Of a stretch of 36,239 bases of DNA, positions 1 to 36,239 are shown piece by piece (position 1 is the first letter of the stretch; each line of letters begins with the position of its first letter). A program made the translations under genes and the position numbers. The DNA is taken from NCBI GenBank assembly GCA_024421085.1, contig JAHQYN010000023.1:1-36239 (forward strand), given 5' to 3'. The notes beneath the pieces were generated by a model. That model was not told where the DNA came from and did no database searches. It worked only from the letters and a program-made list of their open reading frames with translations. Source of the DNA: Acidimicrobiia bacterium. GTDB taxonomy: Bacteria > Actinomycetota > Acidimicrobiia > Acidimicrobiales > Aldehydirespiratoraceae.

Positions 1-356
1 GCCCACCGACCAGGCCTGGATCGAGTCTCTGTTCAGCCACGTCAAAGGCGAACACCCCCACCTCGAAACGCTCGACGATCCCGCCGACCTCACCGCAGAA
101 CTCGAACGCGTCCGCAACCACTACAACACGGTGCGGCTCCACGAAGGCATCGGCTATGTCACCCCCAACGACGAACACACCGGCAAAGGCGACCAAATCC
201 GCCACCAACGCCGACACGGACTCCAACAAGCCGACGCGCAACGACGCGCCCACCACCGAAACCAACCGCTAACATGACAAACCAACCACCACCAACCACC
301 CACCTATGCGCCGGGAAAAAACCCGCGATTTGTCGCGAAGAGTCAGACACACCTCA
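1..356 (+). mobile_element. Right end of an IS3-family insertion sequence (partial)
   Basis: The window opens inside an insertion sequence whose transposase reads off the left edge. The right boundary is placed near base 350-356 because the minus-strand toxin start that follows loses its reading frame there. Read from the outside in, the end begins close to TGTGTCTGACTC, which fits the TG...CA ends of IS3-type elements. The left inverted repeat and the target duplication are outside the window, so the exact boundary is inferred. Confidence 0.7.
2..277 (+). CDS. IS3-family transposase, C-terminal fragment (integrase core)
   Basis: This is the last 91 codons of a DDE (rve-type) transposase; the 5' part lies outside the window. 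The visible DQAWIESLF...KGE segment carries the final catalytic Glu of the DDE triad. It is followed by NHYNTVRLHEGIGYVTP, the C-terminal signature of IS3/IS150-like integrase cores. The protein would cut and join the element's ends. The frame is open to the TGA at 275-277, with a basic, Gln-rich tail typical of actinobacterial copies. Whether the complete element is active cannot be judged here. Confidence 0.9.
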   Translation, partial: PTDQAWIESLFSHVKGEHPHLETLDDPADLTAELERVRNHYNTVRLHEGIGYVTPNDEHTGKGDQIRHQRRHGLQQADAQRRAHHRNQPLT

Positions 357-383
357 CCCGATTTCGTAGGGCTCGTTGGTCAT
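354..383 (-). pseudogene. RelE-type toxin gene, 5' stub cut off by the IS element
   Basis: The ATG (381-383, minus) overlaps the antitoxin stop codon in the ATGA arrangement usual for YefM/RelE operons. It reads MTNEPYEIG and then hits TGA at the start of insertion-sequence DNA. The nine residues resemble the N-terminus of actinobacterial RelE/ParE mRNA interferases. The rest of the toxin would lie left of the element or is lost. The identification rests on operon position, overlap and nine residues, so it is an inference. Confidence 0.6.
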
Positions 384-649
384 GAACGCAGCAGCGCCCG
401 AACAGCACCGACACCGCGAACCACGTTGCCTTCAAGGTAAGAGCGGTGCGCCTCGGCTAGCTCCTCGACGGCTGAGGTGTCTTCGAGCACGGCCAAGGTC
501 TCTTCAAGCGACTCAAGATCTTCGGGGCTCATGAGTACTGCTGCAGGTGAGCCGTTTCGCGTTATGACGACCCGTTCGTGGTGGGCACTGACCCGTTCAA
601 TGAACTCTGAGAGACGGTCCCGCACCGTACGGAGTGATTCGCTCGACAT
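380..649 (-). CDS. Type II antitoxin, Phd/YefM family
   Basis: The 89-aa product has the Phd/YefM architecture. An N-terminal DNA-binding fold (LRTVRDRLSEFIERV, then VVITRNGSPAAVLMSPEDLESLEE) is followed by an acidic C-terminal toxin-neutralising tail (residues ~50-85). It would repress its own operon and bind a RelE-type toxin. The ORF track begins ten codons upstream, but the ATG at 647-649 is preferred because it matches the family start (MSSESL) and lies just below a promoter with a palindrome. The cognate toxin is reduced to nine codons by the adjacent insertion, leaving an apparently solitary antitoxin. Confidence 0.88.
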   Translation of the reverse strand: MSSESLRTVRDRLSEFIERVSAHHERVVITRNGSPAAVLMSPEDLESLEETLAVLEDTSAVEELAEAHRSYLEGNVVRGVGAVRALLRS

Positions 650-652
650 GGC

Positions 653-684
653 CACAATTGTGCCGCACCGGAGCACCAAGTCAA
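653..684 (-). promoter_or_regulatory. Promoter and operator of the Phd-type antitoxin
   Basis: On the minus strand TTGACT (679-684) and CACAAT (657-662) are separated by 16 bases, a good -35/-10 pair. The perfect 10-bp palindrome CACAATTGTG (653-662) covers the -10 and ends three bases before the ATG. This suits autorepression by the antitoxin; binding itself is inferred. Confidence 0.55.
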
Positions 685-763
685 CCCCTCACCACCGAAA
701 TCGGTGTGTCGGTGGCCGACAAACCCTCCCGGGCCTTCTCGCGCTTCACGGGGTGGTGAACCG

Positions 764-2287
764 TCAGGGGCGGCAGATGCGCTGTCCGGTGAGGGGTGTT
801 GGTTGACCTCCGTTGAGGTGCCGCAGGGCTAGAGCCGGGTGAGCGAGCGTGTCGGCTAGCGACGACCAGGATGAGCTGGCGGACGCAGCCACGCAGGTGA
901 CCGAGTCGACGGCTCGCACCGCGGCCTCGCCGACGCTGAGTGCCGAGTTGACATGAGCCGTGATCGCCTCGACGAGGGCTATCCCTGTCGACTCGTCGGG
1001 GTTCTGGTCGGTCATCACGGTCATGGCGTAGGCCCCGCCGTCAGGGTCGCGCACGACTCCTGTGGTTCCCACACGCCAACCAGAGCCGCGCAACGGGTAG
1101 AAGCCGTTCTTGAGGGCCGCCTCGTAGCCGTCGGGCAGACCGGCTGTCACCCCCCAGCTCTGGGCTGCGCTCACGCCCGACATCGTGGCCCATGCGGCGG
1201 CCACCGACGCAGCGTCCAGCGGACCCCCACCCACAAGCAGCTTCTCGACGAGCACAGTCCGGTCCTCGGCAGTGCTGACCGTGGCGCCGTAGCGCCCGGT
1301 GTGGCTAGTGCCAGCTATTGCGAACCGCGCATCGAGCGCTTCCATCCCGGCGGCGCCTCCAACCGCGATGTACAACCGAGACGTGGGCGGGGTGTTGTGG
1401 CTGTAATGCATCATCAACTCGATGTCTGCAACTTCAGATGCGCTGAGCGGGCGGCCCCCTTCCTGGGCTGCCAGCAGAACTCCGGCCAGTACCTGCGCCT
1501 TGATCACGCTCGCTGTGGTGATCGCCAAGTCGGGATTGAGGTGGTACCAGCACCCGGTGCGAAGATCATGCACCGCGGCCGTGAAACGTGCACCACGGTG
1601 TGCCGCGGCGATTTCGGCGACGAAAGCTCCGTCGAACAGGCCGCTGCAGCGTTCACCTGAGGCTTCGCAGTCGTAGGGCTCACCCGTCGCGCTCGGCGGG
1701 GATCCGAGCCAGCGCCAAACAAACGTGAGGAGTTCCGCCCAAGTGACCGCGGCGTCGGGGTCGAAAAATGTGGCTGAGCGCCCGGTGGTGATCCGCTCGG
1801 CTGCCATCCACCCCACAGGGGCGCTCTGCCAGTCCCGTTTGACATCGACAAACCAACTCGGCCGACTGTCGGGTTGTCCCGATACCCGCCAGAGGAATGC
1901 GGCCACCTGCGCCCGGGTGGTAGGGTCGTCGGGGCTGAACGTCGTGGGCGAAGTTCCCCTCGTGATTCCGCTGTTGGCCGCCCACGCCACCGGGATGTGC
2001 AACTCGCCAGCGGTGATGTCGAGGAACCGATGGCGGGACCGGGCCGCCGGTTCGCCGAGGGACTTGTGCAAGACCGCTATGACCTCCCCGCGTGAGACCG
2101 AATCGCCCAGAGCCACACAACCTGTCACCACCCCGGCACCCTGCGCCCACACCACCGCATCGCGGTAGTACGGCACAGCGCCGGAGTCGCTCCGGCTTGC
2201 CGGCACAGGCGATGCGACAACGGCTGAACCGAGCAGACCGAACACGACGATTGCCGTGAGCAGCGCTTTGGCAGCCCGGAGCCTCAT
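764..2287 (-). CDS. Secreted SLH-repeat protein with class A beta-lactamase-like serine hydrolase domain
   Basis: The protein has 507 aa from the ATG at 2287; a TTG three codons upstream is possible. A hydrophobic signal segment (~5-30 in ORF numbering) precedes three SLH-like repeats (~40-200: PYYRDAVVWAQ..., FLDI...IPVAWAANSGIT, WFVDV...VGWMAAERIT). These typically anchor proteins to the cell envelope. A penicillin-binding/beta-lactamase-like domain follows (~222-455) with SVIK (nucleophile S263 and K266), SHN near 299 in the place of SDN, and KNG near 396 in the place of KTG. It could be a wall-bound peptidase, an esterase or a beta-lactamase relative. The class A Glu166 equivalent was not located, so lactam hydrolysis is not assumed. 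It is a single gene, not an operon. Confidence 0.8.
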   Translation of the reverse strand: MRLRAAKALLTAIVVFGLLGSAVVASPVPASRSDSGAVPYYRDAVVWAQGAGVVTGCVALGDSVSRGEVIAVLHKSLGEPAARSRHRFLDITAGELHIPVAWAANSGITRGTSPTTFSPDDPTTRAQVAAFLWRVSGQPDSRPSWFVDVKRDWQSAPVGWMAAERITTGRSATFFDPDAAVTWAELLTFVWRWLGSPPSATGEPYDCEASGERCSGLFDGAFVAEIAAAHRGARFTAAVHDLRTGCWYHLNPDLAITTASVIKAQVLAGVLLAAQEGGRPLSASEVADIELMMHYSHNTPPTSRLYIAVGGAAGMEALDARFAIAGTSHTGRYGATVSTAEDRTVLVEKLLVGGGPLDAASVAAAWATMSGVSAAQSWGVTAGLPDGYEAALKNGFYPLRGSGWRVGTTGVVRDPDGGAYAMTVMTDQNPDESTGIALVEAITAHVNSALSVGEAAVRAVDSVTCVAASASSSWSSLADTLAHPALALRHLNGGQPTPLTGQRICRP

Positions 2288-2547
2288 GCCCGCCAAGCCT
2301 AAGCCCTGCGTTCAGTCAGGACACCGAGCGCGGCCGTCATGACCGGCCAGCCACTTTCTCGGTTCAATATGACGCCCAGCGCTGATCCATCGGTCGTCGT
2401 TGCGGCGGCTCTTGATCCGCGACCAGACGACGCCGCGGCTGCGATGTGGTCTGTGGTCTCCAGCACCGTTGGCGGATGCCATTCGTTGCGTCTTTTTCAA
2501 TATATTTCATGTTGACCAATGTCATACACCTGTGCAAGGGTGTCAGA

Positions 2548-3063
2548 ATGTGCATGAGATGCGAGGGATTCAGCGAAGAGCAGGTCGGGCGGGTGCACGA
2601 CCTAGCGATCGATGTGCATGGGTTCGTGATAACCCAGGTGCGAGAACACGGCCAGAACGGCTGGACCTACACGATGGGGCTCCGTGAGGGCTTGGACCAC
2701 CCAGACCTGCTGGTCGTGCACATGCTGCCCGACGTCCAAGCAGAGTTGGTGTCGAAGTTGGGAAACATGGTGGTGGACGACGGACAGATCGACCCTGAGG
2801 TGTTGGCGGTGTCTGACATCGAACTCGTGCCGGTGGACCCCAGGCACCTCCGCGATGGGCTGGTTGCTGAGTGGGTCAACCGCTATGGCAGGTTCCCCGA
2901 GGAGGGCGACTTCCTGCAGGTCATGGCGGGTTCGAGCATGCTGTGCGAATGCTGTCAGCACCGGATGCAGCGTCTCGATGAACCGGCACCGCTGCAGCCG
3001 CACCGCAAGAACCGACAACAACGCCGGGCCGAGTTGCGCAAACCGCGTTCAATGGCGGGGTAA
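2548..3063 (+). CDS. DUF4262 domain protein
   Basis: The 171-aa protein begins MCMRCEGFSEEQVGRVHDLA. The Cys-x-x-Cys N-terminus followed by a VHGF...WTYTMGLRE segment and HPDLLVVHM (residues ~25-60) are hallmarks of DUF4262, a family of unknown biochemical function common in actinobacteria. A second Cys cluster (MLCECCQHRM, ~130-140) and a basic C-terminus (HRKNRQQRRAELRK) follow, suggesting metal or nucleic-acid binding; that is inference. The ORF track starts 34 codons earlier, but ATG 2548 follows an AAGGG and matches the conserved family start. No partner gene is evident. Confidence 0.75.
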   Translation: MCMRCEGFSEEQVGRVHDLAIDVHGFVITQVREHGQNGWTYTMGLREGLDHPDLLVVHMLPDVQAELVSKLGNMVVDDGQIDPEVLAVSDIELVPVDPRHLRDGLVAEWVNRYGRFPEEGDFLQVMAGSSMLCECCQHRMQRLDEPAPLQPHRKNRQQRRAELRKPRSMAG

Positions 3064-3076
3064 CGGCAGCAGGGTC

Positions 3077-3166
3077 GGCTCCTGGCGACCGCGCAGGGGC
3101 CGTGGACGCTTGCGCATCGTGCTTCGATGACGGTTCAGGCTCCTGGCGACCGCGCAGGGGCCGTGG
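3077..3166. repeat. Pair of 29-bp direct repeats
   Basis: An identical 29-bp stretch beginning GGCTCCTGGCGACCGCGCAG occurs at 3077-3105 and 3138-3166, offset by 61 bp. It lies between the convergent DUF4262 gene and the small toxin-antitoxin-like pair. Only two copies are seen, so this is not a CRISPR array. Confidence 0.85.
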
Positions 3167-3179
3167 TGGTTGTTGCGGC

Positions 3180-3449
3180 CTAGAGGTAGGAGTCGAGGGC
3201 GTCTCGGATGACTTGGCTCTCGCTGGTGTCGTCGGTAGCTGCCCGCTGCTTGATCCGGTTCTTGTAGCTGTGGGGAGCGCGGAATGTGTACACCTCGGCC
3301 CGTGTCTCTCCGATTCTCGGTGAGCGGCGGCGCGTCCGCTTGACCTTGGCCAGCTCGTCGGGCGTGAACTCTCGCCCCTCAAAGTCCGTGGCGATGGCCT
3401 CGATCTCATCGCCGGTCAAGGTCCTGTCGGTCTTAGTCTCGTCGTTCAT
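3180..3449 (-). CDS. Ribbon-helix-helix antitoxin-like protein
   Basis: The product has 89 aa from the ATG at 3447-3449; the ORF track's upstream start runs back through the neighbouring gene. Residues ~1-45 are acidic and probably toxin-wrapping. The C-terminal part (AEVYTFRAPHSYKNRIKQRAATDDTSESQVIRDALDSYL) has the beta strand plus two helices of a MetJ/Arc/CopG fold. It starts two bases after the stop of the 82-aa gene upstream, giving the toxin-first, antitoxin-second order seen in BrnT/BrnA-like modules. It likely neutralises that protein and binds the palindrome at its start. The family assignment is by fold pattern only. Confidence 0.7.
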   Translation of the reverse strand: MNDETKTDRTLTGDEIEAIATDFEGREFTPDELAKVKRTRRRSPRIGETRAEVYTFRAPHSYKNRIKQRAATDDTSESQVIRDALDSYL

Positions 3450-3451
3450 CG

Positions 3452-3700
3452 TCAATCCCTGGTGAGGTAGGTGCGGAAGACTGGGCGCAGCGGCATCGCG
3501 TGGATGACCAGGTCCTGTTCCGCTGTCTGGAGGTACAGCAGTTCGAGCAGGTTGCCCGCACGGTCGGGGCCGATGCACAGGCTCTTGGTCGGATCATGGT
3601 CGCTGTCGATGTCATAGAAGCCCAAGGCGTGTTGCCACGCATGCGAGATGTCGTCGTCGGTCAACCCGTGCCGGTAGGCCGACTCGAATATCTGCACCAC
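3452..3700 (-). CDS. Small toxin-like protein upstream of an RHH antitoxin
   Basis: The protein has 82 aa, or 81 if the second of two tandem GTG codons is used. It reads MVQIFESAYRHGLTDDDISHAW, then ALGFYDID, IGPDRAGNLLELLYL and HAMPLRP. This resembles small BrnT/RelE-like actinobacterial proteins with a short beta-sheet core (LCIGPDRAGNLLELLY) ending in a basic His/Arg patch. No catalytic residue can be assigned with certainty. Two bases separate it from the RHH gene, and both share one promoter with an operator across the start codon. A TACGCT box exactly six bases before the second GTG favours that codon (3697) as a leaderless start. The toxin role is inferred from context. Confidence 0.6.
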   Translation of the reverse strand: MVQIFESAYRHGLTDDDISHAWQHALGFYDIDSDHDPTKSLCIGPDRAGNLLELLYLQTAEQDLVIHAMPLRPVFRTYLTRD

Positions 3701-3720
3701 TTAAGCGTAACACGTTTAAG
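3700..3720 (-). promoter_or_regulatory. Palindromic operator and leaderless -10 of the toxin/RHH pair
   Basis: The 21-bp imperfect palindrome has arms CTTAAGCGT and ACGTTTAAG around AAC, with 8 of 9 positions paired, and touches the first GTG codon. A minus-strand TACGCT (3704-3709) lies inside it and fits a -10 for a leaderless transcript starting at the second GTG. An RHH protein bound here would block polymerase directly; binding is inferred. Confidence 0.6.
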
Positions 3721-4014
3721 GGTGGCTGAACCACAGCAGGTCGAAGCTGGGGTCCACCAGAATGCCGCCAGGACGACGCTACCGGCCCGTTGCTACGTTG
3801 TGGGGGCTGCCTGCTGGGCCACTCCAGGGCCCCGTGGCGGCGTTCGTGGCTCGACGGGCCGCTCTGAGCGGCGTCGCGTTGATCTCGGCCGGTACGAAGG
3901 AAGTGAAGGGGTGCTCGATTCGGCGGCGCTGGTACCGTGCGGCTCCGGCAGAAGTGTTTTCGCAGCCCACCGACTCCGACCTAAAACGCGAAGCCCTCCT
4001 AAACGCCGACCCGT
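3721..4014. other. Intergenic stretch without a recognisable gene
   Basis: Open frames exist on both strands (for example 3779..4048 minus and 3762..4043 plus), but none shows a recognisable domain, a start with a ribosome site, or a sensible relation to neighbours. No hairpin terminator or repeat was seen. It may be remnant DNA of the accessory region. Confidence 0.5.
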
Positions 4015-4026
4015 TACGGTTGGGAT
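4015..4026 (+). promoter_or_regulatory. Leaderless -10 (TACGGT) before the split-barrel gene
   Basis: TACGGT at 4015-4020 is followed by six bases and then the ATG at 4027. There is no Shine-Dalgarno sequence. This matches the TANNNT-N6-start arrangement of actinobacterial leaderless genes seen repeatedly in this window. Confidence 0.5.
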
Positions 4027-4362
4027 ATGAGTCTTGCCGTTGAACCAACCGACCTAGCCGGTGTTGCGCAACTGCATGGACCGGCTGCCTACGTGCTGAC
4101 CACGGGTGCCGACAGCCGGCCCCGGGTCATACATGTACCGGTCGACATCGCCGATGACGGCACCATCTCCGCCGTTGTGGGTCGCAGCGCCGCCGCCAAT
4201 GCGACCGACCGCCCCAACGTGTGCGTGTTGTGGCCTCCCGCTCCCGACGGATTCAGCCTGATCGCCGACGGCACAGCAATCGTTGAAGGCCAACCCGGCC
4301 CCGACACACAGATAACCGTGACCGTCACCACCGCAGTCAGACATCGCCCCGCCCGCACCTAG
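4027..4362 (+). CDS. Pyridoxamine 5'-phosphate oxidase-like flavin split-barrel protein
   Basis: The 111-aa protein is a single small split barrel. It reads MSLAVEPTDLAGVAQLHGPAAYVLTTGADSRPRVIHVPVD..., then VVGRSAAANATDRPNVCVLWPP and FSLIADGTAIVEG. The pattern 'xAYVLTTGADSRPRVIHV...ANAxxRPxVxxLWPPxxxGxSLIxDG' is typical of short actinobacterial PNPOx-like proteins that bind FMN, F420 or heme. Substrate and cofactor are unknown. It is monocistronic and probably leaderless. Confidence 0.7.
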   Translation: MSLAVEPTDLAGVAQLHGPAAYVLTTGADSRPRVIHVPVDIADDGTISAVVGRSAAANATDRPNVCVLWPPAPDGFSLIADGTAIVEGQPGPDTQITVTVTTAVRHRPART

Positions 4363-4533
4363 ACCTCAAGGACACCCGCCAGGGGACCGCGCGTAGTGCA
4401 TCATCGGGCGGGTTGAGAGCGGGGTGAGCGCTGAGTCAACACCTCGTCACCGAAATTCGGCACCGCCTTGGCCGGTAGGCCTTCCCGTACCTCCGCCTCG
4501 TTTGGCAGTGACCAAGTTTTTCGTGCTTATAGC

Positions 4534-4574
4534 TTGCAGAAAGACATTTCACTGGTAGGGTGAAGGGCTGAAGT
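4534..4574 (+). promoter_or_regulatory. Promoter and ribosome site of the higBA operon
   Basis: TTGCAG (4534-4539) and TAGGGT (4556-4561) are separated by 16 bases and precede GAAGGG, a ribosome-binding site ending seven bases before the ATG at 4575. Unlike several neighbours, this gene has a conventional leader. Confidence 0.5.
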
Positions 4575-4874
4575 ATGAGATTCGACTTTGAGGATGACGA
4601 TTTACGACGACTGTACGAAGACAGAGAGTTTGTGCTTCCCCGAATCGGGCCCGACGTTACCAAGGCATTTCGGAAGAAGATGGGGTTGATTGCCAATTCT
4701 GCGTCTGAGTCAGACCTTCGGAGTTTCAGGGCTTTACGTCTTGAGAAACTCAAAGGGGGCCGCACCGGTCAGCACTCGATCAGACTCAACGATCAGTGGA
4801 GGCTCATCTTTCGGATCGAGACCGATGCTGAAGGTCGTTTGCTCATCATTGTCGAGATAGTCGATTACCACTAG
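4575..4874 (+). CDS. higB: HigB-type RelE-superfamily toxin
   Basis: The 99-aa product matches HigB/'plasmid maintenance killer' toxins. It has an N-terminal helix (DDLRRLYEDREF), a central basic region (KKMGLIANSASESDLRSF), LRLEKLKGGRTGQHSIRLNDQWRLIFRIE with the family's 'HSIRLNDQWRLIF' core (residues ~66-78), and a final strand IIVEIVDYH. HigB proteins cut mRNA on the ribosome. It is first in its operon, 17 bases before higA, in the inverted toxin-first order characteristic of HigBA. Base composition is a little lower in GC than surrounding housekeeping genes, consistent with a mobile module. Confidence 0.92.
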   Translation: MRFDFEDDDLRRLYEDREFVLPRIGPDVTKAFRKKMGLIANSASESDLRSFRALRLEKLKGGRTGQHSIRLNDQWRLIFRIETDAEGRLLIIVEIVDYH

Positions 4875-4891
4875 CAAGGAGATTCAGCGCC

Positions 4892-5983
4892 ATGACCACG
4901 ACCTACACCCCAGCTGAGGTGTTCCCGCCGGGCGAGTACCTCCGCGATGAACTCGACGAGCGCGGCTGGACTGTCACCGAGTTCGCGGGAATCATCGACC
5001 GCCCGCTTCAGGCAGTGTCGGAGATTCTGAATGGAAAGAAGGCGATCACTGCCGAGACCGCCTGCTCTTTTTCTGAAGCTCTCGGCACCACTCCGGAGCT
5101 GTGGCTCAACCTTCAGAGCGCCTATCGTCTTCACCGATTGCGCGAAAAGACCACTCGGGATCATCCGAGCCCGACGGCTCGGCGAGCGCGACTCCGCGAA
5201 GTAGTTCCGCTTGCGGAGGTGAGGTCTCGGGGTTGGATACCGCGAACCGACGATCTCGATCTCATCGAAGCATCAGTGCGCGAACTGCTCGAGATTGAGA
5301 CTCTCGGCGATCCTCCGAAGTTTGTTTTGGCGGCGAGGCGTTCGAATTCCACCGACCCGATCAGCATTGAGCAGTCGGCGTGGCTCGGCCATGTGCGGCG
5401 AGTTGCTGAGACTCAGACCGTCGCCGAGTATGACGTGAACGCGCTAGGGGCGCTCGCGCAGCGCCTTCCCAGGCTGCTCGTAGACGGCCCGGGAGAACTC
5501 CCGGGACTGCCGACTCGGTTCAGTGATTGCGGTGTCTGTCTAGTGTTCGCCCAAGGTCTTCGAGGAGGCAAACTGGATGGCGCTGTGACTCTTCTGCCCG
5601 ACGGCTGCCCGGTCATTGGGCTGACCACGCGGGGAGACCGTTTCGACAGCCTCCTATTCACTCTGCTCCATGAGTGTGCCCATTTGACACTCGGTCATAT
5701 TGATTCACGCACTCCCACAATTCTTGACGACGATCTGAGAGAGCCTCGGGACGACCCGGACGAGGTGGCAGCCGACGAACAAGCCTCAACGTGGCTCTTC
5801 CCGAGCGGGTTCCAGATCAAATCGGCATCGGTACCAGCGATGCTTGAAGCTTCGTTGGAATTTGGGGTGCATCCAAGTGTGGTCGTTGGTCGCGTTCAGT
5901 ACGAGACCCAGAATTGGAGTCGCTACCGCAACCATATTCCAAAGGTCCGTTCCGAACTTCGAGACGCAGGACTGCTCTCATGA
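4892..5983 (+). CDS. higA: HigA antitoxin fused to an ImmA/IrrE-type metalloprotease domain
   Basis: The 363-aa protein is far longer than a plain HigA (~100 aa). Residues ~10-75 form the HigA/XRE helix-turn-helix (FPPGEYLRDELDERGW, then ILNGKKAITAETA and LGTTPELWLNLQ). After a helical linker (~80-200), a C-terminal ImmA/IrrE domain carries HECAH (260-264, the HExxH zinc motif) and a downstream EVAADEQASTWLFP segment (~291-304) that supplies the third ligand in this family. It should repress the operon and restrain HigB; the protease half may process a regulator or itself. AAGGAG lies about ten bases before the ATG. The stop overlaps the next gene's start (ATGA). Confidence 0.9.
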   Translation: MTTTYTPAEVFPPGEYLRDELDERGWTVTEFAGIIDRPLQAVSEILNGKKAITAETACSFSEALGTTPELWLNLQSAYRLHRLREKTTRDHPSPTARRARLREVVPLAEVRSRGWIPRTDDLDLIEASVRELLEIETLGDPPKFVLAARRSNSTDPISIEQSAWLGHVRRVAETQTVAEYDVNALGALAQRLPRLLVDGPGELPGLPTRFSDCGVCLVFAQGLRGGKLDGAVTLLPDGCPVIGLTTRGDRFDSLLFTLLHECAHLTLGHIDSRTPTILDDDLREPRDDPDEVAADEQASTWLFPSGFQIKSASVPAMLEASLEFGVHPSVVVGRVQYETQNWSRYRNHIPKVRSELRDAGLLS

Positions 5984-6468
5984 GCGCATTCACCGAGTGG
6001 GGTCTCCATGACCGGTCGGCTACTTTCTCTTTCTATCTGACGGCCCATCACTGCACTAGTCGACCACAGGACGCTCGGGCCGCTGCGAGCCTGGCCGACA
6101 AGCTCACGATCGCTGGTCCCAAAGGGCCAACCGCCGCCCATCGGTTGCGCGCCTCTGGATTCGACTCTCCGGTCATGTTCGACGGGACCGGTTACGAGCG
6201 CCAAGAATTGCCCCCACCTGATGTTTGGGTAGACCGGCAGCGACGTGTTGAAGCGGCTTGGCCTCTCCTCCCGGGTGTTTTCTTGCCTTGGGACAAAGAC
6301 TGTAGTGAAGCGTTCGTGGGTGCGGTTCAGGAACAGAGCCGCATCGCGGTGGACTTGGACGCCATGATGCTATTGGCGATTGACGCGAGGTGGATCGGAA
6401 AGCAGACTGACGTCGTTGTGGATACTCTGCGCTCGGCAGACCAAGCTTTAGTGGCTCTTCGCGTTTGA
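5980..6468 (+). CDS. Unknown protein, third gene of the higBA operon
   Basis: The product has 162 aa from the ATG that overlaps the higA stop (ATGA), implying coupled translation. I do not recognise the family with confidence. Visible segments are WGLHDRSATFSFYLTAHHC, AGPKGPTAAHRLRASGFDSPVMFDGTGY, a Trp/Arg-rich stretch (VWVDRQRRVEAAWPLLPGVFLPW) and a hydrophobic helix ending DARWIGKQTDVVVDTLRSAD. The alternating strand/helix pattern is reminiscent of half of a TIM-barrel-like domain, so it could be a shortened member of a larger family. It has no signal peptide or membrane segment. A strong hairpin begins 12 bases after its stop, so it closes the operon. The function could be a third toxin-antitoxin component or a substrate of the ImmA-like protease. 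Confidence 0.7.
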   Translation: MSAFTEWGLHDRSATFSFYLTAHHCTSRPQDARAAASLADKLTIAGPKGPTAAHRLRASGFDSPVMFDGTGYERQELPPPDVWVDRQRRVEAAWPLLPGVFLPWDKDCSEAFVGAVQEQSRIAVDLDAMMLLAIDARWIGKQTDVVVDTLRSADQALVALRV

Positions 6469-6479
6469 GGTCGGGGTGA

Positions 6480-6510
6480 GTGGGGTGAGGGTCCGCGACC
6501 CTCACCCCAC
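6480..6510. terminator. Strong hairpin, probable bidirectional terminator
   Basis: A perfect 14-bp stem (GTGGGGTGAGGGTC paired with GACCCTCACCCCAC) encloses a three-base loop. It lies between the rightward higBA operon and the leftward iron ABC operon, which ends at 6657. There is no U-tract on either side, which is common for actinobacterial terminators. Confidence 0.75.
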
Positions 6511-6656
6511 TGGCCTTCGTGGCGGAGGTGGACGGGAAGAACCCAAACAAGAAACCGACAACGGGTCAATGCGCCGCGCGGCGAATTTCGCGTGACCGTG
6601 ACCTCCAACAGCGAGCCGGTCAGGGGGCGGGGGTCCTTGAGTCCCACTGCCAGGCT

Positions 6657-8282
6657 TCAGTGGGCGTCGAGTCGGCGGAGTACGACTGCCCAGGTGAGGA
6701 CCGAGCTGACCGCTACCAGGGCGAGCGAGGCGACCGCCCCCTGAGCGAGGGCCCCCCGTTCGCCGGCAGCCCACACCTCAGTCGCGAGCGTGTCGAAACC
6801 GATGGGTGCGAGCAGCAGCGTGGCCGGCAGTTCCTTCATGGTCGAGAGCATCACCAGGCCGGCTCCGGCAAAAAGGCCCGGCGCCATCAACGGCAGCTCA
6901 ACGGTGAAGAGGCGACGCGACCGGTTCGCTCCCAGAGTCGCTGCGGCGTCGCTCATGCTCTCCGCAACCGTCTCCACCGCGACATGGGCGGCCCGACTCG
7001 CCTGGGCGCCGAAGTGCAGGACATAGGCGACGATCAGCAACGGAAGCGTCTGGTACCAGCGTCCGATGAGCGGGGCGTCAATCGCCCAGAACACCAGCGA
7101 CAGGGCGATCACCACCCCTGGAAGCGCGAAGCCCGCCACCACCATGGAATTGGCTGCACCCGCGATCCGGCTCCGATAACGCCCCGTCAGCCAGGCAATC
7201 GGCAGCACCACCGCAATGGCTGCCACCGCGGTGATCAGACCCACCTCGGCAGTGTGCAGCGCCGGGCCCCAAAGACCTCCGACATCGACTCCCAGACCGA
7301 CCGAGTCGATGTCGGTGGTGAGGCCGCGCCAAGCCCAGAACCCGAGCACCGCGACGGGACCGATCAGCGCATTGCTCAGAAATGCGCCAACCACAACCAG
7401 CACCGGGATGCCCCAACCCTTGAGGGGAACGATCAGCGGTTCATGGCTGCGCTTTACCTCCACCTGGGCACGTCGCCGCTCGAGCGCGCGTTCGCCCGTC
7501 ACGACGCACAACGCCGTTGCCCCCAGGATCAGGGCGAGCCCCATCGACCGGGCCTGGTCGAACAGTTGGTCGGCATAGATCTGTTCGGCAAGGGTGCTGT
7601 AGCCGAGCAGCGAGACAGCGCCGAAATCGCTGATCGTGTAGAGGAAGACGAGCATCGTCCCGGCCAACACCGCACTCCAGACCTGCGGCAGCACGACGGT
7701 CACAAAGACGGTCGGCGGCTTGCGGCCGAGCAGACGGGCCGACTCTTCGAGCGACGGTGGAAGCGAAGCCAGCCGGGCCGCCACCGGGAGGTACACGTAG
7801 GGATAGGTGAACAGGGTCAGCACCAGCCAGGCACCGCGGAACCCCTTCATGTCGGGCAGGTCGCTGATGCCCAGCGGCGAGACGAGATCCTCGACCAGAC
7901 CACCGGTCGCGAACCCGGCGATCAGCGCAGTCGCCCCGACGAAGCTCGGGAACACCAGCGGAATCGGGGCGAGGATGCGCCAGACGCCGCGGCCCCGGAT
8001 GTCGGTGCGGATCGTCAACCAGGCCAGGCCCGTGCCGATCACCGCCGCCGCTACCGATACCGCGAACCCGAGCAGCAGGGAGCGGCGCAGCGGATCCCAG
8101 GTCGACTGCGACAACAACAGCGAACCGAGGTCGGTTCCCAGGTCGAGGTTGCGGCTCACGACGTAGGCGAACGGCCCCATGAAGACCACGCCGATCAACA
8201 CCGAGAGGGCCAGCATCGCTGCGGGCGGTCGACGCTTCGATGCTGTCAACCGCCCCGGGTCGGCGATGCCGGAGCCGCGCAT
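6657..8282 (-). CDS. fbpB: Ferric-iron ABC transporter permease (FbpB-like, two fused permease halves)
   Basis: The 541-aa integral membrane protein consists of two BPD_transp_1 halves. Each has an EAA-type loop that contacts the ATPase: ESARLLGRKPPTVFVTVVLP (~190-210) and AAATLGANRSRRLFTVELPL (~440-460). About twelve hydrophobic segments are visible, starting at residue ~23. The duplicated permease in one chain is typical of the FbpB/FutB/AfuB iron family and of ThiP. The upstream binding protein's paired tyrosines favour iron. Its ATG lies one base after the stop of the binding-protein gene, so the two are translated together. Confidence 0.88.
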   Translation of the reverse strand: MRGSGIADPGRLTASKRRPPAAMLALSVLIGVVFMGPFAYVVSRNLDLGTDLGSLLLSQSTWDPLRRSLLLGFAVSVAAAVIGTGLAWLTIRTDIRGRGVWRILAPIPLVFPSFVGATALIAGFATGGLVEDLVSPLGISDLPDMKGFRGAWLVLTLFTYPYVYLPVAARLASLPPSLEESARLLGRKPPTVFVTVVLPQVWSAVLAGTMLVFLYTISDFGAVSLLGYSTLAEQIYADQLFDQARSMGLALILGATALCVVTGERALERRRAQVEVKRSHEPLIVPLKGWGIPVLVVVGAFLSNALIGPVAVLGFWAWRGLTTDIDSVGLGVDVGGLWGPALHTAEVGLITAVAAIAVVLPIAWLTGRYRSRIAGAANSMVVAGFALPGVVIALSLVFWAIDAPLIGRWYQTLPLLIVAYVLHFGAQASRAAHVAVETVAESMSDAAATLGANRSRRLFTVELPLMAPGLFAGAGLVMLSTMKELPATLLLAPIGFDTLATEVWAAGERGALAQGAVASLALVAVSSVLTWAVVLRRLDAH

Positions 8283-8283
8283 G

Positions 8284-9321
8284 CTACTGCTCGATACCGC
8301 TTTCTCGAATCAGGTTGATCGTTCCCAGCAGACCGTCTCCGAGCAGGTCATAGTCGATGGTCTGGGCCGCGTATCCATCGAGCGACGGCAGGTCCGACGG
8401 CGGGGCGACACCCGCGACCAGCGGGTACTCCTGCGTCTGAGTGGCAAAGGTCATCTGTGCATCATCGCTCAGCAGGAACCTCAGAAGCGACTCAGCCGCC
8501 TCGCCGGAATCCGACGATGCCAGCACCGCACCCGCGGTGACGATCACCAGCGAACCGATGTCGTCGACAGGCAGGAAGTGGTTCCTGCTCGCCACGGTAG
8601 GGTCGGCCTCGACCGCTCGGAGGTTGTAGTAGTGGTTGACCAGTCCCATCGGGACCTCGCCGCGCCCGACGGCCTCCACGATCGCTGAGTTCTTGGGATA
8701 GTTGGGGGAGTTGTTCTCGGCCATCCCCACGAGCCAGTCCCGTGTCGCATCGTCGCCCAGTTCGTTGCGCATGGCGGTGACGAAGTCCTGGAACGAACCG
8801 TTGTTGGGTGCCACTCCGACCCTGCCCGCATACTCGGGACCGACCAGGTCGTCAACCGACGTCGGCAGGTCTGCCTGGTCGACGAGGTCGCTGTTGTAGA
8901 CGACGACCCGCACACGCCCGGTCAGGCCGACCCAGGTGTCGTCTCCCGCCGCGAACCCCTGCCCGACCGAGGAGGTGAGTTCGCTGCCGAGCGTGGCCAG
9001 GCGGCCCTCGCCGGCGAGCAGGCCGAGCGCTCCGGGGCTCTGCGAGATGAAGAGGTCCGCCGGGGTGTTGTCGCCCTCGGTCTGGATCAGCAGTGCCAAC
9101 TCCGCGGAGTCGCCGTAACGCACGTCGACGCTGGTCCCGGTCTCAGCGGTGAATTCGTCGACGAGTGGCTGGATCAGTTCTTCGTTGCGCCCAGAGTAGA
9201 GCGTGATGCTGTCGCCTGATCCGTCACCGCTGCCGCAGGCGGTGGCGAACAGCGCCATGCCGAGCAGTACGACGAGGGTGGTTGGGAAGGGCAGATGGAT
9301 TTTCATTGGGCTGGTTTTCAT
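8284..9321 (-). CDS. fbpA: Ferric-iron-binding lipoprotein (FbpA/FutA-like)
   Basis: The 345-aa extracytoplasmic solute-binding protein has a lipobox ending FATAC (C29), so it is a membrane-tethered lipoprotein. The start of the mature domain (ITLYSGRNEELIQPLVDEF) and the hinge sequence LVNHYYNL with adjacent Y231 and Y232 are the iron-liganding signature of the FbpA/FutA family. It delivers Fe(III) to the permease gene that follows after one base. Start: ATG 9319-9321 lies six bases below a TATAGT box, so the mRNA is probably leaderless; a second ATG five codons in is less likely. An iron box sits over the -35 region. Thiamine or phosphonate binding is less likely given the Tyr pair. Confidence 0.88.
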   Translation of the reverse strand: MKTSPMKIHLPFPTTLVVLLGMALFATACGSGDGSGDSITLYSGRNEELIQPLVDEFTAETGTSVDVRYGDSAELALLIQTEGDNTPADLFISQSPGALGLLAGEGRLATLGSELTSSVGQGFAAGDDTWVGLTGRVRVVVYNSDLVDQADLPTSVDDLVGPEYAGRVGVAPNNGSFQDFVTAMRNELGDDATRDWLVGMAENNSPNYPKNSAIVEAVGRGEVPMGLVNHYYNLRAVEADPTVASRNHFLPVDDIGSLVIVTAGAVLASSDSGEAAESLLRFLLSDDAQMTFATQTQEYPLVAGVAPPSDLPSLDGYAAQTIDYDLLGDGLLGTINLIRESGIEQ

Positions 9322-9327
9322 GCGGGG

Positions 9328-9368
9328 ACTATAACCACGATCCCGTCGATGTTAGGCATACCTAACAT
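9328..9368 (-). promoter_or_regulatory. Iron box (DtxR/IdeR type) and leaderless promoter of fbpA-fbpB
   Basis: ATGTTAGGCATACCTAACAT (9349-9368) has perfect 8-bp arms around CATA and matches the TTAGG...CCTAA pattern of DtxR/IdeR operators. Minus-strand TATAGT (9328-9333) serves as the -10, six bases before the ATG, and the operator covers the expected -35. Iron-dependent repression is inferred from the motif and the gene function. Confidence 0.78.
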
Positions 9369-9396
9369 GTGACATCCGTCACAGCACCGATGCGGG

Positions 9397-10515
9397 CTAG
9401 CTGACCGTCTCAGCGACCCGGGCAACCGGCACAGAAGAACTCCCGTAAGCCAGGGTCGACACCCCCGAGTGACCGACCGAGACCTCAGCACCGACTGCGA
9501 ACCTCGGCGCGCCGGTCGCCCGGCTCCTGACCACCGTGCCCCCCGCTAACGCAACGCTGATCAGCGCATCGTGCCCGCAGTAGGCGATCCCGACGACCCG
9601 CCCGCCGTAACCCGACGACAGAACAATCTCCTCAGGGCGCACCAGGACCTCGACCGGGCCACTCACCGAGTTCGCGAGCGGAATGCGTCCGAGCACAGTG
9701 TCGGCCTCCGACCCCTTGGCGTACCCCGCCAACAACTCCGCCTCGCCCACGAACGCTGCCAGCCAGGGATCCGCGGGCCGGTCGTACAACTCAGCCGGCG
9801 TCGCCTGCTGTACCAGCACCCCGTCGCGCATCACAGCCACCTCATCGCCGAGTTCGAACGCCTCAGTCTGATCATGGGTGACGAAGATCGCGGTGATCTC
9901 CAGCTCGCGCAGCAGTTGGGCAACCTCGGACCGCACACCGGCGCGCAGGTTGGAATCCAGACTCGAGAACGGCTCGTCGAACAGCAGAACCGAGGGCCGC
10001 GGCACCAGGGCGCGGGCCAACGCCACCCGCTGCTGCTGTCCGCCCGAGAGCGAACCAGGCAGACGGTCACCGTACTCCTCGAGCCCGACCATCTCCAGCA
10101 TCATCCGCACCGCCTCGCGGCCACGGTCGCTGGTCCGCCCGAACCTGCGCCAACGATGCCCCCGCGGCAACCCGTAGGCCACGTTGGCGGCGACGCTCAT
10201 GTGCGGGAAGAGAGCACCGTCCTGGAACACCAGGCCCACCCGGCGCTTCTCGGGCACCATATGCACGCTGGAACTGGCAACCAGTTGTGAACCAACCCAG
10301 ATCTCGCCCTGCTCGACCGGCTCAAGGCCGGCGATCGCCCGCAGGAAGGTGGTCTTGCCGCAACCACTGGGCCCCAGTATCACCAGATGCTGACCCGGTG
10401 CAGCCACCAGGTCAGCCCCCTTCAACACCGGAACGGAACGGTTCACCCGGAGATCCTTGGCCCGGACCACCAACGCAATCAGCTCAGAGTCGGCACCCGT
10501 GTCCGTGTGAGGCAT
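9397..10515 (-). CDS. fbpC: Iron(III) ABC transporter ATP-binding protein (FbpC-like)
   Basis: The 372-aa cytoplasmic ATPase powers the importer. It shows Walker A GPSGCGKTT (48-56), signature LSGGQQQR, Walker B VLLFDEPFSSLD, the switch His in VTHDQTEA, and a C-terminal TOBE-like region (~260-360: VEVLVRPEEIVL) usual for FbpC/PotA-class subunits. It is the first gene in the transcription direction, but a 75-base gap containing its own iron box separates it from fbpA, so it forms a separately started unit of the same regulon. Its ATG lies inside a second iron box. Confidence 0.9.
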   Translation of the reverse strand: MPHTDTGADSELIALVVRAKDLRVNRSVPVLKGADLVAAPGQHLVILGPSGCGKTTFLRAIAGLEPVEQGEIWVGSQLVASSSVHMVPEKRRVGLVFQDGALFPHMSVAANVAYGLPRGHRWRRFGRTSDRGREAVRMMLEMVGLEEYGDRLPGSLSGGQQQRVALARALVPRPSVLLFDEPFSSLDSNLRAGVRSEVAQLLRELEITAIFVTHDQTEAFELGDEVAVMRDGVLVQQATPAELYDRPADPWLAAFVGEAELLAGYAKGSEADTVLGRIPLANSVSGPVEVLVRPEEIVLSSGYGGRVVGIAYCGHDALISVALAGGTVVRSRATGAPRFAVGAEVSVGHSGVSTLAYGSSSVPVARVAETVS

Positions 10516-10528
10516 GCCTTACATCGTA
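10506..10528 (-). promoter_or_regulatory. Second iron box overlapping the fbpC start codon, with leaderless -10
   Basis: Minus strand TGTAAGGCATGCCTCACA (10506-10523) mirrors the fbpA box (TGTTAGGCATACCTAACA) with weaker arms, and the fbpC ATG is its centre. TACGAT (10523-10528) lies seven bases upstream of the ATG and fits a leaderless -10. A bound repressor would cover the transcription start. Confidence 0.65.
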
Positions 10529-10591
10529 TCGCTGCACGACGGTTTCAACGAATCGTCTGCCGGTCTTGTTCGCTGCGCTCGTCTCGGCGGG

Positions 10592-12658
10592 TCATCCGAG
10601 CAGTTCCGGCAGGGGCTCGCTGCAGACGACGGTCACCCGTTTCGTGGCCCGGGTCAACGCCACATACAGGGACCGGAATCCACAGGTTTCCTCGTCGACG
10701 ATCCGTCGTGGCTCGACCACGACCGCGGCGTCGACCTCGAGGCCCTTGACCAGACGCACCGGAACCACCGTGACCCGCTGGTCGAGACCATGGCGTGTCG
10801 GCCCGCCGAAGGGCAGCTCATGGGCTGCAAAAGCCGCAGTCACGCTCGCAAGCAGCGATACCGGGACGATCACCGCAACGTTGCCCTCCCCGACCTTGGC
10901 AAGCTCCGCTGAAACGACCCCGACCAGGGTCTCATCGGGCGAGTCGCGGACCTCGATGAGTTGCGGATCGTCGCCGTCTGACCGCACGGGCCTCGGGGGG
11001 CGCAACCCCGGCGCGGCGAACGGCAGAATCTTGTTCGCCAACATCATCGTCGGCCCCGGAATCCGGTAACCGACGCTCAGTCCGGCGATCCGAGGCTCGT
11101 GCTTGCTCGGGAACGCCGCTGTCACAGCGCCCCAATCGCTGTTGGCCCACGCACCCGTGGCCTGGGCGATGTCGCCGACGACGGTCAGCGACCCGTTGAG
11201 GGAGCGGCGCGCCACCATGCGCAACTCCATCGGCGAGAGGTCCTGCGCCTCGTCGATGCAGATGTGCCCGTAGGTGCGGACCGCGTCGACCGCACGCTTT
11301 CCCGGACGAGCGCCCAACAGGGCGCGGGCCTCGTCGAGCAACGGTACATCCTCGAAACTCCACACAACCTCATCGGCATGGCTGCTGCGGGGCCGGTGCA
11401 GACGCAGTATCTCCTGTTCGCTGAACGCCCCGCGGTTCGCAGACTTCAACAGCGCCTGCGAACCGAGCAGGTCGTGCAACAGGTGCGCCGGAGTCAACAC
11501 CGGCCACATCCAGTCGAGCGTCTCGCGGACGCCGACATCGTTTCGCATCCGTTCACGCACAACCTGGGGGTCGACCCGCTTGCGGGCGCTCTCGGCAAGG
11601 GTCTCAAAGAACAGGTCTTCGACGATCTTGCGGCCCGCATTGTGGGTCCGGGAACGCCGGCGGGCCACCGCGACGATCCTGGCAGACCCGGCGACGGTGA
11701 TCCGCAACCGCTGCAGACCGAAACCGAACACCTGGTCAGTTCGCAGCCGCCGCTGCCGATTCGACACCGCGGTCGCCAGCACCTCCACCATCCGCGGGTC
11801 GCCCTTGACCCGGGCGGCGCCTTCGTCGTCGAGGCGGTCGACCCGCACCCGGGGCTGCACCAGGTCGGCGAGCACCGCAATGGTCACACCCGACTCACCC
11901 AGCGACGGCAGCACCTGTTCGATGTAGGCGATGAACAGCCGGTTCGGCGCCACGACCAGGACCCCCTGAGACTCCAGCGAAAGCCGGTGGGTGTAGAGTA
12001 GATAGGCCGCGCGGTGCAGCGCCACCACGGTCTTGCCCGTGCCGGGACCACCCTGGACCACCAACAGCCCGGGCATCGGCGCGCGGATGATCTCGTCCTG
12101 TTCAGCCTGGATTGTGGCGACGATGTCGCCGAGCCGCCCGGTTCGGGCCGCCTCCAACGCAGCGATCAGAGCACCCTCGCCCCGCACGGCGGCATCGCTT
12201 GTGTGGTCGGGATCGGCGAGCTCGCCGAACAGCTCGTCGTCGATCCCGAGCAGGGTGCGGCCCCGAGTGGCGAAGAACCGGCGCCGCTCGAGCCCGAGGG
12301 GCTCACGTCCGGTCGCGCGGTAAAAGGGTTCGGAGACCGGCGCCCGCCAGTCGACCACCACCGCGTTCTGGTCGTCGTCCCAGACACCGACCCGGCCGAT
12401 GTAGAAGCGTTCACCGGTCCCTGCGGGATCGATGCGCCCGAACACCAGCGAGCGGTTTCCCAAGTTGAGCCTGCTCAGCCGGTTCAATGCTCCTTGAAGC
12501 ACAGACTCGCGCTCGAAACGGGCCTGGTTGGTGCCGCCTCGGGTCGCCTCGAACATCTCGGTTATCCGCCGCACCCGCTCACGCGAGTCGTCGAGGCAGC
12601 TGTAGGCAGCGTTGAGATGTGCCTGTTCAGCCTCTAGTTCCGGGTGACGTTGCGACAC
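10592..12658 (-). CDS. helD: HelD/HelR-type RNA polymerase recycling ATPase (UvrD-like)
   Basis: The protein has 688 aa with a GTG start. The N-terminal coiled coil (ELEAEQAHLNAAYSCLDD, residues ~7-24) is the arm that enters the RNA polymerase secondary channel in HelD proteins. A UvrD-like P-loop VQGGPGTGKTVVALHRAAYLL (Walker A 203-210) follows, then ICIDEAQDLSP (motif II), GDIAQATG and the C-terminal VALTRATKRV motif. Known relatives (HelD, HelR of Mycobacterium and Streptomyces) pull stalled polymerase off DNA, and HelR can displace rifamycins. Length is close to the actinobacterial class. It is divergent from the patatin gene, and its stop lies 77 bases from fbpC. No rifamycin-associated promoter element was recognised. 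Confidence 0.85.
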   Translation of the reverse strand: MSQRHPELEAEQAHLNAAYSCLDDSRERVRRITEMFEATRGGTNQARFERESVLQGALNRLSRLNLGNRSLVFGRIDPAGTGERFYIGRVGVWDDDQNAVVVDWRAPVSEPFYRATGREPLGLERRRFFATRGRTLLGIDDELFGELADPDHTSDAAVRGEGALIAALEAARTGRLGDIVATIQAEQDEIIRAPMPGLLVVQGGPGTGKTVVALHRAAYLLYTHRLSLESQGVLVVAPNRLFIAYIEQVLPSLGESGVTIAVLADLVQPRVRVDRLDDEGAARVKGDPRMVEVLATAVSNRQRRLRTDQVFGFGLQRLRITVAGSARIVAVARRRSRTHNAGRKIVEDLFFETLAESARKRVDPQVVRERMRNDVGVRETLDWMWPVLTPAHLLHDLLGSQALLKSANRGAFSEQEILRLHRPRSSHADEVVWSFEDVPLLDEARALLGARPGKRAVDAVRTYGHICIDEAQDLSPMELRMVARRSLNGSLTVVGDIAQATGAWANSDWGAVTAAFPSKHEPRIAGLSVGYRIPGPTMMLANKILPFAAPGLRPPRPVRSDGDDPQLIEVRDSPDETLVGVVSAELAKVGEGNVAVIVPVSLLASVTAAFAAHELPFGGPTRHGLDQRVTVVPVRLVKGLEVDAAVVVEPRRIVDEETCGFRSLYVALTRATKRVTVVCSEPLPELLG

Positions 12659-12742
12659 GTTGCAGATGAACTCTCAGAGGTCCCAAACGAATGGGATACT
12701 GCGAATGGGGAGTCATTTAGCCTAGCGCGGCGCAGACGCCCC

Positions 12743-12754
12743 TACGCTGCTGGT
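12743..12754 (+). promoter_or_regulatory. Leaderless -10 (TACGCT) before the patatin-like gene
   Basis: TACGCT at 12743-12748 followed by six bases and the ATG at 12755 decides the start and suggests a leaderless transcript. The ORF track's longer start runs back into the divergent helD promoter region. Confidence 0.5.
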
Positions 12755-13705
12755 ATGTTCACAGTCGGACTGGTTCTCGGAGCAGGCGGAGCGGTCGGCG
12801 ACCCCTGGCATTGCGGGGTGCTGTCACGTCTGGAGTCGGAGGTGGGCTGGGATCCGCGTGAAGCGGACCTGATCGTCGGCACCTCGGCGGGTGCGTTCAC
12901 CGCCGTCGGCCTCCGCAGCGGAATTTCAGCGGCTGACCGGGTGGCGCGGTTCCGTGACGAGCCGGTGAGCCCGCAAGCCGCCGAGACCTATTCGAGGGTC
13001 AGCACCGAATTCGACGAACCCGCCGTTGAGCGGGACTGGCGGCCGCTCTCAGTGGAGATGTCGCTCAAGGCGCTGTGGCCCCCCTGGAAGCTGGACCCGG
13101 TCCGGGCCGCGCTCGGGGTCGTCCCGCGGGGCACCCGCTGCGGCATCACCTCCCAGAAACGCATGAACGAACTCCACCCTGGCCGCTGGACGAAAATGCC
13201 GACCTGGATCGTTGCGGTGCGCGCCGGCGACGGCCGCCGCATCGTTTTCGGGCGCGACGACGTGCGGGGCACGATCGGCCAGGCGGTACAGGCGTCGTCC
13301 GCGGTGCCGGGCGTGTATGTTCCGGCGCAGGTCGGCGAGGTCGAATACATAGACGGCGGCGTGCACTCCGCTACCAACGCAGACCTCACCGCGACGCTCG
13401 GCTTCGACGTTGTGATCGTCTCCTCGGCAATGACCGGGGGCAGCGGCCTGCTCGGTTGGGTCACCAATCCGCTCCGCACCTGGTTCAGCAACAAGCTGAC
13501 AAGCGAGGTCGACGAGGTGCGGCGCCACGGCACCGCAGTCGTGGTGATCGAGCCTCACCCCGACACGCTCGAAGATTTCTCCGACGACGACGCTGGCCGG
13601 CGCCGACAGGCCGTGCGCGCCGGTGAGACCGCGGTTGACCGGCTCCTGGAGACCCCGACCGGGGTCGGCCTGCAGGCGCTGATCCAACAGGGGAAGCACG
13701 GCTAG
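12755..13705 (+). CDS. Patatin-like phospholipase / serine hydrolase
   Basis: The 316-aa protein has all patatin landmarks: an oxyanion glycine loop LGAGGAVGDPWHCGVL (~8-23), nucleophile elbow GTSAG (S44), and the dyad Asp in YIDGGVHSATN (D200, DGG). Patatins hydrolyse acyl groups from lipids. The N-terminus is not a signal peptide, so the enzyme is probably cytosolic or membrane-associated. Substrate is unknown. It ends one base before the GTG of hemE, so the two are probably co-transcribed, although no functional link to heme synthesis is evident. Confidence 0.88.
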   Translation: MFTVGLVLGAGGAVGDPWHCGVLSRLESEVGWDPREADLIVGTSAGAFTAVGLRSGISAADRVARFRDEPVSPQAAETYSRVSTEFDEPAVERDWRPLSVEMSLKALWPPWKLDPVRAALGVVPRGTRCGITSQKRMNELHPGRWTKMPTWIVAVRAGDGRRIVFGRDDVRGTIGQAVQASSAVPGVYVPAQVGEVEYIDGGVHSATNADLTATLGFDVVIVSSAMTGGSGLLGWVTNPLRTWFSNKLTSEVDEVRRHGTAVVVIEPHPDTLEDFSDDDAGRRRQAVRAGETAVDRLLETPTGVGLQALIQQGKHG

Positions 13706-13706
13706 C

Positions 13707-14858
13707 GTGGTCGGCGTGGTCCCCAGCAGCGCATTCCCCACCGGCGCAATCCCCAGCGGCGCATTCCCCGCCGGCGTGGTCCCCAGCGGCGCATTCCCCA
13801 GCGGCGCATTCGACGACCATTGCTTCATCCGGGCCTGCCGGGGCCTGCCCCATGAGCGGGTTCCGGTCTGGTTCATGCGTCAAGCAGGACGCTCACTGCC
13901 CGAGTACCGGGCAGTCCGGGGCCCGGGCACGATCCTCGACGCCATCAAGGACCCGGACCGCTCCACTGAGATCACGCTCCAGCCCGTGCATCGCTACGGG
14001 GTCGACGCCGCCATCCTCTATTCCGACATCGTCGTGCCCGTCCATGCGGTCGGTTTCGGGGTCACGGTCACGCCCGGAGTCGGGCCCGAGATAGCAGAAC
14101 CGTTCCGTTCTGCCGCCGACCTCGAGCGGTTGCGCCCCCTTGATCCTGTTGCCGACACGCCCTATGTGCTCGAGACGGTGCATCAGCTGGTCGACGAACT
14201 CGACGTGCCGCTGATCGGGTTCGCGGGGGCACCGTTCACTGTGGCGTCGTATCTGATCGAGGGGCGCCCGTCGCGCGACTATCTCAACACCAAGTCGCTG
14301 ATGTACAACGACGAGCATCTCTGGCACTCGCTGATGGACCGGTTGGCCGACCTCGCCATCGCTTCGCTGACCTCGCAGATCGACAGCGGGGCAACGGCTG
14401 TGCAGTTGTTCGACTCCTGGGCGGGGGCTTTGTCGCCGGACCAGTATCAGCGCTACGCCGCGCCGCATTCGCAGAAGGTGCTCGGCGCGGTCGAGCAGAC
14501 CGGCGTGCCCCGGATCCACTTCGGGGTCAACACCGGCGAACTCCTGGAACTGATTCATGGCGTCGGCGCCGACGTCGTGGGCATCGATTGGCGTGTCCGG
14601 ATCGACCGGGCCCGGGCCCGTCTCGGCGGCTCGGTCGCGCTGCAGGGCAACCTCGACCCGGCCGCGGTGATCGCCGGGGTCGATGCCGCCGTCTCGGGAA
14701 CCCGCGAGGTTCTGGCGTTCAATGCCGGTAACCCGGGCCACGTCTTCAATCTCGGCCACGGTGTGCTGCCTGCGAGTGATCCCGACGTGCTGAGCGAGGT
14801 GGTGAGGGTCGTTCATGCCGAGGGGACGGTCGGGCTGGCCGATCCGGAGCCGCAGTGA
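13707..14858 (+). CDS. hemE: Uroporphyrinogen decarboxylase with a repeat-encoded N-terminal extension
   Basis: The 383-aa enzyme removes four carboxyl groups from uroporphyrinogen III to give coproporphyrinogen III. Family motifs are VWFMRQAGRSLPEYR (the RQAGR substrate loop), FAGAPFTVASYLIEG, HFGVNTGELL and GNLDPAAV. Residues ~5-35 are six five-residue repeats of the form (F/V/I)P(S/T/A)GA, absent from ordinary HemE proteins; the conserved enzyme begins near DDHCFIRACRG. The start is uncertain: GTG 13707 has AGGGGA about 12 bases upstream, while in-frame GTGs at 13716 and 13776 would shorten the repeat tail. The TGA overlaps a GTG (GTGA) that opens a duplicated hemY 5' fragment. Confidence 0.92.
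   Translation: MVGVVPSSAFPTGAIPSGAFPAGVVPSGAFPSGAFDDHCFIRACRGLPHERVPVWFMRQAGRSLPEYRAVRGPGTILDAIKDPDRSTEITLQPVHRYGVDAAILYSDIVVPVHAVGFGVTVTPGVGPEIAEPFRSAADLERLRPLDPVADTPYVLETVHQLVDELDVPLIGFAGAPFTVASYLIEGRPSRDYLNTKSLMYNDEHLWHSLMDRLADLAIASLTSQIDSGATAVQLFDSWAGALSPDQYQRYAAPHSQKVLGAVEQTGVPRIHFGVNTGELLELIHGVGADVVGIDWRVRIDRARARLGGSVALQGNLDPAAVIAGVDAAVSGTREVLAFNAGNPGHVFNLGHGVLPASDPDVLSEVVRVVHAEGTVGLADPEPQ
13719..13808 (+). repeat. Six tandem 15-bp repeats in the 5' end of hemE
   Basis: Six in-frame 15-base units related to TCCCCAGCGGCGCAT encode VPSSA, FPTGA, IPSGA, FPAGV, VPSGA and FPSGA. They start 12 bases after the proposed GTG start and end just before the conserved HemE sequence. Confidence 0.9.
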
Positions 14859-15075
14859 ACGACCGGACCCTGATAATCGGCGGGGGAATCACCGGCCTGT
14901 CCGCGGCCCACCAACTTCACCGACGGGGCGGGGACTTCGTGAGGGTCGTTCACGCCGAGGGGACGGTCGGACCGGCCGATCCAGAGCCGCAGTGAACGAC
15001 CGGACCCTGATAATCGGCGGCGGAATCACCGGGCTGTCCGCGGCCCACCAACTTCACCGCCAAGGCAAGGACTTT
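14802..15075 (+). repeat. 137-bp imperfect tandem duplication across the hemE-hemY junction
   Basis: Copy 1 starts at 14802 and copy 2 at 14939, both opening GTGAGGGTCGTTCA; the period is 137 bases. Each copy contains the last ~57 bases of hemE, the GTGA stop/start overlap and the first ~80 bases of hemY. By eye about 11 positions differ, five of them clustered at the 3' end (CGACGGGGCGGGG versus CGCCAAGGCAAGG). Confidence 0.93.
14855..14995 (+). pseudogene. Duplicated 5' fragment of hemY, a 46-codon open frame
   Basis: Starting at the GTG overlapping the hemE stop, the frame reads the first 28 residues of HemY (MNDRTLIIGGGITGLSAA..., the FAD dinucleotide fold). It then runs through the duplicated hemE tail in a new frame (VRVVHAEGTVGPADPEPQ) to a TGA overlapping the GTG of the full hemY. 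It is too short to be an enzyme. It could act as a translated relay coupling hemE to hemY. Confidence 0.7.
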
Positions 15076-16341
15076 GCGCTGCTGGAGGCGAGTTGCCGGG
15101 TGGGAGGCAAGATCGCCGGTGGTCCGGTGGAAGGCTCTGCTCTGGGGTTCGACGTGGACTGTGCAGCCGACGGGTTCCTGGCCCGGGAGCCGGAGATGTC
15201 GGAGCTGTGCCGTGAACTCGGCTTGGGCGATGAGTTGGTGTCGCCAGCCTCTGGCGGTGCCTTCGTCTGGGTCGACGGGGCGCTTCGGCGGATCCCGCCG
15301 AGCGTCCTAGGTGTGCCGCTGGAACCCGATGATCTCAGCGCCGGCGGGATCGTCTCGGCTGAAGGGATCGCCGAGTTTGCGGCCCGTGGTTTCGCGCAAC
15401 AGCCTGGGCTGGTGGGCGATGCCACGGTGGGCGATGTGGTGCGGGCCCGTGCCGGTGACGAGGTGTTCGAACGGCTCGTCGATCCGCTGCTCGGAGGAAT
15501 CAACGCCGGCAATGCCGACAACCTGAGCATCGCCTCGGGGGCGCGGGCGCTGGCAGACGCAGCCCGCCGCGGTGGTCCGTTCATTGAGGCTCTCCGCTCC
15601 CAGCGTGCCTCTGCGGTGCCCGGCCCGGTCTTTCATGGGGTCAAGGGCGGCACTCAACGGGTTATCGACGCGCTCCATGAGGAACTGCGCGACCGCATCT
15701 ACATTCACGCCTCAGCGGTTTCCCTTGAGCGCCACGGTCGAGCCTGGCGGGTAACAACGACGTCGGGTCACTTCGACGGCGACCGTGTGATCCTCACCAC
15801 GCCTGCGTTCGTCAGCGCAGCCCTAGTCGAGCCTCATTCCCCTGCGGCCGCTTCGCTGCTGTCGGGCCTCGTCTATTCCGACGTTGTGCTGGTCACTTTC
15901 GTCGTGTCGTCCGAACAGGTGGGCCACAGCCTCGACGGCGCGGGTTTTCTGGTTCCACGCGACCAGGGCCTGCTGATGACCGCCTGTTCGGTGGCATCGT
16001 CGAAATGGGCACACTACGACGACGGCAGCCACGTCGTCCTGCGGGTCTCCGCGGGCCGGGTCAATGATCGACGTTGGCTGCACCTCGACGAGTCGGCACT
16101 CGTCGATACCCTGGCCCAGGAATTGGCGCTGACCATCGGACTGCAAGGCGAGAGTGCCGTGCGGGTCACGCCCTGGCGTCGAAGCCTCCCGCAGTACCTC
16201 CCCGGCCATCTACAACGCTGCGACCAGATCGACGCATCACTGGCGCGTGACACCCCCGGCGTCACCGTGACCGGCGCATCCATGCGCGGCCTCGGCCTCC
16301 CCGCCTGCGTCCGCCAAGGGTCCACATTAGGGAACGAATAA
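14992..16341 (+). CDS. hemY: Protoporphyrinogen/coproporphyrinogen oxidase (HemY/CgoX)
   Basis: The 449-aa FAD enzyme of late heme synthesis starts with IIGGGITGLSAAHQLHRQG (dinucleotide-binding fold, residues ~6-24) and LEASCRVGGKI. LDPLLGGINAGN-type sequence (VDPLLGGINAGNADNLS), FHGVKGGTQRVIDAL and the C-terminal MRGLGLPACVRQG complete the family pattern. In actinobacteria this enzyme generally oxidises coproporphyrinogen III in the coproporphyrin-dependent pathway, which suits its place right after hemE. The start GTG (14992) is chosen because it matches the conserved N-terminus and overlaps the stop of the duplicated mini-frame. The longer ORF in the track is an extension through the duplication. 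Confidence 0.92.
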   Translation: MNDRTLIIGGGITGLSAAHQLHRQGKDFALLEASCRVGGKIAGGPVEGSALGFDVDCAADGFLAREPEMSELCRELGLGDELVSPASGGAFVWVDGALRRIPPSVLGVPLEPDDLSAGGIVSAEGIAEFAARGFAQQPGLVGDATVGDVVRARAGDEVFERLVDPLLGGINAGNADNLSIASGARALADAARRGGPFIEALRSQRASAVPGPVFHGVKGGTQRVIDALHEELRDRIYIHASAVSLERHGRAWRVTTTSGHFDGDRVILTTPAFVSAALVEPHSPAAASLLSGLVYSDVVLVTFVVSSEQVGHSLDGAGFLVPRDQGLLMTACSVASSKWAHYDDGSHVVLRVSAGRVNDRRWLHLDESALVDTLAQELALTIGLQGESAVRVTPWRRSLPQYLPGHLQRCDQIDASLARDTPGVTVTGASMRGLGLPACVRQGSTLGNE

Positions 16342-16705
16342 GTTCGACTCCGTCCCGCAGCATCCTGTCAAAGCAATTATTCCTATTGTTTCAATCCGTT
16401 TCAACATTTTCTGATCAAAACATGCCAAATTTTTTCAGATTCCCGCGCGGCGCGAAGAGCTTAGGTGGCAAGTAATACACAACCCCTACCAACCCGCCCC
16501 GACCGCGGGCGAATGGACATGAAACTCACAAATTCGGAGCTTACGTCTGTGTCATTTGGTTACAAACTGCTTGGAATATCTCTTTCAACCCATGTGCAGA
16601 CAACAACGTGGATCCGAGAATCGAGCCCACATGCCTCCGGAATCCGATGTTGAGTCGGCTTGCCAATTGGACGTTCTGGCCGGCAGTTCTTGGTCTGACG
16701 TCGTG
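16342..16705. other. AT-richer intergenic region, no gene recognised
   Basis: After hemY the sequence becomes clearly AT-rich (AATTATTCCTATTGTTTCAA) and contains a short direct repeat GTTTCAA-TCC-GTTTCAA. Short frames here lack support. The change of composition continues through the two lipoprotein genes downstream and suggests a transferred segment. No hairpin terminator was found. Confidence 0.5.
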
Positions 16706-17332
16706 ATGTCTTCTTTCATGCGCAAGCCAAATATTGTGCTTTGCTGGGTCGCTGTGTTGGGATTGACGATTCCAGGATGCTCCAGTAGCGCAAAGGATTA
16801 CTCCGAGGGTGACATCCTGTACCAGAGTGGCGAGTTTGTGATTGAACAAGGACCACCGCTAGAATTGGATCGCGAATTCGCCGAAGCGGTCAGTAGAGCT
16901 GTAGACAAATACACTGTGTCACCCGATGTCGACGACTGTTCAGACTTGGCGCAATGGTATGTGGATGGATTAGAAGTGGTCCTGGAAGGAGAAATACTTG
17001 AGATTCTCCGCAATACCTCGAGCACTGACGTTGCGACTCAGTCCCTACCGCGAGTGAGCATAGCCCTTAAAGAAAAGATGGTAGAGACTCTTCGACGAAA
17101 TAGGTCGCTCTGTCCACGCGAGCCAAATTATCAAGGTGACGAAATTGCGGCACTGGAACTCGAACAAATCGCCCAAGAGGCTCTCGGCCTAATGGAGAAA
17201 ACGGGTGTCTATTTCTCGATTGATGCCCCAACTGTGTTGAGACTTGCTATCGATGCGGCTGAAGGACGGCCTCGAGTGTTCGAGTACAACCGAAACGATA
17301 TTCAACCTACGGACATCCAACCAAGAAATTGA
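16706..17332 (+). CDS. Lipoprotein of unknown function
   Basis: The product has 208 aa from ATG 16706; ATG 16718 is the alternative. A hydrophobic segment (IVLCWVAVLGLTIPGC) ends in a lipobox with C25, so export and lipid anchoring are expected. The mature part is largely helical and acidic, with DDCSDLAQWYVDGLE (~70-85), an Arg/Lys-rich helix around 115-140, and one further Cys (SLCPREPNY). I do not recognise a domain. Its codon usage is visibly less GC-biased than the flanking heme and ABC genes. It lies 19 bases ahead of a second lipoprotein, with which it is probably co-transcribed. The ORF track's longer start (16556) has no signal-peptide logic. Confidence 0.65.
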   Translation: MSSFMRKPNIVLCWVAVLGLTIPGCSSSAKDYSEGDILYQSGEFVIEQGPPLELDREFAEAVSRAVDKYTVSPDVDDCSDLAQWYVDGLEVVLEGEILEILRNTSSTDVATQSLPRVSIALKEKMVETLRRNRSLCPREPNYQGDEIAALELEQIAQEALGLMEKTGVYFSIDAPTVLRLAIDAAEGRPRVFEYNRNDIQPTDIQPRN

Positions 17333-17351
17333 CACCAGGAATGTACTCGTC

Positions 17352-18197
17352 ATGAAAAGACAGATCACAACAACAGTCCTACTATCCATTCTCGCCGCCT
17401 CCTGCGGTTTCATCAGCGACAATAACCGCGAGTTGAACCTTGGTGAGTTCTCTGATATCTCTGAAGTTCTCCAGGAAGATAATCGTTACATGATTCAGCG
17501 TGAACTAGAAGTTCAAGATTGGGTAGCAACTTGCATGGCAAACGCAGGTTTTGAATATATTTCGTGGGCTGGTGACAACTATTCCACTGACTATGTCGAC
17601 ATAAGCGAGAATTCTGAGACTCCAACTATTGACTCACTCATCGCCACTCAACAACCGCAACAAGTCATTGACCCCAATGAAGAGATTCTTGACAACCTTC
17701 CATTAGCGGAGAAATCTCCGTATTTTGAAGCGCTGTGGGGCAGAGAGGACATAGCTGAAGGTCAAAGTCCGAGCGGGGATGAAAGACGGGTCGGTTGCTA
17801 CAACGCTGCGTGGGTGAAACTATACGGCGCTGATGCTGTGGAAGCTCGGTGGAACCTGTTTGATCTGTCTGGGGAGATTGATGCGCGAGTCAAGTCTGAC
17901 TCTGCATTTCTGTCCGCCCAACGCCAATGGTCTTCCTGTATGGCAAGCAACGGATACGAGTTGGAGACACCGACCGGTATCGCACAGGTGATCGTGATGA
18001 TTGCCGAATCAGACACTAGCGATAATTATCGAGATACTCGTTCATTCGAACGAGATATTCGATCGGCTGACGATGACTGCGATGATGATCTTGACGAAAC
18101 TACAAGTTCCCTGCGCAACGATTTCCTTGGGAATTCTGCCCAAGCGTCAATCGACATCTTGTTGGCCGACATTGCGGATCGACAAGTTGACGAATGA
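17352..18197 (+). CDS. Lipoprotein with paired CMA(N/S)xG cysteine motifs
   Basis: The product has 281 aa from ATG 17352, preceded by CCAGGA. The signal peptide ends LAASC (lipobox C18). The mature protein has two related motifs, DWVATCMANAGFEY (C61) and QWSSCMASNGYE (C196), plus C149 (VGCYNAAW) and C243 (DDDCDDDL). This four-Cys arrangement recalls unnamed secreted actinobacterial proteins and probably forms two disulfides. The C-terminus is strongly acidic. Function is unknown. It is convergent with the MacB-like permease, with a single base between the two stop codons. Confidence 0.7.
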   Translation: MKRQITTTVLLSILAASCGFISDNNRELNLGEFSDISEVLQEDNRYMIQRELEVQDWVATCMANAGFEYISWAGDNYSTDYVDISENSETPTIDSLIATQQPQQVIDPNEEILDNLPLAEKSPYFEALWGREDIAEGQSPSGDERRVGCYNAAWVKLYGADAVEARWNLFDLSGEIDARVKSDSAFLSAQRQWSSCMASNGYELETPTGIAQVIVMIAESDTSDNYRDTRSFERDIRSADDDCDDDLDETTSSLRNDFLGNSAQASIDILLADIADRQVDE

Positions 18198-18198
18198 C

Positions 18199-19434
18199 TC
18201 AGGCTCCTGAGGCTCGGAGGGATTCGACGGGTTCTAGGCGTGAGGCGCGCCAGGCGGGGTAGAGGCCAGCCAGCAGTCCCACCACCGCACCCAGCAGTGG
18301 GGCCGCAAGCGGCACACGGGCGTCGAGCACCGGGGTCCAGTCGTTGGACGCCGACACTGCCACCACCACCAGCACGCCAGCGCTCGCCCCGATCACCCCG
18401 CCGAACAGGCCGATGCCGGTGGATTCCAGCAGGAACTGATAGGCGATGTGCCGACGACCAGCGCCCAGGGCTCGCCGCAGACCGATCTCGCCGACCCGTT
18501 CCAGCACCGAGACGAGCGTGACGTTGGCGATTCCTATGGCACCAACCAACAGCGACACCGCACCCAGTACCAGGAACAACGCGTTCACATCGCTCTCGAC
18601 TTGCGTCTGCAGACTCTCCGGCGAGGGCGGCGACTGCACCCGAACCAGCGCAGGATCGTTGGGCGAAACCGCTATAGCAGCTTGCGAAGCGATCAGTTCC
18701 GCCGCCCCGACCTCCGTGTCGATCTGGATCGTGGTCGGAGATTTGAGACCGTACAGTTCACGTGCGGTGCCCTCAGGCACGATCACAGAGTTGAGAAGGT
18801 CCGCCTGACGCAGTACATCGTCGAGAATGCCGATCACCGCGAAGCTCAGATCACCGACGAACACCACGGGCTGCTGACCGACGCGGTTGATGTTGAGTCG
18901 CTGTGCCGCACCGACACCGAGCACGGCAACCCGGTCGGCGCGTTCGGAGTGGCCCTGGTCGAACCATCGGCCCGTGCGCAGTTTGCCCCGGACTGCGGGG
19001 TAGATGCCTGGAGAGGCCGCGATCATCGGCACTTGGAACTCGGTCTGGCCCAGCGGATCGTTCAAGGGAACCGAACTGGTCAAATCGCCGCCAATGTTGA
19101 CATCGACCATCGATCCCGCCGCCACCACCCCGTTGAGCCTGCTCAGGCGCGTCTCGGAATCCCACGGCAGAGCCACACGGGGTGCATTGTCGCCGAAGAA
19201 TCCTCGGTCGGTGGTGACCACGACCGAAGTCGCCGACAGTTCGTTGAACGACGAGATGATCTGGTTGCCTGCCGTGTGGGCCACCCCGAGGGTAGCTACC
19301 AGCGAGGCGATGCCGAGCACCGCTCCGAGCACAGTCAGCAGGGCGCGCCCCGGCCGGGCGAACAACCCCGCCAACGCCTCGACGATCAGATCCCGCCAGT
19401 CGAACCGCGCCCGGGTCGTCTGCTGAGACTTCAT
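18199..19434 (-). CDS. MacB/FtsX-type ABC transporter permease
   Basis: The 411-aa protein has the MacB layout: one N-terminal membrane helix (~32-55, RALLTVLGAVLGIASLVATLG), a large extracytoplasmic domain (~60-275), then three helices (~282-310, ~335-362, ~375-397) with ERVGEIGLRRALGAGRRHI between the first two and PAWRASRLEPVESLR at the end. Such permeases do not pump through a channel but transmit force to the exterior partner, exporting peptides, lipids or drugs, or acting on the wall. Its start overlaps the ATPase gene by four bases. Cargo is unknown. Confidence 0.87.
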   Translation of the reverse strand: MKSQQTTRARFDWRDLIVEALAGLFARPGRALLTVLGAVLGIASLVATLGVAHTAGNQIISSFNELSATSVVVTTDRGFFGDNAPRVALPWDSETRLSRLNGVVAAGSMVDVNIGGDLTSSVPLNDPLGQTEFQVPMIAASPGIYPAVRGKLRTGRWFDQGHSERADRVAVLGVGAAQRLNINRVGQQPVVFVGDLSFAVIGILDDVLRQADLLNSVIVPEGTARELYGLKSPTTIQIDTEVGAAELIASQAAIAVSPNDPALVRVQSPPSPESLQTQVESDVNALFLVLGAVSLLVGAIGIANVTLVSVLERVGEIGLRRALGAGRRHIAYQFLLESTGIGLFGGVIGASAGVLVVVAVSASNDWTPVLDARVPLAAPLLGAVVGLLAGLYPAWRASRLEPVESLRASGA

Positions 19435-20150
19435 CGCTCCGCAGGTGCTGTTCGGTAGGACTGTGGCAACGTTTCCACCCGTCCGTCCTCCACTTCCAGT
19501 ATCCGGTCGGCCTGCAACCCCACCCTGGGATCGTGGGTGACGACCACGACCGTCAGACCCGACGCTCGCAATTCTTCGAACAGGTCGAGGATCGACCGTC
19601 CGGTGACCTGGTCGAGATTTCCGGTGGGCTCGTCGCAGAGCAGGACTGTCGGATGCGGTGCTATGGCGCGCGCAATCGCCACTCGCTGGCGCTCACCGCC
19701 CGAGAGCTTGGTCGGCAGGAAATCGGCTCGATGGCTTAGACCCACCCGCTCAAGGGATTCGAGCGCCCTGGTTCGGCGCGACGAACGAGGCATCCGGTTG
19801 TAGAGCATCGACATGACCACATTCTCAGTCACGCTGCGATGGGCGAGCAGATGAAACGCCTGGAAGACGAAGCCGATGCGGTGGGCTCGCAGTCCTGTAC
19901 GACTGCCTTCGGGGAGGCTCTGCGCGTCGACACCGTCGAATCGGTAGGTCCCTGACGTCTGGCGGTCGAGCAGCGCCATGATGTTGAGCAGCGTTGACTT
20001 GCCGCTGCCCGATGGACCCATGATCGACACGTAGTCTCCTCGATGCACCCGCAGCGTGGCATCGCTGAGAGCGTGGACAGCTGCTTCGCCGTCGCCGAAC
20101 ACGCGGCCCACCCGCTCAAGCTCCATCAGAGGTTCGGCGCTGCTATTCAC
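19431..20150 (-). CDS. MacB/LolD-type ABC transporter ATP-binding protein
   Basis: The 239-aa ATPase has Walker A GPSGSGKST (45-53), signature LSGGERQR (149-156), Walker B VLLCDEPTGNLD (to 180) and switch His in VVTHDPR. DEPTGNLD is the diagnostic form for the MacB/LolD/FtsE group. It starts with GTG, overlapping the stop of the adaptor gene by eight bases, and its own end overlaps the permease by four. The three proteins therefore form one translationally coupled operon. Confidence 0.92.
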   Translation of the reverse strand: MNSSAEPLMELERVGRVFGDGEAAVHALSDATLRVHRGDYVSIMGPSGSGKSTLLNIMALLDRQTSGTYRFDGVDAQSLPEGSRTGLRAHRIGFVFQAFHLLAHRSVTENVVMSMLYNRMPRSSRRTRALESLERVGLSHRADFLPTKLSGGERQRVAIARAIAPHPTVLLCDEPTGNLDQVTGRSILDLFEELRASGLTVVVVTHDPRVGLQADRILEVEDGRVETLPQSYRTAPAER

Positions 20151-21714
20151 CGGACGCTACCCCGACCACAACCAGATCGCCTTCTCTCAGTTCGCCGTCG
20201 ACGGGAGTGACCTCAGCCCGTCCGCCTGTGGACAGGCCGGGCTCGACCGACACGAAACGGGTTGTGCCGTCGGGCTGCTCGACCTCCACTCGGGTCAGGC
20301 CGCTGGCGGTGGCCGACAACGCAGCGTTGGGGACCACCAGAACGGGGCCTTCCGTGCCGCCAACGGGTATGACGATCTTGACGTTCCTGCCGACAAGTTG
20401 ATCCGGTATTGCCTGCGAGACGATCTCCACGTAGTGCCGGTCGGGGGCTTTGCCACGGGTGCCCGCCCGGCGGTCCAGCAGCCGGATCGTGCCCGTGACA
20501 GGCGCCTCCAGACTTCGATCCTCGATACGAATCTTCATGCCCTCGCTGACCCGGTCAACGTCGCGCTCGGAGACCGAGCCTCGAACCGCCAGCTCAGAGC
20601 CGGTGACGGTCATGAACGAACCCGACACGGTGCTCCCCCGCTCCGCGGTCAGCAGATCAACCCGCACCGGCAGGCGCTTGAGGAATATCAGTTCACCCGC
20701 CGGGAGCCCCACGCCCGCAGGGGCCTCCCGGTCCGGCGTCAACAGAACACCCCGCGCCGGGAGGCGCTTGAGGAATATCAGTTCCCCCGCCGGGAGCCAC
20801 ACGCCAGTAGTGGCCTCCAGTTCTGCGAGGTCTTCGGTGGCGTCGCTCAGTTCATTGCTAGCCGATTCCACCAGACGCGCCGCGTCTTTGGTGTCCGGTT
20901 CGGCCAGAAGGTCGGCGAGCGCCTGCTGCGCCGCTGCCAAGCGGTCCTCGGCGCTGCGCACATCAAGCTGAGCTTGGGCATCGGTTGTGGCCTGAGACAG
21001 GGCTCGACGTGCTTGATCGAGCACCAACTCGGCTTGAGCCACCGCGGTTCGAGCCTGCTGCACAGCCAGTTCGGTCGCTCCCTTGCCGGCTTCGGCGAGA
21101 GATCGCTGCGCGTCGGCGAGCGTGTCGCGGGCCGTGTCGAGACGGTCGCGGGCCGCTTCCAGCGCCGCCTTCTCGGTGTCGCTGGGACCGTTGGCCCTGT
21201 AGCCAGCTTGTTCGTACCAGGAACCGACGGCGGCACCGGTAGCTTCATCCCACAACTGGTCGGGAGTGCCCTCGAAGTATCCGAGCCTCGCCAGAGCAGC
21301 CTCCAACTGCTCCACGTCGGGTCCACGGTCTTGGGGGCGCAGGTCCCGGTAAACGGGGACGGGGCCAACGAGCACGAACACCGGCTGACCTGCTACCTCG
21401 ATCGCCACCGATCCCTCGGTCAGCTCTGCTCCCCGTTCGGGCGCGGAGGTCACCACCAGGGCCGATTCCCGGTTGCCGAGCGCACCGGAGAGGCCCAGGG
21501 TGGTCGGCTCGTCGTACCCCACGTCGGCGCGGATGATCACATCAGCCGACAACTCCGCCAGTTCAACTTCGACCGTGATCAACGATACCGGCGGTGGTTC
21601 AGACTCCAGCGCAGCCTGGTCGGGTGAGGTGATGTTGCGCCCGGCAAGCCAACCGGCCCCGGCCGCGGCAACAGCGACGGCGATCGTCGCTATGGCAGCT
21701 ACACCTCGGCGCAA
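20143..21714 (-). CDS. HlyD/MacA-like adaptor with peptidoglycan-binding domain
   Basis: The 523-aa membrane-anchored adaptor has an N-terminal helix (~5-25), a beta-rich segment, and a PG_binding_1 domain (~122-172: RDLRPQDRGPDVEQLEAALARLGYFEG). A long Ala/Gln/Glu coiled coil follows (~178-300), then C-terminal barrel segments. The wall-binding domain inserted before the hairpin is typical of Gram-positive adaptors of MacB systems. Residues ~303-360 contain an internal tandem repeat in which LPAGELIFLKRLP occurs twice, 30 residues apart. The TTG start is chosen because GGGAGGG lies seven bases upstream. It is first in the operon with the ATPase and permease. Confidence 0.85.
   Translation of the reverse strand: MRRGVAAIATIAVAVAAAGAGWLAGRNITSPDQAALESEPPPVSLITVEVELAELSADVIIRADVGYDEPTTLGLSGALGNRESALVVTSAPERGAELTEGSVAIEVAGQPVFVLVGPVPVYRDLRPQDRGPDVEQLEAALARLGYFEGTPDQLWDEATGAAVGSWYEQAGYRANGPSDTEKAALEAARDRLDTARDTLADAQRSLAEAGKGATELAVQQARTAVAQAELVLDQARRALSQATTDAQAQLDVRSAEDRLAAAQQALADLLAEPDTKDAARLVESASNELSDATEDLAELEATTGVWLPAGELIFLKRLPARGVLLTPDREAPAGVGLPAGELIFLKRLPVRVDLLTAERGSTVSGSFMTVTGSELAVRGSVSERDVDRVSEGMKIRIEDRSLEAPVTGTIRLLDRRAGTRGKAPDRHYVEIVSQAIPDQLVGRNVKIVIPVGGTEGPVLVVPNAALSATASGLTRVEVEQPDGTTRFVSVEPGLSTGGRAEVTPVDGELREGDLVVVGVASGE
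20648..20817. repeat. 90-bp in-frame tandem duplication inside the adaptor gene
   Basis: AGGCGCTTGAGGAATATCAG occurs at 20672 and again at 20762, a 90-base period (30 codons). Similarity extends on both sides but is imperfect (for example GCCCCACGCCCGCAGG versus GCCACACGCCAGTAGT). It duplicates the strand after the coiled coil. Confidence 0.85.
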
Positions 21715-21910
21715 TGCTCAACCCTCCCGACTGCGAGCAGAGCCGCCACAACGGTTCGCAGCACCGAAACCACGTTGGCCCTCATTCTGCCAGCCGATCC
21801 GCTCGATGCATCCTAAACCCCAACCCGCGCAAATCAGTATCAGTAAAGGAGGCAGGATGTCGCGCCATCTTTTGGTAGCGCGAGAACTCAGCGCTCCGTG
21901 TCCGATACAT

Positions 21911-22702
21911 CTAGGGTACCGACCATCCGCAGCTGGGGCGGTCGGTTCCGAGCGCGTCAAGGTGGGCGGAGTATACGACGAGAAGTTCGGTGTCAGACCA
22001 AAACATCGTGTCGATCAGACGGTAGGTGTGGTCTATTTCGGTGAACGGCACCTCGGAGTGGTAGTTGTAGTCGGAGTCGAACGTGTCGTAACGGATGGTG
22101 TCGGCGAGTTGGGGGATGCGCTGAGCGGATTCCGCGGGTGTTTGGGCCCATACTTCGGCACACATCGGTGACGTGATGCTATAGATGTAGCGCTCACCGG
22201 GGAACGCCGTGCGGCCGTATTGGATGACCAAGTCCCCGTCGATCCGTTGGGGCAGGATGATCGTCTTGCTTCTGCCCGCCGCGTCAATTTCGACTTCTAT
22301 GTTGGTGGATCCCGTGCTGAATGACCCGCTGACCTGGTTGAGCAGCTCTGGAGGTGCAGGCACCGCTTCGAGCGTGACGTCTATTCCAAGTTCTTCTCGG
22401 AGTTCTCGTTCCGCCGCGCGGGGGTCATTGACCAGATCAACGATCTCCAAATGGATCTCATGCTCCAGATAGACTATTCTGAACGGGTGGGCTGCCACTG
22501 GCCGCGGCCGAATCTCGGCCAGCACGAAAGCGGCGATCGCGACCACAGCGACAGTCGCTAGCGCTCCAATCAGAATCGAGTACAAACGCGGCGACAAACG
22601 TCTGGCTGGAGTTCTTGAACCGCGAGCCTCGACTCGGCGATAAGCCGCTGCTCGTAGTTCTTTTCCGAGTTGTTCTTCGAAATCGGAGAGGTCTTGAGTC
22701 AT
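21911..22702 (-). CDS. Single-pass membrane protein, candidate anti-sigma factor
   Basis: The 263-aa protein has a cytoplasmic N-terminus (DFEEQLGKELRAAAYRRVEARG), one membrane helix (~43-64, ILIGALATVAVVAIAAFVLAEI) and an extracytoplasmic domain containing two Cys (MCAEVW and SCGWSVP). Its ATG overlaps the last codons of the ECF sigma gene (ATGA). This position plus topology is the usual arrangement for an anti-sigma factor; no ZAS zinc motif is seen, so the role is inferred from context. The outer domain (YLEHEIHLEIVDLVNDPRAAEREL...) is not recognised. Since the sigma gene carries an internal stop, the partner may be non-functional. Confidence 0.65.
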   Translation of the reverse strand: MTQDLSDFEEQLGKELRAAAYRRVEARGSRTPARRLSPRLYSILIGALATVAVVAIAAFVLAEIRPRPVAAHPFRIVYLEHEIHLEIVDLVNDPRAAERELREELGIDVTLEAVPAPPELLNQVSGSFSTGSTNIEVEIDAAGRSKTIILPQRIDGDLVIQYGRTAFPGERYIYSITSPMCAEVWAQTPAESAQRIPQLADTIRYDTFDSDYNYHSEVPFTEIDHTYRLIDTMFWSDTELLVVYSAHLDALGTDRPSCGWSVP

Positions 22703-23304
22703 GACTCGTCCCCAAAGGCTGCGGGACCGAATTCGGTCCTAAGGCGCCGCAGCCCTCGAAAAACCAAATCGCGAGCCGACTTGGGACTGCACCCCAATCG
22801 TTGGGCTATATCGCTTTAGTCGAGTTGTTCCATGACTCGCAGCCGCACTGCTTCACGAGTCCTAGCGGGCAACCGGTCCAGCGCCTCGACCATCCGGGCA
22901 GCGTCGATCCGGTCTTCTGCTGCTTCGATCTCCTCCCAACCCGTGGTTGCCGTGGGAGGCGTCTGGATTCCCAGGCGACGCCGCGCGTTCATCGAGACCC
23001 GTTTGCTGCGCCAGAACCGTTTGAGTTGGTTGTTGGCGATCCCATACATCCATTGCCGGGGGTTGCCCTTTGCGGGGTCGTAGCGCCCAATGCTCTCAAG
23101 CATGACAGTGAAAGTCTCCGCGACCAGTTCCGAAGTAGTGTCGCGGTCTCGTGTCCGATGCCAGAAGTAGGCGGTCATGGGCCGGAAATTCCGCTTGTAG
23201 AACTCATCGAGCGCCTCAGGATCCCGGCTGGCGTCAACCAGGAGTTCCGCGTCGCTACGACGATCTCGATTCCAGCCTTGGGAAGCCACCCTCGGCTTAG
23301 CCAC
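22699..23304 (-). pseudogene. ECF sigma-70 factor interrupted by an in-frame TAA
   Basis: Sigma region 2 (ALDEFYKRNFRPMTAYFWHRT..., SELVAETFTVMLESIGRYD) and region 4 (ALDRLPARTREAVRLRVMEQLD) are intact up to TAA at 22816-22818. The same frame then continues SDIAQRLGCSPKSARDLVFR to a TGA that overlaps the anti-sigma-like ATG. The stop replaces the residue that is usually Tyr at the start of the helix-turn-helix (LSYxEIAxRLG). A truncated product of ~162 aa would lack DNA recognition of the -35. GTG 23304 is the proposed start, seven bases below TAGCCT; GTG 23289 is possible. A single-base change (TAC or TAT to TAA) or a sequence error would explain it. Confidence 0.82.
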
Positions 23305-23317
23305 AGCCGCGAGGCTA
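23305..23317 (-). promoter_or_regulatory. Possible leaderless -10 of the sigma factor gene
   Basis: Minus-strand TAGCCT (23312-23317) lies seven bases before GTG 23304. It follows the TANNNT-N6/7-start arrangement seen elsewhere in the window. No -35 was recognised, so support is modest. Confidence 0.35.
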
Positions 23318-23431
23318 GCCCTGGAGATCGAGCAAGCGCTTCCATGAGAACACCGGTTCGCGCCAACGGGCAGGTTGGCGACGCCGAACTCGTGCCACCG
23401 AGGATCAACAGTTTCTGCCCGTTCCTGCACG

Positions 23432-24673
23432 TTATAGCACTCGCCACCAGGGGGCGGCGAGCACATCGGGTGTGATCCATTCGGTGGTGTCGCCTCCGTG
23501 AAGTAGCAGGCCGCATCTGGCCTTCGCGCCGTACTCGGCCCGAAACGAGCGAACCGGTGCCGTGTCGCGCAGACGGGGACGCAGCGATGACTTGACTTCA
23601 ATCGGCAGCAGCCTGTCTGCGGCTTCCACCACAAAATCAACCTCGGTGCCTGCGGTCGTGCGCCAGTGCAGGATCTCTGCTTGCTCCAGTCGGGTGTCCC
23701 GCCAGGCCAGCAAGTCATGAAGAACCAGATTCTCCAGGTGTGCTCCAGTGGGCTCGTCCTGTTGAGCGAGATGCAGCGCCATGGCGGTGTCGGCCCAGTA
23801 CAGCTTGGGTGCCTTGATGAGCCTCTTGGTGCGGTTGAGCGAGTATGCTGGGACCCGCACCAGCAACTGTGAGACCTCCAACAGATTCAGGTAGCGATGC
23901 ATTGTCGGTTGGGAGAGGGCCAACTCTCGGTCCAGGGTGGTCTGGTTGACGGTCTGGCCCAGCCGCAAACAGGCGGCCCGCATCAGGTGCCGGAAGTCCG
24001 GCAGCGCAGCTATCGACGACAGGTCTTGCAAGTCGCGTTCCAGATAGGTTCGCTCATAGCCGTCGAACCAGATCGACCGCTGCTCGGCGGTCTCCAACTG
24101 CAGCGCAGTCGGCGGCATACCGCCGCGCCGCACCAGAGCACGCCAATCCTCCGGCTCTCAACTTTGGGCGGCGAGCAGGTGGGGCCACTGCTCGTCTCGC
24201 GTGTCCAGCAGTTGTTCCCAGATCCCGCCGACCCCGAGCCGCAACTGCTCTCGCCGGGTCATCGGCCACAGCGACAGATAGCTTGCCCGACCAACCAGAG
24301 ACTCCGACACACGATGCATCAACAACAGGTTGGCCGAACCCGTCAGCAGGAAATGGCCCGAACGGCGCCTGCGGTCAATGGCGCGTTTGACCGCTACCAG
24401 CAGCGACGGCACACGTTGCACGTCGTCGAGGATCACTGGCTCGTCGCCTCCGAGCAGCGCCTCGGGATCCCGGCGTGCCAAGTCCAGAACATCGATGTCA
24501 CCGAGTGAGAAGTAGCGCCTCGGCCCAGGAATCAGATCCCGAACGAGCGTGCTCTTACCCGTCTGGCGTGCTCCGGTCACCACCACTGCGGGCATCACCT
24601 CGAGCCGCCGTTGCAGCGTTGCTGCCGCCAGCCTCGGCAGGACAGTTTCATTCACAGCATGAATGATATCCAT
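23432..24673 (-). pseudogene. AAA ATPase with DUF4143 domain, split by an in-frame TGA
   Basis: The N-terminal part (from ATG 24673) has Walker A VVTGARQTGKSTLVRDL, Walker B EPVILDDVQRVP and sensor HFLLTGSANLLL. It ends ...LLAAQS at TGA 24158-24160. The frame continues EPEDWRALVRRGGMPP into a C-terminal half with SIWFDGYERTYLERDLQDLSSIA and the DUF4143/endonuclease-like IEVKSS (TEVDFVVEAADRLLPIEVKSS). Together they make a normal ~413-codon member of this ATPase family, whose biological role is unclear and often toxin-antitoxin-like or defence-associated. The interruption is one codon with no frame change. The C-terminal half could still be made from an internal start. Confidence 0.85.
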
Positions 24674-24741
24674 ACACACCCTGAATAGATGCTCACGATG
24701 TGCCGTCCCGTTTCTTATCTGGCGATGTTGCAGAGACGATT

Positions 24742-24802
24742 CTCCAAATCCCTGAGATCGACTGCTCCAAATCCCTGAGAAAACACCCTCCAAATCTTCA
24801 GA
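24742..24802. repeat. Three direct repeats at exact 23-bp spacing
   Basis: CTCCAAATCCCTGAGA occurs at 24742 and 24765, and a diverged copy CTCCAAATCTTCAGA at 24788. Each start is 23 bases from the last. They occupy the space between two divergently oriented AAA/DUF4143 genes and end 39 bases before the plus-strand ATG. The layout looks like a cooperative protein-binding array. Confidence 0.85.
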
Positions 24803-24841
24803 ACGGACTCACTCAGTTTCGATCCAGGTTATCGTGACGGT

Positions 24842-25469
24842 ATGACGCAGTTCGTTGAAAGGCGGATCGCCGCACATGTTCTGGACCGCCTGGGAGACGA
24901 GCCGGTGGTCGCGCTGCAAGGGCCGCGTATCGTGGGCAAGTCGACGCTGCTCGCTGAGGTTGCTCGTCGCCACGGTGTCGAGGTGATCGATCTCGACCAA
25001 CCATCGATTCGCAATGCCGACTCTTCGTTCACGTGCCGTCGCGTCGCCGAAGATTCATGTGCTCGACAGCGGCGTGGCAGCGAGGCTCATGGGCGTCACA
25101 CCGCAACGCCTGGCGCGTCGTGACCCCGCGGCGCTGGCCGAGTTCGGTCACCTGTTCGAGACGTTCGTGGTGGGTGAGCTGTTCAAGGCGGTGTCGTGGG
25201 CAGACGACGTTGCGTCGATCGGTCATTGGCGCACCCATGACGGCCTCGAGACAGACTTTGTCATCGAGCGCGTCGACGGGACGGTCGCGGCGGTCGAGGT
25301 GAAGGCAGCATCGCGGGTCGAGGTTCGCGATGCCCGCGGCCTGCGTGCTCTGCGCGAGACGCTCGGTGACGCGTTCCTCGCCGGAATTGTTATCAGCACC
25401 GGAGAGGTGTCATACCGTCTTGAGGACCGGATCTGGGTGGTCCCGGCAGATCGTTTATGGACCACATGA
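24842..25469 (+). pseudogene. AAA/DUF4143 ATPase remnant with internal deletion and frameshift
   Basis: The 5' frame encodes the N-terminus of the family (MTQFVERRIAAHVLDRL, VVALQGPRIVGKSTLLAEVARRHGVEVIDLD; Walker A with Ile-Val in place of Ser-Val/Gln-Thr). Near 25025-25045 homology jumps to another frame that encodes the C-terminal DUF4143 part (SPKIHVLDSGVAARLMGV, FGHLFETFVVGELFKAV, ETDFVIERVDGTVAAVEVKA). About half of a normal ~400-aa protein, including Walker B, is missing. This indicates a deletion that fused the two ends out of frame. Confidence 0.82.
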
Positions 25470-25495
25470 CCCGCGTTGACAGGAGGCGTGGTGCC

Positions 25496-27001
25496 GTGAG
25501 GCGTCGGGGATTGATCGTTGTTCTGGCGGTGGCCCTGTGTGGCGGTGCGTGCAGTGGAACCGGCAATGTTCTGGTTGCCGAGCCCACGGTCACCACGACA
25601 ACGACCGGCGCGACGGCCACAACCACGGCAACGACGGGCGCGACCACATCCACATCCACGACGTCCACGACATCCACGACATCCACGACGACGACAACGG
25701 TCGTGCCGCGTGAGGTCACTGCGGTAAACGGCTTGGGCGACAGTTTCTACCCGTACTTGGGGAACGGGGGCTACGACGTGGCGCACTACGAGATCGACCT
25801 CAACATCGACCCAGGTGCCAACACGATCCAGGCGCTCACCACGATCACCGCCCAGGCCACAAAGGAACTCTCGGAGTTCAACTTAGACCTGTCGGGCCTC
25901 ACAATCGGCGGGGTCACTGTCGATGGGTCGAAAGCCGAGCACTCCCGCTACGACACCGAGTTGGTCGTCGTTCCCGCCGATCCGCTCGCGGCAGGGGCAG
26001 AGTTCGTCGCCGAGGTGAGCTACTCGGGATCACCCGAACCGATCTCCGACCCGGGTGTGCCGTTCTTCAAATTGGGCTGGCACAACAACGACGGAGTGAT
26101 CTTCACCGCCAGCGAGCCGTCGGGGTCGATGAGCTGGTTCCCGTCCAACAATCACCCAACCGACAAGGCCACATTCGAGATTCGCCTGACAGTGCCCGAA
26201 CCGCTGACCGCGGCCTCCAACGGCATCCTCGTCGAGGAGACCAGCGTCGACGGCTACACAACCACGACCTGGCGGATGGACGACCTGATGGCCACCTATC
26301 TGGCAGCCGTCTACGTCGGTGACTTTGAACGAATCGAGACCGACCAGCCCGACGGCCCGCTGATTCGCGACTATGTCCCCCGAGCCGACTCAGACGAGAT
26401 CGTCGAAGCGCTGCGGATAACCCCGCAGGTGATCCGCTACTACGAAGACCTGCTCGGCCCCTACCCGTACGAGGTCTACGGCTCGATCGTGATGCCGTTC
26501 GGTCTCGGCTTCGCGCTCGAGAACCAGACCCTGTCGGTGCATGGCCGCGACACGATCAACCCGCTCACGGTCGCCCATGAGATCGTCCACCAATGGATCG
26601 GCAATTCGTCGACCCTGCAAGACTGGCGGGAAACCTGGCTGCACGAGGGCTTCGCCACGTATCTGTCTGCCATGTACATGGCCGAGCATCACGGATGGAA
26701 CCTCGACCAACGGGCGGCCGAATGGCACAGGCAACTGGCCGACGCGGTGCCCCCGCTGGAGATCGAGATCACTGAGATGTTCGGCGCCTCGGTGTATTTC
26801 ATAGGTGCCGTGGCCCTTCACGAACTGCGAAGGTCCGTCGGCGACAGCGTGTTCGCAGAGATTCTGCGCACCCACTACCAACGCAGCGCCAACGCTAACA
26901 CCACCACCGCTGCGTTCCTCGGCGTCGTGACCGAACTGGCGGGCCGCGAGGCCGCGGGGCTGGTCGAGTCATGGCTGCACGAAGTCCCGTCGCTGGCATG
27001 A
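25496..27001 (+). CDS. M1-family (aminopeptidase N-like) zinc metallopeptidase lipoprotein
   Basis: The product has 501 aa from GTG 25496. This start is chosen because AGGAGG ends nine bases upstream and yields a clean lipoprotein signal (MRRRGLIVVLAVALCGGAC). After the lipid Cys comes a Thr-rich low-complexity linker encoded by ACG/ACC runs, then the M1 beta domain (YDVAHYEIDLNID...). The catalytic domain has HEIVH (361-365) with the third ligand Glu in WLHEGFATY at 384, the exact HExxH-18-E spacing. The exopeptidase GxMEN motif appears as GFALEN. The C-terminal helical domain of full aminopeptidase N is absent, so it is a short M1 form. It should trim peptides on the outer face of the membrane. 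Confidence 0.88.
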   Translation: MRRRGLIVVLAVALCGGACSGTGNVLVAEPTVTTTTTGATATTTATTGATTSTSTTSTTSTTSTTTTTVVPREVTAVNGLGDSFYPYLGNGGYDVAHYEIDLNIDPGANTIQALTTITAQATKELSEFNLDLSGLTIGGVTVDGSKAEHSRYDTELVVVPADPLAAGAEFVAEVSYSGSPEPISDPGVPFFKLGWHNNDGVIFTASEPSGSMSWFPSNNHPTDKATFEIRLTVPEPLTAASNGILVEETSVDGYTTTTWRMDDLMATYLAAVYVGDFERIETDQPDGPLIRDYVPRADSDEIVEALRITPQVIRYYEDLLGPYPYEVYGSIVMPFGLGFALENQTLSVHGRDTINPLTVAHEIVHQWIGNSSTLQDWRETWLHEGFATYLSAMYMAEHHGWNLDQRAAEWHRQLADAVPPLEIEITEMFGASVYFIGAVALHELRRSVGDSVFAEILRTHYQRSANANTTTAAFLGVVTELAGREAAGLVESWLHEVPSLA

Positions 27002-27023
27002 GCGAATGTGACATTGTGTAGTT

Positions 27024-27719
27024 GTGACAGAATCCACGGACGGCGAAGCGATTCCCGGGCCGAACGAACCTAAGAGAGCGAATCCGCGACGAGTCGACTC
27101 GACCGGCGAACTGCTGCTGCCGCTGCTCGCCACAGACACCGGACCCGCCCGCGAATGGGCCGACGCGGCACAGACCGACCGAGTGGCACCCCCACACGAA
27201 CTGGCCGAGGGTGACGCCCACCTCAAGGTCACCCGAACCTTCTGCTTCGCGGACCTCAGCGGATTCACCGCATTCACACGCAACAACGGCCCGCACGCCG
27301 CTGTCGGCCAACTCGGGCAGTTCCGGCGGATCGCCCGCAACGTCGCAGCCAAGCGCGGTGTACGAGTAGCCAAATGGCTCGGTGACGGGGTCATGCTCGT
27401 GGGTACCGAGGTGCCACCCACGATCGCCTTGGGCGCGCACCTAGTCCATGCCTTCTCCGACAGCGAGATCCAGGTCCGCGTCGGAATCGCCACCGGCATC
27501 GCCCTGCTATTCGAGGGAGACGACTACATCGGCGAGCCGGTCAATCTTGCTGCCAAACTCTGTGCCGCAGCACACCCCGACGAGATCCTGGCAGTCGCTG
27601 AACCCGCCGATCTGCCGGAGTGGGTCATCAGCGAGGACAACGTGACCATCCGCATCAAGGGCGTGGGAGCGATCGGAGGCGTGCGCCGACTCAGAGTCAA
27701 CCTCCCTGAGCGACCATGA
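27024..27719 (+). CDS. Class III adenylate/guanylate cyclase domain protein
   Basis: The 231-aa protein has an N-terminal ~65-residue unstructured region and one cyclase homology domain (~70-228). Metal-binding Asp residues are visible in CFADLSGFTAFT (D77) and KWLGDGVMLVG (D121), and K117 occupies the position that favours ATP over GTP. The transition-state Arg of the usual NxxxR is Lys here (N174...K178 in VNLAAKL). No membrane segment or signal sequence is seen, so it is cytosolic and would act as a homodimer. It starts with GTG, 22 bases after the peptidase gene. Confidence 0.85.
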   Translation: MTESTDGEAIPGPNEPKRANPRRVDSTGELLLPLLATDTGPAREWADAAQTDRVAPPHELAEGDAHLKVTRTFCFADLSGFTAFTRNNGPHAAVGQLGQFRRIARNVAAKRGVRVAKWLGDGVMLVGTEVPPTIALGAHLVHAFSDSEIQVRVGIATGIALLFEGDDYIGEPVNLAAKLCAAAHPDEILAVAEPADLPEWVISEDNVTIRIKGVGAIGGVRRLRVNLPERP

Positions 27720-27738
27720 ACCGAACCGGCACCGGGCC

Positions 27739-29247
27739 GTGAAGAAGACACGGACACTGTCGATCCTCGCCGGTGTGCTCATCGCCGCCGGGCTCCCTCC
27801 CTGGGGTTGGTGGCCGCTCACAATCGCCGGGTTGGCGCTGTGGTTCTCGCTGCTCGACCGGTTGACCCCCCACGGCCGATTCGGGCGCTCGCTGCTCGTC
27901 GGTGCAGCCTGGTTCTTCCCGAGCACCGTGTGGATGGCAGACTTGACGCCCATCGGCTGGCCGTTGGCAGCGGCCGCGTTCAGCGTCATGACCGCCCTGG
28001 TCGGGTGGATCACACCGAGCGACCGCGGTTAACGCGCCGCCGTCGCGTTGCCCGAGCTGATCCGCTGGAACTGGCCGTTCGGCGGAGTCCCCATCTCAAC
28101 GCTCGCCATGGCAGGCGTCGCAACTCCGCTCGCCGCCTCGGTCAGGCTGTTCGGATCGCCGATCCTGGTGGTGTTGATGGCTCTCGCCGGGGTGATCCTC
28201 GCAGACCTGGTGAGCCGCCGCAGGGCCGGCCTCGGAGCCGTGGCCATGCTCGTCGCGATGCCCCTGGCGGGACTGCTGCCCCTCGTCGCCACAGACGAGG
28301 GTGACAGCATCCGGGTTGCGGTCGTGCAGGGCGGCGGACCGCAGAACACTCGGGCTGACCTGTGCGAGAACCGACAGGTGTTCGAACGGCACATGGCCGC
28401 CAGCCGGCTCATCGACGAACCCGTGGATCTCGTGCTGTGGCCCGAGGACGTCGTGCATCCCGTCGTCGACGCCACGACCTCAGAGCCCTGTCCCGAGCCG
28501 CTGCTGCGGCGCAGCGAAGCGGTGACCCGGGTCTCACAGTTGGCCGACGACCTCGACGCCGTGCTGGTCACGGGCTGGTTCGAGACGAGCGCCGACCGCA
28601 CCGCCAACCTGAACTACTCGATCGTCTCCGATTCGAACGGAACAACCCGGGACCGCTACGACAAGGTCCAGTTGGTGCCCTTCGGTGAGTTCGTACCGCT
28701 CCGCGGCTTCATTGAGCGGTTCAGCAGCGAGCTTCCCGGCCGCGACGCCAGAGCCGGAACGGATCCGGCGGTCGTCGACAGCGAACTCGGGCCCCTCGGT
28801 GTCGCCATCTCCTGGGAGGTCTTCTTCGACCACCGTGCCCGCGACGCGATCGGCAACGGCGGTGCCGTCCTGCTCAACCCCACCAACGGTTCGAGCTATT
28901 GGCTCACGATCGTGCAGAGCCAGCAGATCGCCTCGAGCCGACTTCGTGCGCTCGAGACGGACCGGTGGGTTCTGCAGGCAGCACCGACCGGCTTCTCCGC
29001 CATCGTCGACCCGTCCGGTGAGGTGGTCGCCCGCAGCGGAGTCAGCGAACAGAAGGTCCTGATCGAGACGATCGAACTGCGCGGGGGCCGCACCCCCGCA
29101 GTGGTGCTCGGATCGTGGCCGGTGCTCGTTGGTTCGGCGGCGATTCTGCTGTTCGCCCACCTCGACTCGCTGCGCCAGACGGTCGCCCGCCGTTCGCGGG
29201 CCCGCCAACAAGCCCACCAACGCGCCCACCGACGCGCCCGCCAGTGA
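27739..29247 (+). pseudogene. lnt: Apolipoprotein N-acyltransferase-like gene (lnt) with in-frame TAA and missing catalytic Cys
   Basis: The first 97 codons encode membrane helices (LAGVLIAAGLPPWGWWPLTIAGLALW...) up to TAA at 28030-28032. The same frame continues RAAVALPELIRWNWPFGGVP, more helices, and a nitrilase-type domain (IRVAVVQGG, LVLWPED with catalytic Glu, RYDKVQLVPFGEFVP with catalytic Lys). The third triad residue, Cys in ICYE of Lnt, is Ser here (AISWEVFF). The C-terminus ends in a basic repetitive tail (RARQQAHQRAHRRARQ). A TTG at 28048 could restart translation of a 399-aa C-terminal piece. Lnt adds the third acyl chain to lipoproteins, and several lipoproteins are encoded nearby. 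The stop could be a real mutation or an error. Confidence 0.8.
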
Positions 29248-29327
29248 AAGCAGCCTTGGCATCGAACTCCTCGAGCGCTCTCGCGCCGCAGACAAGCCCG
29301 CCGACGCAACCGCCAGCAACAAAGCTC

Positions 29328-29436
29328 CCAGAACACCCGAAACGGACGATCCTACGAGACACCGAGAGGAACCGCCGAAGCAGGCCAGCGTCCTTCCACC
29401 CAGAACACCCGAAACGGACAATCCTACGAGACACCG
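29328..29436. repeat. Pair of 37-bp direct repeats
   Basis: CCAGAACACCCGAAACGGAC followed by (G/A)ATCCTACGAGACACCG occurs at 29328-29364 and 29400-29436, with one difference and a 72-base period. 72 is a multiple of three, so a frame crossing it would encode a 24-residue repeat (minus strand VSRRIVRFGCSG twice), but no gene start supports it. Confidence 0.85.
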
Positions 29437-29560
29437 CACCGGGGCCAGCCACGCAACCGCCAGTGACAGGGCGCTCCGAGGCCCCTACGGGTGTGCCGTC
29501 GGGGCCGCCGAATCGTGCGGCCGGTCACGCGGGGTAGGGAAAAGGCGAATACTTGGGCAT

Positions 29561-29577
29561 TATTCGGGGTCCGAATA
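29561..29577. promoter_or_regulatory. Inverted repeat upstream of the glycosyltransferase gene
   Basis: TATTCGG and CCGAATA form a perfect 7-bp inverted repeat around GGT. Another half-site, GAATA, lies at 29547. It sits 25 bases before the ATG at 29602 and is a candidate operator or leader hairpin. Confidence 0.4.
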
Positions 29578-29601
29578 TCGTCCGCGGAAGTGTTTTGACC
29601 C

Positions 29602-30963
29602 ATGCCTACGGCGCAGAATCCGAGTGGCCGCGCCCTTCGCATCGCACTGTTGACCTATCGCGGAAAGCCCCATGTGGGAGGACAGGGCGTCTATGTCCGC
29701 CACCTGAGCAAAGCCCTCGTTGACCTCGGACACCACGTCGAGGTGCTCGGCGGCCCCCCCTATCCCGTCCTCGACGGACGCGTCCCGCTCATCGAGTTGC
29801 CCAGCCTCGACATCTGGAGCGACCCGCACCCCATGCGCAAGCCGCGGGTCTGGGAGTGGAAGGACTGGACCGACCTCGCCGAGCACGTCTCCTTCGGCAC
29901 CGGCAACTTCTCTGAACCCATGGCTTTCAGCCTGCGGGCATGGCGCCATCTCCGGCACCGCCGCGACGAGTTCGACCTCATCCACGACAACCAGACACTG
30001 GGCTGGGGCCTGCTCAAGCTGCAGCAGGAGGGCTGGCCGATCCTCGAGACGATCCACCACCCGATCACCGTCGACCGCAAGCTCGAGCTTGAGCACGCCC
30101 GCAGCGCCTGGGAGAGGCTCGGAAAGCGGCGCTGGTACTCGTTCACCAAGATGCAGCGCAGAGTCGCCCGACGCATGCCCCGGCTGATGACCGTGTCGGA
30201 GTCGTCGAAGAGCGACATCAGCGCCGACTACGGCATCGACCCGGAGCGACTGCACGTAGTGCCCGTCGGAGTCGACCCGGACCTGTTCTTACCCGTGAGC
30301 GGGGTCCAGCGCCGTGAAGGCCACCTGGTCACCACAGCATCAGCCGACGTGGCCATGAAGGGGCTCCGCTTCCTCCTTGAGGCGGTCGCCAAGCTGCGCA
30401 CCGAACGGCACATCGAACTGACCATCATCGGCAAGCGCCGGCCCGACAGCCACGCCAGCACGGTTATGACCCAACTCGGGCTCGACGACTGCGTCGAGTT
30501 CGTGTCTGGCGTGGCCGACTCCCGCATCGTCGAGCTCTACAGCGAAGCCGAACTGGCCATCGTGCCCTCGCTGTATGAAGGCTTCTCCCTGCCGGCCATC
30601 GAGGCGATGTCGTGCGGAGTTCCACTCGTGGCCACGACCGGCGGCGCGCTTCCCGAGGTCGCCGGAACCCACAACGAGACCTGTTTCCTCACCGAGCCGG
30701 GCAACAGCGAAGCCCTGGCCTCGACCATCCGCGAAGCCCTAGAGAACCCGGGACTGCGAGCCACCGTCGGTGCCCAGGGGCGGCAGAGGGTCATCGATCA
30801 ATGGTCTTGGCACCACACTGCACAACGCACCGTTGACCAGTACCGCGCCGTGCTCGAAGACCAGGCGCAGGGACGGGGAGCGCAGGGACGGGGAGCGCAG
30901 GGACGGGGAGCGCAGGGCCTCGGAGCGCGGGGACGGGGAGCGCGGGGACGGGGCACAGCCTGA
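29602..30963 (+). CDS. GT4-family glycosyltransferase with repetitive C-terminal tail
   Basis: The 453-aa protein has two Rossmann halves. The N-terminal half begins IALLTYRGKPHVGGQGVYVRHLSKAL, the acceptor-side GGQGVYVR loop usual in GT4. The C-terminal half has VPVGVDPDLFLP, MKGLRFLLEAV and PSLYEGFSLPAIEAMSCGVPLV, whose EGFSLPAIEA carries the E-x7-E nucleotide-sugar site. It would transfer a sugar to a lipid or glycan on the cytoplasmic side. Residues ~422-451 are six five-residue units (AQGRG/ARGRG) encoded by 15-base repeats, outside the normal fold. Its TGA shares one base with the methyltransferase ATG. It is the first gene of a four-to-five-gene envelope cluster. Confidence 0.9.
   Translation: MPTAQNPSGRALRIALLTYRGKPHVGGQGVYVRHLSKALVDLGHHVEVLGGPPYPVLDGRVPLIELPSLDIWSDPHPMRKPRVWEWKDWTDLAEHVSFGTGNFSEPMAFSLRAWRHLRHRRDEFDLIHDNQTLGWGLLKLQQEGWPILETIHHPITVDRKLELEHARSAWERLGKRRWYSFTKMQRRVARRMPRLMTVSESSKSDISADYGIDPERLHVVPVGVDPDLFLPVSGVQRREGHLVTTASADVAMKGLRFLLEAVAKLRTERHIELTIIGKRRPDSHASTVMTQLGLDDCVEFVSGVADSRIVELYSEAELAIVPSLYEGFSLPAIEAMSCGVPLVATTGGALPEVAGTHNETCFLTEPGNSEALASTIREALENPGLRATVGAQGRQRVIDQWSWHHTAQRTVDQYRAVLEDQAQGRGAQGRGAQGRGAQGLGARGRGARGRGTA
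30865..30954 (+). repeat. Six tandem 15-bp repeats at the 3' end of the glycosyltransferase gene
   Basis: Units of GCGCAGGGACGGGGA repeat six times in frame. The fourth unit has GGCCTC in place of GGACGG, and the last two have CGG for CAG. They end nine bases before the end of the gene, including the stop codon. They encode a basic Gly/Arg tail. Confidence 0.93.
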
Positions 30964-31832
30964 TGCTGACCGTCGACTACGACCGACTCGAGGTGCGCGC
31001 GGGCGACCGGCTGCTCGACCTCGGCTGCGGTTTCGGGCGCCACACCTATGAGGCGCTGGTTCGAGGGGCTGACGTCGTCAGTTGCGACATGGCACTCGCA
31101 GAGCTCGAGTCCATTCGCAACACCGCACCCCTGCTCAGCGACGACGGCCTATTCGACGCCCGGCTCAGCCACACGGTGGTGCAGGGCGACGGCACCACCC
31201 TGCCGTTCGACGATCACAGCTTCGACAGGGTCATCGCCTCCGAAGTGCTTGAGCATGTGGTTGACGACGGCGCCGCCTTCGTGGAGCTCTGCCGAGTGCT
31301 CAGACCCGGCGGGACTCTGGCGGTCACCGTCCCGGCCTGGCTGCCCGAGAAGATCTGCTGGAAGATCAGCTCCGACTACCACGCCCCCGCAGCAGCAGGC
31401 GGTCATGTCCGCATCTACACGGAGAAGGAGGTGCGCCAGAAACTGCGGGCCGCGGGGTTCTCGCCCACGGTCTCGCACCGTGCGCACGCCCTGCACTCGC
31501 CGTACTGGTGGCTTCGCTGCGCGGTCGGCGTCAACAACGAGATCGACGACAACTTCTCGGTGCGGACCTACCACAAGCTGCTCGAATGGGACATCGTCAA
31601 GGCACCGTGGTTGACTCGTGCAACTGAGAAGATCCTCAACCCGGTGCTCGGCAAGAGCCTCGTCGTCTACGCCGTGGCGCCGGTCACCGCCAGCGTGCCC
31701 GTCGCCGCGGCGAGGCCGACGGCCACAGCACCCCCAGAACCCCCAACACCCCCAGAACCCCCAGTACAACACTCGACCCTCAACAAAGACATGGACAGAG
31801 CCACAAACAGAGAGAGCGCTCGTGCTACCTGA
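30963..31832 (+). CDS. Class I SAM-dependent methyltransferase
   Basis: The 289-aa protein has the Methyltransf_11-type core. LLDLGCGFGRHTYEAL (SAM-binding motif I, ~18-33) is followed by VVSCDMALAEL, VVQGDGTTLPFDDHSFDRVIASEVLEHV (motifs II/III) and LRPGGTLAVTVP. Residues after ~240 form an Ala/Pro-rich tail with a duplicated PPEPPT/V unit. It starts at the base shared with the glycosyltransferase stop (TGATG), and its end overlaps the next gene by 11 bases, so the three genes are translationally coupled. It probably methylates the sugar or lipid made by its neighbours; the substrate is inferred only from context. Confidence 0.85.
   Translation: MLTVDYDRLEVRAGDRLLDLGCGFGRHTYEALVRGADVVSCDMALAELESIRNTAPLLSDDGLFDARLSHTVVQGDGTTLPFDDHSFDRVIASEVLEHVVDDGAAFVELCRVLRPGGTLAVTVPAWLPEKICWKISSDYHAPAAAGGHVRIYTEKEVRQKLRAAGFSPTVSHRAHALHSPYWWLRCAVGVNNEIDDNFSVRTYHKLLEWDIVKAPWLTRATEKILNPVLGKSLVVYAVAPVTASVPVAAARPTATAPPEPPTPPEPPVQHSTLNKDMDRATNRESARAT
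31729..31764 (+). repeat. Two tandem 18-bp repeats in the methyltransferase tail
   Basis: CACCCCCAGAACCCCCAA and CACCCCCAGAACCCCCAG follow each other directly and encode the Pro-rich PPEPPTPPEPPV tail. Confidence 0.85.
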
Positions 31833-32892
31833 AATCCGCGGCGTCCTGTCCGCTGACGAGATCCGACAGACCGCTGACCACATCGCGCAGTGGCAGCTTC
31901 CATCCGGCATGATCCCCTGGTTCCCCGGCGGTCACGCGGATCCGTGGAACCATGTGGAAGCGGCGATGGCGCTGGTCATCGGCGGCCACCGAACCGAAGC
32001 TGAGGCCGCCTACCAGTGGCTCGTGGACCAGCAGCGGAGCGACGGATCCTGGCATCAGTACTACCTGGAGCACGAGGTTGCACAGGACAAACTCGACGCC
32101 AACGTCATCGCCTACGCAGCGACCGGGGTATGGCACCACTACCTGCACTTCCGCGACCTCGGCTACCTAGAGACGATGTGGCCGGCGGTCGAGCGGGCCA
32201 TCGACTTCGTGCTCGACCTGCAGCAACCGCGCGGTGAGATCCTCTGGGCCCGCCACCCCGACGGCACACCGTGGCCCTTCGCCCTGCTGACCGGTTCGTC
32301 GTCGATCGCCCACAGCCTGCGCTGTGCCGTCGCCATCGCTGAGGAGCTCCGGCACGAACGTCCCGACTGGGAACTGTCGGTGGCACGACTCGCCTGGGTA
32401 ATCCGCCACCAACGCGACGAGGCGTTCTCGCCCAAGCACCGCTGGGCGATGGACTGGTACTACCCGGTTCTCTCGGGGGTGATCAGCGGCGAGGCAGGGC
32501 GACTCCATCTCGCCGAGCGGTTCGCCACTTTCAACGAGGGCGACGAAGGCATCCGCTGTGTCAGCGACCGTCCCTGGGTCACCACCGCCGAGACCTGCGA
32601 ATGCGCCATCGCCCACCTCGGTGTCGGCGACTACGACACCGCCCTGCGCCTGTTCCGCGCCGCACAGAAGCTCCGCGAACCCGACGGCCGCTACATCACC
32701 GGCATGGTCCACTCCGAACTGACGATGTTCCCGCCCGGTGAACGGTCCACCTACTCAGCTGCGGCCGTTCTGCTGGCCGCGGAGGCGATCGAAGGCTCGA
32801 GCCCGGCCGCGAAGCTGTTCTCAGACCACCGGTTCCTGCCTCCGATCATCGACATCGACCCGGCCGACTCCAGCGTGGCCAACCCCAGCTGA
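31822..32892 (+). CDS. Alpha/alpha-barrel (prenyltransferase/terpene-cyclase-like) protein
   Basis: The product has 356 aa from GTG 31822, inside the end of the methyltransferase gene. The frame before it is an out-of-frame copy of that gene's tail. Successive helical hairpins carry QLPSGMIPWFPGGHADPWNHVEAAMAL, QWLVDQQRSDGSWHQYYL, AVERAIDFVLDLQQPRGEILWARHPDG and AIAHLGVGDYDTALRLF. The QxxDGSW repeat style belongs to the six-hairpin/squalene-cyclase superfamily, which includes prenyltransferase-like and glycan-processing proteins. The DxDD cyclase motif was not seen, so terpene cyclisation is not claimed. It may act on the glycan built by the adjacent glycosyltransferase. Confidence 0.7.
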   Translation: MLPEIRGVLSADEIRQTADHIAQWQLPSGMIPWFPGGHADPWNHVEAAMALVIGGHRTEAEAAYQWLVDQQRSDGSWHQYYLEHEVAQDKLDANVIAYAATGVWHHYLHFRDLGYLETMWPAVERAIDFVLDLQQPRGEILWARHPDGTPWPFALLTGSSSIAHSLRCAVAIAEELRHERPDWELSVARLAWVIRHQRDEAFSPKHRWAMDWYYPVLSGVISGEAGRLHLAERFATFNEGDEGIRCVSDRPWVTTAETCECAIAHLGVGDYDTALRLFRAAQKLREPDGRYITGMVHSELTMFPPGERSTYSAAAVLLAAEAIEGSSPAAKLFSDHRFLPPIIDIDPADSSVANPS

Positions 32893-32898
32893 CCGTGG

Positions 32899-33525
32899 CT
32901 AGTCGGGTTTCGTGCGGCGGAGTGCCCGCAGCGAACCGGTGGCGCTGATCTCCTCGAAGGAACCCGAGTCGATTGCTCTGCAATAGATCTCATAGGGCGG
33001 GCGGCCGCCGTCGGCCGGATCACAGAACACATCGTGGATCGACAGCGTGCCGCCGACAACGACGTGGGGTGCCCAGGTCTCGAAGTCGCGGTGCGCCGGC
33101 TCGCGGCCGTGTCCGCCATCAATGAACAGCAGCGCCAACGGCGCAGTCCAGACCGAGCCGACCGTCACCGAGTCGCCGACCACGGCCACCACCGTAGGTT
33201 CTAGGCCGGCATCGTGGATCGTCCGGCGGAAGGTGCCGAGCGTGTCGATCTTGTTGGTGTCGGGATCGACTAGGTCCGGCTCGTGATGCTCCCAACCCGG
33301 CTGGTTCTCCTCGGATCCGCGGTGGTGGTCCAGCGCGAACAGCACCCGGCCCGACAAGCGCGCCGCAGCGCCGAGATAGACGGCGGACTTGCCGCAGTAG
33401 CTCCCCACCTCCAGGAACGGTCCGGTCACGGCGACCGCTGCGGCCGCGTCGTACAGGGCCAGGCCCTCGTCCGGCGGCATGAAACCGCGCGCCGCGCGGG
33501 CGCGGGCCAGCAGTTCAGGGTCCAC
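32899..33525 (-). CDS. Class I SAM-dependent methyltransferase (Methyltransf_24 type)
   Basis: The product has 208 aa with a GTG start directly abutting the stop of the GtrA-like gene. The core reads GPFLEVGSYCGKSAVYLGAAAR (motif I, ~35-56), VLFALDHHRGSEENQPGWEHH and LLFIDGGHGREPAHRDFETWAPHVVVGGTLSIHD. IDGGHGREPAHRDFE is the signature of the Methyltransf_24/cephalosporin-hydroxylase-like group acting on sugars. It is convergent with the barrel-protein gene (six bases apart). It is probably a tailoring enzyme of the same envelope product. Confidence 0.85.
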   Translation of the reverse strand: MDPELLARARAARGFMPPDEGLALYDAAAAVAVTGPFLEVGSYCGKSAVYLGAAARLSGRVLFALDHHRGSEENQPGWEHHEPDLVDPDTNKIDTLGTFRRTIHDAGLEPTVVAVVGDSVTVGSVWTAPLALLFIDGGHGREPAHRDFETWAPHVVVGGTLSIHDVFCDPADGGRPPYEIYCRAIDSGSFEEISATGSLRALRRTKPD

Positions 33526-33984
33526 TCAGAGCACCTCGGCGACCGAGTGTTCGCTGTCGTTGGGCCATAACAGACCATCCAAGACCAGGTACTTCGCAAC
33601 CCAGACGATGCCGTAGGCGACCACCGTTCCCGTCAGCAGGACCAGGGTGCGGTCGGTAATCGACCCGAGCACCGCGATGGTGGCGGTCGACAGCACCAGA
33701 CCGACCAGGGCAATTATCCAGAACGGCACGATCTCAGACTTCACGCTGTTGGCCCCGAGTTGTTGCCAGACCCAGTAGCGGCTCAGCAGATAGGCGGGAC
33801 CGGTACTGACCAGCCAAGCCGTCAGGTTGGCGAGCACCGGGTGGAAGTCCAGCACTTCGAGGGCGAACGCCAGCGTGCCGAGCCCGAGCACCACGTTGAC
33901 CGCCGAGACTGCGCAGTAGCGCAGTGCCTTGCTCCAGTGCTCCGCCACGGTTCTGCGGATCACCGCTCGGTTGATGACGGGCAT
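33526..33984 (-). CDS. GtrA-like membrane protein
   Basis: The 152-aa protein has four membrane helices (~20-42, ~50-68, ~85-108, ~115-135) and the GtrA-family opening KALRYCAVSAVNVVLGLGTLAFALEVL, then LANLTAWLVSTGPAYLLSRYWVW. GtrA proteins help move lipid-linked sugars across the membrane. The start ATG 33984 is taken rather than the 339-aa ORF, which runs through the 23-bp repeats and the divergent thioesterase gene. TATCCT eight bases upstream may be a leaderless -10. Its stop abuts the methyltransferase GTG. Confidence 0.87.
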   Translation of the reverse strand: MPVINRAVIRRTVAEHWSKALRYCAVSAVNVVLGLGTLAFALEVLDFHPVLANLTAWLVSTGPAYLLSRYWVWQQLGANSVKSEIVPFWIIALVGLVLSTATIAVLGSITDRTLVLLTGTVVAYGIVWVAKYLVLDGLLWPNDSEHSVAEVL

Positions 33985-34018
33985 GGCTTTGCAGGATACT
34001 CGCCTCGTTTCACTACCG

Positions 34019-34133
34019 TTCGCGCCGATCCCCGCCAGCTGTTCGCGCCGATCCCCGCCGGCCGTTCGCGCCGATCCCCGCCGGCGGTCCGCGCCGATCC
34101 CCGCCGGCCGTTCGCGCCGATTCCCGCCGATAT
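34019..34133. repeat. Five tandem 23-bp repeats between divergent genes
   Basis: Units of TTCGCGCCGATCCCCGCCGG plus three more bases start at 34019, 34042, 34065, 34088 and 34111. The first, fourth and last are slightly diverged. The period is not a multiple of three and the array fills most of the gap between gtrA (minus) and the thioesterase (plus), so it is non-coding. Confidence 0.93.
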
Positions 34134-34150
34134 CAGAGCAAGATGGGGGC

Positions 34151-35023
34151 ATGCAGGACGACGTCGACGCACTGGTGAAGCTCCTCGACCTCGAGGTGAT
34201 CGAGGTCAACGTCTTTCGGGGCGTGTCGCCAGCCGAGAACCGCCAGCGGATCTTCGGAGGCCAGGTCGCCGGCCAAGCGCTGGTAGCGGCGGCACGAACG
34301 GTCGATCTCGACCGCGGCGTGCATTCGCTGCACGCATACTTTCTGCGGCCGGGCGACCCGACGGTGCCGGTGCTGTATGAGGTTGACCGCATCCGCGACG
34401 GCAGGAGTTTCACGACCCGCCGAGTGGTCGCCATCCAGCACGGGCGGGCGATCTTCAACCTGCAGGCGTCCTTCCAGGTGCTGGAGGACGGGCTCGAATT
34501 CTTCGACTCCATGCCCGATGTGGTGCCCGCTGATTCTTTGCCCACGCGAGCCGAGCGCTATCAGGCCCAGGGCATACCCGACCCGTTCGCCGGTTTCGGC
34601 CGTCCCGTCGACATCCGCTATGTCACCGCCAGCCCGTTCCAACGCACCGATCCGCTCCCGCCGGTGCAACAGGTCTGGTTCCGAGCCGACGGGCACCTTC
34701 CCGACGATCAGGTGCTTCACACCTGCCTGCTGACGTACGCGTCCGACATGACCCTGCTCGACACGACCCTGCTTCCCCACGGAACCAACTCCCATGCCGG
34801 CGACGTCCAGTTGGCGAGCCTGGACCACGCCATGTGGTTCCACGGCGCTTTCCGTGCCGACGAATGGCTGCTGTACGACCAGTACACGCCGGTTTCGACG
34901 GGGGCGCGGGGGCTTGCCAACGGACGGGTGTTCACCCACGACGGCCGCCTGATCGCCAACGTCGTGCAGGAGGGCCTGATCCGCCAAGTGTCTCGCCAAC
35001 CAGCCAAGCGCTCCCGCAGCTGA
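34151..35023 (+). CDS. tesB: Acyl-CoA thioesterase II (TesB-like)
   Basis: The product has 290 aa from ATG 34151; the ORF track's start lies upstream of the 23-bp repeats. It has two hot-dog domains. The N-terminal one has NRQRIFGGQVAGQALVAAARTV and SLHAYFLRPGDPTVPVLYEVDRIRDGRSFTTRRV. The C-terminal one has LTYASDMTLLDT, LASLDHAMWFHG and LIANVVQEGLIR, which hold the Asp and Gln of the TesB catalytic set. It hydrolyses medium- to long-chain acyl-CoA to free acid and CoA in the cytoplasm. Length matches the family. Confidence 0.93.
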   Translation: MQDDVDALVKLLDLEVIEVNVFRGVSPAENRQRIFGGQVAGQALVAAARTVDLDRGVHSLHAYFLRPGDPTVPVLYEVDRIRDGRSFTTRRVVAIQHGRAIFNLQASFQVLEDGLEFFDSMPDVVPADSLPTRAERYQAQGIPDPFAGFGRPVDIRYVTASPFQRTDPLPPVQQVWFRADGHLPDDQVLHTCLLTYASDMTLLDTTLLPHGTNSHAGDVQLASLDHAMWFHGAFRADEWLLYDQYTPVSTGARGLANGRVFTHDGRLIANVVQEGLIRQVSRQPAKRSRS

Positions 35024-35218
35024 GTATCCAGCGCGGGTAGCGGTTCCTGGTGGGCTCAGTTTGACATTCCGGGTAGGGGTTGTTGGGGGAGGGTTTTGTA
35101 GTTGCCTCCACATCCTACCCCTGCCCAAAGTTGGCCTCGCCAAGCGGCTCCGCATCAAAAGACGCGGGTGGCTTCGTTGGCTAGTCTGTGTTCGGAAACA
35201 GCTTGAGGAAGGTCGGCG

Positions 35219-36239
35219 ATGGCCAATACCCATCAACATGACGAGATTCGCGAAGCGTCGAGACGCAGCCTCTTGGCGGCTTTCGCTCTGACTGCGCTGC
35301 TGATGGTGGCTGAGATCGTCGGGAGCTTCGTCGCAGGCAGCCTGTCGCTGCTTGCCCACGCGGGCCACATGCTCACCCATGTGGCGAGTTTCGGGCTGGC
35401 CCTGTTCGCGATCCGCTTGGCGAAGCGTCCGGCGTCGGCCAATCGGACCTACGGCTACAACCGGGTCGAGATCCTGGCTGCCGCAGCCAACGCTCTGTTG
35501 ATGTGGCTCGTGGCGGCGTACATCGTGTGGGAGGTGATCGACGGCTTGGCCCTCGGTGGTCCCGACGGACACGGCGCCCATGGTCATGTCGGCCACGACC
35601 ACCACGAGTTGGAGGGCGGCACCATTTCTGTGCTGGGCGGTCTGGGAATCGTCGTGCAACTTCTAATCGTCTACGTGCTCAGCCGCTCCTCCAAACGCAG
35701 CCTCAACGTCGAGGGGGCGATGCGCCACGCAGCCGTTGACGTGCTCGCGTCATTGGCTCTGGTCGTCTCCGGGGTTCTGGTGCTGCTCTTCGGTGAATCG
35801 GAGTGGGTCGAGAGGGTCGATCCGGTTTTGAGCCTGATCCTCGTGGTCCTCATACTGGGCAGTTCGTGGCAGCTGGTCTCGTCGGTCGTGCTGGTGCTGA
35901 TCGAGGGCACCCCCGAGCACCTCGACCTGTACCGGTTGTGCCATGACATGGAGGAGTTGCCGGGTGTGACCCTCGTGCACGACATCCACGTGTGGACCGT
36001 GACTTCGGGCTACATCTCGCTCACCGCCCATGTGCTTGTCGACCCCGACTACCAAGGGGACCACAACAAATTGCTGCGAGCGCTGCGACGCATTGCCCGT
36101 GAACTCCACGGGATTAACCACTCCACGATCCAACTGGAGACATCGGTCGAGGACTGCGACGAGGATCACCATGTTGACCACCTGCTGCAACGTGAGAAGA
36201 TCCGTCGCAACCGCCGATGGATTCGCACCAGAATCTCAA
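35219..36239 (+). CDS. Cation diffusion facilitator metal exporter (3' end outside window)
   Basis: The frame is open from ATG 35219 to the window edge (340 codons, no stop), so it is missing from the plus-strand ORF track. It shows six membrane segments and a CzcD/ZitB-like sequence. TM2 reads LLAHAGHMLTHVASF, followed by RTYGYNRVEILAAAANALLM. The loop after TM4 is His-rich (HGAHGHVGHDHHE), TM5 carries HAAVD, and the cytosolic domain has VHDIHVWTVTSGYISLTAHV. The family exports Zn2+ or related ions for protons. TM5 keeps the HxxxD site, but the TM2 partner is H50xxxH54 where HxxxD is usual, and H47 replaces the Asp of LADAGH. GAGGAAGG is about seven bases upstream. Confidence 0.9.
   Translation, partial: MANTHQHDEIREASRRSLLAAFALTALLMVAEIVGSFVAGSLSLLAHAGHMLTHVASFGLALFAIRLAKRPASANRTYGYNRVEILAAAANALLMWLVAAYIVWEVIDGLALGGPDGHGAHGHVGHDHHELEGGTISVLGGLGIVVQLLIVYVLSRSSKRSLNVEGAMRHAAVDVLASLALVVSGVLVLLFGESEWVERVDPVLSLILVVLILGSSWQLVSSVVLVLIEGTPEHLDLYRLCHDMEELPGVTLVHDIHVWTVTSGYISLTAHVLVDPDYQGDHNKLLRALRRIARELHGINHSTIQLETSVEDCDEDHHVDHLLQREKIRRNRRWIRTRIS

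Follow-up and report, generated by a model that had tools for sequence, protein, structure and literature searches.

A CDF transporter with a changed TM2 motif and a probably remodelled metal path in a small acidimicrobial lineage

The last gene of the window (the whole stretch of DNA analysed here, 36,239 nucleotides) encodes a CDF transporter that is probably a working zinc-exporting antiporter of the CzcD/ZitB type, with a metal path that has been remodelled in a small acidimicrobial lineage. Four elements of this reading are inferred, namely transport itself, zinc as the metal, protons as the counter-ion and the effect on selectivity. Single mutations of A-site residues mostly inactivate CDFs, and the evolution of metal choice and proton coupling is therefore hard to trace. 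Here, three such positions have changed in a lineage whose close relatives keep the old residues in the same zur/znu slot, which provides a ready-made residue-swap pair. An independent HH-HD clade shows the A-site half of this change to be viable and to have evolved at least two times, and the window CDF is a natural variant of a well-known pump that lends itself to testing.

Results

The window CDF carries changed residues in TM2 and TM4

The reading frame of the gene (35219-36238, + strand), which contains SLSLLAHAGHMLTHVASF, is open at the contig end. Its product matched Pfam Cation_efflux (6.6e-39) and ZT_dimer (2.8e-10), both above the cut-offs, which places it in the CDF (SLC30) family by domain content, and the NCBIfam CDF superfamily model TIGR01297 scored 225.6 bits (cut-off 82.35; E 7.2e-67). 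Contig C75 (L035) overlaps the last 127 bases of the window and supplies the final Ser codon and the stop, giving a full protein of 341 amino acids. This protein keeps the TM6 Asp (D201), the TM1 Glu (E32) and the C-terminal dimer domain, and its best solved relative is human ZnT8 (PDB 6xpe, E=1.8e-28). The features are as follows.

35100..36239, + strand: duplicated segment, 97% identical to C22:5571-6711 (genome comparison)
35203..35212, + strand: probable ribosome-binding stretch (TTGAGGAAGG region), just 5' of the ATG (sequence, inference)
35219..36239, + strand: CDF transporter gene, 5' 340 codons (Pfam Cation_efflux and ZT_dimer, NCBIfam CDF superfamily)
35351..35380, + strand: TM2 motif LAHAGHMLTH, canonical LADAGHMLTD (sequence and alignment)
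35357..35359, + strand: H47 (CAC), exit-pocket position; ZitB D50, ZnT8 D103 (alignment)
35378..35380, + strand: H54 (CAT), A-site ligand position; Asp in the CzcD/ZitB type, ZitB D57, YiiP D49 (alignment)
35540..35623, + strand: codons 108-135, TM3-TM4 loop with His-rich insert, GPDGHGAHGHVGHDHHELEG (alignment; sidedness from known CDF topology)
35657..35659, + strand: Q147 (CAA), TM4; Asn in relatives (ZitB N135), Lys in L161 and L162 (alignment)
35726..35740, + strand: conserved TM5 HxxxD (H170, D174), reading HAAVD (alignment)

A preliminary description of this DNA had reported LAHAGHMLTH, with the His codons CAC and CAT in place of both Asp codons, and the same residues were found in a second copy of the gene on contig C22 and in two other genomes, confirming that reading. 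Alignment also bore out that the metal-binding Asp of TM2 (ZitB D57, YiiP D49) has become His and that the TM5 HxxxD is kept; the TM5 codons are CAC for H170 (35726) and GAC for D174 (35738), and H50 is likewise CAC (35366). The description had further spoken of an all-His TM2 side. Both Asp have indeed been replaced by His; however, only the second is an A-site ligand, while the first belongs to the exit pocket. Beyond that description, we found a third changed essential site (Q147), an extracytosolic His-rich loop and a duplication of the gene.

The three changed positions H47, H54 and Q147 align with D50, D57 and N135 of ZitB, where the alanine mutants D50A, D57A and N135A each abolish function (PMC1868760, table 1) and D50E is partly active (PMC1868760). 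Position 47 was Asp in every compared CDF outside a group of four proteins, and position 147, which is Gln in the window CDF, was Asn in 99% of about 130 compared CDFs. The TM2 changes lie along the route that leads outwards from the A site. By the known CDF topology the TM3-TM4 loop is extracytosolic, and its His-rich insert was present in all four sequences of the HAGHML group and absent from the DAGHMLTD relatives.

A perfect 8-base inverted repeat, GCCACATG-CTCACC-CATGTGGC, surrounds the H54 codon (35365-35386). We considered a hairpin-templated mutation at this repeat as the origin of the CAT codon and dropped it, since the hairpin is missing from L161 and L162, which nevertheless carry this His.

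The changed residues define a small acidimicrobial clade

HxxxH had been raised as a possible clade feature, and the homologue alignment demonstrated that it is one, shared by four proteins from three species (the HAGHML group). Two of these members, L161 (genome G418) and L162 (G424), came from the family search; they are 71-72% identical to the window CDF over the alignment and read HAGHMLMH, with both His in common. The family search covered all 51 available genomes of the family, and the order and class searches sampled 395-397 genomes. Homologues with Asp, named in the preliminary description as evidence against the observation, were the more distant ones; the closest homologues and the second copy have His. 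In particular, Asp was found at 47 and 54 in the DAGHMLTD relatives of the same genus and family (55-61% identity) and in all relatives from the order and class searches, and the nearest outgroups (50-61% identity) have Asp, Asp and Asn at 47, 54 and 147.

A maximum-likelihood tree grouped the four HAGHML sequences into one clade (100/99), which is nested within an acidimicrobial clade of 18 rows (100/100). The other members of the latter have Asp at both places, and ZitB falls on the same side of the tree; by this nesting the window CDF descends from DAGHMLTD CDFs. So far, H47 appears confined to the HAGHML group. A peptide-pattern scan of genome contigs with the window CDF found no relative, and a plasmid search gave at most 38% identity among the matches listed.

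Relatives of the window CDF occupy a zinc locus

Beside L161 and L162 lie genes for a Fur-family regulator, for ZnuA and for an ABC-3 permease (znuB); their order matches that around the DAGHMLTD exporter in G022, G027, G422 and G425. Judging from its znuA/znuB neighbours, the regulator is probably a zinc sensor (Zur). Identity across the two kinds of locus is about 85-88% for the permease, but only about 61-67% for the regulator and about 56-59% for the CDF, which points to faster change, or an exchange, of the regulator-CDF pair inside a standing zinc locus. The His/Cys residues of the regulator are conserved across both kinds of locus. In the host genome of the window (G000), contig C199 carries the regulator gene and znuA but no CDF gene, and the window CDF is not at the zur/znu locus. 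A PF01545 search of G000 returned no second CzcD-type gene, only a FieF/YiiP-like one, and in G418 and G424 the PF01545 matches other than the HAGHML CDF were weaker.

Two further observations concern these loci. At L169 (3983-4819), L168 (5998-6834) and L183 (6261-7136), the regulator frame continues into His/Cys-rich repeats (AHVHTDTCYDHPEHTHADHADHC...) before the CDF, and this extension of the DAGHMLTD loci is absent at the L161/L162 loci. In addition, znuA is split over two frames in G418 (L180 2429-2944 and 2887-3693), through either a frameshift or an assembly error, and occupies one frame in G424 (498 aa).

The setting bears on whether the remodelled site moved the substrate off zinc, for example to His-favouring Co2+, Ni2+ or Cu ions. 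Such a move would fit the joint change of three polar core positions and an external loop in a single lineage, and the external His-rich loop could serve several of these metals. Nevertheless, L161 and L162 kept the zur/znu neighbourhood, their regulators have the same His/Cys residues as those beside DAGHMLTD exporters, and the DmeF Co/Ni equivalog of NCBIfam scored the window CDF at 83 bits, far under its cut-off of 250. On this evidence we regard a change of substrate as unlikely.

HxxxH in TM2 has arisen at least twice

We scanned the pattern [D/H]-A-[G/A]-H-M-[L/F]-T-H, as one codon pattern, over 84,980 species genomes. At least 118 stretches were recovered, at least 112 of them in CDFs with DAGHM[LF]TH (DAAHMFTH in one case), and the idea that TM2 HxxxH is unique to the window CDF was rejected. 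These HxxxH CDFs (L040-L157) span at least 30 named phyla of bacteria and archaea; the hosts include Planctomycetota (Brocadiales), Omnitrophota, Asgard archaea, Nitrospirota and others, and the clade is larger than 112. Every alignable HH-HD sequence (101/101) has D47, H50, H54, H170 and D174, and the A-site quartet H-H-H-D is also that of the window CDF (H50, H54, H170, D174). Placement of the window CDF within the DAGHM[LF]TH clade was rejected by the tree and the AU test, in which joining all HxxxH sequences cost 56 log-likelihood units (p-AU 0.000228). Because the HH-HD clade is thus separate from the HAGHML clade, HxxxH arose at least twice.

A 2017 survey names the CDF clades HD-HD, ND-DD, DD-DD, DD-HD, EN-HD, HH-DH and HD-(E/H)D, and HH-HD does not occur in the part of its clade list available to us (PMC5703985). 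A literature phrase search found no CDF described by the term HH-HD. We tentatively put forward, as one joint proposal, that the A-site type HH-HD is recurrent and includes a very widespread clade that the published clade list does not name, and that the changes in the window CDF (D to H at 47 and 54, N to Q/K at 147, and the external His loop) are a natural, selected redesign that alters metal preference or the coupling to ions.

The window CDF might also be a transport-dead relative, kept for metal sensing, zinc buffering or heterodimer formation as has been suggested for some eukaryotic ZnT proteins. In favour of this, alanine mutants of ZitB show that none of the three changed positions is dispensable there, and ZnT6 and ZnT9 are the human members without the exit-pocket residues (PMC8023586). 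We consider this quite unlikely: the TM5 ligands, the TM6 Asp and the TM1 Glu are intact, the A-site change is present in at least 112 other CDFs, and no canonical CzcD-type partner was visible in the PF01545 search of G000.

A model for the remodelled metal path

In a working zinc exporter, the A site that takes up cytosolic Zn2+ would consist of three His (H50, H54, H170) and one Asp (D174) in place of two and two. The metal would next cross an exit pocket formed by E32 and H47, rather than by Glu and Asp, and move on towards the external His-rich loop, with protons travelling the opposite way on histidines. With more His, Zn2+ should be preferred to Cd2+, and both binding and release should depend more strongly on pH. 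A bias for zinc over cadmium is the simplest prediction, because YiiP D45H, with a His added to its site, still transports zinc and no longer cadmium (work cited in PMC8754126); by this analogy the window CDF would probably prefer zinc over cadmium. Since the position-by-position results for ZitB argue that single changes are harmful, the three changed core positions probably compensate one another. The shift in metal choice or proton coupling suggested in the preliminary description is a candidate property of the window CDF.

Altered energetics, that is, another counter-ion or stoichiometry or net metal entry, would be a further outcome of the same changes. In the membrane core, two carboxylates have given way to two His (plus a Lys in L161 and L162), which changes the charge there, and the A-site make-up has been argued to reflect the incoming ion too (PMC5703985). 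The external loop with its His may just as well serve for release, and we give altered energetics little probability.

The gene is duplicated and under purifying selection

The C22 copy lies in the same genome and encodes a protein 98.5% identical to the window CDF, with both His. The two copies differ at 28 nucleotides (22 synonymous and 6 nonsynonymous; dN/dS 0.09), none of them in codons 47, 50, 54, 170 or 174, with one synonymous change at residue 171. Because dN/dS is 0.09 between the two copies and about 0.10 between L161 and L162, purifying selection acts on the HAGHML CDFs. Exactly 127 bases are common to contigs C48, C22 and C75, a length that resembles an assembly word, and the shared 127-base end of the duplicated segment explains the contig break, which the repeat appears to have caused. 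The two copies belong either to one cell or to two strains of one metagenomic bin. An error of sequencing or assembly, or a decaying gene, is scarcely credible in spite of the position at a contig end and in a repeat, as the same residues occur in two distinct copies and two other genomes and dN/dS is about 0.1; sequencing error as the source of both His was rejected, the C22 copy, L161 and L162 all carrying them.

One CDF copy of G000 follows an acyl-CoA thioesterase gene and the other follows Fic and Schlafen-like sequence. On C22 (L034), a 71-base repeat (3557-3627) and the CDF (5571-6711) are separated by this Fic and Schlafen-like sequence; in the window, the 71-base repeat (35031-35101) abuts the CDF segment (35100-36239). 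Contig C62 (L158 1531-1627) has the same upstream 97 bases, with a transposase-like ORF in place of the CDF. Short tandem GC-rich repeats (gttcgcgccgatccccgccgg...) lie at window positions 34000-34125, directly 5' of the thioesterase gene. Downstream of the CDF on C75 are genes for an N6 DNA methylase weakly similar to BREX PglX (L035 799-3396) and an MBL-fold protein with ComEC/Avs1a similarity (L035 3398-4231), possibly a defence island.

Discussion

Several findings were counted in favour of a working zinc exporter: undamaged genes in four sequences from three species that retain the TM5 site, TM6 Asp, TM1 Glu and dimer domain, purifying selection, the zur/znu slot of L161 and L162, the combination of HxxxH with HxxxD in at least 112 other CDFs, the zinc transport of YiiP D45H, and the lack of a second CzcD-type gene in the PF01545 search of G000. 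Counted against it were the change of all three ZitB-essential positions, the absence of His at 47 from all compared CDFs outside the group, the 99% conservation of Asn at 147, and the position of the G000 gene away from the zur/znu locus. We also counted against it that A-site residues and metal showed only limited correlation in the survey (PMC5703985).

E. coli ZitB (b0752; 35% identity) resembles the window CDF in the six TM segments, dimerisation domain, TM5 HxxxD, TM6 Asp and TM1 Glu, but has D50, D57 and N135 in place of H47, H54 and Q147 and is without the His-rich TM3-TM4 insert. The ZitB equivalog model scored 176.5 against a cut-off of 408, and in TM2 the window CDF has HxxxH where the HD-HD A site of the CzcD/ZitB type has HxxxD. 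The acidimicrobial DAGHMLTD CDFs (L005, L006, L007, L163, L164) are 56-58% identical to it over the alignment and belong to the same 18-row clade, and four of the five occupy the same genomic slot as L161/L162; they differ in having Asp at 47 and 54, Asn at 147, and a His-rich N-terminal tail, not a His loop between TM3 and TM4. The HH-HD CDFs (L040-L157) share the A-site H, H, H, D, but keep D47 and form a separate clade, and the TM4 Asn was 99% conserved over all sequences compared. CDF clade 12 (HH-DH) of Barber-Zucker et al. 2017 also has HxxxH in TM2, but its TM5 reads DxxxH, unlike the H170xxxD174 of the window CDF, which places the latter outside that clade (PMC5703985). Finally, human ZnT8 belongs to the same fold family; the equivalents of its H106, H220 and D224 are kept in the window CDF, whereas those of its D110 and D103 are His.
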